Below, piece after piece: positions 1 through 64,000 of a stretch of DNA of 64,000 nucleotides. The stretch comes from Halegenticoccus soli (GTDB lineage: Archaea; Halobacteriota; Halobacteria; Halobacteriales; Haloferacaceae), in the NCBI RefSeq assembly GCF_002844195.1, contig NZ_PEND01000009.1, positions 1 through 64,000 on the forward strand, in the 5' to 3' direction. The notes beneath the pieces are model-generated. The model saw nothing but the letters and a program-made list of their open reading frames with translations. It did not search any database and was not told the DNA's origin. Both the position numbers and the translations under genes were made by a program. Position 1 is the stretch's first letter. The number at the start of each line of letters is the position of its first letter.

Positions 1-386
1 AACAGAGCCAGATCCTCGAAGCGCAGGGCGACGCCATCTCGACCGTGCTGCGCGCGAAATCCGCCGAATCGATGGGCGAGCGCGCGATCATCGAAAAGGG
101 GATGGAGACGCTCCAGAGCATCGGCGAAAGCGACTCCACCACGTTCGTCCTGCCGCAGGAACTCACCTCGCTGGTGGGCCGCTACGGCAGGCAGCTCTCT
201 GGAAGCGACGTGCAGGATATCGAAGGGCTCGAAAGCCAGGGCTTCGACGAGGAGACGCGCGAGATGCTCGGGCTCGACGACATCGAGGAGATCCTCGGCG
301 AAATCGACGAAACGATCGACGGGGCGAACGGGGGCGGTGCCGGCGACGAGGTCGTCTTCGAGTCGGCCGCGGCGCGGACCGAGTGA
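1..386 (+). CDS. SPFH/band-7 (stomatin-like) membrane protein, C-terminal part
   Basis: This is a partial gene: the reading frame is open from base 3 and runs to the TGA at 384-386, so only about 127 C-terminal codons are visible. The visible part has the alpha-helical segment that follows an SPFH domain (AQGDAISTVLRAKSAES, then the hallmark FVLPQELTSLVGRYG) and ends in an acidic, probably disordered tail (DDIEEILGEIDETIDG). Such proteins form oligomeric scaffolds on the cytoplasmic membrane and often associate with a membrane protease. The N-terminal membrane anchor and SPFH core lie outside the window, so the subfamily cannot be decided. Confidence 0.75.
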   Translation, partial: QSQILEAQGDAISTVLRAKSAESMGERAIIEKGMETLQSIGESDSTTFVLPQELTSLVGRYGRQLSGSDVQDIEGLESQGFDEETREMLGLDDIEEILGEIDETIDGANGGGAGDEVVFESAAARTE

Positions 387-603
387 AGCGAGCGATCGAG
401 CCGGTTGTCGGGTCAGCATCGACGGGCGGCCGACGATTGCCGGCGAGCGACTGCCGGCAGACGAGCGACGGTGTGGCGGACGACTACCGTCTCCGCCCCG
501 GGAGCGTCACGCTACACGGACGAAAATTGAAACGTCGGCGTTAGTAACGCAACGGAGCTTGATTTTCGCAACCGCTAATCGCCTGTGCGACGATGTGGCA
601 CGC

Positions 604-1101
604 ATGGAGATCAGACCAGCGCGGACGGACGACATCGAGGCGATACAGCGCGTCGCGAGGCGGGCGTGGGAGGCGACGTACGCCGACGTCCTCGGGGAGG
701 AGACGATCGCCGAGACGCTCGCGGAGTGGTACTCCGAGACGACGCTCAGGGGCGCGCTCGACACGCCGGGGACGGCGTTTCTCGTCGCCGACGACGCCGG
801 GGAGATCGTCGGCTTCTGCCACGGCGTCGTCGAGGCGGACAGGGGCGACATCCTCCGGATGTACGTCGATCCCGACCGGTGGCACGAGGGGATCGGCACG
901 AGGCTGCACGAGCGGATGCGCGACGATCTGCTCGATTTCAACATGAAGGAGCTTCAGGCCATCGTCCTCGCCGACAACGAGATGGGCAACGAGTTCTACC
1001 GCCGACTGGGCTTCGAAAAGGTGGACGAGGGCGAGGTGACGATGGGCGAGGAGACGTACGCGGAGAACGTCTACGCGAAGGAGTTGGATCGAGAGGGGTG
1101 A
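604..1101 (+). CDS. GNAT-family N-acetyltransferase
   Basis: A 165-residue protein with the whole GNAT fold: an N-terminal MEIRPARTDDIEAIQRVARRAW segment typical of RimI-like enzymes, a central strand FLVADDAGEIVGF, the acetyl-CoA loop region DPDRWHEGIGTRLHERM (motif A, residues about 90-110) and the C-terminal EFYRRLGFEKVDEGEV motif. It would transfer acetyl from acetyl-CoA to an amine; the substrate is unknown. The frame is open much further upstream (from 337), but similarity to the family begins exactly at the ATG at 604, so the longer version is not used. It stands alone, 25 bp before the convergent uvrB end. Confidence 0.85.
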   Translation: MEIRPARTDDIEAIQRVARRAWEATYADVLGEETIAETLAEWYSETTLRGALDTPGTAFLVADDAGEIVGFCHGVVEADRGDILRMYVDPDRWHEGIGTRLHERMRDDLLDFNMKELQAIVLADNEMGNEFYRRLGFEKVDEGEVTMGEETYAENVYAKELDREG

Positions 1102-1125
1102 GCGAGGACCGCGCGCCTCGCCGGA

Positions 1126-3189
1126 TCAGAAGTCCTCGGGTTCCGGCGCGACGCCCTCGTCGCGGTCCGTCCCCCCGAGGTCGAACTCCCGGCGCAGATC
1201 GCGGATGCGGTCGCGGATGTCCGCCGCGAGCTCGAACTCCAGGTTGTCCGCGGCCTCGCGCATCCGCTCTTCGAGCAGCTCGACCTGACGAGCCGCGTCC
1301 TCGTCGGTCTCGGGCGACTCCCGGGTGACGCCGCCGGTGTCGGTCTTGCTGCCCGGCAGGTTCGCCTCGCCGACCTCCTTCTGGATCGTCTGCGGCTCGT
1401 AGCCGTGCTCCTCGTTGAACTCCCGCTGGATCCGGCGGCGGCGCTGAGTCTCGTCGATCGCCGACGCCATCGCGTCCGTCGTCTCGTCGGCGTAGAGGAT
1501 CACCTCGCCCTCGACGTTCCGCGCCGCGCGGCCCATCGTCTGGATGAGCGTCGTCTCGGAGCGGAGAAAGCCCTCCTGGTCGGCGTCGAGGATGCCGACG
1601 AGCGACACCTCGGGGATGTCCAGCCCCTCGCGGAGGAGGTTGATGCCGACGAGCACGTCGATGTTCCCGAGTCGGAGGTCGCGGATGAGCTCGTGCCGTT
1701 CGAGCGTGTCCGTCTCGTCGTGCATGTACGCCACGTCGACGCCCGCCTCCTCCAGGTACTCGGTGAGATCCTCCGCCATCCGCTTCGTGAGCGTCGTCAC
1801 GAGGGTGCGCTCGTCGCGCTCGATCCGCTCGTCGATGCGGTCCATGAGGTCGTCGACCTGGCCTGTCGCGTCTGCGACCTCGACCTTCGGATCCACGAGG
1901 TGGGTCGGCCGGACGATCTGCTCGACGATCCGCTCCGAGCGCTCGCGCTCGTAGTCTCCCGGCGTGGCGCTCACGTAGAGCGTCTTCGCGGTCTTTTCCT
2001 CGAACTCCTCGAACGTGAGCGGGCGGTTGTCGTACGCCGTGGGGAGGCGGAAGCCGTTGCCGACGAGCGAGTCCTTCCGCGACTTGTCGCCGGCGAACTG
2101 CCCCTTTATCTGGGGGATCGTCTGGTGGGACTCGTCGATGACGCAGAGGAAGTCCTCGGAGAAGTAATCGAGCAGCGTGTACGGCGGGTCGCCCGGATCG
2201 CGGTCAGAGAGGTGGACCGAGTAGTTCTCGATGCCCGAGCAGTAACCCGTCTCGCGCAGCATCTCCAGGTCGAAGGTCGTCCGCTCTTCGATCCGCTGGG
2301 CGGCGATCAGGTCGCCCTGCCGCTGGAAGTAGCGGACGCGCTCTTCCATCAGCTCCTCGATCTCCTCGACCGCCCGCCGGAGGTTCTCCTCGGGGATCGA
2401 GTAGTGCTCCGCGGGGTGGATCAGGGCGGCGGGCTCCTGCGATTTGACCTCGCCCTCCAGCGTGTCGATCTTCATCATCCGGTCGATCTCGTCGCCCCAG
2501 AACTCGACGCGGACGGCGTAGCGACCGTACATCGGGAACACCTCGACGGTGTCGCCGCGGACGCGGAACGTGCCCTGCGTGAAGTCGACGTCGTTGCGCT
2601 CGTAGTTGAGGTCGACGAGCCGCCGGAGGAGCTCGTCGCGGTCGATCTCCTGGCCCACTTCGAGCTCCAGCGCCATCTCCCTGTAGTTGCGCGGGTCGCC
2701 GAGCCCGTAGATGGCCGAGACGCTCGCCACGACGATCACGTCGTCGCGGGTGAGGAGCGACCGGGTGGCCGAGTGGCGCAGCCGGTCGATCTCCTCGTTG
2801 ATGGACATGTCCTTGTCGATGTACGTGTCGGTCTGCTCGATGTACGCTTCGGGCTGGTAGTAGTCGTAGTAGGAGACGAAGTACTCGACGGCGTTGTCCG
2901 GAAAGAGGTTCCGGAACTCCTCGTACAGCTGTGCGGCGAGCGTCTTGTTGTGGGCGATGACGAGGGTCGGCTTCTGTATCTCCTCGATCACCCACGAGAC
3001 GGTGTTGGTCTTGCCGGAGCCGGTCACGCCGAGCAGCGTCTGCTTTTCCATGCCGGAGGCGAACCCGTCGGCCAACTGCTCGATGGCCTCGGGCTGGTCC
3101 CCGGCGGGTTCGAAGGGGGCGTCGACGCGGAACTCGTTGCCGGCCCCGGGGCGGTCCGGCTGTAGGGCTCCCGAATGACTGTCGCTCAC
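1126..3189 (-). CDS. uvrB: Excinuclease ABC subunit UvrB
   Basis: A 687-residue UvrB, the damage-verifying helicase of bacterial-type nucleotide excision repair: it receives damaged DNA from UvrA and recruits UvrC. Visible motifs are Walker A GVTGSGKT (residues 54-61), the beta-hairpin region [15 protein letters not shown], the DEAD-type box CVIDESH, helicase motif [14 protein letters not shown] and the C-terminal UvrB/C interaction domain ([29 protein letters not shown]). Length is normal for the family. I chose the GTG at 3187-3189 because the family N-terminus ([14 protein letters not shown]) starts about 27 residues in; the frame stays open to 3765 but that extension is arginine/serine-rich antisense-like sequence. 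uvrC lies 38 kb away in the same window. Confidence 0.95.
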
Positions 3190-3346
3190 GGTGCGTGTGT
3201 GAAGGGGGCGGAAGCACTTGACGGGCACGCTTGGACCGTATATTCGGAATGTCGATACGTTCAGAGGCGGATCGACGACGATGAGGCGCCTGCAGCGGAA
3301 TTCTCCCCGGCGCGACGGCTCGGCAAGGCGGTCCGCGATCCGCGAA

Positions 3347-3511
3347 TCAGCGGCCCTCGAACGGGAGGACGTCCGGTTCCTCCGAGACCATCCACCAGCG
3401 GACCTCGTCCGCCGCCCTCGGGTGGTGTCGCCGACGGTGCGTCCGTAACGGGTCCGGCGTATCGAAGTCGCGGCCGCAGACGGCACACCGGAGGCGGCGT
3501 TTCGACGGCAT
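3347..3511 (-). CDS. Small C2H2 zinc-finger protein (54 aa)
   Basis: A very short gene encoding 54 residues, starting [16 protein letters not shown]. It holds one C2H2 finger: Cys9, Cys12, His25 and His29 or His30, with the conserved Phe16 and Leu22 of a classical finger. Basic residues flank the finger (KRRLR before, RRRHH after), which fits nucleic-acid binding, and the tail ends in [16 protein letters not shown]. Short single-finger proteins of this kind are common in haloarchaea; a few affect cell physiology but most have no assigned role. It lies upstream of uvrB on the same strand with a 157 bp gap, so cotranscription is possible but not shown. The ATG at 3509-3511 is the only sensible start. 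Confidence 0.75.
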
Positions 3512-3604
3512 AGGAACGCTACGTCGCCCGAGGGTATGGCTCCGTCGCGATATCCGCCGGTCGACAAACACTTTTCGCCGGAGCGCGCGTACTCGTGCGC
3601 AACC

Positions 3605-3874
3605 ATGACACGGGAAGAACTGCAGAAGGCGAGCGACGAACTCCGACAGGCGAGCGAGCGGGTCGACGGAGAGGTGCAGGAGCGGCTGTACGACCAGTCG
3701 AACCAGCTGGCGAAGCTGGCGAGCGCCGAGCGCGGGCCCGACCACGGACGCCTCGACCGGCACATGAACGTCCTGCACGAGCTCGCGGGAGAGCTCGACG
3801 GCGAGGCGAAGGACCGCGTTCAGGCGGCCCGCGAGCACGTGAAGGAGTACCGAAAGACCGTCGAGGGGGTGTAG
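3605..3874 (+). CDS. Conserved haloarchaeal coiled-coil protein (89 aa)
   Basis: An 89-residue, highly charged and almost entirely helical protein ([20 protein letters not shown] ... [12 protein letters not shown]). It has no cysteine, no signal peptide and no membrane segment, so it is probably cytoplasmic and self-associating through a coiled coil. I recognise it as a recurrent small haloarchaeal family but know no function. The ATG at 3605 follows the sequence CGCAACC, with no clear Shine-Dalgarno motif. Downstream, the stop is followed by a short imperfect duplication (GACGCACGGCGG twice) and then by an ORB-like sequence. Confidence 0.7.
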
Positions 3875-3932
3875 CGACGCACGGCGGACGGGGACGCACG
3901 GCGGTCCGAAACGGGCGTGGTAACGCGACCCG

Positions 3933-3957
3933 AACCCCTTCGTTTCCGGTGGAAACC
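3933..3957 (-). promoter_or_regulatory. ORB-like origin recognition box outside oriC
   Basis: Read on the minus strand this has the complete haloarchaeal ORB pattern: TTTCCACCG followed by GAAACGAAGGGGTT. It lies between two convergent genes (ends at 3874 and 4142), where no promoter is expected, about 12.4 kb from the nearest oriC repeat. By similarity it is a binding site for an Orc1/Cdc6 protein; its role so far from oriC is not known. Confidence 0.7.
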
Positions 3958-4100
3958 GGACGAGGGAGTCGGGGTTCTACTGCTCAGACAGAGAGTGGGA
4001 GGACGAGCGGCGGTGCCGCGCGCGGCTGGAAGTGACAACGACCGGAAGAAGGTGGAGATCGAACGCTCGGGGTGGCAGCGACGGTCGGGGGCGGCGGCGA

Positions 4101-4144
4101 CAATCAGAGGTGGGGGCGACAATCAGAGGCGGCGGCGACGGTCA
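4101..4144 (-). repeat. 19-bp tandem repeat starting at the stop codon
   Basis: Read on the minus strand, the stop TGA at 4144-4142 begins a 19-bp unit (TGACCGTCGCCGCCGCCTC) that is repeated with changes, giving further TGA codons at 4125-4123 and 4106-4104. Because 19 is not a multiple of 3, the three TGAs fall in three different frames. A fourth, more diverged unit follows. Confidence 0.7.
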
Positions 4145-4762
4145 GCAGACGTTCTTCGGCTTGACGCCCATCGATTCGAGCGTCTCGACGTACTCGTCGT
4201 AGGCGGCCTCCACGACGGCGCTCGCGGCGGTTTCGGCCCGTTCCCAGTCTTCGTCGCGCTCGCAGACCTCGTCGAGCACGCGGACGGCCTCGTCGGCCTG
4301 GTCGCCGAAGTCGTCGCGGACGCCGCGGAACCTGTCTGCCGAGGAGGTCTGGGCGCTGCCGACGAAGAAGCCGACCACCTGTTCTGCGGTCTTCTTCGCC
4401 ACCATCGAGCGGGCGAGCAGCCCGGCGACGCGCTCTACGGTGTCGTCGAACCCGGCGAGCGTCTCGTACATCGGCCGGTCGGTGTCGGGAGTACCCTCCT
4501 CGGAGCCGATCTCGTCGCGGTGGCGGTCCTCGGCCTCGGCGACCGCGGCGAAGAGGTCCGCGGCGTCGTCACTGGACTCGGTTTCGGCCCACTCCCGGAA
4601 GATGACGCGCGCGCTCTCGGCCTCGCCGTGGGCCGCCGCGCGGACGCTCGGCGCGTCCATCTCGCCGCCGGTGAGCGCGTACAGCGACTTCGAGGAGCCG
4701 AGCCTGGAGAGCGCCGTTTCGTTGTCCTCGCGAAGCCTGTCGGCAAAGGTCGGTCCGTCCAT
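4142..4762 (-). CDS. Rubrerythrin-family (ferritin-like) protein
   Basis: A 206-residue helical protein of the ferritin/rubrerythrin superfamily. Helices carrying ETALSRLGSSKSLYALTGGEM, HGEAESARVIFREWAE, an ExxH motif in AEAEDRHRDEIG, and a second half with VAGLLARSMVAKKTAEQVVGFFVG fit a four-helix bundle. No rubredoxin-type CxxC pair is present (only three scattered cysteines, one three residues from the end), so this is not a classical rubrerythrin, and the di-iron ligands look incomplete. A function in oxidative stress is plausible but unproven. The ATG at 4760-4762 begins the family match; the longer frame upstream is antisense to the next gene. Its 3' end overlaps a tandem stop-codon repeat. 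Confidence 0.7.
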   Translation of the reverse strand: MDGPTFADRLREDNETALSRLGSSKSLYALTGGEMDAPSVRAAAHGEAESARVIFREWAETESSDDAADLFAAVAEAEDRHRDEIGSEEGTPDTDRPMYETLAGFDDTVERVAGLLARSMVAKKTAEQVVGFFVGSAQTSSADRFRGVRDDFGDQADEAVRVLDEVCERDEDWERAETAASAVVEAAYDEYVETLESMGVKPKNVC

Positions 4763-4903
4763 GCGGCGGGGTACGACCGCTCCCCGCTTGTAAGCATCGG
4801 GCGGGAGTCGCGGTCCGCGGCACCCCGGAAGGAAGATGGACGTTCGGATCGATCCGCACCGGCGAGGGCGAAAACATACGGCGTCGGCGACCGAGGGGGC
4901 CGT

Positions 4904-6439
4904 GTGAACGTTTCGACAGCCCTCCGATCGGGACTCGGGATTCCGGTCCGACGCGCCGGAACCGTGCTCCCCTTCTACCTGCTCGCCACGGGCGCGATCG
5001 TCGTCGCCCGCGCCCCGATCCTCGTCGGGGCGGGCGCCGCGTTCGTCCTGCTCGACTCGCAGGGCCGGATCGACCCCCTCGTCAGCGAACTGCGTCGACT
5101 CGACCGATCTGGGTTCGACCCGGAGAGCCCGGAATCCGTCCCGCCGGGGCTGCTGGAGGCGATCGGCGGCCTGGTCACCCCGTCTGTGCTCGGCATCCTC
5201 GGAACGGTGGCGCTCGCGTCGATCATCCTCCTGCTTCTCGCCCGCGCCGCCGCCGCGGCCGCCACGCTCGGCGCGGTGTACGCCGCGCTCCGCGGCGACG
5301 ACCCGCTCACCGAGGGCGTCGCGGGGATCGCACGCCACTGGCGCGCCTTCGTCGGGCTCGGCGTCCTGCGTGCGGCGCTTTTCGGCCTCGCCGGGACGCC
5401 CCTGCTCTTCGGCGTCCTCCTCGCGCCGCCGGGCCCCGTCGGAATCGCGCTCGCCCTTCTCGCCGGGCTCCTCTCCGCGCTCCTCGCCCTGCTCGTGACG
5501 CTCGCGCTGGCGTTCGTCGGCCAGGCGGTCGTCGTCGAGGGGGCGGGAGTCCTCCGCGCCGTCCGGCGGAGCGCCGGGTTCGCCGTCCGCCGCCCGGTCG
5601 CGTTCCTCTTTTACGCGATCGTCGCGGGCGCGGCGCTCGTCCTGAGCGGGACCCTGACGGCCGCGTTCAACCTCGCCGGCGCGCCGCAGGCCGCCGCCGT
5701 GATCGCGACGCTCGCGGTGGTTCCGATCGTCGACGGGTTCAAGACGTCCCTGTACGCCGAGCGGGGACTTCCGGAGCGGTCGCTTCCGGCGGGGGAGCTC
5801 CCAGAGGGAGAGCCACCGGAGCGGGAACGGGACGAACCGCCCCGACGGCGGGTCGTCGGGGCGTTCCGTCGGGGGTGGCGACGCCTCGGGGCGTTCGTCC
5901 GGTCCCACCCCGCCGCGAACCTCGCCGGGCTCGCGTGTCTCGGCCTCGGAGTCGCCGCCGGGTGGTTGACCACGGCTCCCTACGGCGTCCAGATCGATCC
6001 GCCGGGGGAGGTTTTGAACGTGTTCGGAGCGATCCCGGTCGGTCCGTTCGTCAACATCGCCGCCAACAACTGGCTCGTCGGCGCGAGCGCGGCCTACGGC
6101 GGCGTCGCGCTGGGGGTGCCGACCGCGACCACCCTGCTCTTCAACGGCGTCGTCGTCGGGGCGCTGGCCGGGGTGTTCGACGGCGTCGCCTTCCTGGCGC
6201 TCGTCGCACCGCACGGCGTCATCGAGCTCCCGGCTATCGCCGTCGCCGGGGGGCTCGGATTCCACCTCGGACGCGTCGGCTGGGACGCGCTTCGGGGACG
6301 GCGGGACGCGGCGAGCGTGGGCGAGGAGATCGGACGGGCGTTCGACGTACTGCTCGGGCTGGCGCTCGTGTTCGTCGTCGCCGCGTTCGTCGAGGCGTTC
6401 CTGACGCCGCGGGTCGCGGCGCTGGTGCTCGGCGGGTAG
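4904..6439 (+). CDS. Multi-spanning membrane protein with SpoIIM-like C-terminal domain
   Basis: A 511-residue integral membrane protein in two parts. The N-terminal part (about residues 1-285) has some six hydrophobic segments rich in Ala, Leu and Gly, as in a haloarchaeal membrane family often joined to SpoIIM. After a charged, proline-rich cytoplasmic linker (PERSLPAGELPEGEPPERER, about 286-325), the C-terminal part has VRSHPAANLAGLACLGLGVAAGW, IPVGPFVNIAANNWLVG and APHGVIELPAIAVAGGLGFHLG, which match the stage II sporulation protein M (SpoIIM/DUF95) pattern. No sporulation is implied in archaea; the role is unknown. The GTG at 4904 is the best start. It is divergent from the rubrerythrin-like gene. 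Confidence 0.75.
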   Translation: MNVSTALRSGLGIPVRRAGTVLPFYLLATGAIVVARAPILVGAGAAFVLLDSQGRIDPLVSELRRLDRSGFDPESPESVPPGLLEAIGGLVTPSVLGILGTVALASIILLLLARAAAAAATLGAVYAALRGDDPLTEGVAGIARHWRAFVGLGVLRAALFGLAGTPLLFGVLLAPPGPVGIALALLAGLLSALLALLVTLALAFVGQAVVVEGAGVLRAVRRSAGFAVRRPVAFLFYAIVAGAALVLSGTLTAAFNLAGAPQAAAVIATLAVVPIVDGFKTSLYAERGLPERSLPAGELPEGEPPERERDEPPRRRVVGAFRRGWRRLGAFVRSHPAANLAGLACLGLGVAAGWLTTAPYGVQIDPPGEVLNVFGAIPVGPFVNIAANNWLVGASAAYGGVALGVPTATTLLFNGVVVGALAGVFDGVAFLALVAPHGVIELPAIAVAGGLGFHLGRVGWDALRGRRDAASVGEEIGRAFDVLLGLALVFVVAAFVEAFLTPRVAALVLGG

Positions 6440-6475
6440 CCGTCGGCAAAAACTGTCGGACCGGTTCGGGGCGGG

Positions 6476-7336
6476 CTACTGCCCGTCGCCCTTCTCGATC
6501 GGCGCGCCGACGAGGTTGCCCCACTCGGTCCACGACCCGTCGTAGTTGGTGACGTTGTCGTAGCCGAGTAGCTCGTGGAGCGCGAACCACGCGATGGACG
6601 AGCGCTCGCCGATGCGGCAGTAGGCGATGACGTCCTGGTCGTCGGTGACGCCCTCGGGCTCGTAGAGCTCGCGGAGCTCGTCGGCCGACTTGAACGTGCC
6701 GTCGTCGTTCACCGTAGCCGCCCACGAGATGTTCTTCGCGCCCGGGACGTGGCCGCCGCGCTGGGCGGTCTCCTGCAGTCCCGGCGGGGCGAGGATCTCG
6801 CCGCTGAACTCCTCGGGCGAGCGGACGTCGACGAGCGGCAGGCCCTTGTCGATCGCCTTCTCGACGTCGTCGCGGTACGCGCGGATGGACTCGTACGGGC
6901 CGCGGGCGTTGTACTCGACCTCGGGGAAGTCCGGCACGTCCTCGGTGAGCGGGTAGTCGTTGTCAAGCCAGTAGTCGCGGCCGCCGTTCATCAGGCGGAC
7001 GTCCTCGTGGCCGTAGTACTTGAACTGCCAGTAGGTGTAGGCGGCGAACCAGTTGGAGTTGTCGCCGTAGAGGACGACCGTCGAGTCCTCGCTGATCCCG
7101 TGGCTGCCGAGCAGCTCCTCGAAGTCCTCCTTGTCGAGGATGTCCCGCGTCGTCTGATCCTGCAGCTGCGTCTCCCAGTTGAATCCGATCGCGCCCGGCG
7201 CGTGGCCCTCCTCGTACGCCTCGGTGTCGACGTCGACCTCGACCAGTCGATAGTCGGGGTCGTCGCTCTGGAACTCGTCCAGGTGGTCTTCGACCCAGTC
7301 CGCCGAAACGAGCACGTCCTTCGCGTAATCTGACAT
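6476..7336 (-). CDS. tssA: Thiosulfate/3-mercaptopyruvate sulfurtransferase, TssA type
   Basis: A 286-residue protein with two rhodanese domains. The first (about residues 8-130) lacks the active cysteine. The second (about 150-282) has VDVRSPEEFSGE and the active-site loop AYCRIGERSS, with catalytic Cys240 and the following ring of main-chain amides. It transfers sulfur from thiosulfate or mercaptopyruvate to an acceptor such as cyanide or a protein thiol in the cytoplasm. It is divergent from a second two-domain rhodanese (7580), with a 243 bp shared promoter region. The ATG at 7334-7336 has an AT-rich TATA-like element about 30 bp upstream (TATTATGCC on the minus strand). Confidence 0.9.
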   Translation of the reverse strand: MSDYAKDVLVSADWVEDHLDEFQSDDPDYRLVEVDVDTEAYEEGHAPGAIGFNWETQLQDQTTRDILDKEDFEELLGSHGISEDSTVVLYGDNSNWFAAYTYWQFKYYGHEDVRLMNGGRDYWLDNDYPLTEDVPDFPEVEYNARGPYESIRAYRDDVEKAIDKGLPLVDVRSPEEFSGEILAPPGLQETAQRGGHVPGAKNISWAATVNDDGTFKSADELRELYEPEGVTDDQDVIAYCRIGERSSIAWFALHELLGYDNVTNYDGSWTEWGNLVGAPIEKGDGQ

Positions 7337-7579
7337 TGCGCGTAGCTATACGCGGCCCCCCGGCATAATACCAATACACCCGGCATGTACGGCCATTCGT
7401 CTGGCTTTGAGGAAGATGTTGCCGCGTGTTGGGGTTGTGGCACGACCCCGCGTCGCGCGGTTGTTCGCTTCGGTCGGACGGGCGGGTGTGAGCCGACGAT
7501 CATCCGGCACGTTTTGCCAGTAGTTCGGACGGCCGCCGGAAGATGAGGAGCTAAATCGGGGGGACGTTTACACCGACGC

Positions 7580-8491
7580 ATGTACGAGAACGTCGTCGTG
7601 TCGGCGGAGTGGCTCGAAGACCACCTCGACGAGGTGCGCGTCGTCGACGTGCGCGACGAGTGGGAATTCGAGGGCATCGGGCACGTTCCCGGAGCCGTGA
7701 ACGTCCCGTTCGACGAGTTTCGCAGGGGTGGACCGTCAGAGGCGTCCGACGACGGGGGCGCGGACGCGGAGTCCGCCGGAGGGGACGACGGAGAATCCGC
7801 CCGAGCGGGAGACGAGGGGTCCGCCGGAACGGGCGGCGGGGAATCCGCCACAGCGGACGACGAGGGGATGCTCCCCGGGGCGGACGTGTGGGAGCGGCTC
7901 ATGAGCGAGGCCGGCGTCGCCGCGGACGACGCGCTCGTCGCCTACGACGACACCCACGGCGTCTTCGCGGCGCGGTTTCTCGTGACCGCGGAGCTGTACG
8001 GCCACCGGGATCTCCACCTCCTGAACGGCGATTACAGCTCGTGGAGCCGCGAGCGCGAGACGACGCAGGAGCCGACCGGGGTCGAGCCGACGGCGTACGA
8101 GGTCCGCGAGCCCGAACGCTCGCCGCTCGTGGATTACGAGACGGTGATGGAGGCGATCGACTCCGACGCGGTCATCGTCGACACCCGCGAGCCGTGGGAG
8201 TACGAGGAGGGGCACATCCCCGGCGCGGTCCAGCTCGACTGGCGCGAACTCGTCGACGACGAGAGCCGCGGGCTGAAACCCCGCGAGGAGCTGGAGGCGA
8301 TCCTCGAAGATCACGGAATCGTACCCGAAAAGCGGATCGTCCTCTACTGCAACACCGCCCGTCGGATCAGCCACACGTACCTGGTCCTCCGATACCTCGG
8401 GTACGAGAACCTCGCGTTCTACGAGGGGAGCCTCACCGAGTGGGAGGCCCGCGGGGGACCCGTCGAGGGTGAAGCGAGCGGCGGGGAGTGA
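7580..8491 (+). CDS. tssB: Sulfurtransferase, two-domain rhodanese, TssB type, with acidic insertion
   Basis: A 303-residue tandem rhodanese. The catalytic domain is the C-terminal one (about residues 178-290): IVDTREPWEYEEGHIPGA and the loop LYCNTARRISHTY with Cys257. The N-terminal domain (residues 1-175) has an Asp-rich loop (VAYDDTHG) where the cysteine would be, so it is structural. It is interrupted after FDEFRRG (about residue 52) by some 40 residues of Gly/Ala/Asp/Glu/Ser repeats that carry no rhodanese similarity. The insertion looks like a surface loop expanded by DNA repeat growth. It is divergent from tssA, suggesting paired sulfur metabolism. The stop lies in a 19-bp duplication (TGA also at 8470). 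Confidence 0.9.
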   Translation: MYENVVVSAEWLEDHLDEVRVVDVRDEWEFEGIGHVPGAVNVPFDEFRRGGPSEASDDGGADAESAGGDDGESARAGDEGSAGTGGGESATADDEGMLPGADVWERLMSEAGVAADDALVAYDDTHGVFAARFLVTAELYGHRDLHLLNGDYSSWSRERETTQEPTGVEPTAYEVREPERSPLVDYETVMEAIDSDAVIVDTREPWEYEEGHIPGAVQLDWRELVDDESRGLKPREELEAILEDHGIVPEKRIVLYCNTARRISHTYLVLRYLGYENLAFYEGSLTEWEARGGPVEGEASGGE

Positions 8492-8956
8492 AGCAGGCGG
8501 CGAGGACGAGGGTGAGGCAGACGGAAAGGGCGAAGCCAGCGATCGGACCGGCGCGTAGAGAGAACCGCGGCGTCCGCAACATCCTCTGTGGCGGCGTCTG
8601 CGGCGTCTGCGGCGTCCGCGACATCTTCTGCGGCGGCGTCCGCGACGTCGTCCGCATCGCCGTCTCCGAAGGGGATCTTCCGGAATCGATGTGTCGTCGT
8701 CGGTGACCAGTCCGTTGCTGGAGACGAAACGGAGGGGTCGACGGGAACGGCGCGTCGTCGATTCCGATTGACGATCGGGGGACCGAACCCGATGGCGGCC
8801 CGAGGTGTGACCGCACACTCCGCACCGACGCCGGCAACGACCGCGGATCACGTCGCCCGAGAAATTCTTTTTCACTTAAATTTGCCGAGGTTTATTCCAT
8901 CTGGTGCCGTACGATCGTTCGTCTGCTCCTCTCCGACGGACACGCGACGGAAACCA
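8492..8956. other. Intergenic region with Ala/Ser-type tandem repeats and a promoter
   Basis: No convincing gene is seen in these 465 bp. Bases 8589-8660 consist of 9- and 12-bp repeats built from GCGGCGTCT and GCGACATCTTCT, which would read as Ala/Ser repeats if translated. Near the right end (8870-8895) there is an AT-rich stretch, CTTTTTCACTTAAATTTGCC, that probably holds the promoter of the following oxidoreductase. Confidence 0.6.
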
Positions 8957-10513
8957 ATGACTCCGAAAGACGACTCCGACTCCGGCGGCGCGGGCGCACA
9001 GTCGATGCCGGGCGAACGCACGTCCCTCTGGCTCGGGACGACACCGGAAACCGACTACGGCCCGCTCGACGGCGGGGCGGCCGTCGATACCGCGGTCATC
9101 GGGGGCGGTATCGTCGGGTTGACGGCCGCGACGCTGCTCGCCGAGGCCGGCCAGCGCGTCGCCGTCCTCGAACGCGGCCGCATCCTGGAGGGCGTCACCG
9201 GCAAGACGACCGCGAAGCTCACCTCCCAGCACGGGCTGCTCTACGATACCCTCGTCTCCTCGTTCGGCGAGCGGAGGGCGCGGCAGTACGCGCGGGCCAA
9301 CGAGGCCGCGAAGGAACACGTCGCAGAACGGGTCGAGCGCGAGGGGATCGACTGCGGGTTCCGTCGCCTACCGGCGTACACGTACGTCGACTCGCCCGAG
9401 AAGAAGCGGAAAGTCAAACGGGAGGTCGAGGCGGCGCGGAAGGTCGGTCTGCCCGCGGAGTACGCGGAGTCGCTGCCGCTCGACGCCGACGCGGCGGCCG
9501 CGGTCCGCTTCGACGACCAGGCGCAATTCCACCCGCGGGAGTACCTGCTCTCCCTCGCGGCGTCGCTGACCGAAAACGGCGGGCGGATCTACGAGGACAC
9601 CCGCGCGCTCGACATCGACGACGGGCGGCGGTGCCGCGTGTCGACCGACCGGGGCGAGGTGCGCGCGGACGCGGTGGTCGTCGCGACCCACTTTCCGATG
9701 TCGGATCCGGCGCTGTACTTCGCGCGGATGCACCCGAAACGGTCGTACGTGCTGGCCGCGAGAGTCGACGACCCGCCGAGAGAGGGGATGTTCTACCGGA
9801 CCGGACGGCAGTACTTCTCGGTTCGAACGCACGAGATCGACGGCGAGACGCTGACGCTCGTCGGCGGACAGAACCACAAGACCGGCCAGGGCGGCGACAC
9901 GAGCAAGCGGTACCGGAAGCTGGAGCAAGCCGCGCGCCGTCACTTCGACGTGCAGTCGATCGAGTACCGGTGGTCGACGCAGGACTACGTCTCCGTCGAC
10001 AAGGTGCCGTACGTCGGGAAGATCGGCCCGACGGCACGGAACGTCTACGTCGGCACGGGCTTCGGCGGGTGGGGGATGACGAGCGGCACCGCGGCCGGGA
10101 TGATCCTCTCCGATCTGATCCGCGGCGACGGCAACCCCTGGGCGGAGGTGTTCGATCCCGCCCGCGTGACGCTCGGCCCGTCCGCGCGGGAGTTCGCGAC
10201 GCAGAACGCGAACGTCGCGAAGGAGTTCGTCGGCGACTGGCTCACCAAGCCGCTCGGAAACGACCTCCGGAATCTGCCGAGGGGCGAAGCGAAAGTCTCG
10301 CGGAAAGGGGGCGAACCCGTCGCCGCGTACCGAGACGAAGGGGGGGAGCTCCACGCCGTCTCGGCGGTTTGTCCGCACATGTACTGCGTCCTCGAGTGGA
10401 ACGACGGCGAGCGGACGTGGGACTGCCCCTGTCACGGGTCGCGGTTCGGCTACGACGGACATGTCATCGACGGACCGGCGGTTCGCGACCTGCCGACGCG
10501 CGACGCGGAGTGA
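8957..10513 (+). CDS. FAD-dependent oxidoreductase with C-terminal Rieske [2Fe-2S] domain
   Basis: A 518-residue fusion. The N-terminal DadA/glycine-oxidase-like part (about residues 30-410) has the dinucleotide-binding motif VIGGGIVGLTAATLLAEAGQRVAVLER and near its end NVYVGTGFGGWGMTSGTAAG, the second FAD-contact motif. The C-terminal part (about 430-518) is a Rieske domain with both ligand pairs: CPHMYC (Cys and His) and CPCHGSRF (Cys and His). Family members use bound FAD and pass electrons to the Rieske cluster; the substrate is unknown. The ATG at 8957 is used because the upstream frame is the Ala/Ser repeat. It is convergent with a methyltransferase gene, and its 3' end (including the TGA) is duplicated as a 28-bp unit. 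Confidence 0.9.
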   Translation: MTPKDDSDSGGAGAQSMPGERTSLWLGTTPETDYGPLDGGAAVDTAVIGGGIVGLTAATLLAEAGQRVAVLERGRILEGVTGKTTAKLTSQHGLLYDTLVSSFGERRARQYARANEAAKEHVAERVEREGIDCGFRRLPAYTYVDSPEKKRKVKREVEAARKVGLPAEYAESLPLDADAAAAVRFDDQAQFHPREYLLSLAASLTENGGRIYEDTRALDIDDGRRCRVSTDRGEVRADAVVVATHFPMSDPALYFARMHPKRSYVLAARVDDPPREGMFYRTGRQYFSVRTHEIDGETLTLVGGQNHKTGQGGDTSKRYRKLEQAARRHFDVQSIEYRWSTQDYVSVDKVPYVGKIGPTARNVYVGTGFGGWGMTSGTAAGMILSDLIRGDGNPWAEVFDPARVTLGPSAREFATQNANVAKEFVGDWLTKPLGNDLRNLPRGEAKVSRKGGEPVAAYRDEGGELHAVSAVCPHMYCVLEWNDGERTWDCPCHGSRFGYDGHVIDGPAVRDLPTRDAE

Positions 10514-10548
10514 CTCGGTGCCGACGCGCGATACAAAGTGATTCGGCG
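10493..10548 (+). repeat. 28-bp duplication of the oxidoreductase 3' end
   Basis: The last coding bases and stop (CCGACGCGCGACGCGGAGTG then ACTCGG) are repeated immediately downstream as CCGACGCGCGATACAAAGTG then ATTCGG. The real stop TGA is at 10511-10513 and the second TGA at 10539-10541, 28 bp later and in another frame. Confidence 0.7.
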
Positions 10549-10613
10549 CGAACGCCTCGGAGGCGATCGGCGATCTCCGGAGAAGCGAGGGAGAACGGAC
10601 TAGCGGGCGCAGG

Positions 10614-10717
10614 TCACGGGTTCACGCCGACCGTCAGGGAACCGTGCCGACGGTCAGGGGACCACGCCGACAGTCAGGGGATCACACCGGCCGTCAGGGA
10701 ACCACGCCGACAGTCAG
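10614..10717 (-). repeat. 20-bp tandem repeat (five units) at the methyltransferase stop codon
   Basis: On the minus strand the unit CTGACTGTCGGCGTGGTTCC is repeated about five times with few changes. It starts inside the coding sequence (the final Leu-Thr-Val-Gly-Val-Val-Pro) and continues past the real stop. TGA triplets lie at 10716, 10696 (the real stop), 10676, 10656, 10636 and 10616, each 20 bp apart, so they rotate through all three frames. Confidence 0.85.
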
Positions 10718-11374
10718 GAGCGTCCCGTACGTCCGGTAGCGCTCGACCATCTCCTCGCGCGACTCCCAGTCGTCCGTCGGGAACGCGTCGGCCGGCGGGA
10801 TGTCGACGTCGAGGTCGGGGACGTTGTCCTGTTCGACGACGTGGAAGCCGGCGCTTCGGAACGCCTCGCGGTACCGCGCTCGGTCCCAGCGGGTCATCTC
10901 GACCTCGATGAACTCCTGCCAGTCGTGGGAGTGGACGTTCTCCTCGTAGTAGTTCACGGCGCAGAAGAAGGTCCCGCCCGGGCGGATGATCCGCGCGAGT
11001 TCCTCCAGGGTGCGCTCGGGGTCGGCGGCGTAGTAGAACGCCTCCATCGAGAAGGCGTGATCGACGCTGTCGTCGGCGAATGGGAGGTCGTCGAAGTCGC
11101 CGACGACGAACCCCACGGCGGAATCGTCGGTGTACCCTCGGGCGTTTCGGGCCATCTTCGGCGCGCCGTCGAGGCCGTACGCCCGGTCCGCGCCCTTCGT
11201 CTCGCGGAGCGCGCGGGCCGCGTAGCCGCTGCCGGTGCCGAGGTCGAGGACGACGTCGCCCTCCTCGACGGGCATCCGGGCGAGCGCCTGCTTCGCGGTG
11301 TGCCAGTGTCGCTCTTCCATCCCCCTGTCGCGGCCGTCGGCCGCCCAGGCGTCGAACTCCTCGCGGACGCTCAT
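10694..11374 (-). CDS. Class I SAM-dependent methyltransferase
   Basis: A 226-residue methyltransferase. Motif I is VVLDLGTGSGYAARAL (about residues 41-56), the acidic motif II residue is in YGLDGAP, and the post-I/motif III segments are FDDLPFADDSVDHAFSMEAFYY and LARIIRPGGTFFCAVNYY, all typical of the UbiE/COQ5-like class. It would transfer a methyl group from S-adenosylmethionine; the acceptor is unknown. Two near-synonymous starts (ATG at 11374) agree with the family N-terminus. Its 3' end overlaps a 20-bp tandem repeat, and it is convergent with the FAD/Rieske gene. Confidence 0.85.
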   Translation of the reverse strand: MSVREEFDAWAADGRDRGMEERHWHTAKQALARMPVEEGDVVLDLGTGSGYAARALRETKGADRAYGLDGAPKMARNARGYTDDSAVGFVVGDFDDLPFADDSVDHAFSMEAFYYAADPERTLEELARIIRPGGTFFCAVNYYEENVHSHDWQEFIEVEMTRWDRARYREAFRSAGFHVVEQDNVPDLDVDIPPADAFPTDDWESREEMVERYRTYGTLLTVGVVP

Positions 11375-11577
11375 ACGCCACGGTCGGCGGCGGGGAACTA
11401 AACGCGTTCGGAGCGCCGTCGGAGGGGAGGGTCCGCGTCCGCCGGACTCCCCGTTTCGGACCGGTGAACCGCACGGGTTCGTGGGTCGTGGGAGTTCGTG
11501 AGCCGCGCACGTTCGTGATCCGCGCGACCGGGTCTCGGGTGCGCGAGAGTTAAAAGCGTGCGTTGCGACCGGCAGGT

Positions 11578-12009
11578 ATGGTCGGCAAACACCGGCGGTT
11601 CGCGCTCGCCGACACGGCCCAGCAGGTCGTCGGCGGCTTCCTGCTCGCCGGACCGTTCGTCGTCACAGAGGAAGTGTGGACGCTTGCGACACAGATGTCC
11701 GGACTGCAGGCGCTTTTAACGGTCGGTATCGTCCTGGGGATCGGATACGGCGCGCTGTACAAAGCGGACACGCGGGACCCCGATCGGGAGGCCGACATCG
11801 CCGGCGTGCCGCTGCGGTTCGTCTCGCTCATCGCCGTCTCGTATCTCTCGGTTACGATCCTCGCGCTCGCCTTCGACGCGCCGGACACCTTCCTCTCGGA
11901 GACGACTGGAGGCGCGCTGATTCCGACGGTGCTCATCACGCTCAAGGCCGTGAGCGTCGGCGCGGTGTTCAGCGTCGTCGGCGCGGCGACCGCCGACAGC
12001 GTCTTTTGA
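11578..12009 (+). CDS. DUF2391-type integral membrane protein
   Basis: A 143-residue protein with four predicted membrane segments: about residues 17-34 (AQQVVGGFLLAGPFVV), 43-62 (LLTVGIVLGIGYGALY), 82-100 (FVSLIAVSYLSVTILAL) and 120-140 (LITLKAVSVGAVFSVVGAA). The opening, LADTAQQVVGGFLLAGPF, is the signature of the small membrane family known as DUF2391/TIGR02587. The function is unknown. The ATG at 11578 follows a purine-rich GGCAGGT. It is followed at 104 bp by a gene on the same strand. Confidence 0.75.
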   Translation: MVGKHRRFALADTAQQVVGGFLLAGPFVVTEEVWTLATQMSGLQALLTVGIVLGIGYGALYKADTRDPDREADIAGVPLRFVSLIAVSYLSVTILALAFDAPDTFLSETTGGALIPTVLITLKAVSVGAVFSVVGAATADSVF

Positions 12010-12112
12010 CCCACAGTTCGGCACGCACTGACGCACACCGCGAACGTCCCGGACGGCTAATCGCGCGAAGGGAAGCCCTCAGTCTTAAGTCGATTCACTC
12101 GCTCTGTCAGGT

Positions 12113-12691
12113 ATGGATTACGCCCTCGCCATCGAGAGCGCGCCGGAGACGATTCCCGGCGGCACGTGCGTACTTTTGCTCCACCCGAGCATCGGCGAGA
12201 CGGACCGCATAGACACCGATTTCTTCAAGACCGACACCGACGCGTTCCTCGTCATCTCGACCCGGACGACCGCCCGGGAGGTGGAACAGAAGCTCGAATA
12301 CTACGAGGTCGACGAGTCGCGCGCCGTCATCCTCGACACGCTCTCCATCGAGCGCGGCTACTCCCGGCGGAGCGCCGACCACGTCCACTACGTCTCGGCG
12401 CCGGACGACCTCGACGGGATCATCGAGCAGACGCGGCGGTTCCTCACGAACCACCCGGGCAAACGGCGGATCAGCGTCGACTCGCTGACCGAGATGGCCT
12501 ACTACGCCGACGAGGAGAGCACCTACGAGGCCGCCGAGGAGCTCTGTAAACTCCTGAAAGAACACGACGCGGTCGGGCTGTTCCACCTCTCGAAGGAGGT
12601 CCACGATCGGGAGACGCAGGACCGCTTCCGCGAGCTCTTCGACGGCGTCGTCGATCTCAACGAGGACGGGAGCGTCGAAACCGAATTCTGA
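12113..12691 (+). CDS. RecA/KaiC-fold-like haloarchaeal protein without Walker A (DUF7090-type)
   Basis: A 192-residue cytoplasmic protein whose layout resembles a single RecA/KaiC-like core: MDYALAIESAPETIPGGTCVLLLHPS takes the place of the Walker A segment but lacks the GxxxxGKT residues; later strands FLVISTRTTAREVEQKLEYY, RAVILDTL, KRRISVDSLTEMAYYA and AVGLFHLSKEVHD match the pattern seen in gas-vesicle or signalling relatives of KaiC. Loss of the P-loop suggests no ATP hydrolysis. I recall a haloarchaeal DUF7090 family of this type. After the stop there is a 27-bp imperfect direct repeat with core CCGAATCTCGG at 12711-12765. Confidence 0.6.
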   Translation: MDYALAIESAPETIPGGTCVLLLHPSIGETDRIDTDFFKTDTDAFLVISTRTTAREVEQKLEYYEVDESRAVILDTLSIERGYSRRSADHVHYVSAPDDLDGIIEQTRRFLTNHPGKRRISVDSLTEMAYYADEESTYEAAEELCKLLKEHDAVGLFHLSKEVHDRETQDRFRELFDGVVDLNEDGSVETEF

Positions 12692-12864
12692 GCGGCGGTC
12701 GGTCTCCGGGCCGAATCTCGGTTTCAGCCTCTCCGAACCGAATCTCGGATTTCAGCCGGTTCGATCGTAGGCATCAGCCGGCGCAGTCGTGGTTTTTAAC
12801 CGGTCTATCCGGGACTTCCGCCGCGCGAAATTTCGAACTTCCGCCGGACGGCGACCCCTGTACA

Positions 12865-13665
12865 CTACTCCCGCTCCCCGTCCGCCTCCCGCAGCTTCTC
12901 GAACGTCTTCTCCGCCCACCTGACGGCGTAGTCGGGACCGTGATCGAGGTACGCGCTCGTGTCGAGCGCCGAGAAGGGGGCCGGAAGGTCGAGGCCGTGC
13001 TTGATCGCCGAGCAGGCGAACTCCGTCGCGTCCGCGAAATCCGTCCGGCCGCTCGCGACGGCGCGCGGGAGGTCCGCGAGCCGCCCTTCGAGCCGCGCTC
13101 CGGCGTCGATCCAGGCTTCGTACAGGCGCGGGTAGTCGTCCGCCCACCCCTCGAACGCCTCCCTGGTCTGCAGGCCGACCCAGGCCTCGTACAGCGCGGC
13201 GGCGATCTGGTAGACGTCGCCCGGACCGAGCGGAATTGCGGCGTCGAGAGCGCGGTACTTCTCCCCGAAGAACGGCAGGAAGTGCTCGGGGACGCCGAGG
13301 TCGATCCGGACGAACGCCTCCGCGATCAGAAAGTCGAGGAAATCCTCGGGGGTGCCGCTCGCCCGAGCTTTCACGAGCACGGTCGGCGGCGCCGTCTGAC
13401 GGGTCCACGCGACCGTGCCGTCGCCGGGCATCCCGACGGTGAAGTCGCCGCCCGCGTACCGGATCAGGGGCCGCGGGGCGTCGTCCGGTAACCACTCCGA
13501 CGGGTACGCCGCCGGGTCGAGCGCGTCGACCAGCAGGCCGAGATCCTCCGCGGCCGCGGGCGGTAGCGTCTCGAAGTCGCGGTCGACGTCGAGGACCGGA
13601 GAATCGGGGGCGCGTTCCGCGCGAACGGCCGCGAGGTCGTCGGGGAGCGACCGTTCCAAAAACAT
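12865..13665 (-). CDS. Conserved haloarchaeal protein of unknown function (266 aa)
   Basis: A 266-residue acidic soluble protein (MFLERSLPDDLAAVRAERAP...). It has no cysteine-rich motif, signal peptide or membrane helix. Conserved-looking blocks include PRPLIRYAGGDFTVGMPGDGTVAWTRQ, LDFLIAEAFVRIDLGVPEHFLPFFG and FACSAIKHGLDLPAPFSALDTSAYLDHGPDYAVRWAEKTF. It resembles a haloarchaea-specific family (possibly DUF7089), and I can assign no function. Its start codon overlaps the stop of the preceding 29-residue membrane peptide by one base (TGATG), so the two are probably translationally coupled. Confidence 0.6.
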   Translation of the reverse strand: MFLERSLPDDLAAVRAERAPDSPVLDVDRDFETLPPAAAEDLGLLVDALDPAAYPSEWLPDDAPRPLIRYAGGDFTVGMPGDGTVAWTRQTAPPTVLVKARASGTPEDFLDFLIAEAFVRIDLGVPEHFLPFFGEKYRALDAAIPLGPGDVYQIAAALYEAWVGLQTREAFEGWADDYPRLYEAWIDAGARLEGRLADLPRAVASGRTDFADATEFACSAIKHGLDLPAPFSALDTSAYLDHGPDYAVRWAEKTFEKLREADGERE

Positions 13666-13754
13666 CAGGCGAAGGCGATGCCGAAGAGGATCGCGAACGC
13701 GAGGACGGCCGAGACGCCGACGGTTCCGAGCACGATTTTCGTCGCTTGGCTCAT
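13665..13754 (-). CDS. 29-residue single-span membrane peptide
   Basis: A very small gene encoding MSQATKIVLGTVGVSAVL followed by AFAILFGIAFA. After four polar residues the rest is one hydrophobic helix of about 23 residues, so it is a membrane micro-protein. Its TGA and the ATG of the next gene share one base (TGATG at 13667-13663). A TATA-like element (AGCTTTTATG on the minus strand, about 13778-13788) lies about 25 bp before the ATG, which fits a leaderless transcript starting here and carrying both genes. The short hydrophobic frame, promoter and coupling make it a likely real gene. Confidence 0.65.
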   Translation of the reverse strand: MSQATKIVLGTVGVSAVLAFAILFGIAFA

Positions 13755-13777
13755 GTTCACACGCTGTCGCCGCGAGC

Positions 13778-13788
13778 GCATAAAAGCT
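13778..13788 (-). promoter_or_regulatory. TATA-like promoter element for the membrane peptide gene
   Basis: Minus-strand AAGCTTTTATG, centred about 28 bp upstream of the ATG at 13754. This is the usual distance for a leaderless haloarchaeal transcript. Confidence 0.5.
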
Positions 13789-13896
13789 TCAATCCACACC
13801 GGAGACACGCGCGGCACTCGGCCCCGGCCCGACTCTCGGACGTCTGGCGACCGGCGATGACTTCGGTCCGTGTCTTCCTCCGTGTCTCCCTCCGAC

Positions 13897-13918
13897 ACCC
13901 CTTCGTTTCGGGTGGAAC
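13897..13918 (-). promoter_or_regulatory. ORB-like origin recognition box (minus orientation)
   Basis: On the minus strand the box reads GTTCCACCC then GAAACGAAGGGGT, a full ORB match. It faces away from another box at 14007 on the plus strand. Both lie in a 448-bp intergenic region downstream of oapC, where no gene was found. Confidence 0.75.
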
Positions 13919-14006
13919 ACGGTCGCTCGTACCGACGGCGGAAAATCCCGGAATCGATCGGCGTGGCGCGGCAGGTTCGTGAACAGCCTCGGCCGGAGTC
14001 GCCCGA

Positions 14007-14028
14007 TTTCCAGTCGAAACGAAGGGGT
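14007..14028 (+). promoter_or_regulatory. ORB-like origin recognition box (plus orientation)
   Basis: The box reads TTTCCAGTC then GAAACGAAGGGGT. It is identical over 22 bp to the oriC box at 16457 (other strand). Together with the box at 13897 it forms an inverted, outward-pointing pair 88 bp apart. The rest of the 13755-14202 intergenic region holds no gene I can support. Confidence 0.8.
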
Positions 14029-14202
14029 CGAATCGGGGCTGGTGGGCGAGTATAGCGATCGAGGTGATCGAGGTGATTGCGGGCGAGGGCGTTCCCGATC
14101 GGACGTTTGGAGCGACGGGGAGTTGGCCGAAGACGGGAGGTCCGATGGAAACGGCAGTTGGACGAGAGTGACGGGTGAACGGAAACGGCGTCGAGGGGGA
14201 GG

Positions 14203-15009
14203 TCAGTCCTCGTCCGGATCGTGGCTGCGCCACGCGTCGGGGACTTCGATGACGTACCGGCCGTCCTCCTGCAGCGAGATGATGTACTCCTCGCGATCGT
14301 ACAGCTCCATGAGGTTTAGCTCGTACTGGCCGGGGCTGAGGATCTTGATGCTCTCGAACTGATCGTTGAGCTCCTCGCGAAGCTGGGCGAGGTCGGGCCG
14401 GTCGTCGCTCTTCGGCTCTATGACCCTCCCGTCGGTCTCCGGCGGCGCAGTCCGGCGCGCCGCGGAGAGTTCCTCCGGCGACACCACGTCGCTGCGCGCG
14501 CTCGCCTGCGCGCGATCCTCCGGACCGTCGGTCGGGCCGTCGAGCGAATCGGTGTTCGATCCGGCATCGGGACCGGTGTCGACGGTGCGCGTTTCCGAAG
14601 CCGGTTCCGTGTCGGATGTTTCCGCGTCGGACGCGGCACCGTCCGATTCGGAGGCGGGAGACGGGTCGTCCCGGCGGAGACCGACCCAGTCGCGAACAGC
14701 CGCGCGCGCCCCTCCGGTCGTTTCGGAGCTAGTCGTGTCGGTTTCGGTCGCGTGTTCGACCGCGTCGGGCTCGGTCGTGCCCGGTTCGACCGTGTCGGGT
14801 TCGGTCGCGTCCAGTTCGACCGCGTCGGAGTCGATCGCGTCGGATCCGGTCGCGGCGTCGGCAGAGCGCGTTTTCGCGTCGGCGGATCGGTCAACGCTCG
14901 ACGCCGGTCGGAACTGAAACTTGTTGCCGCCGCACTGCGGACAGCCCGACAGCATCTCCTTCGAACCGTCGGCGAAGGTCTTTCCGCAGTTAGTGCACTG
15001 GTGAGGCAT
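14203..15009 (-). CDS. oapC: Origin-associated zinc-ribbon protein OapC
   Basis: A 268-residue protein in three parts. Residues 1-33 form a zinc ribbon, CTNCGKTF ... GCPQCGGNKFQF, with four cysteines. About residues 35-195 are an Asp/Glu/Ser/Thr/Pro-rich low-complexity linker (repeats such as DATEPDTVEPGTTEPDAVE). The C-terminal 70 residues (LAQLREELNDQFESIKILSPGQYELNLMELYDREEYIISLQ) form a conserved helical/beta domain. From knowledge of haloarchaeal chromosomes, a Zn-ribbon, a DUF2073 and an Era-like GTPase gene next to oriC are named oapC, oapB and oapA. Only 9 bp separate it from oapB upstream, so they form one operon. Confidence 0.8.
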   Translation of the reverse strand: MPHQCTNCGKTFADGSKEMLSGCPQCGGNKFQFRPASSVDRSADAKTRSADAATGSDAIDSDAVELDATEPDTVEPGTTEPDAVEHATETDTTSSETTGGARAAVRDWVGLRRDDPSPASESDGAASDAETSDTEPASETRTVDTGPDAGSNTDSLDGPTDGPEDRAQASARSDVVSPEELSAARRTAPPETDGRVIEPKSDDRPDLAQLREELNDQFESIKILSPGQYELNLMELYDREEYIISLQEDGRYVIEVPDAWRSHDPDED

Positions 15010-15018
15010 CTGCGGGCG

Positions 15019-15411
15019 TCACTTCCGCGAGACGAGCGCGCTGATGAGGTTTTCGTCCTTGTGGAGCGTCTGGATCTGGTTCGCCGGACCGATCACCGTC
15101 AGCTTCTTCGTCGACTCGCGGCCCATCAGTCGGCCGAGGAAGCTCTTGTCGCCGGCCTGCGAACGCGGGTACGTCTCGATCTCGATGCCGTTGAACTCGT
15201 CGGGACTGATCTCGCTCATCGTCACCTCGATGAGTTTGGACTCCTCGTCGGGCGAGAGCCCCTCCTCGAGGATGACGATGTTGCCCTCGCGGACGGCGTC
15301 GAGGATGAGCCGGATCTTCTCCATGCTCCGAAGGCTGTCCATGCGCTCGCCGCTTATCAGGTCGATCTGAACCCCGTCGTCCTTCGCGTCGGTTGATGTT
15401 GCTTCAGGCAC
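15019..15411 (-). CDS. oapB: Origin-associated DUF2073 protein OapB
   Basis: A 130-residue cytoplasmic protein with the DUF2073 pattern throughout: VQIDLISGERMDSLRSMEKIRLILDAV, GNIVILEEGLSPDEESKLIEVTM, FNGIEIETYPR and the C-terminal KKLTVIGPANQIQTLHKDENLISALV. The family is archaeal and nearly always sits beside a small GTPase and a Zn-ribbon gene. The molecular role is not known; a link to replication is inferred from its constant place by the orc1-associated origin. It lies 6 bp after oapA and 9 bp before oapC. Confidence 0.85.
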   Translation of the reverse strand: MPEATSTDAKDDGVQIDLISGERMDSLRSMEKIRLILDAVREGNIVILEEGLSPDEESKLIEVTMSEISPDEFNGIEIETYPRSQAGDKSFLGRLMGRESTKKLTVIGPANQIQTLHKDENLISALVSRK

Positions 15412-15417
15412 GATCGA

Positions 15418-16059
15418 TCACCCGAAGTACTCCGCGATCTTGTCGTACACTTCGTCCATGTTCTCCCCTTCGAGCGCCGAGAGGGGGACGGTCTCGTGCT
15501 GCGGGAACGCGTTGGCGATGCGCTGGACGTTCGACTCCTCCAGGTCGATCTTGTTTGCGAAGATCAGCACCGGCAGGTCGCGGCTCTCGATGATGCCGAT
15601 GAGCATCGTGTTCACCTGCGTGAACGGATCCGTCGTGCTGTCGAGCACGTAGATGACGCCGTCGACGTCCTCGCGGAGCCAGTGCATGGCCTCGGCGACG
15701 CCCTCAGTCGCCTCCCGCGAGCGGCGGACGGCGTCGTCCTTCTCCATGTCGTGTTCGAGGAACTCCTTGTAATCGACCTTGGTCGTGACGCCGGGCGTGT
15801 CGACGATGTCGATCGTTACCGTCCTGCCGTTGCGCTCGATAGAGACGTTCTCCTTTCTGCGCGCGCGCCGCGTTTCGTGTGGAACATGGCTCTCGGGTCC
15901 GACGGCGTCGCCGGTCCAGTCGCGGGCGATGCGGTTCGCGAGGGTCGTTTTCCCGGCGTTCGGCGGCCCGTAGATGCCGATTCGTTTGGGCTCGCTGGCC
16001 GAAAACAGCCGTTCCGTGACCCGCGTAATGCTGTCTTTGATATCTGTGAGCAGTCCCAT
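15418..16059 (-). CDS. oapA: Era-like GTPase, origin-associated protein OapA
   Basis: A 213-residue GTP-binding protein with all G motifs: G1 GPPNAGKT (residues about 31-38), G3 DTPG in VDIVDTPGVTTK, G4 NKID in LIFANKIDLEES and a G5-like SALEG. This places it among small TrmE-Era-Septin-like GTPases. It would hydrolyse GTP as a switch; the partner is unknown. It is the first gene of the oapABC operon and is transcribed away from oriC. I chose ATG 16057-16059 (MGLLTDIKDS) because the extra 24 residues of the longer frame are not conserved-looking and overlap the promoter region (TTAAG near 16130). Confidence 0.85.
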   Translation of the reverse strand: MGLLTDIKDSITRVTERLFSASEPKRIGIYGPPNAGKTTLANRIARDWTGDAVGPESHVPHETRRARRKENVSIERNGRTVTIDIVDTPGVTTKVDYKEFLEHDMEKDDAVRRSREATEGVAEAMHWLREDVDGVIYVLDSTTDPFTQVNTMLIGIIESRDLPVLIFANKIDLEESNVQRIANAFPQHETVPLSALEGENMDEVYDKIAEYFG

Positions 16060-16201
16060 CCGTGACCTCCCGCTCCTCACGAAGCGCCGTTCGTGGAGGG
16101 GCGTATGCGGGTATAGCATCGCCCCGCTCACTTAAGCACTACGTCAGACAACCGTCAGCTTTAAGACACGATTACCCGCCCGCCGCGCAGGGTAAGTTCA
16201 C

Positions 16202-16320
16202 GTTACGCGGCACTGATTCCGTTACGCGGCGCGGATTCCGTCGCGCGGGACTGAGTACGCTACGTTGACGTTCCTACCGTTGACGTTCCTACCGTTGACT
16301 TCCTACCGCTGACGTTCGAC
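16202..16320. repeat. 19-bp and 15-bp tandem repeats at the left side of oriC
   Basis: Three 19-bp units based on GTTACGCGGCACTGATTCC (16202, 16221, 16240) are followed by about four 15-bp units based on CGTTGACGTTCCTAC (16263, 16278, 16293, 16307). The units are too short and direct for CRISPR. They lie between oapA and the first ORB. Confidence 0.75.
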
Positions 16321-16384
16321 CCGGATGATCCGATCAGCTCGGACTCGATCGCCGCCGACATTCAGACGGCGCTCGGCCACGACG

Positions 16385-16406
16385 CCTCCCGTTTCGACTG
16401 GAAACG
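16385..16406 (-). promoter_or_regulatory. Degenerate ORB in oriC
   Basis: Minus strand CGTTTCCAGTCGAAACGGGAGG (core TTTCCAGTCGAAACGG) keeps the left half of the ORB but has lost the exact GAAGGGG part. It is 72 bp left of the perfect box at 16457 and in the same orientation. Confidence 0.55.
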
Positions 16407-16456
16407 TCACGGTCGGGAGCCGACCCCGGAGATACCGTGTCCGTCTCCCCTCCCCC

Positions 16457-16478
16457 ACCCCTTCGTTTCGACTGGAAA
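16457..16478 (-). promoter_or_regulatory. ORB in oriC, left of the unwinding element
   Basis: Minus strand TTTCCAGTC then GAAACGAAGGGGT, followed by a G-rich run (GGGGGAGGGG). It is a perfect box, identical to the one at 14007, and points away from the AT-rich element. By family knowledge Orc1 would bind here. Confidence 0.9.
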
Positions 16479-16504
16479 CGCCACGACCGACCGAAACCGA
16501 ACAG

Positions 16505-16615
16505 GTCCGAGGTTGTTTGCAGCCACTGTCACCATACCATTTACTAGAATTTCTAGTACTACGGGTATGATTGTGGCAGGTGTCACATAAAGGTTTCCCG
16601 ACTAGTACGTCGAAC
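16505..16615. other. AT-rich duplex-unwinding element with perfect palindrome
   Basis: The least GC-rich part of the region, lying between the inward-facing ORBs at 16457 and 16636. It includes the 17-bp perfect palindrome TACTAGAATTTCTAGTA (16542-16558) and a second ACTAGTACGT near 16600. This is the expected site of first strand opening. Confidence 0.75.
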
Positions 16616-16635
16616 CCCCTCCCCTCCCGTGCTCC

Positions 16636-16657
16636 GTTGCACCCGAAACGAAGGGGT
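16636..16657 (+). promoter_or_regulatory. ORB in oriC, right of the unwinding element
   Basis: GTTGCACCC then GAAACGAAGGGGT, followed by a run of seven G (16658-16664). It differs from consensus by one base in the left half. Its orientation is opposite to the box at 16457. Confidence 0.85.
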
Positions 16658-16709
16658 GGGGGGGTGACGCGCTAAACGAGCTGTTACGGATCCGTCGCCC
16701 ACGTCTCGG

Positions 16710-16731
16710 GTTCGAGTGGAAACGAAGGGGT
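16710..16731 (+). promoter_or_regulatory. Second right-hand ORB in oriC
   Basis: GTTCGAGTG then GAAACGAAGGGGT, 74 bp to the right of the previous box and in the same orientation. The spacing matches the 72 bp between the two left-hand boxes, so the array is symmetric about the unwinding element. Confidence 0.85.
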
Positions 16732-16933
16732 CGATTCGACGAGCGGAGAGGCGGTTCGACTGGGACCGCCGCGGACCGTCAAGAACCGACGCAAAACGGC
16801 CGAGGATTCGGCGGATGGACGCGGTCGGAGGGCACGGACGCGGTCGGAGGAACGACACGGACGCAGCCAGCGTGGGGATCGGATGCGCGAACGGATAGGA
16901 CGACGGATGGAACACCGCTCTCGAACGCTGTTT

Positions 16934-16998
16934 TCGAACGGCGGACTCGAACGGCGGACTCGAACGACGGCCTCGAACGGCGACCTCGAACGCCCCTG
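16934..16998. repeat. 13-bp tandem repeat in oriC
   Basis: Four to five units of TCGAACGGCGGAC start at 16934, 16947, 16960, 16973 and 16986, the last partly diverged. It lies between the right-hand ORBs and orc1. Confidence 0.75.
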
Positions 16999-17474
16999 CT
17001 TTCACCTCGAACGGCACCGCTGTTCTACCTTCTCGAACTTCCCCCTCTCCGGTCGTTTTTATCGCCTATCGTTCCCCCTCCCGACTCACGTCCCTTCCTA
17101 ATTCCCCCTCTTTCACTCTCCGTCTTCCTCCGATTCTTCCGATCGAGGGCGCGCGTCCGGCTTTCGTCCGAGTCTACGAGCTGATCGAGACGAGCGGGTC
17201 TGATCGGCGCAGTTACTTCGGTTCCGGCCAATCTTCGAGAAGGAGACTCCGATATTCAGTCCGCGGCCGTGAATGTCCCGTTTCGGCAGACGAAACGATC
17301 CATTTCGGGTGGTACGGACCGATACGCGGCCGAACGTGCCCTGAATGGACAAGCTTTTTGTACCTCCTGTTCATCTGGTTCGTCTGCATCATCTGGACGT
17401 TCCGCGCGAGTCGACCGTGCACGGACCGCGGTGTTGCGGGCGTGTGTAGCGGATATCGACCACGTGCGGTGCGA

Positions 17475-17496
17475 TCTCCACTCGAAACGAGGGGGT
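17475..17496 (+). promoter_or_regulatory. ORB immediately upstream of orc1
   Basis: TCTCCACTC then GAAACGAGGGGGT, ending 19 bp before the orc1 ATG. It differs from the consensus core by one base. Binding of Orc1 here would cover the 5' end of its own gene, so it may serve in autoregulation. Confidence 0.75.
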
Positions 17497-17515
17497 TCAC
17501 GATGGGGTTGACCGA

Positions 17516-19555
17516 ATGACTGAGGACGACACAGAATCCGACGACGGTTGGCGGTCCGGGGGTCGCGACGACGCGGCAAGCTCGCACGGGAACCGGACGG
17601 ATCACTCTTCAGATCACGCCTCCGACCGCGGCGACGTTTCAAACCGCGGTGACGCTTCCGACCGCGCTGAACCCCGGCACGCGCAGAATGATCCCGGACG
17701 CCGACCGGCGCGCGACGGACTGGCGGACGACGGACCGACGGGCAATGGACCCGCGGTTGACGGACCGACAGACAGCGAACTGACAGACAGCGAACTGGAC
17801 GAACACACAATGGACCGGACGACCCGCGAGACGGGCGAGCGCGAGCGCGCTGGCGAAGAACGGGCCGGTGACGAACGAGTCGGCGACGAGCGGGTCGGTG
17901 ACAAACGAACTGGCGACGAACTTTCGAGCGACGAACCGTCGGGCGACAATCGATCAGTCGATGATCCGCCGGTCGACAATCGGTCGGTCAACAGCAACAA
18001 TCCGTCAGTCGACGACCGGTCGGCGAACGACAGGCCGGCGAACGATCGGACGTCCGCCGAACCGGCCGACAAAAAATCCCCCGACGAAAGCGATCGAACC
18101 GGAGCGGGTCGAGACGGCAGCATCCGACGTGTCGGTCTCAACGACGTCGTCCTCGACGACGACGAGGGTGACAGCCGCGGGCTGTTCGACGATCTCCTCT
18201 CCGGAGAACCGATCTTCGAGAACAAGGAGGTCCTGCGCCCCTCGTACACCCCCCACGAACTCCCTCACCGGACCGACCAGATCAACCAGATGGCGACGAT
18301 TCTCGTTTCGGCGCTCCGCGGGGAGACGCCCTCGAACATCCTCATCTACGGAAAGACCGGGACGGGGAAGACCGCGAGCGCGAAGTTCGTCAGCCAGGAG
18401 CTCGAATCGACGTCGCAGAAGTACGACGTCCCGTGCGAGGTCGAGTACATCAACTGCGAGGTGACCGACACGCAGTACCGCGTGCTCGCACAGCTCGCCA
18501 ATAAGTTCATCGAGAAGAACGAGGCGGGGATCGAACGCCGCCTCGCGACGCTCCGCGACCTCAGAGCCGAGGCAACGGACGACCCGACTCGGCTCGCGAC
18601 GACCGAGTTCGACGGAATCGGGGGGATCGACGCCCGCATCGAGGCGCTCGAACGCGACGAAGAGGAGATGGAGGCCGTTCCGATGACCGGGTGGCCGACG
18701 GATCGCGTCTACTCGACGTTCTTCGACGCCGTCGATTACAACGAGCGCGTCGTCGTCATCATGCTCGACGAGATCGACAAGCTCGTCGAAAAATCGGGCG
18801 ACGACACGCTGTACAACCTCTCGCGGATGAACTCGGAGCTCGACAACTCCCGGATCTCCATCATGGGGATCTCCAACGACCTGAAGTTCACCGACTTCCT
18901 CGATCCGCGCGTCAAATCCTCCCTCGGCGAGGAGGAGATCGTCTTCCCGCCGTACGACGCGAACCAGCTCCGCGACATCCTCCAGCACCGCGCCGACATC
19001 GCCTTCAAGACCGACGCGCTCACCGAGGACGTGATCCCCCTCTGTGCGGCGTTCGCCGCGCAGGAACACGGCGACGCCCGTCGGGCGCTCGACCTCCTTC
19101 GAACCGCGGGCGAACTGGCCGAACGGAGTCAAGCGGACACGGTCGAGGAGGCGCACGTCCGCCAGGCACAGGACAAGATCGAACTCGACCGCGTCGTCGA
19201 GGTGGTGCGGACGCTCCCGACCCAATCGAAGATCGTCCTCTTTTCCATCATCCTCCTCGAGAAGAACGGCGTTCGCAACATCAACACCGGCGAGGTGTTC
19301 AACATCTACAAGCGTCTCTGCGAGGAGATCGACGCCGACGTGCTCACACAGCGCCGCGTGACCGACCTCATCAGCGAACTCGACATGCTCGGCATCGTGA
19401 ACGCCGTCGTCGTCAGCAAGGGCCGGTACGGCCGGACGAAGGAGATCAGCCTCTCGGTTCCGATCGACGAGACGGAGGCCGTGCTCCTCTCGGACTCCCG
19501 TCTCGGCGACATCGAGAACGCGCAGCCGTTCGTGCAGGCCCGGTTCGACAACTGA
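17516..19555 (+). CDS. orc1: Origin recognition protein Orc1/Cdc6 with long N-terminal extension
   Basis: A 679-residue initiator that binds ORBs and helps load the MCM helicase. The AAA+ core begins near residue 225: Walker A GKTGTGKT (residues 279-286), Walker B VVIMLDEID (Asp418-Glu419), sensor 1 in IMGISNDLKFTDFLDPRV and sensor 2 in HGDARRALDLLR. The C-terminal winged helix (about 580-679) includes GEVFNIYKRLCEEI and SKGRYGRTKEISLSV. The first 200 residues are hydrophilic low-complexity repeats (GDERVGDERVGDKRTGDE; NDRPANDRTSAE) with no known fold and are much longer than in most archaeal Orc1 proteins. An internal ATG (codon about 100) is a possible alternative start, but the ORB and gap upstream fit the ATG at 17516. 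Confidence 0.95.
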   Translation: MTEDDTESDDGWRSGGRDDAASSHGNRTDHSSDHASDRGDVSNRGDASDRAEPRHAQNDPGRRPARDGLADDGPTGNGPAVDGPTDSELTDSELDEHTMDRTTRETGERERAGEERAGDERVGDERVGDKRTGDELSSDEPSGDNRSVDDPPVDNRSVNSNNPSVDDRSANDRPANDRTSAEPADKKSPDESDRTGAGRDGSIRRVGLNDVVLDDDEGDSRGLFDDLLSGEPIFENKEVLRPSYTPHELPHRTDQINQMATILVSALRGETPSNILIYGKTGTGKTASAKFVSQELESTSQKYDVPCEVEYINCEVTDTQYRVLAQLANKFIEKNEAGIERRLATLRDLRAEATDDPTRLATTEFDGIGGIDARIEALERDEEEMEAVPMTGWPTDRVYSTFFDAVDYNERVVVIMLDEIDKLVEKSGDDTLYNLSRMNSELDNSRISIMGISNDLKFTDFLDPRVKSSLGEEEIVFPPYDANQLRDILQHRADIAFKTDALTEDVIPLCAAFAAQEHGDARRALDLLRTAGELAERSQADTVEEAHVRQAQDKIELDRVVEVVRTLPTQSKIVLFSIILLEKNGVRNINTGEVFNIYKRLCEEIDADVLTQRRVTDLISELDMLGIVNAVVVSKGRYGRTKEISLSVPIDETEAVLLSDSRLGDIENAQPFVQARFDN

Positions 19556-19678
19556 CGGTTTCCGCTGGCCGATCAGCGCAACGGTCTTCGCGTCTCCCTC
19601 GCTTCACCTCGAAGCTGGAGCTTTTGCCGACATCCCCTCCGTTTCAACTCGAATCCAGTCGGTCGCCCCTATTGCCGT

Positions 19679-20707
19679 CTACGCGGAGCCTATCGACGGA
19701 CTTCCACCGGAAATCAAGGGCTCCCCCTGACCGTTCGGACCGACCGCCGGTGACGGTGTGAGAGGGGTCGGTACGGCGGGCGTACTCCCCACCGCAGTCT
19801 CGTCTCCGTCGCTCTCGTCGCTCTTCTCGTTCACATCTCTCTCGTCGCTCACATCCCTCTCGCCGTGCGCGTCGCTCCCGTCGTTCGCGCCTTTGTCGTC
19901 GACGGTCGCCGACGCGCGCGCCGGCGTCGACGGGAGACCGACCGTTCCGACCGCAGTTTGCCCTTCGGCGGGCGAGGTCACCGACCCGTCGATCGTCGCG
20001 GGGGTGGGTGCCGCGGGCGCCGCGAACGCCGATCCGGAGAAGCCGAGTCGGACCCATCCGAGGTACGGAATCCGGACCCGGGCGACGCCGGTGATCCACC
20101 CGGGCTTCACCGGCCCGCTGATGCCGTTCGCCTGATCGTACTCGGGATTTGCGTCGCCTTTGGTGATGAAGCCCGCGTGCGGAGCGGGACAGTTCGAAAG
20201 CTCCGCGCAGTTGTCGGCGGTCACGTAGTCCTTGTCCGCCTTCGCGTACCAGTTCTCGCCCTCCTGAACCCAGAAGCGAGCGCGGTGGATGATCGGCGGC
20301 CCCGGTCGCTCGGGGCTGTCGTAGATGATGACCGAGCCGTACGACCCGAACGTCGTGTAGCCGGTTTCCTCCCCCCGTTCGTACGTCACGACGCCGGTCC
20401 CGTCGTACGCCGCGTCCGGCGCGAAGCGCGTCGGCTCCGTGATGAAGATCAGATCCCCCTTCTGCATGTGGGGTTCCATGCTCCCGCTCTCGACGGCGAC
20501 CATGGGCGGCCAGACGCCGCTGATGGCGAACAGGAGGAGTCCGATGACCGCGACGATGGCCACGCTGGACAGGAGTTCGCGGGCGTACATCATCGGTCCG
20601 CTCTCCGCCGTTCGGAAACGGGTGATCAACCCCTCGTTCGACTCGGCCGCACGCGAGCCGCCCGTCGAGGAATCGTCGGAGGGCGGGCGGCGCTTACCGG
20701 CACTCAT
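19679..20707 (-). CDS. sec11: Signal peptidase I (archaeal Sec11 type)
   Basis: A 342-residue membrane protease that removes Sec signal peptides. After a polar 40-residue N-terminus comes one membrane helix (LLSSVAIVAVIGLLLFAISG, about 46-65), then the catalytic box VESGSMEPHMQKGD with nucleophile Ser76, the archaeal/ER-type His141 in PIIHRARF, and Asp185 in TKGDAN. The insertion between these (140-180) is typical of haloarchaeal enzymes. After the last core strand (IPYLGWVRLGFS) a 100-residue low-complexity tail follows. It is convergent with orc1. The ATG at 20705-20707 was chosen; a longer frame to 20773 would overlap the divergent promoter region. Confidence 0.9.
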   Translation of the reverse strand: MSAGKRRPPSDDSSTGGSRAAESNEGLITRFRTAESGPMMYARELLSSVAIVAVIGLLLFAISGVWPPMVAVESGSMEPHMQKGDLIFITEPTRFAPDAAYDGTGVVTYERGEETGYTTFGSYGSVIIYDSPERPGPPIIHRARFWVQEGENWYAKADKDYVTADNCAELSNCPAPHAGFITKGDANPEYDQANGISGPVKPGWITGVARVRIPYLGWVRLGFSGSAFAAPAAPTPATIDGSVTSPAEGQTAVGTVGLPSTPARASATVDDKGANDGSDAHGERDVSDERDVNEKSDESDGDETAVGSTPAVPTPLTPSPAVGPNGQGEPLISGGSPSIGSA

Positions 20708-20787
20708 CGAGGAGTGATTTGGCCCCTCCGGCTTTGAACCTTCTGGGTTCCGGCACCCTTTTCTTTCCGGCAACCCCTCTCACCGCT

Positions 20788-22602
20788 GTGCCCCTCGAGA
20801 CGCCGTCGCGCATCGTCCAGGAGCTCGTCCGTCGCGGCTACAACGCCGAACGGGAGGCGGTCACCCTGCTCGCGAGCGCCGCGGACCCCGAGTCGGCGCT
20901 CGATCGAGCCGTCGAACGCGCCCCGGACGACGCGCTGCGTCTCACCGTCGAGCACGTCCGCGCCGCACTCGAAGCCGACGCCGGCGCCAACGCCGACGCC
21001 GAGGGCGCGTCGATCGGGCCGGCGGTGCAGGAGAACCGAGCCGCCGAGGGTGAGGCTCCCGCAGAGTCACCCTCGACGGGCCGGGAGGCGTCCGCTTCGA
21101 CCGCCTCGGGGGAGTCGCAAACGGCCGAAACGTCGGCTCCGACCGCGACGAACGCCGAACCGTCCGACGCGACCGCTGACTCTTCCGCCGCGGCTACTGA
21201 TTCTCCCACCGCGACCGCTGACTCCCCCGCACCGACTGTTGACTCTCGCGCCGCGAGCGCCGATTCCCCCGCCGCGACCGCGGACCCCTCCGCTTCGACT
21301 GGAGCGGATCGACCGGAGTCGGCCGATTTTCGGCAGAAAGTTCCAGTCGAAACGGAGGGGTCAGAGGCGGCGTCGGAGCGGGTGCACGCGCGCAATCCGA
21401 AGCCGGCGGAGATCGCGGGCGACGTTACGGGGCAGAGTACCGGCACGGGCGAGTACGGGCAGTTCGTCACGACGTTCCGCGACAGGTACGAGCGGCTGTC
21501 GAAGCTGCTCCGCGGGCGGGTGAATCACCGTCCGGCGGAGGCGATCGCCAAGATGCCCGGCGGAAGCGATGCCGAGATGATCGGCCTCGTGAATGACGTG
21601 CGCTCGACCGCGAGCGGTCACTGGCTCGTCGAACTGGAGGACACGACCGGCACGTTCCCCTGTCTCGTGATGAAGGACAAGGACATCGCCGAACTCGTCG
21701 ACGAGCTCCTCATGGACGAGTGCATCGCCGTCCAGGGGACGCTCTCGGACGACGCGGGCATCCTGTTCGTCGACGCGATGCACTTTCCCGACGTGCCCCG
21801 GACGCACCGCCCCTCCACGGCCGACCGGCACGTGCAGGCGGCGCTCATCTCCGACGTGCACGTCGGGAGCCAGGAGTTCATGATCGACGCCTGGCAGCGG
21901 TTTACCGACTGGCTCCACGCCGACGAGGCGGAAACCGTCGAGTACCTGCTCATCGCCGGCGACATGGTCGAGGGCGTCGGCGTCTACCCGAACCAGGACG
22001 AGGAGCTGTCGATCGTCGACATCTACGACCAGTACGAGGCGTTCTCGGAGTACCTGAAGGAGGTTCCGGGGGACATGGAGATCGTCATGATCCCCGGCAA
22101 CCACGACGCGGTCCGCCTCGCGGAGCCGCAACCCGGCTTCGACGAGGAGCTCCGGGAGATCATGTCGGCCCACGACGCGCGCATCACCGGCAACCCATCG
22201 ACGGTCACGGTCGAGGGCGTCTCGGTACTCATGTACCACGGCGTCTCGCTCGACGAGGTGATCGCCGAACTGCCCGGCGAGAAGGCGAGCTACGACGAGC
22301 CGCACAAGGCGATGTACCAGCTGCTCAAAAAGCGGCACGTCGCCCCGCAGTACGGCGGTCACATGCGACTCGCCCCCGAGGAGAAGGACTACCTCGTCGT
22401 CGAGAACGTCCCCGACGTGTTCCACACCGGCCACGTCCACAAGCTCGGCTGGGGGAAGTACCACAACGTCCTCGCCGTCAACTCCGGCTGCTGGCAGGCG
22501 CAGACCGCGTTCCAGAAGAGCGTGAACATCGACCCCGACTCCGGGTACGCGCCGATTCTGGATCTGGACACGCTAGACATGACGGTCCGGAAGTTCGCCT
22601 GA
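20788..22602 (+). CDS. polD1: DNA polymerase D small subunit DP1 (3'-5' exonuclease)
   Basis: A 604-residue small subunit of the euryarchaeal replicative polymerase PolD; it proofreads and partners DP2, which is not in the window. The N-terminus (VPLETPSRIVQELVRRGYNAEREAVTLLA) matches the family, so the GTG at 20788 is the start. Residues about 85-195 are a Ser/Ala/Asp/Thr repeat linker (TADSPA units). An OB-fold follows (about 215-345), then the calcineurin-like phosphoesterase core with ISDVHVGS, GDMVEG, GNHDAVR, MYHGVSLDEV and HTGHVHKLG, which hold the metal ligands. Two inverted ORB-like sequences lie in the linker coding region. The orc1-sec11-polD1 order is common next to haloarchaeal oriC. 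Confidence 0.95.
   Translation: MPLETPSRIVQELVRRGYNAEREAVTLLASAADPESALDRAVERAPDDALRLTVEHVRAALEADAGANADAEGASIGPAVQENRAAEGEAPAESPSTGREASASTASGESQTAETSAPTATNAEPSDATADSSAAATDSPTATADSPAPTVDSRAASADSPAATADPSASTGADRPESADFRQKVPVETEGSEAASERVHARNPKPAEIAGDVTGQSTGTGEYGQFVTTFRDRYERLSKLLRGRVNHRPAEAIAKMPGGSDAEMIGLVNDVRSTASGHWLVELEDTTGTFPCLVMKDKDIAELVDELLMDECIAVQGTLSDDAGILFVDAMHFPDVPRTHRPSTADRHVQAALISDVHVGSQEFMIDAWQRFTDWLHADEAETVEYLLIAGDMVEGVGVYPNQDEELSIVDIYDQYEAFSEYLKEVPGDMEIVMIPGNHDAVRLAEPQPGFDEELREIMSAHDARITGNPSTVTVEGVSVLMYHGVSLDEVIAELPGEKASYDEPHKAMYQLLKKRHVAPQYGGHMRLAPEEKDYLVVENVPDVFHTGHVHKLGWGKYHNVLAVNSGCWQAQTAFQKSVNIDPDSGYAPILDLDTLDMTVRKFA
21284..21304 (-). promoter_or_regulatory. ORB-like box inside polD1 (minus orientation)
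   Basis: Minus strand CTCCAGTC then GAAGCGGAGGGGT; two changes from the consensus core. It is in coding sequence for the low-complexity linker and is paired with the box at 21340. Confidence 0.55.
21340..21361 (+). promoter_or_regulatory. ORB-like box inside polD1 (plus orientation)
   Basis: GTTCCAGTC then GAAACGGAGGGGT, one change from the consensus core. It encodes linker residues VPVETEG. With the box at 21284 it makes an outward-facing inverted pair 35 bp apart. Confidence 0.65.
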
Positions 22603-22655
22603 CGACCGGTTTCTTCGTCGGGTTCCCTCGCCCGCCTTCGGCGCGCTGCGTGAAC

Positions 22656-22709
22656 CGCTCTCCACGGACGACACGCTCTCCACGGACGACCCGCTCTCCA
22701 CGGTCAACA
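22656..22709. repeat. 18-bp tandem repeat downstream of polD1
   Basis: Three units based on CGCTCTCCACGGACGACA start at 22656, 22674 and 22692. They lie between the convergent ends of polD1 and the acetyltransferase-like gene. Confidence 0.8.
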
Positions 22710-22740
22710 CGTGAGTCGCTCGTGGGGAAATGAGCCGTCC

Positions 22741-22764
22741 GTGAATCGGCTCACCCCGATTCAC
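22741..22764 (-). terminator. Hairpin overlapping the stop of the acetyltransferase-like gene
   Basis: A perfect 9-bp inverted repeat, GTGAATCGG and CCGATTCAC, with a 6-nt loop. The stop TGA (22763-22761) lies in one arm. It could act as a bidirectional terminator between convergent genes, although no T-run follows. Confidence 0.4.
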
Positions 22765-23186
22765 GGCGCCATCCGGTACCGCACGGTTCGGCTCCCGTCG
22801 AACGTCGGTCCGTCGCCCTCCTCGGCGAACCCGGCGGCCTCCGTCGCCGCCCGCATCTCCTCCTCGTCGGTGCCGACGAGCACCTCGACGTCCATCCCCT
22901 CCTTGCGCGCGAAGCGCACCGGTTCGCCGAGGAGCAGTTCGCACGCCTCCCTCGATCCTCCGAACTGCGTGACGTGAACGGTCCCCTCCCGGGCGTCGAA
23001 GCTCACGAAGCCGAGCACCTCCGCGTCCACCGCCTCGGCGTCGACGTTCGGCCCGCCGCCCGCTCGTCGGTGCTCCGCGACGCGCACCGTCCGGTCGTGT
23101 ATGAGGTTGCGCATCACGTCCGCCGGCGCGTCGGCGACGGCCGCGAGCGTTTCCGCGTCGGCCTCGACGGCATCCCGGACTTCCAT
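22761..23186 (-). CDS. GNAT-like acetyltransferase domain protein
   Basis: A 141-residue cytoplasmic protein with a GNAT-like layout: MEVRDAVEADAETLAAVADAPADVMRNLIHDRTVRVAEH, the strand EVLGFVSFDAREGTVHVTQFGG, then SREACELLLGEPVRFARKEGMDVEVLVGTDEEEMRAATEAAGF. The canonical acetyl-CoA loop (R/Q-x-x-G-x-G/A) is not evident, so activity is uncertain. Position next to polD1 and lysC resembles other haloarchaeal genomes. The ATG at 23184-23186 begins the conserved sequence; upstream a run of A/T (AGCTTTTTTACG on the minus strand) is a possible promoter. Confidence 0.65.
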   Translation of the reverse strand: MEVRDAVEADAETLAAVADAPADVMRNLIHDRTVRVAEHRRAGGGPNVDAEAVDAEVLGFVSFDAREGTVHVTQFGGSREACELLLGEPVRFARKEGMDVEVLVGTDEEEMRAATEAAGFAEEGDGPTFDGSRTVRYRMAP

Positions 23187-23410
23187 ACGCGGTTTCTCGG
23201 GTGCCAGCGTAAAAAAGCTCGGCGCGAGCACGCTCGGAGCGATTCGACCTCGGATCCGCTCTCCGCTCGGCGCGTCCTGCGGCCGCACGGGGGAACGGGA
23301 CGCGCCACGGCAACCGTTGAACGAGAGGACACAGTTATGCGTGAGCCCACGCTACGGCACCTCATGTTTGAGCACCAGTACGGAGACTCATCTCGCACGG
23401 AGGGACGCGC

Positions 23411-24589
23411 ATGCGCGTAGTCGCGAAGTTCGGCGGTACCAGCCTCGGCAGCGGCGACCGCATCAACCGCGCCGCCGACTCCATCGCCGCGGCCGTCGAA
23501 CAGGGCCACGAGATCGCCGTCGTCGCCAGCGCGATGGGGTCGACGACCGACGAACTGCTCGACGAGATCAAGTTCGAGGCCAGCGATCGGGACCGCGCCG
23601 AGATCGTCAGCATGGGCGAACGGACCAGCGTCCGGATGCTCAAGGCGGCGCTCTCCTCCCGCGGGGTCGACGCGGTGTTTCTCGAACCCGGCAGCGACGA
23701 GTGGCCCGTCGTCACGAACGAACTCGGCGAGGTCGACGTCGAGGAGACCTCGCGCCGGGCCGCGGGGCTGGCCGCGCAACTCGACGGGGTCGTGCCGGTC
23801 ATCACCGGCTTCCTCGCGCAGACCAGCGACGGGGAGATCACGACCCTGGGTCGCGGCGGCAGCGACACGACGGCCGTGATGCTCGGCAAGTACATGGACG
23901 CCGACGAGGTCGTCATCGTCACCGACGTCGAGGGCGTCATGACGGGCGACCCCCACGTCGTCGAGGGGGCCCGCAACGTCGCCCGGATCACCGTCGACGA
24001 GCTGCGCAACCTCTCGTTCCGCGGCGCTGAGGTCGTCGCGCCGAGCGCGCTCAGCTACAAGGACGACGGACTCTCGGTCCGAGTGGTCCACTACCAGCAC
24101 GGCGACCTCCTGACCGGCGGCACCCGAATCGAGGGGCAGTTCGAGAACCTCATCGACATGGAGGACAACCCGCTCGCCTGTCTCACCGTGGCGGGCCGCG
24201 CCATCCGAAACCGGCCGGGCATCCTCGCGGACCTCTCGCAGGCGCTCCGGCAGGCGGACATCAACGTCGACTCGGTCGCGAGCGGGATGGACTCTATCAC
24301 GTTCTACGTCGCCGAAGAGGTCGCCGAGGAGGCCGAGAACGTCCTCCACCGGGAGGTCGTCGCCGACGAGTCGCTTTCGAGCGTCACCGTCGAGAACCCC
24401 ATCGCGGTCATCCGGGTCACGGGCGGCGAACTGCCGAACCAGCCGGGCGTCATACAGGGGATCGTCGTCCCGATCGCCGAGGCGGGCATCAACGTCCACG
24501 ACGTGATAACGAGCGCCACCTCCGTCGCCATCTTCGTCCAGTGGGAGGACCGGGAGCGGACGCTCGAGATCGTGCAGGGCGAGTTCTGA
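23411..24589 (+). CDS. lysC: Aspartate kinase
   Basis: A 392-residue enzyme that phosphorylates aspartate, the first step toward methionine and threonine (and lysine). The kinase domain (about 1-235) has VVAKFGGTSLGSG at the start, GERTSVRML, ITGFLAQTSDGEITTLGRGGSD and VTDVEGVMTGDP. Two ACT domains follow (about 255-320 and 330-392), typical of feedback-inhibited forms. metX, metY and other amino-acid genes are in the same window but not adjacent. The ATG at 23411 gives the exact family start. Confidence 0.95.
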   Translation: MRVVAKFGGTSLGSGDRINRAADSIAAAVEQGHEIAVVASAMGSTTDELLDEIKFEASDRDRAEIVSMGERTSVRMLKAALSSRGVDAVFLEPGSDEWPVVTNELGEVDVEETSRRAAGLAAQLDGVVPVITGFLAQTSDGEITTLGRGGSDTTAVMLGKYMDADEVVIVTDVEGVMTGDPHVVEGARNVARITVDELRNLSFRGAEVVAPSALSYKDDGLSVRVVHYQHGDLLTGGTRIEGQFENLIDMEDNPLACLTVAGRAIRNRPGILADLSQALRQADINVDSVASGMDSITFYVAEEVAEEAENVLHREVVADESLSSVTVENPIAVIRVTGGELPNQPGVIQGIVVPIAEAGINVHDVITSATSVAIFVQWEDRERTLEIVQGEF

Positions 24590-24788
24590 CGTCGCGGAAC
24601 GAACTCCGTCATTCAGCCGTACCGGGCGATCGTTCCCCCGCGCTACGGTACCGTATCGGACAGTTCTGGCGGCACGACGGATAACTCGTCCTCGATCGGC
24701 CAGCGTCGCCCATCACTGCCCTACCTTAGCCGTTGTTCGACAGAGTGCGTCGGGACAGCTTAAGTCGGATCTGCCGCGAAACCCCATC

Positions 24789-26129
24789 ATGCGCTCGTAC
24801 AAGGCCAAGATGGTCGAGCCGATCACCCTCCCGCCGCGGGAGCGACGCGAGGAGGTCCTCTCCGAAGCCGGCTACAACGTGTTCAACATCGCCGCCGAGG
24901 ACGTCTACATCGACCTCCTGACCGACAGCGGAACGGGGACGATGAGCGACGCCCAGTGGGCCGCGCTCTTCCGGGGCGACGAATCGTACGCCGGGAGCCG
25001 GAGCTTCGGCCGCCTCCGCGAAGCGGTCGAGGACGTGATGGGATTTCCCAGGGTAATTCCCACCCACCAGGGCCGCGGCGCGGAGAACGTCCTCTACGGC
25101 TGTCTCGTCGAGGAGGGCGACGTGGTTCCGAACAACGCCCACTTCGATACGACCCGCGCGCACATCGCCAACCAGGGGGGCGACCCGGTCGACTGCCCCG
25201 CCGAGGGTGCGGGCGATCCGACCGACGGGTCCCCCTTCAAGGGGAACTTCTCGGTCGAGCGCGCCCGGGCGGTCGCCGACGAGGTCGGCGCGGAGCGGAT
25301 CCCGGCGGTCGTCCTCACGATCACGAACAACTCGACCGCCGGCCAGCCCGTGAGCGTCGAGAACGTCCGGAAGACGGCCGCGTTCGCCGAGGAGGTCGAC
25401 GCGACGTTCGTCATCGACGCCTGCCGGTTCGCCGAGAACGCCTACTTCGTGAAACGGCGGGAGGACGGCTACGCGGACCGGAGCGTCGCGGAGATCGCCC
25501 GCGAGCAGCTTTCGTACGCCGACGCGCTCGTGATGAGCGGGAAGAAGGAGGCGCTCGTCAACATCGGCGGGTTCGTCGCCCTCCGCGACGAAGCGCTGTT
25601 CGAGTGGGCGAAACAGCGCGCCATCCTCTACGAGGGCTTTCCGACCTACGGGGGGATGTCCGGACGGGACATCGAGGCGATGGCGGTGGGCCTGCGGGAG
25701 GCCGTCGAACCGCCCTACGTCGAAGATCGGGTCGAACAGGTCGCGGAACTGGGTCGGCTGCTGGAGGAGAGAGACGTTCCCATCTACCGACCCGTCGGCG
25801 GGCACGCGGCGTACCTGGACGCAGGACGGCTGTTCTCGCACATCCCCGGCGGGGAGTTCCCCGGCCAGTCGCTCGTCTGCGAGCTCTACCGCGAGGGCGG
25901 CGTCCGCGGGGTCGAACTCGGCAGCTTCGCGTTCCCCGGCGCTGACCGACTGGAGCTGGTCCGGCTCGCGATTCCCCGGCGGACTTACGGCCGCGAGCAC
26001 CTCGAACACGTCGCGGAGACCGCCGCGGCGGTCCGCGATCGGGCCGAGGAGGTGTCGGGGCTGGAGATCGTCTCCGAGCCGTCGACGGCCGAACTCCGGC
26101 ACTTCTCGGCCGAGCTCGCCCCGGTCTGA
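24789..26129 (+). CDS. tnaA: Tryptophanase (beta-eliminating lyase family)
   Basis: A 446-residue PLP enzyme that would split tryptophan into indole, pyruvate and ammonia. Markers are IPTHQGRGAENVLYG, TNNSTAGQPVS, FVIDACRFAENAYF and the PLP-lysine in MSGKKEALVNIGG (Lys253). The close relative tyrosine phenol-lyase has an Arg in the motif MERG that contacts the phenol; here the matching motif is VELGSF, as in tryptophanases, and the end (RLAIPRRTYGREH, LRHFSAEL) also follows tryptophanase. The active-site lysine loop is more like tyrosine phenol-lyase. Tryptophanase is therefore more likely but not certain. The stop begins a 19-bp tandem repeat. Confidence 0.88.
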   Translation: MRSYKAKMVEPITLPPRERREEVLSEAGYNVFNIAAEDVYIDLLTDSGTGTMSDAQWAALFRGDESYAGSRSFGRLREAVEDVMGFPRVIPTHQGRGAENVLYGCLVEEGDVVPNNAHFDTTRAHIANQGGDPVDCPAEGAGDPTDGSPFKGNFSVERARAVADEVGAERIPAVVLTITNNSTAGQPVSVENVRKTAAFAEEVDATFVIDACRFAENAYFVKRREDGYADRSVAEIAREQLSYADALVMSGKKEALVNIGGFVALRDEALFEWAKQRAILYEGFPTYGGMSGRDIEAMAVGLREAVEPPYVEDRVEQVAELGRLLEERDVPIYRPVGGHAAYLDAGRLFSHIPGGEFPGQSLVCELYREGGVRGVELGSFAFPGADRLELVRLAIPRRTYGREHLEHVAETAAAVRDRAEEVSGLEIVSEPSTAELRHFSAELAPV

Positions 26130-26181
26130 ACGTCGCTGTCCGCTCTGAACGTCGCTGTCCGCTCTGAACGTCGCTGTCCGA
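26125..26181 (+). repeat. 19-bp tandem repeat starting at the tnaA stop codon
   Basis: Three almost identical units of TGAACGTCGCTGTCCGCTC. TGA triplets are at 26127 (the real stop), 26146 and 26165, one in each reading frame. Confidence 0.9.
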
Positions 26182-26217
26182 TCTTTTCCCGTCCGTCTCG
26201 CCGGTCTCTCCACCGCC

Positions 26218-26877
26218 CTATCGCCCCTCGTACAGCCGCGTTCCGATGCGCTCCGGGAGGCCCGCCTCCCTGACCGCCTCCGCGACCCGGTCGACGTCGT
26301 ACTCGACCCGCCGCTCCTCGACCGTCACGGCGTCGAGATCGAGGATCGCGTAGGCGGCCCGCGGGTCGCCGTCGCGCGGCTGACCGACGCTGCCGGGGTT
26401 CATCACGATCCCCTCGTCGTACGCCCGGTGGGCCTGGACGTGCGTGTGGCCCATCACCAGCACGTCCTCCTCGCCGAGCAGTTCCGGCCCGAACTCCTGC
26501 GGGTAGGTGTAGCGATCCGGGTCGTCCGGGTGTCCGTGCACGAGCCTCACGCGGCCGTCGGCGACGACGCGCTCGTCGGGGAGCGCCGCGAGCCAGTCGA
26601 GCGCGTCGGCCGGAAGCTGCGCGCGGGCGTACTCGACCCCCGCGCCGGCCATCGAGTTGAACCGAAACGTCGTCCCGGCGGCCACCGCGCGGTCGTGGTT
26701 GCCCATCACCGTCGGCACCTCCCGCTCGCGGAGCGCGGCGACGCACTCCGCGGGCCAGGGGTTGTAGCCGACGACGTCGCCCGCGCAGACGAGCCCGTCG
26801 ACCGGCGGAACGTCTTCCAGCACCGCGTCGAGCGCGACCCGATTCGCGTGTACGTCCGAAAGCACGCCCAGTCGCAT
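26218..26877 (-). CDS. Metallophosphoesterase (YfcE/MJ0936-like)
   Basis: A 219-residue calcineurin-like phosphoesterase with every metal-binding motif: LSDVHANRVAL (DxH), CAGDVVGYNP (GD), VMGNHDRAV (GNHD), LVHGHPDD and VMGHTHVQAH (GHxH), then MNPGSVGQPRDGDPRAAYAIL, the signature of the small MJ0936/YfcE group. It would hydrolyse phosphodiesters or phosphomonoesters with Mn or Ni; the natural substrate is unknown. ATG at 26875-26877. Confidence 0.9.
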   Translation of the reverse strand: MRLGVLSDVHANRVALDAVLEDVPPVDGLVCAGDVVGYNPWPAECVAALREREVPTVMGNHDRAVAAGTTFRFNSMAGAGVEYARAQLPADALDWLAALPDERVVADGRVRLVHGHPDDPDRYTYPQEFGPELLGEEDVLVMGHTHVQAHRAYDEGIVMNPGSVGQPRDGDPRAAYAILDLDAVTVEERRVEYDVDRVAEAVREAGLPERIGTRLYEGR

Positions 26878-27053
26878 ACCGACCCTACGCTCTCGACGAC
26901 TTAGTGTTCGGCGGCGGGCACTCCGCGTCCGCGGGGCGTCCGCGCCGGCGGACGGCGGCTGTCGAGCCGCTCGGCGGACGACGGGTCGCCGCGACGGGCG
27001 ATCCGACGACGGCTACGCCCTCGGCCGGCGGTCGGCCGCGGTGGACGCCGGAC

Positions 27054-27632
27054 CTACTCGGGGCCGTTGTGGACCGCCGTCTGGACGCCGTCGCGGTCGA
27101 CGCGGACGCCCGCTGCGCAGACCGGGTGCTCGAAGCCGAGGCCGTAGGCGGCCTCGGCGGCCTCCGCCGCGCTCCCGGCGTCGAACTCCAACGCGCGCGG
27201 CCGGTCCTCCTCGTAGGTCGCCACGAGCGTCGGCTCGTCGACGCGCTCCACGAGCAGGGCGTCGCGGCGGACGATCCCCGCGTGCGCCTCGTCGACGCCG
27301 ACGACGCCGGCGATGCGCGGGGTGTCGTAGTCGTCCTTCTCGTAATCGAGCGCGAGCAGGCTTTCGGCGAGCGCGTCGCGGGCCGGATAGCCCAGATCGA
27401 GCTTCTCCGCGATCGGGTCGACGTGCGAACCGTTGCCGACGACGACCTCGCTACCGACCTCCCGCACGCAGTTGTACGCGATGTAGGGGTTGTCGGTCTC
27501 GGGGGCGTCCGGCGTCGGGGCCACCGTCAGCGTCCCGTCCCGGTCGACGATCTGGCGATTCGGAAACGAACGCGAGGAGACGCGGTAGGCGCCCACTCGG
27601 GGGCCGACGACGACGAACCGTCCGACGTACAT
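27054..27632 (-). CDS. purO: IMP cyclohydrolase, archaeal PurO type
   Basis: A 192-residue enzyme for the last step of purine synthesis, closing FAICAR to IMP. The archaeal PurO pattern is visible: [73 protein letters not shown] and the C-terminal [17 protein letters not shown]. PurO is used by archaea that lack the bacterial PurH domain. The ATG at 27630-27632 gives the conserved MYVGRFV start; 27 bp further upstream another ATG exists but would extend past the family start. Confidence 0.9.
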
Positions 27633-27701
27633 GCACGAAACTGCACACGTACCCTCCAAATACGTGGCGGTTTGTGCACGACGACGCGGTTCGACCCGCC
27701 G

Positions 27702-27950
27702 TCAGTCCCGTTCGTTCCGCCTGTCGACGACGGTCTGTCCGTTGCCCGCCGGCTTGAGATCGACCCGTTCGGGGAGTTCGTTCTCGTTCACGGGGGCGAG
27801 CATCATGAGTTCGCCGCGTTCCACCTCGACGAGTTCCAAACCGGTGTCTTCGTCCCACATGCAGAGGCGCCACTCGTTCGTGTCTAAATTTCTGCATATA
27901 TCCCGTTCGGTGTAGAACCTCCCGTTTGTACCCTCGTATACCACCATCAT
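27702..27950 (-). CDS. Small haloarchaeal protein of unknown function (82 aa)
   Basis: An 82-residue acidic protein starting MMVVYEGTNGRFYTERDICRN. It has two cysteines 14 residues apart (CRNLDTNEWRLC) and no membrane segment. The short strand-rich pattern (RFYTERDICRNL, WRLCMWDEDTGLELVEVERGELMMLAPV) suggests a small beta-sheet domain. Upstream is a strongly AT-rich region with TTTTTATGTACG (minus strand, about 27993-28004) that can serve as its promoter. Either of the first two ATGs could be the start. I do not recognise a function. Confidence 0.6.
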   Translation of the reverse strand: MMVVYEGTNGRFYTERDICRNLDTNEWRLCMWDEDTGLELVEVERGELMMLAPVNENELPERVDLKPAGNGQTVVDRRNERD

Positions 27951-28141
27951 CGCCGGATGTGAGGTACTCCCTCATAATTCTATCTTCAGAAAACGTACAT
28001 AAAAACGATAGTCTTATTTGTTATCTAATGCGCCCAGTTCGAACCGATCGTTTCGACGATCTCATATGATTCGTGCTGTCGTTTCGCACAGTCACCGGAA
28101 CGCGCAACGCTTACATGCTCCTGGCGTGTACGCCGAGACGA

Positions 28142-28214
28142 AGTCCCATAGGGTAGTGGCCAATCCTGCGAGCTTCTGGGGCTCGCGACCCAGGTTCGAA
28201 TCCTGGTGGGACTA
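28142..28214 (+). tRNA. trnQ: tRNA-Gln (anticodon CTG)
   Basis: A 73-nt tRNA. Acceptor arms AGTCCCA and TGGGACT pair fully, followed by discriminator A; the D-arm is GGGTAGTGGCCAATCCT; the anticodon arm is CGAGC-TTCTGGG-GCTCG, giving anticodon CTG; and the T-arm is CCAGG-TTCGAAT-CCTGG. No CCA is encoded and no intron is present. Confidence 0.9.
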
Positions 28215-28336
28215 CTTCTCGCGGCCGATCACGAACCCGATAGCGGAGACTCGATCCGTTTCGCGGCCCGTAACGGGGGTAAACCGGCGCATTACGAAGT
28301 CGTCCCGACTTGAACGACGAGGTGCCGACGGATCGA

Positions 28337-28426
28337 GGAAGGGTCGCTCAGTGGTAGAGCACCGGTCGGTTGGAAAACCGGTCGGGGGCTGGAAGGCCTC
28401 GCGTGGTTCGAATCCCGCCCCTTCCG
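28337..28426 (+). tRNA. Unusual class II tRNA-like gene, Ser(GGA)-like
   Basis: A 90-nt sequence with a perfect 7-bp acceptor stem (GGAAGGG and CCCTTCC), a perfect D-arm (GCTC-AGTGGTA-GAGC), a long variable arm (stem GGGGC with GCCTC) and TTCGAAT in the T-loop, with G as discriminator as in tRNA-Ser. The anticodon region holds the loop TTGGAAA, which is that of tRNA-Ser(GGA). However, the flanking stem CCGGT/ACCGG carries three extra bases (CGG) on its 5' side, and the T-stem GCGTGG/CCCGC has one extra base (T). It may be a degenerate or noncanonical tRNA, or a tRNA remnant. Confidence 0.55.
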
Positions 28427-28475
28427 TGTAACTCTTTTCCCCTCTCTCAACCCGCGAAAGCGGCCGCCTTCGAGT

Positions 28476-29489
28476 TCACGAGGTGTCCTCGTAGGGGCGG
28501 TACGTCCGTGCGCGCTTTTCGCCCTCGGCGACGACGAGCCGGTAGTGTTCCATCTTCTGCAGGTAGTTGCGGACGGTCCGCTTCGTCTTCGGTTCCTCGA
28601 CGCACTCGCGGTACGCCTCGTAGAGATCGCCGGGGCTCATCTCCCCGTTCTCGATCAGGATGTCGTAGAGGACGCGCTGGTGCTCCCGGAGCTTCTCCGC
28701 CGTCTTCCGGCGGATTTCCGCGCGGCCGTCCGGGACCGCTTCGCGGACGATTTCGTTCGAGATGCGCTCCGCGCCCCGCTGGTCCGCGAGGCGGGCGGCG
28801 TTGCGGAGGATGCCGATCGCGACCCGCGCGTCCCCCGCCGCCGCGTCGGCGATGAGCGCGAGCTGTTGGTCCCCGATGGCCCCTTCCGTCAATCCCCACC
28901 GGGCGCGCGCGGAGAGGATGGAGACCAGTTCGTCGAGGTGATACTTCTCGAACTTGATCCGGACGCTGCTGTGGAGCCGACTGGTGAGGCGCTCGTCGAG
29001 CGCCGAGAACAGCTCCTCCTCGCGGTTCGCGACGAGGACCATCGTGACTCCCCGCGTCCGGTAGAGGTCGTAGAGGACACTCTTGTCTTCGAGCTGGTCG
29101 ACCTCGTCCAGAATGACGACGTAGTGGGGGCCGTCGTAGTCCTGAAGCCGGCTCAGGAGCTCGTCCTTCGGGGTCGATCGGCGGTGGATGTCGACCGTCC
29201 GTCCGACGCCGTCGAGGAGGCGGTAGAGCACGCGAAAGCGGGTGTAATCCTGCCAGCAGTTGACGTACTGGCTGTTGATGTCGAGGACGTTCTCGCGGAG
29301 CCGCTCGACGGTGAACTGCGCGATGCAGGTCTTCCCGGCGCCGGACGGCCCGAGGAGGAAGGAGGTCTCGCCGGGATTGCCGTCCATGATCGGCTTGAGG
29401 GCGTTCGAGAGGACGTTGACCTCCTGGTTGCGATGCTCGACCTCTTGCGGGATGAACTCCGGCTGGAGGACGCGAGCATCGAGTATCAT
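28476..29489 (-). CDS. Orc1/Cdc6 paralogue
   Basis: A 337-residue AAA+ protein of the Orc1/Cdc6 family, much shorter than orc1 because it lacks the N-terminal extension. Walker A is GPSGAGKT (about residues 46-53), Walker B VVILDEVDQLED, sensor 1 MVLVANREEELFSALDERL, sensor 2 GDARVAIGILRNAARLA, and a C-terminal winged helix with EMSPGDLYEAYRECVEEPKTKRTVRNYLQKMEHYRLV. Haloarchaea often keep several such paralogues, each tied to its own origin or to none. It sits just after two tRNA-type genes, and an ORB lies 1.7 kb upstream at 31180. ATG at 29487-29489. Confidence 0.9.
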   Translation of the reverse strand: MILDARVLQPEFIPQEVEHRNQEVNVLSNALKPIMDGNPGETSFLLGPSGAGKTCIAQFTVERLRENVLDINSQYVNCWQDYTRFRVLYRLLDGVGRTVDIHRRSTPKDELLSRLQDYDGPHYVVILDEVDQLEDKSVLYDLYRTRGVTMVLVANREEELFSALDERLTSRLHSSVRIKFEKYHLDELVSILSARARWGLTEGAIGDQQLALIADAAAGDARVAIGILRNAARLADQRGAERISNEIVREAVPDGRAEIRRKTAEKLREHQRVLYDILIENGEMSPGDLYEAYRECVEEPKTKRTVRNYLQKMEHYRLVVAEGEKRARTYRPYEDTS

Positions 29490-29893
29490 TCGTCACCGCA
29501 TCGGTTCTCCCGCGATCCAAATAAACGGAAGCGTGTCGGTTCCGATTCTTCCGATACTGTTCGTGGTGACACGAACGGCACCCCCCGCTTCGACCCTCCT
29601 ACCGAGACGGCGGCGACTCCGCGCGCCCGCGCCCGACCGCCGAGGACCTAACTTCCCCCGGGGCGTACCGCCGTCCGTGCCATCGCCCGACGCCGAGCTC
29701 TCACCGGAGACGCCCGTTCGCGTCGCCGACGGCTTCGTTGGGACCGAAGCGCTCGTCGCGCTCGTCGAGGGACGCGGGGGTTGACGCGCGACCCTGCGCC
29801 CGGACCCACGACCGTCGGCGGAATTCGCGGGGATCGACGGCCGTCTTCGTCCGCGTTTCCGGCCCGACGTGCGCCTCCCCGTCGGCCGCTCGG
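29490..29893. other. Intergenic region, no gene supported
   Basis: These 404 bp lie between the orc paralogue start and the end of a minus-strand gene. A GTG at 29677 opens a 35-codon plus-strand frame ending TGA 29784 (translation ends GFVGTEALVALVEGRGG) that might be the 5' remnant of a gene, but nothing else supports it. The 5' end near 29500-29530 is AT-rich and probably holds the orc paralogue promoter. Confidence 0.4.
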
Positions 29894-30538
29894 TTACGAA
29901 CGAGGGGACATCCCGCGCAGGTGCTTGAGCCCGAGTCCGAGGGTGATGAACGCGAACATCCCGGTGATGAACGCCCCCAGGTAACTCGTCAGGACGGTCG
30001 GCGCCATCCCGAGCCACGACGTCAGCGTCAAAACCGCCCCGATGACCGTCGCGCCGCCGTAGTACTCGGCGGATCCTCTCCGGCGCGCTTCGGGCGCGCC
30101 TCCCTCTTCGGGCGGCGCCCCGGCGGCGTCGACCTCCGGTTCGGCGTCCGCGTCGGCACCGACGTCGACTGTCGGTTCGAGGTCGAGGTAGGGATCGAAC
30201 CGCTCGGCGAGAGGGGTACGCTCGACGAGGCCGCGGCTCTGGTTGTACTCGAGGATCCCCTTCTCGTCGAGTTTGGGGAGGTGTGACTGGTACAGCGCGA
30301 TGTAGACGCGCTGGCGCTCGTCGGACGTCAGCGCCTCGACCGTCGTGTCGTGCTCCCACGCCGCGACCTGCTCTGCGACGTCGCGCATGTCCACCGGCCC
30401 CTCGCGCCCCTGCATGTACTTCAGCACCCGCCGCCGCCGCTGATTCTGCAGAATGTGGAACAGGTCGTCGGTCGACAGCTCCCGCTTCTCCTCGCCGGCG
30501 TCCGGATCCGCCGACTGACGCGGCGGTTCAGTGCTCAT
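29894..30538 (-). CDS. DUF7344-type winged-helix protein with two membrane segments
   Basis: A 214-residue protein. Residues about 22-110 form a winged helix of the type found in DUF7344 proteins (STDDLFHILQNQRRRRVLKYM, DMRDVAEQVAAWE, RQRVYIALYQSHLPKLDEKGILEYN). An acidic linker (about 123-150) is followed by two membrane helices (TVIGAVLTLTSWLGMAPTVL and YLGAFITGMFAFITLGLGL). It would be a membrane-bound DNA-binding regulator whose signal is unknown. It shares the type with the gene at 39702. ATG at 30536-30538. Confidence 0.8.
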   Translation of the reverse strand: MSTEPPRQSADPDAGEEKRELSTDDLFHILQNQRRRRVLKYMQGREGPVDMRDVAEQVAAWEHDTTVEALTSDERQRVYIALYQSHLPKLDEKGILEYNQSRGLVERTPLAERFDPYLDLEPTVDVGADADAEPEVDAAGAPPEEGGAPEARRRGSAEYYGGATVIGAVLTLTSWLGMAPTVLTSYLGAFITGMFAFITLGLGLKHLRGMSPRS

Positions 30539-31226
30539 CTTCCGTTCCCCTCCCCTTTTCGAACGCTTCCACCGTACACATGGTACTCACCCGTTGTCAG
30601 GAGATTACGTGGATCTGTTATCAACGCTGTTCCTAATCAGTTTGGACTGTCTGGGATTGTGTATCGTTGCGAATCTTGATAGATGTTTCGGCGCGCGGCA
30701 CTCCCGTCTCGCCGCGGGCCCACCGGCGGGCCGCTCGAAACCCCGATAGGCGTCCGATTCGCCGAAACGACGCGGCGGAAATCGACCGGAATCGTCGGCG
30801 CCCGCGAATCCGCGATCGGCGACACGTTCCGAAAGGTGACGGTCAGTTCCTTCCCGGACGCGCCAAGGTCGACCAGCCGCGGGGGAGCGGTCGATCGGTT
30901 CCGCATCGATTCCGGTCGAGGTCGGCTCGCTCGGCCAGTAGACGACCGCCGCGTCGGCGCGGATGCGCGTCACCTCGACGACTCGTCGGCGTGGACGCAC
31001 TCGACTGCGACGCGGACGTTCCCGCCGTCGGGATCGAGGATCGCTGTCGGGGGATCGGCCCGACCGCCGAGGGAGTTGAAGTCACCGACGCTGGCGGCGA
31101 GAGCATCGGGGAACGATCGCGAGGTCGATCCGGAACATTCGACACCGAAAATTCGAAATGGGTCGGCGGAGTCCTCCGGTTTCCACTTGAAACGAAGGGG
31201 TTGGGAGAAACCGGAGGATTTTTATG
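30539..31226. other. Intergenic region with one ORB and possible gene remnants
   Basis: No intact gene is supported in 688 bp. On the minus strand three neighbouring stretches look like protein but lie in different frames: LDPDGGNVRVAVECVHADESS (about 31048-30986), VTRIRADAAVVYWPSEPTS (about 30975-30910) and LVDLGASGKELTVTFRNVS (about 30875-30815). This pattern suggests a small gene broken by frameshifts. A perfect ORB is at 31180. The left 120 bp are AT-rich and likely hold the promoter for the gene ending at 29894. Confidence 0.4.
31180..31201 (+). promoter_or_regulatory. Perfect ORB 14 kb from oriC
   Basis: TTTCCACTT then GAAACGAAGGGGT, an exact match to the ORB core. It lies 21 bp beyond the 3' end of cgi121 in a gene-free region, 1.7 kb from the second orc gene and 13.7 kb right of the ORB in front of orc1. 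No second box or unwinding element was seen beside it. Confidence 0.8.
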
Positions 31227-31820
31227 TCACTTCTCGACCTCAAGCAAGGAGACACGTTCGAGGACGAGATCCGACAGGTCGCCCCGGACCGCCTCGATCT
31301 CGGCCTCGCCGACGTCGAAGAACTCGCACACAAGCGCGCGGTCGAACTCGCCGAGCGTCGCGGCCGGTTCGAGGAGTTCGCCGACCGCGACCGCCGCGGC
31401 GTCCTCGCTCGTCTCGGCGGTCTCGTCGCTCTCGTCGACCTCGCTGATCTCGTCGACCGCACCCGTCTCGTCGCCGCTCGACGAGGTTCCGTCCGTCGTC
31501 AGGTCCGGGTCGCCTCCGCCGTCGACGAGCACCACGACCGGAATTCGACCCTCGCTCACGCCCATCTCGAGCGACTGATCGATCTGGCGGCGTCCGGCGG
31601 CGTACAGCAGGATCTCGACTGCCCGGTCGCGGGCGACGTTCTCCCCGCGCTCGATGGCGCGATCCGCCAGTTCGACCGCGCGTTCGAGGTGTTCGCGGCC
31701 GACGACGTACCGGGCGTCGAACGCCTGGACGTCGACGCCGTGCTCGTCGGCTATCTCCTCCGCGCGGGCGAGAAACGCGTCGAGGTCGTCGATCTCGGCG
31801 ATCCCCTCGACGAGTCTCAT
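31227..31820 (-). CDS. cgi121: KEOPS complex subunit Cgi121
   Basis: A 197-residue subunit of KEOPS, the complex that makes threonylcarbamoyl-adenosine at position 37 of tRNAs. Cgi121 binds Bud32 and the tRNA end. The family features are [58 protein letters not shown] and the VVVLVDGG strand, then the conserved C-terminal [30 protein letters not shown]. An acidic low-complexity insertion (about residues 107-140) separates the two halves. Its ATG overlaps the hel308 stop by four bases, so the two genes are co-translated; KEOPS next to Hel308 recurs in haloarchaea. Confidence 0.88.
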
Positions 31821-34090
31821 CGGAAATCACCCAGGCTCGCCTGCCCCTCGCCGTCCTCGCCGCCCCCGCGGCTCTCGCCGGGGCGACCGCCTGTCGTCGT
31901 CCCTCCGGCCGCGGCGTCCGCGTCGACGTCGTCCATCGAGGGATCGCGCCGTCCGACGTTTTCGAGGATCCGTTCCGCGGTCTTCTTCCGCCCCCGTAGC
32001 GCCGCGAGGATCACCGACTTGTCCGCCTCCCGGAGGTCCGCGCGGCTCTCGACGCCCGCCTCGTACAGCCGGCGGGCGCGCTTTCGGCCGACGCCGCGGA
32101 CGCCGGCCAGGTCGAGAAGCTCCTCGCAGACGCCGTACTCGACGCGCTTTTTCGCCTCGCGGACCGCGACGCTCGTCCCGAGGTCGAGCTCGCCCGCCAG
32201 CTGTTCGGCCGCGCCGAGGAGCCACTCGGCCGTTTCGACCTTCCCGCGCACGTCCCCCGGACCGACCCCGTACCGATCGGTGATGCGGTCCTCGCTCACC
32301 TCGGACGCCCAGTCTTCGAGCAGCTTCGCCGTTTTGAGCGCCGCGAGCCAGTCCTCGAAGGCGACGTCGTCGAACTCGGAGGGAACCGAGCCGAGGAGCT
32401 CCGACTCGCGCTCGTAGCAGAGTTCGGTGTACGTCTCCCTGTCGCCCGACTTCAGGTAGAGCTGGTACATGTCCGGCGTCCGGCAGACGAGGTGGTACAG
32501 GCCGAGCGGAGTGGGGTCGCCGTCGACGGCCCGGAGCCCGTCGATGATCTCCGCAGCGCTCATCGGATCGAGGTAGAGCCGCGAGACGGTGTGGCCGATC
32601 CCCGTCGCGGCGATGGATCCCCCCTCCCGCTCGACGAAGCCGTTCACCTCCAGGTAGTCGAGCACCGCGTCCGTCACCTGTTCGAGCCTGGCTCGGCCGT
32701 CGGTCTGCGTCGCGTAGAGCGTCCGTTCGAGGAACTCCAGAATCCCCTCCCGCGAGTTGGCGAACCCGGAGGCGACGGTGGCGAGGAGGTGCGTTCGCAT
32801 GGCGGGTTCGGCCGCGAGCTTCGAGCGGACGGCCTCCGGTTCGGCCCAGACGTACCGCTCGAACAGTTCGTCCATCGTGTCCGCGTCCTTCGCGAGCAGG
32901 ACGGCCTCGCCGTAGGGGTCGAGCCCCGGCCGGCCGGCGCGGCCGCACATCTGGTGGACTTCGAGGACGTTCAGGGGCTTCATCCCGCCGAATTCGCCGT
33001 CGTAGCGCCGCCAGTCGCGGACGATCACCCGCCGGCTCGGCGTGTTCACGCCCGCGGCGAGCGTCGGCGTCGCGCAGACGACCTTGATCAGGCGGTCGCG
33101 GAACGCGCCCTCGACGAGCGACCGGTGCCGGGGCGCGAGCCCGGCGTGGTGGAACGCCGCGCCCTTGGCGACGACGCGGGCGAGTGCGTCGCTCGTCTCG
33201 GCGTCGGAGACGCCCCGGATCTCCTCCGCCAGTTCGGCGAGGTCGTTCCGCTCGCCCCTCGTGAGCGCCCGGTCCGTCACGCCGGCGAGGCGCTTCGCCG
33301 CGGCCTCCGCGTTCCGCCGCGAGTTGACGAACACGAGCGACGACCCGCCCTCGTCGAGCGTGTCGTTGACCAGCGCGGCGGTCTGTCGCTCGCCGCTCTC
33401 GACGGGCACCTCGCGCTGGCTCCCGTCGTCGAAGTTGATCGCGTTGCCGTAGTGGACGCCCGTCTTGAGGTCGATCGGCCGCCAGTCGGACCGGACGAGG
33501 CCGGCGTCGAGCCACTCGGCCACCTCGTCGGCGTTGCCGACCGTCGCGGAGAGGGCGATCACCTGGAGGTCGGGGTTGATGCGGCGGAGCTTCGCCAGCG
33601 TCACTTCCAGCGTCGGGCCGCGGTGGCCGTCGTCCACGAGGTGGACCTCGTCGGCGACGACGCAGGAGAGCTCGGAGATCCACGGCGCGCCGTTGCGGAC
33701 GAGCGAGTCCACCTTCTCGCTCGTGGCGACGATGACGTCCCGCGAGGCCAGCCACTCGCCGCTCGACTCGTAGTTGCCCGTCGAGACGCCCACGCTGATC
33801 CCGTACTCCTCCCAGCGCTCGAACTCGGCTTTCTTCTCGGACGCGAGCGCGCGGAGGGGGACGATGTAGAGGGCCTTCCCGCCGCGTTCCCGCTCGACGG
33901 CCGACAGCATCGCGAGTTCGGCGATGAGCGTCTTTCCGCTGGCGGTCGGGACCGAGGCGACGAGGCTCTCGCCCTCCATGATCCCCGCCTCGACGGCCTC
34001 CGCCTGCGGCGGATAGAGCTCCTCTATGCCCTCCGATTCGAGGCGCTCCGGGACGCCCGGCGGCAGACCGGTCAGGTCCGCTGTCTTCAT
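31817..34090 (-). CDS. hel308: ATP-dependent DNA helicase Hel308
   Basis: A 757-residue superfamily 2 helicase of the Ski2-like Hel308 group that acts at stalled replication forks. Motifs are Q-motif YPPQAEAVE, Walker A TASGKT, DEVH box [11 protein letters not shown], motif III SATVGN, motif IV/V in [21 protein letters not shown] and motif [12 protein letters not shown]. The winged-helix and ratchet domains follow, and the C-terminus has HhH ([20 protein letters not shown]). The last residues, QASLGDF, form a PCNA-interacting (PIP) box, which fits recruitment to forks. It is upstream of cgi121 with a four-base overlap. ATG at 34088-34090. Confidence 0.95.
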
Positions 34091-34238
34091 TGGCCTCCCT
34101 TGGGTCGTGCTCCGGTTTAAAGTGTCGGAGGCGGGGCGAAAGTGAAGCGGCGGGGGGTCGCGCTCAAACCGGCAGCGATCAGCCCGTCACCGCCACCGCG
34201 TCGCCACCGCTATGTGACCCACCCGCCAAGCCCCACGT

Positions 34239-34484
34239 ATGAAGATCGAGTACGACCGCGACACCTGCATCGGGATGTTCCAGTGCGTCGACGAGTGGGA
34301 GAAGTTCGAGAAGAACCTCGACGAGGGGAAGGCCGACCTTGCGGGGGCCGAGGAGGTCGAGGAGGACGTCTTCGTCCTCGAAGTCCCGGAGGGCGAGGAG
34401 CTCGACGCCGAGTTCGCGGCGCGGGTCTGCCCCGTCGACGCGATCACGCTGTACGACGACGACGGCGAGCAAATCGTCCCCTGA
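34239..34484 (+). CDS. Small ferredoxin with three-cysteine cluster motif
   Basis: An 81-residue acidic protein that starts MKIEYDRDTCIGMFQC and has a later RVCPVDAITL. This is the ferredoxin fold, but instead of C-x2-C-x2-C-x3-C it has C-x2-M-x2-C (Cys10, Met13, Cys16), and the fourth conserved cysteine sits in CPVDAI. With only three ligands it may bind a [3Fe-4S] cluster. It would carry electrons in the cytoplasm. An insertion (about residues 20-50) of acidic residues is typical of haloarchaeal forms. It is alone between the divergent hel308 and hef. Confidence 0.85.
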   Translation: MKIEYDRDTCIGMFQCVDEWEKFEKNLDEGKADLAGAEEVEEDVFVLEVPEGEELDAEFAARVCPVDAITLYDDDGEQIVP

Positions 34485-34590
34485 TCGCCGCGATCCCGTA
34501 CTTTCCCGCGACTCCGCACGTTCACGCCGATTTTCACTTTCGCTCCGGTTCGCCAACGCTTAACCGCGAGGCCGAAGAACGGGGTGAACG

Positions 34591-37095
34591 ATGGCGGCCA
34601 CGGACGACGTCGCGTACGTCGAGCACCCGCTGCTCGCGCCCTCGTTCATCCAGCGCCGGCTCTATCAGATCCGGCTCGCCGGCGCGGCGCGGGACGCCCA
34701 CACGCTCGTCTGCCTCCCGACCGGGCTGGGCAAGACGACGGTGAGCCTGCTCGTCACGGCCGAACGGCTCCACGAGGTCGGCGGCAAGTCGCTCTTTCTC
34801 GCGCCGACGAAGCCGCTCGTCCAGCAGCACGCCGACTTCTACCGCGAGGCGCTGTCGATCCCGGACGACGAGATCGTCGTCTTCACCGGCGACGTGCGCC
34901 CGGACGACCGCGCCGACCTCTGGGACGACGCGCGGATCGTCGTCGCCACGCCGCAGGTCGTCGAGAACGACCTCGTCGGCAACCGGATCGACCTGCGCGA
35001 CGTGACCCACCTCACGTTCGACGAGTGCCACCGCGCCACCGGCGACTACGCCTACGTCTACATCGCCGAGCGCTACCACGCCGACGCGGCGAAGCCGCTC
35101 GTGACGGGGATGAGCGCCTCCCCCGGCGGCGACGAGGAGGCGATCCTGGAGGTGTGCGAGAACCTCGGCATCACCGAGGTCGAGGTGATGACGGAGGACG
35201 ACGCCGACGTTTCGGAGTACACCTACGACACCGAGGTCGAGTGGAAGCGCATCCAGCTCCCGGACGAGATCCTGGAGATGCGCGACGCGCTGAACGAGGT
35301 GATCACGGACCGCCTCCGGAAGCTCAAGTCGCTGGGCGTGACGAACACGACGCAGCCCGACGTCTCCCAGAAGAAGCTGAACGAGATGGGCGCGAAGCTG
35401 CGGGCGATGATGGACAACGACCGCTCGGAGGGGTACAAGGGGATGTCAACGCACGCGGAGGTGATGAAGCTCCGCCGGGCGGTCGAACTCGTCGAGACGC
35501 AGAGCGTCGAGTCCGTCCGTCGGTACTTCGAGCGCCAGCGCAACGCCGCCCGCTCGGCCGGCGCGTCGAAGGCGAGCCAGCGGCTCGTGAGCGAGCCTAA
35601 AGTGCGCGAGGCGATGCGCAAGGCCGAGTCCTTCTCGGATCTCCACCCCAAGTTCTCGCAGACGCGCATCCTCCTCGCCGAGACGCTCGGCATCCGCGGC
35701 GGACGGCGCGTCATCGTCTTCACCGAGTCCCGCGACACCGCCGAGGCCCTGACGGACTTCCTCTCGGAGAGCTTCGACGTCCGGCGCTTCGTCGGTCAGG
35801 GGGACCGCGAGGGGAGCGACGGGATGACCCAGAAGGAACAGCAGGAGACGCTCGACGCGTTCCGGGCGGGCGAGTTCGAGGTGCTCGTGTCCACCTCCGT
35901 CGCCGAGGAGGGGCTCGACGTGCCGGAGGTCGACCTCGTGCTCTTCTACGAGCCCGTTCCCACGGCCATCCGGTCCATCCAGCGCAAGGGCCGAACCGGC
36001 AGGCAGACCGAGGGTCGGGTCGTGGTGCTGATGGCGGAGGACACCCGCGACGAGGCGTACTTCTGGATCTCCCGCCGCAGGGAGTCGCAGATGGAGGACG
36101 AACTCCGGAAGCTGAAGGGCGTGGCGGACGACCTGGAGGCGGAACTCGACGACGGGCAGAAGGCGCTCTCGGCGTTCGACGGGAGCGACGGCGGATCGGG
36201 CGCGAGCGGGGATCCGGAATCGAAGCGCCGCGAGCGCCTCCAGCCGGGGTTGAGCGACTTCGGCGGCGAGCCCGACGCGGACGACGGCGCGGACGACGCG
36301 AACGGACCGGACGGGAGGAACGACGCGGACGAGACGAACGGAGCGAACGGGACCGAACCGAACGGAGACGGGCGGGGCGGATCTGCCGGCGGTTCCGGCG
36401 GTTCCGGCGAGGACGGACTCGTCGCCGCCGCCGGGAGCGACGACGGGGAGACGGTGGAAATCGTCGTCGACCAGCGCGAACTCGACTCGGTCATCGCCCG
36501 CGACCTCTCCACGCGCGAGGGGATCGAGACGCGCCTCGAAACCCTCGCGGTCGGCGACTACGTCCTCTCGGATCGCGTGGCGGTCGAGCGCAAGTCGGTT
36601 TCGGACTTCCTCGACACCCTGACCGGCGGCGATCGCTCGCTGTTCGAGCAGGTGCGCGACCTCGGCCGCCACTACTCCCGTCCGGTCGTGATCGTCGAGG
36701 GCGACGGCCTCTACGAGGAGCGCAACGTCCACCCGAACGCCATCCGCGGAGCGCTCGCCAGCCTCGCGGTCGATTACGGCGTCAGCGTCCTCCGGACCGA
36801 GGACGAACGCGACACGGCCGACCTGCTGGAAGTGATCGCCAGCCGCGAGCAGCGGAAGCGCGAACGCGCCGTGAGCGTCCACGGCAGCAAGAGCGCGAAG
36901 ACGCTCGCCGAACAGCAGGAGTATGTCGTCGGTTCGATCGCGGACATCGGCCCCGTCACCGCCCGCTCGCTGCTCGAACACTTCGGCAGCGTCGAGGCGG
37001 TGATGACCGCGGAGACGGAGGAGCTCCTCGAAGTTGACGGCGTCGGCGAAGTGACGGCCGAGCGCGTCCGCGAGGTCGCCGGAAGCGAATATTAG
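34591..37095 (+). CDS. hef: Hef helicase/XPF-type nuclease
   Basis: An 834-residue fork-repair enzyme related to FANCM and XPF. The SF2 helicase part (about 1-510) has Walker A PTGLGKT, the DECH box LTFDECHRAT, motif III MSASPG and motif VI QRKGRTGRQ. A 130-residue Asp/Gly-rich linker follows (about 525-625). The nuclease domain (about 630-770) has the XPF motif VAVERKSVSDFLDTL and VDQRELDS. Two HhH motifs close the protein (DIGPVTARSLLEHFGSVEAV, EVDGVGEVTAERVREV). It would process stalled or crossed DNA. The ATG at 34591 gives the family start. Confidence 0.95.
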   Translation: MAATDDVAYVEHPLLAPSFIQRRLYQIRLAGAARDAHTLVCLPTGLGKTTVSLLVTAERLHEVGGKSLFLAPTKPLVQQHADFYREALSIPDDEIVVFTGDVRPDDRADLWDDARIVVATPQVVENDLVGNRIDLRDVTHLTFDECHRATGDYAYVYIAERYHADAAKPLVTGMSASPGGDEEAILEVCENLGITEVEVMTEDDADVSEYTYDTEVEWKRIQLPDEILEMRDALNEVITDRLRKLKSLGVTNTTQPDVSQKKLNEMGAKLRAMMDNDRSEGYKGMSTHAEVMKLRRAVELVETQSVESVRRYFERQRNAARSAGASKASQRLVSEPKVREAMRKAESFSDLHPKFSQTRILLAETLGIRGGRRVIVFTESRDTAEALTDFLSESFDVRRFVGQGDREGSDGMTQKEQQETLDAFRAGEFEVLVSTSVAEEGLDVPEVDLVLFYEPVPTAIRSIQRKGRTGRQTEGRVVVLMAEDTRDEAYFWISRRRESQMEDELRKLKGVADDLEAELDDGQKALSAFDGSDGGSGASGDPESKRRERLQPGLSDFGGEPDADDGADDANGPDGRNDADETNGANGTEPNGDGRGGSAGGSGGSGEDGLVAAAGSDDGETVEIVVDQRELDSVIARDLSTREGIETRLETLAVGDYVLSDRVAVERKSVSDFLDTLTGGDRSLFEQVRDLGRHYSRPVVIVEGDGLYEERNVHPNAIRGALASLAVDYGVSVLRTEDERDTADLLEVIASREQRKRERAVSVHGSKSAKTLAEQQEYVVGSIADIGPVTARSLLEHFGSVEAVMTAETEELLEVDGVGEVTAERVREVAGSEY

Positions 37096-37138
37096 GCCGT
37101 ATTATCGGATCTAATTGTACTGTGTCCCTTGCGGGCAA

Positions 37139-37147
37139 GGTTTAAGC
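37139..37147 (+). promoter_or_regulatory. TATA-like element for the first YG-repeat gene
   Basis: GGTTTAAGC, centred 29 bp upstream of the ATG at 37172; a leaderless transcript is likely. Confidence 0.55.
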
Positions 37148-37171
37148 GTGTCGACAGCGATTAACTCAAAT

Positions 37172-37390
37172 ATGAGTAATGAATTCGATTCCGACGTCAC
37201 CCCGGCCGACGTGGCGTTCTACGGCCGCGCGCAGCACGAGGCGGTCGCGGGGTCCGAACGAGCGTGGTACGGCGGGAGCGAGATCGCCATCCCGGCGGAG
37301 CGCGCGCTCTACGGCCGGCTCCGCCACTACCGCGACGATGGCGAGAGGGTGGTCGCGTCGCCGCGGTCGACGGTCGGCGCGACCGCGTGA
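37172..37390 (+). CDS. Small YG-repeat protein 1 (72 aa, unknown function)
   Basis: A 72-residue soluble protein starting MSNEFDSDVTPADVAFYGRAQHEAVAGSE. It has three similar blocks: AFYGRAQH (Tyr17-Gly18), AWYGGSE (Tyr33-Gly34) and ALYGRLRH (Tyr47-Gly48), 16 and 14 residues apart. The neighbouring gene at 37445 carries the same kind of block (LYGPPQH) twice, also with Tyr-Gly 16 residues apart and at nearly the same positions, so the two are probably duplicated relatives. No cysteine, signal peptide or membrane helix is visible. I do not recognise the family. A TATA-like box (37139-37147) lies 25-33 bp before the ATG. Confidence 0.7.
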   Translation: MSNEFDSDVTPADVAFYGRAQHEAVAGSERAWYGGSEIAIPAERALYGRLRHYRDDGERVVASPRSTVGATA

Positions 37391-37444
37391 CAACAGGCAC
37401 AACCCTTTTGCGCGATCGGGCTGTCAATCACATCCACACCCAAC

Positions 37445-37705
37445 ATGTCCCCACTTCAGGCGGACGGCTCCGACGCCGCGTCGGAGATGAAGCTGTACGG
37501 TCCTCCGCAGCACGAACGGGGTGCCGACGAGGAACAGCGGCTGTACGGTCCCCCGCAGCACGACAGCGGGGCCCCCGACGAGTTCCCGTTCCTCTTCCCG
37601 CGGTGGCGAGCGGAGACGGACGACGGGCCGACGGACGATCCACCCGGTGAGGGGTCGCCGCTGACGACGGGCCGCCCGAACTCCGCGACCGTCCTCGACG
37701 ACTGA
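37445..37705 (+). CDS. Small YG-repeat protein 2 (86 aa, unknown function)
   Basis: An 86-residue soluble acidic protein with two near-identical blocks, MKLYGPPQHERGADEEQ and RLYGPPQHDSGAPDE (Tyr18-Gly19 and Tyr34-Gly35). The remaining 40 residues are Asp/Pro/Gly-rich (PFLFPRWRAETDDGPTDDPPGEG) and likely disordered. It lies 54 bp after its relative at 37172 on the same strand, with its own possible TATA-like box (CCTTTTGCG, about 37402-37410). The shared repeat and position suggest a common function, which I cannot name. Confidence 0.7.
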   Translation: MSPLQADGSDAASEMKLYGPPQHERGADEEQRLYGPPQHDSGAPDEFPFLFPRWRAETDDGPTDDPPGEGSPLTTGRPNSATVLDD

Positions 37706-37786
37706 CGCCGTCGCGGTCCGCCGACCGCAGCGAACCGCTTTTCGATCGAATCTCGACTCTTCGAGTCGACGTGACGTCGCCCGATC

Positions 37787-38437
37787 CTATCGGCGTAGCG
37801 CCGCGAGCGTCTCCGCGGCCTCGCGGGCGGCGGAGAGGAGCTCCTTGGCGCGCCGCGGATCGTCGGCCGCCTCGGCCTCCCGAGCGTACCTGGTCAGCGC
37901 CCCGATCAGCGCCGCCCGCGCCTCGCTCAGATCGTCCGAGCCGCGCGGCTCGGCGGACCTCGACGCGCTCGTCGCCGACGCCGGCCGTGCCGGGACTTCC
38001 GCACCGGAACTCCGCCCGTCGACGCGCGCGTGCGCCTCCGACGCGGACGGCCCCGGTCCGCGGGAGGCGTCGGCGCTTTCCCCCTCTCTCTTCCCGGGAG
38101 CGTCTGCCGGCTCCGGTTCGCTGGCGACCGCCTGGTTCGCTTCCGCTTCGGTGGAGTCAGCCGGTTCCGCAGCGTCGGCGTCCGCCCCTTCCGCGGACGC
38201 ACCGCTCGCGGTTCGCTCCCGCGCCGCCTCGGCACCCGATTCGCGGCAGATGGGGCAGAACTCCTCGCCGTTCTGGCGGAAGATCGGGTTCCCGCAGGCG
38301 TCGCAGTGCTTGTTCGTCATCGTCGCGCCCTTCAGGAGGAGTTCGCTCATCACCTGCGTCGACTTGCGCTTTTCTCTGTCCTTCTCGAACTTCTTCCGGA
38401 GCTTCTCCCGCTCGGCTTCCTTGTCGAAGTCGCTCAT
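37787..38437 (-). CDS. Sjogren/p27 autoantigen-type zinc-ribbon protein
   Basis: A 216-residue protein. A basic helical start (MSDFDKEAEREKLRKKFEKDREKR) is followed by STQVMSELLLKGATMTNKHCDACGNPIFRQNGEEFCPIC, a four-cysteine zinc ribbon. This combination is the archaeal relative of human autoantigen p27 (Sjogren's syndrome/scleroderma autoantigen 1). A Ser/Ala/Glu/Pro-rich linker (about residues 75-175) leads to a C-terminal helix (ARAALIGALTRYAREAEAADDPRRAKELLSAAREAAETL). The function is unknown. I used the ATG at 38435-38437; the longer frame upstream is Arg-rich and lacks similarity. Confidence 0.8.
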   Translation of the reverse strand: MSDFDKEAEREKLRKKFEKDREKRKSTQVMSELLLKGATMTNKHCDACGNPIFRQNGEEFCPICRESGAEAARERTASGASAEGADADAAEPADSTEAEANQAVASEPEPADAPGKREGESADASRGPGPSASEAHARVDGRSSGAEVPARPASATSASRSAEPRGSDDLSEARAALIGALTRYAREAEAADDPRRAKELLSAAREAAETLAALRR

Positions 38438-38700
38438 GTCGTCTACGTGGCGCCTCGCGCCGAAAAAGTCAACGGGACGACGGCGGGAGGGGACCGCGGC
38501 GGGACGACGGCGGAAGGAGACCGCGGCCCGGCGGCGGAACGCGACGACCACAGACGGTGCGGCGAGGAACGCTGGGCGGTGGGTGTGGCGGTCTCCGGGG
38601 CGCGAACACGACAATCGACGAACCCCACTGTCGTCAGTAGGGGACGATTTTCGAGCGTTCCGAAGCGTTTAATCGGAATCCGGGGGCAGATTTACGTGGT

Positions 38701-39615
38701 ATGTCGAAAGTTAGCGTGGTCGGCGCCGCGGGCACGGTGGGCGCCGCCGCAGGATACGCCCTCGCGCTCCGTGACGTCGTCGACGAACTCGTCTTCGTGG
38801 ACATCCCGGACATGGAGGACAAGACGGTCGGCCAGGCCGCCGACACGAACCACGGCGTCGCGTACGACTCGAACACGCACGTCCGGCAGGGGACGTACGA
38901 GGACACCGCCGGCTCGGACGTCGTCGTCATCACCGCGGGCATCCCGCGCAAGCCGGGTCAGACCCGGATCGACCTCGCGGGCGACAACGCGCCCATCATG
39001 GAGGACATCGGCTCCTCGCTCGCGGAGTACAACGACGACTTCGTCTCCGTCACGACGTCGAACCCGGTCGACCTCCTGAACCGCCACCTCTACGAGGTGG
39101 GGGACCGCGACCGCCGCAAGGTGATCGGCTTCGGCGGCCGCCTCGACAGCGCCCGCTTCCGCTACGTGCTCTCGGAGCGGTTCGACGCGCCCGTCCTGAA
39201 CGTCGAAGCGACGATCCTCGGCGAACACGGCGACGCGCAGGTGCCCGTCTTCTCGAAGGTGCGCGTGAACGGCCGCGACCCCGAGTTCACCGACGAGGAG
39301 AAAGAGGAGATCCTGGGCGACCTTCAGGAGTCCGCGATGGACGTGATCGAGCGCAAGGGGGCGACTCAGTGGGGGCCCGCGACGGGCGTCGCGCACACGG
39401 TCGAAGCCATCCTCCGCGACACCGGGGAGGTCCTGCCCGGATCGCTCGTCCTCGAAGGCGAGTACGGCTACGAGGACACCGCCTTCGGCGTGCCCGTCAA
39501 GCTCGGCTCCGACGGCGTCGAGGAGATCGTCGAGTGGGAACTCGACGACTACGAGCGCGACCTGATGGACGAGGCGGCGGAGAAGCTCCGCGAGCAGTAC
39601 GGAAAGATCGCCTGA
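38701..39615 (+). CDS. mdh: Malate dehydrogenase
   Basis: A 304-residue LDH-like malate dehydrogenase, close to the well-studied halophilic enzyme from Haloarcula marismortui, as I recall its sequence. Visible are the NAD-binding [33 protein letters not shown] with its coenzyme-binding Asp, [15 protein letters not shown] (substrate Arg loop), [23 protein letters not shown] and the catalytic His in [14 protein letters not shown]. It interconverts malate and oxaloacetate. A surface rich in Asp/Glu is evident. It starts with ATG at 38701 after an AT-rich segment, TTTAATCGG, about 33 bp upstream. Confidence 0.97.
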
Positions 39616-39701
39616 ACGCCGCACTCGCGGTCGCCGTCACGGTTTCTCGGCCGCGCGATCGCCCCCGGTTTCGGACGCCGATCGGCTCGATCCCTCTTTT
39701 C

Positions 39702-40154
39702 TCACGCGACGAGGTGCTGATAGAGGCTCAGCGCGAACAGCAGGCCGAACGTCGCGGTCGCCCAGGTCGGACTGGCGACGGATTCGAGGATCGGTACGTC
39801 GAAGCGCGACCCGACGATCGCGACGATCCCGTTCACGCTGACCGCCAGAAAGACCCCGGTCGGCACCGACCGTCGACCGGTTGCGCCCGTCCGCGCAGCC
39901 GTCGGTACCGACCCGGTTTCCCGGCGCTCGGAGCCGCCTCCCTCGCCCTTCCGCTCGAATTCGACGACCGATTCGGCGAGCTCGGAGACGGTCATCCGCC
40001 CGTCGCACTCGATCACGCTTCGAAGTATCGCCCGCTGTCGGCTGTCCTCCAGTGCGTCGAAGAGTCCGTCCGGCACCCCGTCGTCGTCGGTTCCATCGCT
40101 GTCGGTCTCGTCGCCGTCGGTCCCGTCGCTCGTCGACTCAGTTCCGGCCGGCAT
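39702..40154 (-). CDS. Short DUF7344-like protein with two membrane helices
   Basis: A 150-residue protein with an Asp/Thr-rich start (GTESTSDGTDGDETDSDGTD), a helical segment like the first half of a DUF7344 winged helix (GLFDALEDSRQRAILRSVIECDGRMTVSELAESVVEFE), a short linker and two hydrophobic helices (VFLAVSVNGIVAIVGS and ATATFGLLFALSLYQHL). The second half of the winged helix (the part with the recognition wing) is missing compared with the gene at 29894. It may be a degenerate or reduced regulator. ATG at 40152-40154. Confidence 0.65.
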   Translation of the reverse strand: MPAGTESTSDGTDGDETDSDGTDDDGVPDGLFDALEDSRQRAILRSVIECDGRMTVSELAESVVEFERKGEGGGSERRETGSVPTAARTGATGRRSVPTGVFLAVSVNGIVAIVGSRFDVPILESVASPTWATATFGLLFALSLYQHLVA

Positions 40155-40758
40155 TCCTCCGGATCTCCTCCTTGGGCGGTTTCGAAGTTCGCATCGTAGG
40201 ACCGATCAACGGTGGTCGCAGTCGACGCCCACCCGACGAACGGTCGGCCTCCGGCGCCTCCCGGTTACTCTGCTGGAGTTGGGTGGTGTGTCGGTGCCTC
40301 TGATTCTGTCGTCCGTGCGGCGCCGTTTTCGGGTCGCGGCCGCGTCGCCCTCTCGCGCCGGTGCGAGTGGCCGACCCGTCGGAAAGACTGCCAGGCGGAC
40401 CTGACAGCCCGGCGTGCACAGTGAGTGGTTGGGCTCTCTTCGCACGCCAGTTCGTTTTCCGAGTTACCCCCTAATAGGTGTTTTGTGATTATATGAGTTA
40501 AAACCGATCTCAGCGTTTTCACGGCAGCTACCGCCTGTTAACGCTTTAGTTACTCATGTGAGTATTAGAGTGACAATCCGAACCGAGCGCCGCGATGACT
40601 CCGAGCGAAAGGGATAACGTGTCTGATAGCTTAGTACACCGATCGGTCCTCGTCGTCCCCGACGGGCGTTCCGGGTCCGGAGTACGATTTCGATAAGATA
40701 TTTTAGACCGACTGTCAACGGAGAGCAGGTCTGAAATGACGAGGCCGTGGTTGGGCTC
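40155..40758. other. Intergenic region with palindromes, no gene supported
   Basis: Several short open frames exist but none has coding-like composition. Bases 40480-40570 are AT-rich and contain the palindrome-like TACTCATGTGAGTA (40551-40564). An inverted repeat precedes the TrmB-like gene (see 40700-40737). Confidence 0.5.
40700..40737. promoter_or_regulatory. Inverted repeat upstream of the TrmB-like gene
   Basis: Arms ATTTTAGACC (40700-40709) and GGTCTGAAAT (40728-40737) match with one mismatch and are separated by 18 bp. The left arm lies in a TATA-rich segment (GATAAGATATTTTAG). The ATG is 22 bp after the right arm. TrmB proteins bind palindromes near their promoters, so it is a candidate autoregulatory operator. 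Confidence 0.5.
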
Positions 40759-41574
40759 ATGAGCGATATTTCACACGAGAGGCAGTCGGTCGAACTGTTA
40801 CAACAGTTGGGTCTGAAAAAGTACGAGGCGGAGTGCTTCGTCGCGCTGACGCGGCTCCCGGACGGGGGAACCGCAAAGGAGATCAGCGACATCACCGACG
40901 TCCCCCGAACCCGCGTGTACGACGCGACCCGGATCCTGGAGGCGCAGGGACTGGTCGAGATCCAGCACACCAGCCCCCAGCGGTTTCGGGCACTCTCGAT
41001 CGATGAGGCGACCGCCACGCTGCGGAGACAGTACGAATCCAAGGTCGACGACCTCGGGGAGTCGTTGCGACGGCTCGAACCCGAAGAACGCACGGACGAT
41101 GGGCGACCCGTCCACGAAGTCTGGTCGCTCTCCGGGACGGCGGCGATCGAGTCGCGGACCCGTCAGCTCGTCGATGACGCGGACGAGGAGGTCGTCCTCC
41201 TCGTCGACGACGCGTCCGCGTCCGAGCGGTTGCTCGACGCCCTCGCCGCGGCCGCGGGGCGGGAGGTCGACGTGACCGTCGGAACGACCTCCGAGTCCTC
41301 GCTGGACCGCGTTCGCGAGGCCGCCCCGGACGCGGACGTTATCCGGTCCGGGTTGGAGTGGTTGCACGGCTCGTCGCGGTCCGATCCCGTCGTCCTCTCC
41401 CAGGTGCTCCTGGTCGACCGGAACACGCTGCTCGTGAGCTCCCGCGGCGCGGACGACGGGTCCGAGCTCTCCGCGACGGCGATATACGGGTGCGGTTTCG
41501 ACAACGGGTTCGTCGTCATCGTCCGCCGGCTTCTGACGGCGCAGCTGCGCGGGCTCGACGGTCGGACCGTCTGA
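40759..41574 (+). CDS. TrmB-family transcriptional regulator
   Basis: A 271-residue DNA-binding protein. Residues about 10-85 are a TrmB winged helix (VELLQQLGLKKYEAECFVALTRLPDGGTAKEISDITDVPRTRVYDATRILEAQGLVEI, shown here in outline), followed by a coiled-coil hinge and an effector-like domain (about 110-271) with VWSLSGTAAIESRTRQLVDDADEEVVLLVDD. Haloarchaeal members control sugar or metabolic genes; the ligand is unknown here. The ATG at 40759 was preferred to a GTG at 40747, but the difference is only four residues. An inverted repeat lies upstream. Confidence 0.85.
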   Translation: MSDISHERQSVELLQQLGLKKYEAECFVALTRLPDGGTAKEISDITDVPRTRVYDATRILEAQGLVEIQHTSPQRFRALSIDEATATLRRQYESKVDDLGESLRRLEPEERTDDGRPVHEVWSLSGTAAIESRTRQLVDDADEEVVLLVDDASASERLLDALAAAAGREVDVTVGTTSESSLDRVREAAPDADVIRSGLEWLHGSSRSDPVVLSQVLLVDRNTLLVSSRGADDGSELSATAIYGCGFDNGFVVIVRRLLTAQLRGLDGRTV

Positions 41575-41633
41575 TCGAGCGCCGATCGACGGTCGACGCC
41601 GCGAAACGAGCGAGGGCGGCGTCCGGATCGCCG

Positions 41634-43397
41634 CTACAACCGCCGCTTCAGCGCCCGCGCGGTCTTTTCACCGATCCCCGGAACGTCCCGCAGGTCGTCG
41701 ACCGACGCCCGCCTGACGTTCTCGACGCTGCCGAACCGGCGCAGGAGCCGCCGCCGCGTGGCCGGTCCGACGCCGGGAACGTCGTCGAGCACCGTCTTCA
41801 CCTCGTCGCGGACGGTCTGGTGGTACTGGACGGCGAAGCGGTGCGCCTCGTCGCGGACCCGCTGGAGGACGTGCAGCTGCGGCGCGTCGCTCGGCCAGTC
41901 GCGCACGCCGTCCGGCGTGATCACCAGCTCCTCCTCCTTCGCGAGCGCGACGACGGGCACGTCCCACCCCGCCTCCGCGAGCGCGTCCCGCGCCGCCCCG
42001 AGCTGCCCGTCCCCGCCGTCGACGAGAAGCAGATCCGGGTCCGGACGGTCGTCGCGCCCCTCGACCACCCGGGTCGCGCGCCACCGGATCAGCTCGCGCA
42101 CGTTCGCGTAGTCGTCGTTCCGCTCGGGGAGTTTCTTCCGCCGGTAGTCGGCCTTCTCGGCGACGGCGCCGCCGGAGCGCCCCGCGGTACCGCCGTCCGC
42201 GACGAAGCAGACGTCGCTCCCGACGACCGCCCGCCCGCCCGCGTGGCTCACGTCGAACCCTTCGATCCGTTCGATCCGATCGAGGCCGAGCGCGTCGGCG
42301 AGCGCCCCGAGTTCGTCGCGCGGCCCGGACCCGCGGCGGGCGTTCTTGAGCGCGAGTTCGACGAGCGTCGCCTCCCGTCCCGCGCCGGGGACGCGCACCG
42401 CGACGCCCTCCGCGTCGAGCCAGGACAGGAGCTCCCCGTCGTCCGGCCGCTCGGACAGGAGCAGGGCGTCCGGGAGCTCGCGCTCGGCGTAGTACTGCGG
42501 GATAAAGGCCGCCAGCAGGGTCGGAACCCGGTCCTCGCCCTCGGGCGCGTCGAGGCGGTGACGCGACCGGTCCACGAGCTGACCCCGCTCGCTGTGGAGG
42601 CGGGCGACGGTCGCCGTCTCCCCCTCGATGGCGACGCCGAGCACGTCGACGGCGCGCTCGTCCCGGCGGGCGGAGACCGCCTCCTCGCCCCCGCCGTGGA
42701 ACGACTCCACCGCCGTCAGCCTGTCGCGGAGGTTCGCCGCGCGCTCGAACTCCCGGCCCTGCGCGGCCTCCTCCATCTCCCGCCGGAGCGGATCGGCGAG
42801 GGCGCCCGTCTCGCCCTCGAAGAACCGGACGGCCGACTCGACGTCCTCCCGGTAGGCGGCCTCGCCGATCTCGCCGGTGCAGGGTGCCGAACAGAGGCCC
42901 ATCTCGTAGTCGAGGCAGGGCCGGTCCCGCCCGGCGTACTTGTGATCCGAACAGCCGCGGAGCCCGTAGGTTTCCCGGAGGGCCTTGACGACCGTCTCGA
43001 CCCGGCCCTTGTCCGTGAAGGGGCCGAAGACGGTCGCGGCCTCCTCCGGATCCCGCGTGATCTCGATGCGCGGGACGGGGTGCGCGGTGAGCTGGACGAG
43101 CGGGTACGACTTGTCGTCCTTCAGCCTGACGTTGTACCGGGGTTGGTGGCGCTTTACGAGGTTCGCTTCGAGGAGGAGCGCCTGCGTCTCGGTGTCGGTC
43201 ACCGCGAAGTCGATCCGCGCCGCTCGGTCGACCATGCGGCGGATGCGGTCGCTCCGCGGGTCGGCGTACGACCGAACCCGGCTCCGGAGGTCGACCGCCT
43301 TCCCGACGTACAGGACGGCGTCGTCGTCCTGGAACTGGTAGACGCCCGGCTCCCGGGGCAACTCGGCCGCGCGCTCGCGGACTCCGCTCGCGTCCAT
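41634..43397 (-). CDS. uvrC: Excinuclease ABC subunit UvrC
   Basis: A 587-residue nuclease of nucleotide excision repair that cuts on both sides of a lesion held by UvrB. Domains in order: GIY-YIG nuclease (about 1-95; [24 protein letters not shown]), a cysteine segment ([25 protein letters not shown]), a UVR motif ([20 protein letters not shown]), the RNase-H-like endonuclease domain ([31 protein letters not shown]) and tandem HhH at the end ([32 protein letters not shown]). ATG at 43395-43397. Confidence 0.95.
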
Positions 43398-43533
43398 CGG
43401 TTCGGATTACGCTCGGACGGGCTTGAGGCTGACGCGTCGGCTCCGCCGCCGTGCGGCGACGCGGTCGACGGCGCGGCGTTCGACGCACGCGCGGCCGGTG
43501 GGGTTAAGCCCGCGACGGAGTATCGTTCAGAAC

Positions 43534-43770
43534 ATGAACGGTCAGGAAAACCGGGACAGAGAGCGGAGCGAGGCGTCGGCCGACGCGCTCGAACAGCTGT
43601 CACACGGACTCAGCACGGCGTCCCACGAGACGCAGGAAGCCGTCTACACCCTCCAGACGCCGAACGTGCCGGACGTAGTCTCCGAATCCGACGTAGCGGA
43701 ACTCCGGGACGCCGTCGAGACCATCGACGCCGTCCGGGCGCGGATCGACGAGCACCTCGAAGAGCGGTGA
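43534..43770 (+). CDS. Small helical protein of unknown function (78 aa)
   Basis: A 78-residue soluble, acidic, helical protein (MNGQENRDRERSEASADALEQLSHGL ... LRDAVETIDAVRARIDEHLEER). It lacks cysteine and membrane segments. I do not recognise the family. It is divergent from uvrC, with a short promoter region between; GGGTTAAGCC about 30-35 bp before the ATG is a possible TATA-like box. Confidence 0.55.
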   Translation: MNGQENRDRERSEASADALEQLSHGLSTASHETQEAVYTLQTPNVPDVVSESDVAELRDAVETIDAVRARIDEHLEER

Positions 43771-43962
43771 CGCTTCGTCGTCAGGTCGGGGGACAGTTCC
43801 TGCGGGGGCGAGTAGGAGACGCATCGTCGTCTCGGTGAGTCGTCTCGACGGCGCGGTGGTCGGTTCGCAGCGCGTACACGGTTCGACCGCCACCCCGTGG
43901 CTCCCGAGTCACCCGTCTCGGCACCGGGAGATACAAGCGCCGACCGGTCGAACCGTCGAGCC

Positions 43963-44229
43963 ATGAGCGACACCGTCCGCCTGTGGCTCGTCGAGCGCTC
44001 CTACGACGATCGGAACCTCATCACCCTCGTGTACACGACGCCGGACGGCGAGCGGGCGCTCCGCAAGGAGCAGTCGGCGACGGTCATGCGCCAGCGGGGC
44101 GTCGCCCCGACCGCCGCGGTCGACGCCGACCCCTCGGAACTCGAACCCGTCGCCGAGGGGGACCGCGAGCGCTACGCGGCGGAGGCGACGCGGATGGCGG
44201 AGCGGCACGACCCCGACGACGAAGTCTGA
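43963..44229 (+). CDS. Small conserved haloarchaeal protein (88 aa)
   Basis: An 88-residue soluble protein starting MSDTVRLWLVERSYDDRNLITLVYTTPDGERALRKEQS. The beta-strand-rich first half and a helical end (RERYAAEATRMAERH) suggest a compact domain. I know no function. It lies 125 bp before the ABC transporter ATPase gene on the same strand. Confidence 0.6.
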   Translation: MSDTVRLWLVERSYDDRNLITLVYTTPDGERALRKEQSATVMRQRGVAPTAAVDADPSELEPVAEGDRERYAAEATRMAERHDPDDEV

Positions 44230-44353
44230 TCTCCTGCCCGATATCGGGCGTTTCGACCCCGTTAGCGGCTATTTTCCCGCGCATACGGTCAAGTATCTGT
44301 CGGCCCGACGCGAGACCTAAACCCTTTATTCGATGATAGTACAAACGCCACGC

Positions 44354-45277
44354 ATGGCCGCGATCGAACTCGCAGGCGTGACGAAGCGATTCGGCGACGT
44401 CACCGCCGTCGACGACCTCGACCTCACGGTCCCCGAGGGCGAGGTGTTCGGCTTCCTCGGCCCGAACGGCGCCGGGAAGTCGACGACCATCAACATGATC
44501 CTCGACTTCGTCCGCCCGACGACGGGGACGGTCCGGGTGCTCGGTCACGACGCCCAGCGCGAGAGCGTGACCGTCCGCCGGCGGACCGGCGTGCTCCCGG
44601 AGGGGTTCGACGTGTACGACCGCCTCACCGGACGCAAGCACGTCGAGTTCGCCATCGACTCGAAGGGGACGGACGACGACCCCCTCGCGGTGCTCGAACG
44701 GGTCGGCATCGCGGACGCGGCCGACAGGAAGGCCGGCGGGTACTCCAAGGGGATGCGCCAGCGCCTCGCGCTCGGGATGGCGCTCGTCGGCGAACCGGAC
44801 CTGCTCATCCTGGACGAGCCCTCCTCCGGCCTCGACCCGGCCGGCGCGAAGGAGATGCGCGACATCGTCCGCGCGGAGGCCGGCCGCGGCGCGACGGTGT
44901 TCTTCTCCAGCCACGTCCTCGGACAGGTCGAGGCGGTCTGCGACCGCGTCGGCATCCTGCGCGCCGGCGAACTCGTCGCGGAGGACAGCATCGCCGGCCT
45001 CCGGGAGGCGGCGGGCGGCGAATCGACGCTTCTCATCTCGGTCGACGACGCGACCGAGGCGGACCTCGACCCGGTCAGGGCGCTCCCGGGCGTCTCCGGC
45101 GCGGCCACCGACGGCGACACCGTCACCGTGGCCTGCGATCCGGACGCGAAGACGGAGGTCATCGCGTCGCTCGAAGAGCGGGGCGTGACGGTCAGGGACT
45201 TCCGGACCGAGGAGGCCTCGCTCGAAGACCTGTTCCTCGCGTACACCTCGGACGGGCCCAGGGAGGTGAGCGCATGA
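44354..45277 (+). CDS. ABC-2 type transporter, ATP-binding protein
   Basis: A 307-residue ABC ATPase. Walker A GPNGAGKST, the signature YSKGMRQRLALG, Walker B LLILDEPSSGLDP and the switch His in FFSSHVLGQVE are all present. The sequence type (CcmA/NatA group, no substrate-binding protein nearby) points to an exporter. A C-terminal extension of about 80 residues (LLISVDDATEADLD...) is typical of the group. The ATG at 44354 was chosen over an upstream in-frame ATG at 44333 by position of the family start MAAIELAGVTKRFG. It overlaps the permease gene by four bases (ATGA). Confidence 0.9.
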   Translation: MAAIELAGVTKRFGDVTAVDDLDLTVPEGEVFGFLGPNGAGKSTTINMILDFVRPTTGTVRVLGHDAQRESVTVRRRTGVLPEGFDVYDRLTGRKHVEFAIDSKGTDDDPLAVLERVGIADAADRKAGGYSKGMRQRLALGMALVGEPDLLILDEPSSGLDPAGAKEMRDIVRAEAGRGATVFFSSHVLGQVEAVCDRVGILRAGELVAEDSIAGLREAAGGESTLLISVDDATEADLDPVRALPGVSGAATDGDTVTVACDPDAKTEVIASLEERGVTVRDFRTEEASLEDLFLAYTSDGPREVSA

Positions 45278-46089
45278 GCTGGGAGGCGATCGCGCGGAAG
45301 GACTTCGAGGACGCCGTCCGATCGCGGTGGCTCCTGGCGCTGACGGCGCTGTTCGTCCTCCTGATCTCGGCCGTGGCGTACATCGTCCGCCCCGCGCCCG
45401 GGCAGACGTTCAGCTCGAACGCGATCCTCGGCCTCGTGAACGGGACGCTCGTGACGACGCTGGTTCCGCTCATCGCGCTGATCATCGCCTACGGCGCGAT
45501 CGTCGGCGAGCGCGAGTCGGGGTCGCTGAAGCTCCTGCTCTCGCTACCGCACTCGCGAGCGGACGTGGTGTTCGGCAAGGTGCTCGGCCGCTCGGCCGCC
45601 ATCACCCTCCCGGTCGTCGTCGGGTTCATCGTGCCGGCGCTGCTGCTCGCGATCGGCCCGCTCCAGTTCGACGCCGGCTCCTACGTCGGGTACACGCTGC
45701 TCACCGCGTTCCTCGGGGCCGTCTTCGTCGCCATCGCGGTCGGTTTCTCGGCCGCGATGTCGTCCCAGCGGCTCGCCATCGCGGGCGCGATCGCGCTGTA
45801 CCTGCTTTTCGTCCCGCTGTGGGGCGCGGCGCAGTTCCCGCTCCAGCTCTACCTCGTCCTCGGCGGCGGCCCCGAGTGGCTCCCGATCGCCGGCGAGCAG
45901 CTGTTCCGCGTCCTCCGGCTCGTCAACCCGACCGGGTCGTTCAAGATCGTCTCGGGGGCGTTCCTCAACGGGGGCCTGTTCTCCGGCGAGAACGCCTCGT
46001 TCCACGCCGCGGCGGCCGCGGTGCTCCTCGGCTGGCTCTCGCTGCCGCCGCTCCTCGGGCTCTGGTCGTTCGAGCGCGCCGACCTCTGA
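45274..46089 (+). CDS. ABC-2 type transporter, permease protein
   Basis: A 271-residue membrane protein with about six spans: near residues 18-40 (WLLALTALFVLLISAVAYIV), 55-75, 105-128 (ITLPVVVGFIVPALLLAIG), 140-162, 170-192 and 245-262. The first cytoplasmic region WEAIARKDFEDAVRSRWL and the motif GERESGSLKLLLSLPHSRADVVFGKVLG are typical of NosY/NatB-type permeases. It pairs with the ATPase whose stop codon overlaps its start. The exported substrate is unknown. Confidence 0.9.
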   Translation: MSWEAIARKDFEDAVRSRWLLALTALFVLLISAVAYIVRPAPGQTFSSNAILGLVNGTLVTTLVPLIALIIAYGAIVGERESGSLKLLLSLPHSRADVVFGKVLGRSAAITLPVVVGFIVPALLLAIGPLQFDAGSYVGYTLLTAFLGAVFVAIAVGFSAAMSSQRLAIAGAIALYLLFVPLWGAAQFPLQLYLVLGGGPEWLPIAGEQLFRVLRLVNPTGSFKIVSGAFLNGGLFSGENASFHAAAAAVLLGWLSLPPLLGLWSFERADL

Positions 46090-46142
46090 GTCCGACGTCG
46101 GCCCGGGTTCCGGGGTACCACCGATCAGACGCGGAGGAGTAG

Positions 46143-50074
<3,932 letters not shown>

Positions 50075-50587
50075 GCCGGTATCGTCGTAGATTCCGGATT
50101 CGATTTCGCTTCTTTCAAGTCGGGGGTTCGATCGCCTCGCGAGGACCTTCGCAGCACCGCTGTCGCGCATAAGCTCTGTCCTTGCTCGACCTTTCCATAT
50201 CCCGATATACGGTTTATCGAGGCTTCGAAGCGAGCAGGGGCGACGGCGCGGAGTCGGCGTGCGCTCGTCGATTCGGCCTCCTTCGAATCCTATCGCCCGC
50301 CCTCGTCGTCGAGGGCTGTCGCGCTCGACGTCGTCGCCGTTCCGCGCGGGTTCGATGTCACGTAGCCCCGCCGTCAACTCGCCGGCTCTCCGTCATGGGG
50401 CGTGCGCCGTCGGCCTCGCGACCGGTTCGACGTGTACCACCGGGGACGCGTCGAACGACGTTCCCTGGGCGTCGCGGGCGGCCTTCGCGGACCCTGACCT
50501 CCTCATCGTCGGCGGGCGCATGCCTGCGAACCTCGCCTTCGTCGGCGATCTGGACGCCGAGCGCGGCGATCAGGGCCGCGCGCTCGC
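50075..50587. other. Intergenic region, no gene supported
   Basis: These 513 bp hold no gene I can support. The left half contains short inverted and AT-rich sequences (ATATCCCGATATACGG, 50196-50212). In the right half the plus-strand translation DLLIVGGRMPANLAFVGDLD (about 50498-50560) looks protein-like but has no start or context, so it may be a gene remnant. Confidence 0.4.
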
Positions 50588-51805
50588 CTACAGATTTAAA
50601 CCGATCATCGCGATACGAAACCCGACCCGCTCCAGTTCGTCGGTCCGTTCGTCGGCGGGGTAGACGACGGCGGGGACTTCGCCGTCGTCCGCCGCCGCGA
50701 GCGCCGGCCCCACGGCGTCGAGCGCCTCCGAGGCCGTCTCCGCGACGGCGACTCGAAGCGTCGTCGGCCACGCGTCGACGCGGAAGTCGACCGCCTCGTC
50801 CGTCGTCACGCCCTCGCCGTAGCGCTCGTCGAGTCGCTGTTCGACTCGCTCTCGAAACGGGACGCGCGTCTCGTCCGTCGGAATCGGCGTCAGTTCGCCG
50901 TGTTCCTCCCGGACCGTCTCCATCGGAATCCCCAGCGTCGTCCGGTCACTCCCGGCGAACAGTAGATGCGTCCCGTAGAACCCGTCCTCGCGCTCTACCC
51001 CGATGACGCTCCCGCTGTCGCCCCCGGCGCTCATCGGGTCGAACACGTCCACGCCCTCGAAGACGACCGCCTCGTCGTAGTACCCGCCGACCCTGATGCG
51101 GGCGTCCCGGCTCCGCAGGTCACCCGTCGTGACGCCGGTGGTTCGACCGCTTTTCACGTACTCCTCGCCGAACCCGGCGTCTGTCCACCCTCGGAGCGAT
51201 CCGACCCCGAGCACGTCGTCGCGGAGGTCAGCCTCGTCGACCGCGACGAGAGCGCTGTCCGTCCGGTTCGCCCCCTCGGGCCGGATCTCGCTCCACTCGC
51301 GCAGCTCGCCGATCCCGTCCGCCGGACCCCCGCCGTCCGCCGGCCCCGGCTGGTAGATCGGATCCCCCCGCTCGGCGATTTCGACGGGCGCGGCGACGTG
51401 GGCGTTCGTGAGCGCGACTGTCTCCCCGTCGTCCGTCCGCAGCGGCGGCGTCCCGAGGGTGCCGGCGGTCACTTCGGGGTGACCGATGGAGACGCCCGCC
51501 GGCGCGGGCCGCCACCGCCGCTTCCGGTCGCGGCCCGCTCTCTCTACCGGTCGGACCGTCGCCTGAAAGCGAACGTCCCCCACCTCTTGCACGTCAGTCT
51601 TCACCTCCCTGTCGTCGATCCTCACCGTCTCGGGGAGGCACTCCGCGTCGCGCAACTGCGCCCGCGGAACCTTCCGGCTGACGAGGACGACGACCGCCTC
51701 CTCGTCGGTCTCCCGGTCGTCGACGCGCTTCGGTCCGATGCCCGTGCCGACGACGTTCGGGTACGATTCGAGTTCGTCGCGCACGTCCTCCGGGATGTGA
51801 TCCAT
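50588..51805 (-). CDS. Trypsin-like serine protease of the NAL1-like type
   Basis: A 405-residue protein with a full chymotrypsin-fold triad: His136 in VALTNAHVAA, Asp183 in NRTDSALVAVDEAD and Ser264 in SAGGDSGSVIG. The N-terminal part (about 1-85) has VVGTGIGPKRVDDRETDEEAVVVLVSRKVPRAQL, a pattern I associate with NAL1-like proteins, and the C-terminus (about 330-405) a small alpha/beta tail. No signal peptide is seen, so it would be intracellular or leaderless. I chose the ATG at 51803-51805, because AAAAGAATTATCC sits 25-30 bp upstream as a TATA-like box; the frame is open to 51910. Confidence 0.75.
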   Translation of the reverse strand: MDHIPEDVRDELESYPNVVGTGIGPKRVDDRETDEEAVVVLVSRKVPRAQLRDAECLPETVRIDDREVKTDVQEVGDVRFQATVRPVERAGRDRKRRWRPAPAGVSIGHPEVTAGTLGTPPLRTDDGETVALTNAHVAAPVEIAERGDPIYQPGPADGGGPADGIGELREWSEIRPEGANRTDSALVAVDEADLRDDVLGVGSLRGWTDAGFGEEYVKSGRTTGVTTGDLRSRDARIRVGGYYDEAVVFEGVDVFDPMSAGGDSGSVIGVEREDGFYGTHLLFAGSDRTTLGIPMETVREEHGELTPIPTDETRVPFRERVEQRLDERYGEGVTTDEAVDFRVDAWPTTLRVAVAETASEALDAVGPALAAADDGEVPAVVYPADERTDELERVGFRIAMIGLNL

Positions 51806-51897
51806 GCTCACTATTCTCACTGTTCGAGGATAATTCTTTTCGTCGACGTGTCGTAACGTAACGGTCTTCTCCGTTCGCAGCGCTTGCCGTAACTGCC

Positions 51898-51907
51898 GGT
51901 TATAAGT
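51898..51907 (+). promoter_or_regulatory. TATA-like promoter element of metY
   Basis: GGTTATAAGT, centred about 30 bp upstream of the ATG at 51933, fits the usual haloarchaeal leaderless promoter. Confidence 0.6.
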
Positions 51908-51932
51908 CACTCAAAGAATATGCGTCGTACAC

Positions 51933-53213
51933 ATGACCCGCGGCTTTCACACCCGAAGTCTCCACGCCGGACAGGAGCCCGATCCGGCGACGGGTGCGCG
52001 CGCCCCGCCGATCCACCAGACCACCTCGTACCTGTTCGACGGCGCGGACCACGCCGCCGACCTCTACGCGCTCGACCGCGAGGGCGACGTGTACTCGCGC
52101 ATCTCGAACCCGACGACCCGCGTCCTCGAAGAGCGGCTCGCCGACCTCGAAGGCGGCGTCGGAGCGGTCGCCACCGCCTCTGGGATGGCGGCCCTCGACG
52201 CGGCGACGAGCATCCTCGCCGAGGCCGGGGACAACGTCGTCGCCGCCGCCGACATGTACGGCGGCACCTCGACGTACCTGACGAAGATGGCGAGCCGCCG
52301 GGGGATCGAGACGCGCGTGGTCGAGACGCTGGACTACGACGCCTACGAGGGGGCGATCGACGACGACACCGCGTTCGTCCACGTCGAGACGATCGCGAAC
52401 CCTTCGCTCGTCACGCCGGATTTCGAGCGCCTCGCCGAGATCGCCCACGAGCGCGCGGTCCCGCTCGTCGTGGACAACACCTTCGCCACCCCGGCGCTCT
52501 GTCGACCGATCGAACACGGCGCGGACGTCGTCTGGGAGTCGACGACGAAGTGGATTCACGGCTCCGGAACCACCGTCGGCGGGATCCTCGTCGACGGCGG
52601 GGCGTTCCCCTGGGATCATCCCGACGCCGACTACCCGGAGCTTTCGGGCGAGAACCCCGCCTTCGGCGTCGACTTCTCCGAGCGGTTCGGTGAGCGGGCG
52701 TTCGCCGCGGCCGCCCGCCAGCGCGCCGTGCGGAGCCTCGGCAACCAGCAGTCGCCGTTCGACGCCTGGCAGACCCTCCAGGGGCTCGAAACCCTCCCGC
52801 TCCGGATGGAGAAACACTGCTCGAACGCCCGCGCGATCGCCGAGTTCCTCCGCGACCACGACGAGGTGGGGTGGGTCACCTACAACGGGTTCGAGGATCA
52901 CCCGACCCACGAGAACGCGACCCGATACCTATCGGGGTACGGCGGGATGATCACCTTCGGTCTCGCCGAGGGCTTCGAAGCGAGCAAGCGGCTCTGCGAG
53001 GAAGTCGAACTCGCCTCGTTCCTCGCGAACGTCGGCGACGCGAAGACGCTCGTCATCCACCCGGCGAGCACCACCCACGCGCAGCTTTCGGAGGAGGAAC
53101 AGCGCGCCGGGGGCGTCACGCCGGACATGCTCCGCCTCTCCGTCGGGATCGAGGACGCGGACGACGTGATCGACGACCTCGACCGCGCCATCGAGCGCGC
53201 GACGCGGGGGTGA
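51933..53213 (+). CDS. metY: O-acetylhomoserine aminocarboxypropyltransferase (MetY)
   Basis: A 426-residue PLP enzyme of the Cys/Met metabolism family that joins O-acetylhomoserine and sulfide to give homocysteine. The family features are [81 protein letters not shown] and the PLP-lysine Lys206 in [15 protein letters not shown]. It is followed after 4 bp by metX, whose product it uses, so the two form an operon with the TATA-like element at 51898. Confidence 0.93.
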
Positions 53214-53217
53214 CCCG

Positions 53218-54441
53218 GTGACGGTCACGATCGACCGCGGGGCGCGCTCCCTCGGGGAGTTCCGCTTCGAGTGCGGCGAGACGATCGACGACCTCGAAGT
53301 CGCCTACGAGGCGTACGGCGAGTTCGACGGCGACAACGCGGTGCTCGTCTGCCACGCGCTCACCGGCAGCCAGAACGTCGCCGGCGGCGGGTTCCGATCG
53401 CGAGGAGCCGACGGGTCCGCCGGCACCGCGGGCCAGGCGCGCGCGTGGTGGAACGACATCGTCGGCCCCGGCAAGGCCGTCGACACGGCGGAGTACTACG
53501 TCGTCTGCGCGAACGTCCCCGGCTCCTGTTACGGCACCTCTGGTCCGCCGAGCGCGGGGCCGGACGGCGAACCGTACGGAACCGACTTCCCGCCGGTGAC
53601 GGTCGGCGACTGGACGCGCGCGCAGCGCCGCCTGCTCGACGATCTCGGCGTCGGCCGCCTCCACGCCGTCGTCGGCGGCAGCGTCGGCGGGATGAACGTC
53701 CTCGACTGGGCGAAGCGCTACCCGGACGACGTGCGGCGGATCGCGCCGGTCGCGACGGCCGCGCGGCTCGACCCGCAGTGCCTCGCCCTCGACGCTATCG
53801 CCCGCCGGGCCATCACGACGGACCCGAACTGGAACCGCGGCGACTACTACGGCGGGGAGCCGCCGAGACGCGGTCTCGGCCTCGCCCGGCAGATCGGCCA
53901 CGTGATGTACCTCTCGAAGGACTCGATGGAGCGGAAGTTCGGCCGCCGGGCGGCCGGCCGGGACTTCGCCGGCGACGCTTTCCCCGCCGATCCCGCGGCC
54001 GCCTTCTTTCCCTACCGTGACGTGGAGTCGTACCTCGACTACCAGGCCGAGAAGTTCGTCGACCGGTTCGACGCCAACTCCTACCTCTATCTGACCCACG
54101 CGATGGACGACTACGACCTCGCGGAGGGGTACGAGTCCGACGCGGCCGCTCTCGCCGCCTTCGAGGGCGAGGCGCTCGTGATGTCGTTCACCGGCGATTG
54201 GCACTTCACGACGGAGCAGGCCGAGTCGCTCGCGGCGGCGTTCCGGGAGGCGGACGCGCCGGTCGCCCACCACGTGATCGACTCCGACCACGGCCACGAC
54301 GCGTTCCTCGTCGAACCGGAGAGCGTCGGCCCGCCGCTTTCGGACTTCCTCGCCGACGGCGTCGGCGGCCGGGCCGTCACGGACACCACAGAGCGCGAGC
54401 CGGAGTTCGCGCCCGTCCACAACAGCCTCTTTTCCGGGTGA
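53218..54441 (+). CDS. metX: Homoserine O-acetyltransferase (MetX)
   Basis: A 407-residue alpha/beta-hydrolase-fold acyltransferase that makes O-acetylhomoserine for MetY. The N-terminal block is [40 protein letters not shown], the nucleophile Ser155 is in [15 protein letters not shown] (the usual motif is GGSMGGMQ), and the other triad members are in [11 protein letters not shown] and [14 protein letters not shown]. The start is GTG at 53218, 4 bp after the metY stop, which fits translational coupling. Whether the acyl donor is acetyl-CoA or succinyl-CoA cannot be fully told. Confidence 0.9.
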
Positions 54442-54721
54442 GCGGGCGCGGATCGGGAGATGGGGTGCGGACCTCGGGAGGGCTTCGGGTCGGAGAGCGC
54501 GGTCCGCGGATTTTCGGGCGGACAGACGGCACAGCGGCGACGGCGCGAAGGTAGCGGCGGCCGCGCGAAGCGGGAGAGGTGACGCGAGGGAGGGTGCCGT
54601 GCTATCGCGAACTCCCTCGCGGCGGTTCGTCAGCGCACACCTCGCGGTGGTCCCGTCATCGTACGTAAAGCCTCGCCGGGAACCGCGCGGCTTTACTCCG
54701 AGCCGACCGAGGGAGCGACCA

Positions 54722-55444
54722 ATGGCGCACTTCCCCGAGTTCGAGGTCGTCCCGGCGGTCGACGTGCAGGGCGGCGAGGTCGTCCAGCTGGTGCAGGGCG
54801 AGCGCGGCACCGAGAAGGCGTACGGCGACCCGGTCGAGGCGGCGCGGCGGTGGGTCGACGAGGGCGCGCGGACGCTCCACCTCGTCGATCTCGACGGGGC
54901 GTTCGAGGGGGAGCGGCGGAACGCCCCGGCGGTCGAGGCGATCCTGGATGCCGTCGACGTGGACGTCCAGCTCGGCGGCGGCATCCGAACCGCGGTCGAC
55001 GCGATCTCGCTTCTCGACCGCGGCGTCGATCGGGTCATCCTCGGCACCGCGGCCGTCGAGAATCCCGAAATCGTCGAAGAGATCGGCGCAGAATACCCGG
55101 GGGCGGTGGTCGTCAGCCTCGACGCGAAGGGCGGCGAGGTGGTCGTCTCGGGATGGACCGAGGGAACGGGCCTCGACCCCGCCGAGGCGGCCGCGCGCTA
55201 CGAGGACCTCGGCGCGGGCGCGATCCTCTTCACCGACGTCGACGTCGAAGGACGGTTGGAGGGCGTCCAGACCGAGCGCGTCCGGCGGGTCGTCGACGCC
55301 GTCGACATCCCCGTCGTCGCCAGCGGCGGCGTGGCGACGCTCGACGACGTGCGCGCGCTCCGCGACGCCGGCGCCGCCGCGGTCGTCGTCGGGACCGCGC
55401 TCTACGAGGGGAAGTTCACGCTCCGAGAGGCGATGGCCCTCTGA
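54722..55444 (+). CDS. hisA: Phosphoribosyl-formimino-AICAR ribotide isomerase (HisA)
   Basis: A 240-residue TIM-barrel enzyme of histidine synthesis. The two catalytic aspartates are in VVPAVDVQGGEVVQL and LFTDVDVEGRLEG; the phosphate-binding loops are QLGGGIRT and VVASGGVATLDDVRAL, with VDRVILGTAAVENP between. The ATG at 54722 is used because the longer frame (from 54599) lacks similarity. It is on the same strand as hisB (55814), with one small convergent gene between them. Confidence 0.93.
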   Translation: MAHFPEFEVVPAVDVQGGEVVQLVQGERGTEKAYGDPVEAARRWVDEGARTLHLVDLDGAFEGERRNAPAVEAILDAVDVDVQLGGGIRTAVDAISLLDRGVDRVILGTAAVENPEIVEEIGAEYPGAVVVSLDAKGGEVVVSGWTEGTGLDPAEAAARYEDLGAGAILFTDVDVEGRLEGVQTERVRRVVDAVDIPVVASGGVATLDDVRALRDAGAAAVVVGTALYEGKFTLREAMAL

Positions 55445-55473
55445 GCCGGTGCCGCCGCCGATCGACTCCCGCC

Positions 55474-55656
55474 TCAGGGGATCGCCCGAGCGGCGGTCCG
55501 GCGGAAACGCCGGGAAAGCGTTTCGGCGCCGGAGTACCCGCCCGCCAGCGTCAGTGGCAGACCCAGAGCGATTCCGGCCGGTGTAAGGGAACTGAGGAAT
55601 AGTCCCCCGAGCGCGACCGAGAGAACCGTCAGTACGCCGCGTTTCGACCCTATCAT
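55474..55656 (-). CDS. Small two-span membrane protein (60 aa)
   Basis: A 60-residue protein with two hydrophobic stretches (GVLTVLSVALGGLFLSSL and AGIALGLPLTLAGGYSGA) and a basic C-terminus (LSRRFRRTAARAIP). It lies between hisA and hisB on the opposite strand. The 80 bp upstream of its ATG (55656) are strongly AT-rich and may be a shared divergent promoter for it and hisB. I do not recognise the family. Confidence 0.6.
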   Translation of the reverse strand: MIGSKRGVLTVLSVALGGLFLSSLTPAGIALGLPLTLAGGYSGAETLSRRFRRTAARAIP

Positions 55657-55813
55657 GCCCTGCGATGGGTGTAGACCTACATCAATACCCGGCAGATGAA
55701 TGTCATACTAGTGTTATATCTGGAGTACGTTTATTCAGAAAATATTTCAGTTTCGGTGGCGGTCCCCGCGGCGGAGGCGCAACGGTCATACGTCCGGCGG
55801 GCGAGGCTCGGGT

Positions 55814-56404
55814 ATGACCGAGCGGACCGCCGCGGTCTCCCGGGAGACGACCGAGACGACCATCGACCTCGCGCTGGACGTCGACGGCGACGGCGAGGCG
55901 GAGGTCGACACGGGCGTCGGCTTCTTCGACCACATGCTCGAATCGTTCGCGAAGCACGGCCTGTTCGACCTCACGGTCCGCTGCGACGGCGACCTCCACG
56001 TCGACAATCACCACACCGTCGAGGACGTGGCGATCGTCCTCGGGGAGGCGTTCGACGAGGCGCTCTCCGACAAGCGCGGCATCGTGCGCTACGCCGACCG
56101 ACGGGTGCCGCTCGACGAGGCCGTCGCGGGCGTGGTCGTCGACGTGAGCGGCCGCCCCTTCTTCGACTTCTCCGGGGCGTTCTCCCAGGAGTCGATCGGC
56201 GAGTTCACGAGCGTCATGGCCGAGCACTTCGCCATGTCGCTCGCGATGAACGCCGGCCTGACGCTGCACGTCGACGTGACCGGCGAAAACGCCCACCACG
56301 AGGTCGAGGCGCTGTTCAAGGCGCTCGCGCGCGCGCTCGACGACGCGACGCGGATCGACGAGCGCCGGGCCGGCGAGACGCCGAGCACGAAGGGCGAGTT
56401 GTGA
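55814..56404 (+). CDS. hisB: Imidazoleglycerol-phosphate dehydratase (HisB)
   Basis: A 196-residue dehydratase of the histidine pathway, monofunctional as in archaea. The manganese-binding histidines are in [54 protein letters not shown] and [17 protein letters not shown]. The start ATG at 55814 matches the family start [15 protein letters not shown]. It lies 370 bp after hisA on the same strand. Confidence 0.95.
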
Positions 56405-56487
56405 GGCGATTCGACGACCCTCGACCCCCGTCGATCTCCCGAGACCCGCACGATTAAACCCGCCCCGGAACAATCCCCGGGAAGGAA

Positions 56488-56988
56488 ATGTTCGACGAGA
56501 TCATGGGGAAGTTCGAGGGCAGCCCGAGCCAGCAGGCCGTCATCCGCCTGCTGCTCGAACGCGGCTTCTCCGTCAGCGACGAGGGGCGGGTCGTCTCCGG
56601 CGGCATCGAGATCCCGAACACGCAGATCGCCCGGGAGATCGGCGTCGACCGCCGAGTCGTCGACTCCACGACCGACGCCATCCTCGACGACCCCGAGCTC
56701 CGACGCATCTTCCAGAACATCTCGGCCATCCCCAGCCTGATGGACCTCGCGCCGGTGCTCGACCTCACGGTGCTGACGGTCGAGGTCGACGACGCCGACC
56801 AGCCGGGCATCGTCGCAACCGTCACCTCGCTCATCGCCGACGCCGACATCAGCATCCGACAGACGATAAGCGAGGACCCCGAGTTCACGGACGATCCGAA
56901 GCTGTACGTCATCACCGACGAGCCGGTCCCCGGCGATCTGCTCGTGGAGATCCGGAACCTCCCGTTCGTCCGCAAGGTCGAGTTCTAG
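56488..56988 (+). CDS. HTH/ACT-domain regulator of amino-acid metabolism
   Basis: A 166-residue protein. The first half (about 1-85) is a helix-turn-helix-like segment (AVIRLLLERGFSVSDEGRVVSGGIEIPNTQIAREIGVDRRVVDSTTDAIL, in outline), and the second half (about 92-166) an ACT domain (LTVLTVEVDDADQPGIVATVTSLIADADISIRQTISED). ACT domains sense amino acids. This pairing is found in archaeal regulators near amino-acid genes; here hisB lies 84 bp upstream on the same strand. ATG at 56488. Confidence 0.8.
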   Translation: MFDEIMGKFEGSPSQQAVIRLLLERGFSVSDEGRVVSGGIEIPNTQIAREIGVDRRVVDSTTDAILDDPELRRIFQNISAIPSLMDLAPVLDLTVLTVEVDDADQPGIVATVTSLIADADISIRQTISEDPEFTDDPKLYVITDEPVPGDLLVEIRNLPFVRKVEF

Positions 56989-57124
56989 GCCGGCGTCCGT
57001 TCCGAACTCGCTTCCCGGTCCCCACGGAGGTTGCTTCCTCCTCGCGACTCCGGTTCGACGCGCGCACCAGACGCTCTCGCGCCGAAATGGACACGCTCTT
57101 TTCCGTCCGCCGACGAGGTCGGTC

Positions 57125-57676
57125 ATGGACGACACCACCGAGGCGGTACTGAAGTTCCTCGGCGTGCAGGGGACGCTCGTCGCCGCGCTCATCCACCTGT
57201 GGATCGGACTGCCGCTCCTCTTCGTCTATCTCCCGCTCGGCTCCTTCGCCGACCCCCGACCGTACCTGTTCGTCCCCTCGGCGCTCCTGCTCCTCGTCGT
57301 CCTCGTGGGCATCTACCTCGACCGCGCCGTCCGGCCGCTGTACGCCCTCGGCGCGCTGATCCTGCTCGGCTACGCCGCCGGCTACGCCTGGTGGCACCTG
57401 ACTGACCACGGCGGCCTCCTGCCCGCGCACCCTGAGGGATCGCCGGTCGCGCTCGTGATCGAGCACCTGTTCGAGGACGCCGTCGCGTTCGTCTCGAAGG
57501 TCGCCGAACTCGTGGGCGCGGGTGCCTTCATCGCGCTCCTCGTCGGCGGCGGTTCGGAGTCGGACGCCGCATCCGGTTCAGATTCGGCCTCGAACTCGGG
57601 CTCGCCCTCGGATTCGGCCCCGAATTCGGAACGGGACGCCGAATCGCCTCCGGAGTCGACGACCGACGCGAACTGA
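57125..57676 (+). CDS. Membrane protein with Ser/Asp-rich tail (183 aa, unknown)
   Basis: A 183-residue protein with about four membrane spans: FLGVQGTLVAALIHLWIGLPLLFVYLPL, LFVPSALLLLVVLVGIYL, ALGALILLGYAAGYAWWHL and VAELVGAGAFIALLVGG. A 40-residue Ser/Asp/Glu/Pro-rich tail (GSESDAASGSDSASNSGSPS) follows, typical of low-complexity haloarchaeal tails. No family is recognised. ATG at 57125, with a 136 bp gap to the previous gene. Confidence 0.6.
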   Translation: MDDTTEAVLKFLGVQGTLVAALIHLWIGLPLLFVYLPLGSFADPRPYLFVPSALLLLVVLVGIYLDRAVRPLYALGALILLGYAAGYAWWHLTDHGGLLPAHPEGSPVALVIEHLFEDAVAFVSKVAELVGAGAFIALLVGGGSESDAASGSDSASNSGSPSDSAPNSERDAESPPESTTDAN

Positions 57677-57759
57677 GAGGGCGACGACGGAACCGACGAA
57701 ACGCCTTCTCGGACCCGGAGAACGGCAGGACTTACGTCCGGCCGGCCGTACGTTCGGCC

Positions 57760-58389
57760 ATGACTGACGCCTACCGGACCGTCGCCGGCAGGGGCGAGGC
57801 GCGGTTCGAGATCAGGGGCTCGGAGTTCATCGGCCACGTCGCGCCGGCGGACACCGTCGAGGAGGCCGAGGCGTTCGTCGAGGAGATCAGCGAGCGCCAC
57901 CCCGACGCGACGCACAACGTCCCCGCCTACCGGGTCCCGGCGGGCGAGGCGTCGAGTTCGCGCCCCGGCGGGAGCGCGATGCTCCGCGAGTGGGCGAGCG
58001 ACGACGGGGAACCGTCCGGATCGTCGGGCAAACCCGCGCTGAACGTGCTCGTCCAGCGGGACGTCCGGAACGTCGCCGCGGTGGTCACGCGCTACTACGG
58101 CGGCACGAACCTCGGCGTCGGGGGGCTGGCCCGCGCGTACTCCCGAGGGGTAAAAGAGGCGGTCGACGACGCCGGCGTGGTCGAGGCGGTGCCCCACGAG
58201 CGGTTCACCGTCGTCGCCGAGTACGACGACTCCGGCACCGTCCGCGGGATCGTAGAGAGCGCGGGGGTGGAGTTTGACGCCGAGTACGGCGCGGACGCGC
58301 GCTTTTCGGTCCGCGTCCCCGTCGACGAGGCGGAGGCGCTCCGGGACCGCCTCCTGAGCGCGACGAGCGGCCGCGTCTCGTTCGCGTGA
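57760..58389 (+). CDS. YigZ/IMPACT family protein (UPF0029)
   Basis: A 209-residue protein with the two-domain architecture of the IMPACT family. The N-terminal domain (about 1-125) has RGEARFEIRGSEFIGHVAPADTVEEAEAFVEEI, the segment WASDDGEPSGSSGKPALNVLVQRDVRNVAAVVTRYYGGTNLGVGGLARAYSRGVKEA, which is the family signature, and the C-terminal domain (about 135-209) is the small DUF1949-like fold. Family members bind nucleic acid or act in translation control; the archaeal role is unknown. Confidence 0.9.
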   Translation: MTDAYRTVAGRGEARFEIRGSEFIGHVAPADTVEEAEAFVEEISERHPDATHNVPAYRVPAGEASSSRPGGSAMLREWASDDGEPSGSSGKPALNVLVQRDVRNVAAVVTRYYGGTNLGVGGLARAYSRGVKEAVDDAGVVEAVPHERFTVVAEYDDSGTVRGIVESAGVEFDAEYGADARFSVRVPVDEAEALRDRLLSATSGRVSFA

Positions 58390-58517
58390 TCCTTGCCGTT
58401 GATGTGGCGCTCGCCCCGCCTTCCTGTGCCTCCCGCGGCGATCTCTAATTTTAATTCTTTGATCGTTTAATCGATTATCGTGTCTATATCTATTATCGAT
58501 CGACACCGCCGTCTGGT
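58390..58517. promoter_or_regulatory. AT-rich promoter region of the gamma-glutamyltransferase gene
   Basis: About 65 bp (58440-58510) are strongly AT-rich (TCTAATTTTAATTCTTTG; TATATCTATTATCG). They include nested ATCGAT-type palindromes (TAATCGATTATCG and TTATCGATCG). A TATA-like box, TCTATATC, lies about 30 bp before the ATG at 58518. Confidence 0.45.
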
Positions 58518-60476
58518 ATGCCATCTCACGACGAGAGTCGGCGAGGCCTCGACGACGGTGCATCGGCGGGAACCGACGGTGGAACGCGGGACGGGACTGC
58601 CGGCGAAATTCCGGACGAGGCTGGCGGCGAAATGGCTGACCGGACCGACGGCGAACCGCCGCGGACGAACCGTCGCGGGTTCCTGAAGAGTTCTGCGGCC
58701 GCGTTCGGGGCCGCGGCGGTCTCCGCCGGGAGCGCCGCCGGCGACCGCGGATCGCGCTACGGGATGGAGCGGTCCCCCGGCGACCCCGAGACGGCGACCG
58801 GCGAGCGGGGGATGGTGTCGACGGTCCACCCGCGGGCGACCGAGGCGGGCGCCGAGGTCCTGAGGGCCGGCGGCAACGCGGTCGACGCGGCCGTCGCGGT
58901 CCAGTTCGCGCTGAACGTGGTGCAGCCGCACAGCTCCGGCATCGGCGGCGGCGGGTTCATGCTTGTCTACTCGGCCGCCGAGGACGAACTGTACGCGATC
59001 GACAACCGCGAACGCGCCCCGCTCGGCGCGGAGCCCGACATGTTCCTCGGCGACGACGGCGAGCCGATCCCGTTCCGCGAGCGCCACACGAACGGCAAGG
59101 CGGTCGGCGTGCCGGGGACGCTGCGAGCGGCGGACGCGGCGCTCAAGCGCTTCGGATCGATGGAGCTGGCAGACCTCATCGACCCCGCGATCGACCTGGC
59201 GGACGGCTGCCGGCGGGTCACGGTCGACGAGGCGCTCGCGGAGGCCATCGCGGAGAACGTCGAGGCGGGCGAACTCGGCGAAACCGCACGGGAGGTGTTC
59301 GCCCCCGGCGGCGACCCCCTCGAAGCGGGCGACCCCCTCGTCCAGCCGGATCTCGCGGACACGTTCCGGCTCATCCGGGAGGAGGGCATCGAGCCGTTCT
59401 ACAAGGGTGAGATCGCGGAAGACATCGCCGAGACCGTCCGGAGCGCCGAGGGCTACCTCGACGAGGGCGGCAGCATGACCGTCGAGGACCTCGCGCGCTA
59501 CAACGTCGAGATCACCCTGCCCGAGCACGCCACCTACGAGGGTGCCGCGGAGGAGATCACGGTCAGGACGATGTCGCTGCCGAGTTCGGGCGGGCTCACG
59601 ATCGGGCAGATCCTGCGGCTCCTCGAACCGTTCGACCTGGCCGACGCGGGCCGGCGGTCGGTCGAGACGTACCACCGGCTGATCGAGGCGTTCCGTCTCG
59701 CTTTCGCCGACCGCGGCAAGTACATGGGCGACGACGCGTTCGTCGACGTGCCGTGGCAGGGGCTGTTCGACGCCGAGTACCTCGACGGGCGGCGGGCGAC
59801 GATCGACCCGAACCGCGCCGCGGAGACGCCGGTCGAACCCGGCGACCCCTGGTCGTACCAGCCCGGTGAGCCCTACCGTGTCAGCCCCTACGGGGCCGGG
59901 GCGGGCGAGAACGACCGGACGGTCCACAACCGCGGGCAGACGACCCACTTCACGGTCGCCGACGTGGAGGGGAACCTCGTCTCGTGGACGACCACCATCG
60001 AGCAGCTGTTCGGCTCCGGGATCATGGTGCCCGGGCGGGGGTTCATGCTGAACAACGAGCTCACCGACTTCGACGCCGTCCCGGGCGGCCCCAACGAGGT
60101 GCAGCCGGAGAAGCGACCGCTCAGCAGCACCAGCCCGACGATCGTCTTCCGCGACGGCGAGCCGTTCCTGACGGTCGGCTCCCCCGGCGGCCCGACGATC
60201 ATCACGACCGTGACGCAGGTGCTCCTCGGCGTCGCCGAGTTCGGCATGCCGCTGGACGCCGCCGTCGCCGAACCGCGGCTCTACGCCGACGCCGAATCCG
60301 ACGTGATCTACGAGGAGACGGTCCCCGAGGGAATCCGCCGCGCGCTTCGAGCGCGCGGTCACGCCCTGAGCGGTGAGCCGATGTCCCTCGGCAGCGTGCA
60401 GGCACTCGAAGTGACCGACGACGGCTACTTCGGCGTCGGCGACTTCAGGCGTGACAGCTCGGTGATCGGCCTGTAA
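58518..60476 (+). CDS. ggt: Gamma-glutamyltransferase, Tat-exported
   Basis: A 652-residue secreted hydrolase/transpeptidase of gamma-glutamyl compounds. After a Gly/Asp-rich start comes a Tat signal, TNRRGFLKSSAAAFGAAAVS (Arg52-Arg53). The mature enzyme has the large-subunit core (GMVSTVHPRATEAGAEVLRAGGNAVDAAVAVQFALNVVQPHSSGIGGGGFM) and the autocleavage site at Thr475 in GQTTHFTVAD, then GSPGGPTIITTVTQVLL. The 50-residue lead before the Arg pair is long; an internal ATG (Met39, 58632) would give a more usual signal. It faces a TAXI-type uptake operon across a 23-bp gap. Confidence 0.9.
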   Translation: MPSHDESRRGLDDGASAGTDGGTRDGTAGEIPDEAGGEMADRTDGEPPRTNRRGFLKSSAAAFGAAAVSAGSAAGDRGSRYGMERSPGDPETATGERGMVSTVHPRATEAGAEVLRAGGNAVDAAVAVQFALNVVQPHSSGIGGGGFMLVYSAAEDELYAIDNRERAPLGAEPDMFLGDDGEPIPFRERHTNGKAVGVPGTLRAADAALKRFGSMELADLIDPAIDLADGCRRVTVDEALAEAIAENVEAGELGETAREVFAPGGDPLEAGDPLVQPDLADTFRLIREEGIEPFYKGEIAEDIAETVRSAEGYLDEGGSMTVEDLARYNVEITLPEHATYEGAAEEITVRTMSLPSSGGLTIGQILRLLEPFDLADAGRRSVETYHRLIEAFRLAFADRGKYMGDDAFVDVPWQGLFDAEYLDGRRATIDPNRAAETPVEPGDPWSYQPGEPYRVSPYGAGAGENDRTVHNRGQTTHFTVADVEGNLVSWTTTIEQLFGSGIMVPGRGFMLNNELTDFDAVPGGPNEVQPEKRPLSSTSPTIVFRDGEPFLTVGSPGGPTIITTVTQVLLGVAEFGMPLDAAVAEPRLYADAESDVIYEETVPEGIRRALRARGHALSGEPMSLGSVQALEVTDDGYFGVGDFRRDSSVIGL

Positions 60477-60499
60477 AGATCGAGAGGGGCGCGCCGCGC

Positions 60500-63199
60500 T
60501 CAGGCGACGTCGGGCGTCACGTCCGCCTCGGCGTCCGTCTCGGCCGCGCGGCGGTTTTTGACCACGAGACCGGCGAAGAGGACGACGCCGGCGAAGCGGA
60601 GCGCGAGGTCGAGCAGCAGCGTCTCGACGCCCACGTTCACCCCGACGAGGGACAGGAGCCCGAACAGCGGGTCGGTCAGCATCCGCGGTGCCATGAGCAG
60701 TATGGACGAGAGGGCGAACAGCGCGCGCTCGGCGCGGCCGACCGTCGTGTAGAGGTAGCCGATGATCGTCGGTCCGAGCGCGACGACCCCCACGAACACC
60801 CCGGCGATGGGGACGAGCACCTCGGGGACGAAGTAGCCGAAGTCCATCACGTCCGAGAGTCCGATGATGTGGTACTGTTCGGTGCTCTCGCCGCGGATGA
60901 GCAGGATGCCCGGCGCGAGCACGAACGCGAACGGGACGATCGCCTTGTTCAGAGAGAGCGAGAACGCCTCGATCCCCGTCTGGAACGGATCGGACTTCGC
61001 CACCCCGGACGCCGCGTACGCCGCGACCGCCACCGGCGGCGTGATGTCGGCGATGACGCCGAAGTAGAGGATGAACAGGTGCGCGGCGAGCAGCGGAATG
61101 TTCGCGAGATCGGCGATCGCGCCGCCGAGGAGCGCGACGAGGATGATGTACGTCACCGTCGTCGGCATCCCCATCCCGAGGATGATCGAGGAGATGGCGG
61201 TAACGACGAGCAGGATCATGAGCGATCCGCCGGAGACTTCCCGCATGAGGTTGACGAGGTTCGGCCCGAGGCCGGTCACGCTGATGACGCCGGGGATGAT
61301 CCCCGCGGCGGCCACGGCGATGACGACGACGGTCGCCGTTCGGGCCCCGGCGTCCATCGATCGCAGCACGAACGTGCCGAACCGGTACGCGCCGTTGTCC
61401 GCGAGCCGCGGGCGGCCGAGCGCGCTCGCGGTCCGCTCCGCCGCCTCGTCGACCGCCCCGTCGTAATCCAGAAGCGGCGTGCGGAGGAACGGGCGGGCGA
61501 GCAGAGTGGCGACGCTCACGAAGATGATGATAGTGCCGAGCTTCCCCGCGGCCGCGCTCAGGGCGGCCGAGAGCGGGACGCCGGCCCCGCTCGCGCCTGT
61601 CAGCGCCCCGACGATGCCCGCGCCGGTGGCGATGCGGGCGGCGACTTCGAGGGCGAACAGCCCGGCGATGGCCCCCAAGAGGGGGAGCCGCGTCCGCTCG
61701 TTGTACGCCGCGACGAGCGCGATGAGCGCCACGATGGCGACGATGGTGTACCACGCCGACCGCGCGACCGAGTAGCGCACTATGATGAGGTAGAACAGGA
61801 GCAGCGCGATCGGGGCGAGGTAGAACCACCCGCGCTTCAGGTGCGCCCCGGTCGGGACGAGCTCGGACGGATCGACGCCGCCGATCCCCTGCCGCGACGC
61901 TTCGAGGTGGACCATCACCCACACGCCGAAGAAGAAGACGACGGCCGGAACCGCGGCGGCGATGATGACGTCGCTGTACGGGACGCCGACGAACTCGACG
62001 ATGAGGAACGCCGCCGCGCCCATGACCGGCGGGAGGATCTGCCCGCCGGAGGAGGCCGACGCCTCGACCGCGCCCGCGAACTCGGAGCGGTAGCCCGAGC
62101 GCTTCATCAGCGGGATGGTGAACGCCCCCGTCGTCACGGTGTTGGCGATCGAGGAGCCGCTGATGGTGCCCATGAAGCCGCTCGACAGGATGCTCGCCTT
62201 CGCGGGGCCGCCCTTCCGCGAGCCGGTCATCGAGTAGGCGAGGTCGATGAACCACCGGCCGGCCCCGCTCATCTCCAGGAACGCCCCGAAGAGGATGAAG
62301 ATGTAGATGAACTGGACGCTCACTCCGACCGGGATGCCGAACACGCCGTTCGCGGTGTTGTACCAGAGGTTCTGGACGACCGAGTCCCACCCGGCCGAAC
62401 TCGTAGAGAGGATCCGGAGGAACGGCACGTCGTTCGGGATCCGCGCCGCGTAACGGGCGTAGAGGATGAACATCGAGACGATCAGCATCAGCACGACGCC
62501 GAGCGTCCGCCGGGTCGCCTCCAGCACGAGCAGGACGCCGATGGCCCCGAGGACGAACGCGTAGGACACCTCGTCGAGCGGGATTCCGAGCGCCGAGACC
62601 AGATCGACTACCGGGGAGAGGAACGGGAACACTTCGCCGACGGTTCGGCCGGCGCTCAACCCGAGCGCCCGCAGCGTCTGGATCTCGTCGTAGTCGGTGA
62701 TCATGTACGCCGCGGTGGCCACGGAGAGCCCGACGAGCGCGAGGTCGACCGGCGTGATCCGGTCGCGGTCCGGGTCGGCGACGGCCCAGCGGACGCCCGA
62801 GCGGACGCCGCGCCCGGCTCTCGTCGCCGGGTGTTCGGGCCCGAATCGCCGTTCGAGCTCGGGGACGATCCGCGCCAGCCGCCGCGAGAACAGCCCGTCC
62901 CCGCCGGTGGCGGGGTACAGGAGGAACGCGAGGACGAGCCCGAAGGTGACGTGGATAGCTCTGACCTGTAGCTGCTGGAGCGCAGCGAGCCTGACCGTGC
63001 CGATCGCCGGCAGCGTCACCTCGAAGATGAACCCCTCGGCGGCGAGCCACAGCTGGTACGCCGAAAAGAGGATTCCGACGATCGAGACGACGACCGCGCC
63101 GACGCCGCGGAGGCTCCGCTTCCGCTCCAGTTCGTCGAGCAGTTCCTGTTTCTCCTCCTCGGAGAGCTCCTCCTCTTCGGGTCTATCGTCGACTGTCAT
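60500..63199 (-). CDS. TRAP transporter fused permease (4TM/12TM, TAXI type)
   Basis: An 899-residue membrane permease that joins the small and large TRAP subunits. An acidic cytoplasmic N-terminus (DDRPEEEELSEEEKQELL) is followed by some 18-20 membrane spans. The large-subunit part has FILFGAFLEMSGAGRWFIDLAYSMTGSRKGGPAKASILSSGFMGTISGSSIANTVTTGAFTIPLMKRSGY and LGMGMPTTVTYIILVALLGGAI, hallmarks of TRAP-T DctM domains. It takes up an organic anion with the extracellular binding protein encoded upstream. It overlaps the DUF1850 gene by four bases and is convergent with ggt. Confidence 0.93.
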   Translation of the reverse strand: MTVDDRPEEEELSEEEKQELLDELERKRSLRGVGAVVVSIVGILFSAYQLWLAAEGFIFEVTLPAIGTVRLAALQQLQVRAIHVTFGLVLAFLLYPATGGDGLFSRRLARIVPELERRFGPEHPATRAGRGVRSGVRWAVADPDRDRITPVDLALVGLSVATAAYMITDYDEIQTLRALGLSAGRTVGEVFPFLSPVVDLVSALGIPLDEVSYAFVLGAIGVLLVLEATRRTLGVVLMLIVSMFILYARYAARIPNDVPFLRILSTSSAGWDSVVQNLWYNTANGVFGIPVGVSVQFIYIFILFGAFLEMSGAGRWFIDLAYSMTGSRKGGPAKASILSSGFMGTISGSSIANTVTTGAFTIPLMKRSGYRSEFAGAVEASASSGGQILPPVMGAAAFLIVEFVGVPYSDVIIAAAVPAVVFFFGVWVMVHLEASRQGIGGVDPSELVPTGAHLKRGWFYLAPIALLLFYLIIVRYSVARSAWYTIVAIVALIALVAAYNERTRLPLLGAIAGLFALEVAARIATGAGIVGALTGASGAGVPLSAALSAAAGKLGTIIIFVSVATLLARPFLRTPLLDYDGAVDEAAERTASALGRPRLADNGAYRFGTFVLRSMDAGARTATVVVIAVAAAGIIPGVISVTGLGPNLVNLMREVSGGSLMILLVVTAISSIILGMGMPTTVTYIILVALLGGAIADLANIPLLAAHLFILYFGVIADITPPVAVAAYAASGVAKSDPFQTGIEAFSLSLNKAIVPFAFVLAPGILLIRGESTEQYHIIGLSDVMDFGYFVPEVLVPIAGVFVGVVALGPTIIGYLYTTVGRAERALFALSSILLMAPRMLTDPLFGLLSLVGVNVGVETLLLDLALRFAGVVLFAGLVVKNRRAAETDAEADVTPDVA

Positions 63200-63684
63200 G
63201 GCGTGATCCTCTCGAGTATCGTTCGTCGTTCGAGGTGAATGCGGACCGACTCGGCGTTCGAACGTTCGATCAGGTCGTACGTCCGATCCCCGACGTGGAG
63301 ACGGTGGCCGGCGATCCGGCCGGGCGAGACGTACAGCTCCTCCGTGGTCACGTCGGGGTCGTAGACGAAGCTCCCGTTCTCGCGCGTGACGTTCGCCCGC
63401 GCCGGGAAGCCCCAGCCGTACGATTTGAACTCCGTCCGCGTCATGTCCAGGCGGTCGCCGCGGACGGCGTACGCGTCGAGGACGCGGCTCCCCTCGACGC
63501 TGTGGGTGTACTCCAGCGCGACCGCTGTTCCGTTCTCGACCGGGACCGCGAGCAGCTCCTCGCCCGTGTCCGCGTCTTCGACGACCAGCACGCGCTCCGC
63601 GGGGACGGTCGCCGCCGCGACGCCGGCGACGACGAGTACGACCGCGAGGACACCGACCGCGACCCGCCCGAGACGGCCGCTCAT
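63196..63684 (-). CDS. DUF1850 protein of TAXI-TRAP operon
   Basis: A 162-residue protein with an N-terminal membrane helix or signal peptide (VAVGVLAVVLVVAGVAAATV) and a beta-rich domain: LVVEDADTGEELLAVPVENGTAVALEYTHSVEGSRVLDAYAVRGDRLDMTRTEFKSYGWGFPA. The THSVEGSRV pattern identifies DUF1850, a small domain that accompanies TAXI-type TRAP systems. Its role is unknown, perhaps in assembly or sensing. Its stop overlaps the start of the permease gene by four bases. ATG at 63682-63684. Confidence 0.88.
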   Translation of the reverse strand: MSGRLGRVAVGVLAVVLVVAGVAAATVPAERVLVVEDADTGEELLAVPVENGTAVALEYTHSVEGSRVLDAYAVRGDRLDMTRTEFKSYGWGFPARANVTRENGSFVYDPDVTTEELYVSPGRIAGHRLHVGDRTYDLIERSNAESVRIHLERRTILERITP

Positions 63685-63756
63685 GGCCGCGCGGAGCGAC
63701 GCGTTACCGGTCGGGAACTCATCGATGCGGGTGGACGAATAGCGGTCGAGGACCGC

Positions 63757-64000
63757 CTAGTTGTCGCTCTGGTTGCCGCCGGACTCGTTTCCGGCGCTCT
63801 CGTTGCCGCCGGAACCGGACGAGCCGAAGTACGCCTCCGCGCCGGGGTGGAGCTGGATGGACATCCCGTCCCGGGCGGACTCCTTGGTGATGAACTCCTG
63901 TTTGATGCTGAGCTGGTCGGTGTTGTCGAAGATGGCCGCCGTGACCTCCTCGACGGTCTCCTCCGGCTGTTCGGCGTTCGTCGCGATCATCGCCTGCACG
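63757..64000 (-). CDS. TAXI-family TRAP solute-binding protein, C-terminal part
   Basis: A partial gene; the frame is open to the right edge, with about 81 C-terminal codons visible. The sequence ends a TAXI binding protein: EVTAAIFDNTDQLSIKQEF and the conserved LHPGAEAYF, where the signature of the family lies. The last 20 residues are a Gly/Asn/Ser/Glu tail (GSGGNESAGNESGGNQSDN) that looks disordered. It is the first gene of the operon TAXI-DUF1850-permease, 72 bp before the DUF1850 gene. Confidence 0.88.
   Translation of the reverse strand, partial: VQAMIATNAEQPEETVEEVTAAIFDNTDQLSIKQEFITKESARDGMSIQLHPGAEAYFGSSGSGGNESAGNESGGNQSDN

Follow-up and report, generated by a model that had tools for sequence, protein, structure and literature searches.

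A haloarchaeal family of small acidic proteins with tandem YGxPQHE motifs encoded directly downstream of hef

Small proteins whose amount is set by nutrients through a transcription factor, and which bind another protein, are known from cyanobacteria, i.e., the glutamine synthetase inactivating factors IF7/IF17, and CP12 (PMC7760959). In the haloarchaea Halobacterium salinarum and Haloarcula hispanica, the TrmB regulon is marked by the published consensus TACT-N7-GAGTA (PMC3794607), and in the latter species the TrmB targets include small hypothetical proteins (PMC3794607, PMC10817205). The hef product is a FANCM/XPF-type fork helicase-nuclease that in other euryarchaea works with protein partners, among them PCNA and HAN, a nuclease of the RecJ type with demonstrated binding to Hef (PMC7776575). 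A fourth system comprises the haloarchaeal small zinc-finger proteins with two CPxCG motifs. These are the closest known systems for the locus described here, in a 64-kb stretch of Halegenticoccus soli DNA (the window; contig NZ_PEND01000009.1, positions 1 to 64,000).

Two neighboring genes, A and B, lie between hef and a convergent Auto_anti-p27 gene (Table 1), which is in turn followed by a malate dehydrogenase gene. Translation of the open reading frames (A, MSNEFDSDVTPADVAFYGRAQHEAVAGSERAWYGGSEIAIPAERALYGRLRHY...; B, containing ...MKLYGPPQHERGADEEQRLYGPPQHDSG...) confirms the coordinates, lengths and motifs given for the pair in a sequence-only reading, and the relatedness of A and B claimed there is borne out by a mutual BLASTP match (E 3e-5) and by relatives of both types in other genera. 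In A the YG pairs start with residues 17, 33 and 47, and in B with residues 18 and 34; the paired YG motif occurs once in the window compared with no occurrence in 100 shuffles. The exact 16-residue spacing that had been noted is peculiar to A and B, the units in 59 collected sequences being spaced mostly by 16–20 residues with a mode of 17. A and B are real genes and members of one family.

Table 1 Features at the YGxPQHE locus of the window
Feature	Position	Strand	Description
hef	34591..37095	+	helicase + ERCC4 nuclease + HhH (Pfam: DEAD helicase, ERCC4, HhH); conserved upstream neighbor of YG genes
TATA-like box TTTAAG of gene A	37141..37146	+	centre -28 from ATG; boxes similarly placed in A-type relatives
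Operator-like palindrome AACTCAAATATGAGTA	37163..37178	+	overlaps ATG of A; 8/9 positions, one mismatch to TrmB consensus TACT-N7-GAGTA
Gene A, 72-aa protein	37172..37390	+	units YGRAQHE, YGGSE, YGRLRHY; A-type YGxPQHE member; from translation
Weak T-rich box TTTTGC	37406..37411	+	possible promoter element of B, -36; similar CTTTTGG in one same-genus relative only
Gene B, 86-aa protein	37445..37705	+	two LYGPPQH[ED] units and C-terminal FLFPRWRAETDDGPT segment; B-type; from translation
Auto_anti-p27 (Sjogren's/scleroderma autoantigen 1-like) zinc protein gene	37787..38437	-	convergent, downstream; context only; Pfam

Small open reading frames are frequent by chance in GC-rich DNA of this kind; that A and B are merely such spurious frames is, however, extremely improbable, since conservation at the protein level is accompanied by synonymous variation, starts and promoters are conserved, and public plasmid records list relatives as annotated genes. 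In the motif codons of Tyr, Gly, Gln and His, positions 1 and 2 are invariant and third positions vary, a pattern which shows mainly that the codons can vary freely, because the sequence set was picked by the motif. The dN/dS ratios of close pairs are independent of this choice of sequences, and are mostly 0.15–0.6, with two B-type pairs at 0.62–0.66; window A and its nearest relative give 0.89, i.e., weak constraint.

Searches with the single proteins in 148 genomes of the same family code recovered A- and B-type relatives in other genera. A profile of a 30-residue core, drawn up from Haloferacaceae sequences alone, then retrieved further members across the class, in f6 (Halorussus and Haladaptatus), f7, f9 and more f1 genera. 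A second profile round found the family in 40 of 392 sampled Halobacteria genomes, in 12 of 87 genera and four family codes; this second profile includes its own members, and the unbiased evidence for both the spread and the hef linkage is the search with the Haloferacaceae-only profile. In a sample of the phylum (148 genomes), the only genomes found were three of Haloferacaceae, already known, and the family was not found outside Halobacteria. One weak sequence was excluded to give the collection of 59, of which 58 contain YGx[PA]QH[ED]. A lack of homologues, named in the sequence-only reading as a ground for refutation, is contradicted by this collection. The window genome has one same-genus relative in the sample (G018), and this carries YG genes 3′ of hef.

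Members of the family are small acidic proteins with one to three units each, in which His and Tyr are the most constant residues and the His of the first unit is invariant in all core sequences. A-type relatives 3′ of hef are found in Halegenticoccus, Haloprofundus, Haloferax and others, and B-type relatives in Haloprofundus, Halohasta and Halorussus. The B-type members carry a hydrophobic-basic segment behind the repeats, and B and the Halorussus proteins have a C-terminal segment in common (FLFPRWRAETDDGPT in the window and LLFARLRVETSTGPT in Halorussus); three units are common in the Halorussus proteins, where YGEPCHE is a frequent variant.

The earlier remark that no described family with this repeat is known is supported. 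Neither A nor B matches Pfam or NCBIfam up to E 10, or PHROGs up to E 1; 23 relatives searched against Pfam gave nothing beyond two single weak matches, and the core profile matched PDB sequences at chance level only (best E 1). Viral, phage or plasmid cargo was considered and rejected, there being no match in viral contigs (searched with a two-motif pattern) or in phages. Among plasmids, three weak relatives are found, on Haladaptatus plasmids only, and those on two of these plasmids are annotated in public records as hypothetical proteins. As far as the searched libraries reach, YGxPQHE is almost certainly an undescribed, haloarchaea-specific protein family.

In AlphaFold2 models, A and B lack a globular core and have short helices where the YG units lie (pTM 0.20 and 0.23, and mean pLDDT 60 and 66, for A and B, respectively), from alignments of 15 and 23 relatives that are shallow enough to model folded proteins poorly as well. 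The models suggest that the unit could be a helix running into YG, followed by an x-P-Q-H-E turn, i.e., a short linear motif that may be repeated for avidity.

The binding of metal, nucleotides or a partner protein had been suggested, as a guess, in the sequence-only reading. The invariance of the first-unit His and the recurrent exchange of Gln for Cys in Halorussus (YGEPCHE) bring to mind a small protein that binds Zn, Ni or Cu through the conserved His and Glu, and through Cys in Halorussus. This reading, for which the conserved His is the one positive sign, is distinctly unlikely: the translated A and B sequences contain no cysteine, the low-confidence models reveal neither a compact fold nor a folded metal site, each unit offers a single His, and Gln at the variable position would be an unusual ligand. 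The YG proteins resemble the CPxCG zinc proteins in size and in having conserved potential metal ligands, but A and B lack the two CPxCG motifs and match no zinc-finger family in Pfam or NCBIfam.

Inspection of gene neighborhoods, also proposed in the sequence-only reading, revealed conserved neighbors. Of the 40 genomes with the family, which span four family codes, 39 have a YG copy immediately 3′ of hef and in the same orientation, and this is the resident place of the family. Both A and B are found beside hef in Halegenticoccus and Haloprofundus, an A-like gene alone in Haloferax, Halogeometricum and g8, and one or two YG copies in f9, where the downstream neighbors differ. About one quarter of 80 named hef loci have a YG gene, and nearly all others are without a believable same-strand small gene at this place. 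On a tree of the Hef C-terminus, presence of a YG gene requires at least 11 changes, compared with about 33 when labels are shuffled, near-copies adding to the clustering; this low number agrees with a mainly vertical inheritance and recurrent losses. The H. volcanii-like Haloferax genomes present a clean absence, with no recognizable remnant of a decayed YG gene after hef. HVO_3009, guessed from gene order to be the H. volcanii locus, was discarded: the literature searched does not mention it, and the H. volcanii-like species examined lack the gene.

The surroundings of these loci vary in further ways. In the H. volcanii-like Haloferax (L115, L116, L118-L121), hef is followed on its 3′ side by a convergent UspA-like gene in some genomes and by a p27-like gene in others. 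A convergent gene for a UspA-type stress protein also recurs beside the YG gene in Halorussus, Halogeometricum and Haloferax (L107, L108, L213-L218). A YG gene of Haladaptatus away from hef (L104, L105) is flanked on its 5′ side by a gene encoding a coiled-coil protein of some 540 residues, and on its 3′ side by one encoding a DUF7835 small protein.

Direct adjacency may be read as a direct functional link, with the tandem motifs binding Hef, PCNA or another fork protein and tuning fork processing. In favor of this are the copy directly 3′ of hef across four family codes, its retention in f9 in spite of the different downstream neighbors, and the use of protein partners by Hef in other euryarchaea; the YG protein would then be, like HAN, a Hef accessory, but as a small repeat protein connected to Hef by gene neighborhood alone. 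We nevertheless consider this reading unlikely. The YG genes have their own promoters and are not evidently part of a hef operon, paralogues occur away from hef in Haladaptatus and Halorussus, and about 90% of the sampled genomes are without a YG gene, whereas hef is present in 45 of 45 genomes where it was sought. Furthermore, in one genome (G008; L103, L222) hef is 54 kb away from the hef-p27-mdh block, and the YG gene is still near the malate dehydrogenase gene and uvrC. Since the entire block is conserved, a shared location may mean little.

Somewhat less doubtful, although still on the unlikely side, is that the YG gene is a resident of the hef-mdh block without special ties to either gene, i.e., a lineage-specific gene held in place by slow rearrangement and serving an unrelated role, for example in stress or in the envelope. 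This agrees with the conservation of the block together with the p27-like and malate dehydrogenase genes, with the loss from many lineages seen on the Hef tree, and with the neighbors of the paralogues, which share no theme, neither on plasmids (CBS proteins and a TFB; a flippase and a sulfatase) nor at chromosomal sites away from hef (coiled-coil protein, DUF7835, HalOD1). Against this reading, the YGxPQHE motif is strictly conserved across families, which points to a specific partner or ligand, and the operator-like site at the start codon in Haloferacaceae points to control linked to carbon in that family.

Each of the two genes had been credited with its own promoter-like box; this applies to A, whose box is kept in relatives as TTATAT or TATATG, but the box of B is weak and not supported by conservation. 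In several Haloferacaceae genera the TATA-like box of A-type genes is located about 27–32 bases upstream of the ATG, which makes leaderless transcripts likely. A CG-rich OxsR motif was rejected as promoter element because the sequence differs.

Downstream of the TATA box, around the start codon of the A-type genes, TACT-N7-GAGTA is found exactly or at 8/9 positions, at -9/-10, in the five Haloferacaceae genera Haloferax, Halogeometricum, Haloparvum, Halegenticoccus and g8; the frequent start ATG-AGT (Met-Ser) accounts for part of the GAGT half. The site is exact in four of seven Haloferax, both Halogeometricum and Haloparvum, and matches at 8/9 positions in both Halegenticoccus, both g8 (one with N8) and two further Haloferax. 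A site downstream of the TATA box predicts repression, as in TrmB-family regulators (PMC10817205). In Haloferacaceae the identification as a TrmB-type site is supported by genome-wide counts, by a site at trmB and by sites before metabolic genes. Genome-wide, the motif outnumbers its reversed control in two Haloferax and one Halogeometricum (18 versus 3 in G064, 16 versus 2 in G123 and 13 versus 4 in G025), and is enriched neither in the genome of the window (38 versus 47 in the control) nor in f9. In Halogeometricum the same site stands upstream of the PEP synthase and malic enzyme genes. It is also present, by coordinates, at the trmB promoter in seven Haloferacaceae genomes, which suggests conserved TrmB autoregulation.

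In these seven genomes the PF11495 domain of the best TrmB homologue follows the trmB-associated site at a distance of about 360–380 bases (G000:C1:881388-881403, L229; matching sites in G018, G025, G028, G064, G090 and G123). A conserved TACT-N7-GAGTA is likewise found 27 bases before the start of an enolase-superfamily (MR_MLE) gene in two Haloferax (L261, L281), a candidate sugar-regulated target; we take the Haloferax enzyme to be a sugar-acid dehydratase of glucose breakdown.

At the level of sequence, the A-type promoters of several Haloferacaceae genera carry a putative TrmB-like site that overlaps the start codon. This overlap distinguishes these genes from the known TrmB regulon, with which they share the consensus in the promoter. 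A further difference is that the full site is absent at the YG genes of several genera and groups, i.e., Halorussus, Halohasta, Haloprofundus and f7, and TrmB control can thus not be family-wide.

For the YG proteins we tentatively favor, as a possibility below even chances, a sugar-regulated and mostly unfolded adaptor whose tandem YGxPQHE motifs bind a partner protein. A TrmB-type regulator would block A at low glucose, and A would be made when sugar is plentiful, in those lineages that have the TrmB-type site. The small acidic protein, predicted to be largely unfolded, could then bind its partner through the tandem motifs in the manner of IF7 and CP12, the candidates being Hef, by neighborhood, or an enzyme of central carbon metabolism, by regulation. 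The likeness proposed to IF7/IF17 and CP12 lies in small size, probable disorder, an amount set by nutrients via a transcription factor, and the binding of another protein; no sequence relation to the YG proteins was found or is claimed, and to our knowledge the YGxPQHE repeat is not part of IF7/IF17 or CP12. A broader version, in which the YGxPQHE proteins form a multivalent peptide-motif system that ties carbon status, sensed through TrmB, to fork repair by Hef, and thereby metabolism to genome maintenance, is very unlikely.

The YGxPQHE family is well supported, and the mechanism proposed for it is hypothetical. Small disordered regulators under nutrient control are already known elsewhere, whereas the YGxPQHE family itself is without known relatives. 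It adds to the haloarchaea an undescribed conserved family, present in 12 genera of a sample of 392 genomes, the motif of which is short and constant enough for a binding peptide. If the link to hef proves functional, the YG protein would be an accessory factor of a FANCM-type fork protein; if the TrmB-type operator does, it would be a small regulator within the sugar control of archaea; and in either case members are at hand in cultivable Haloferax.
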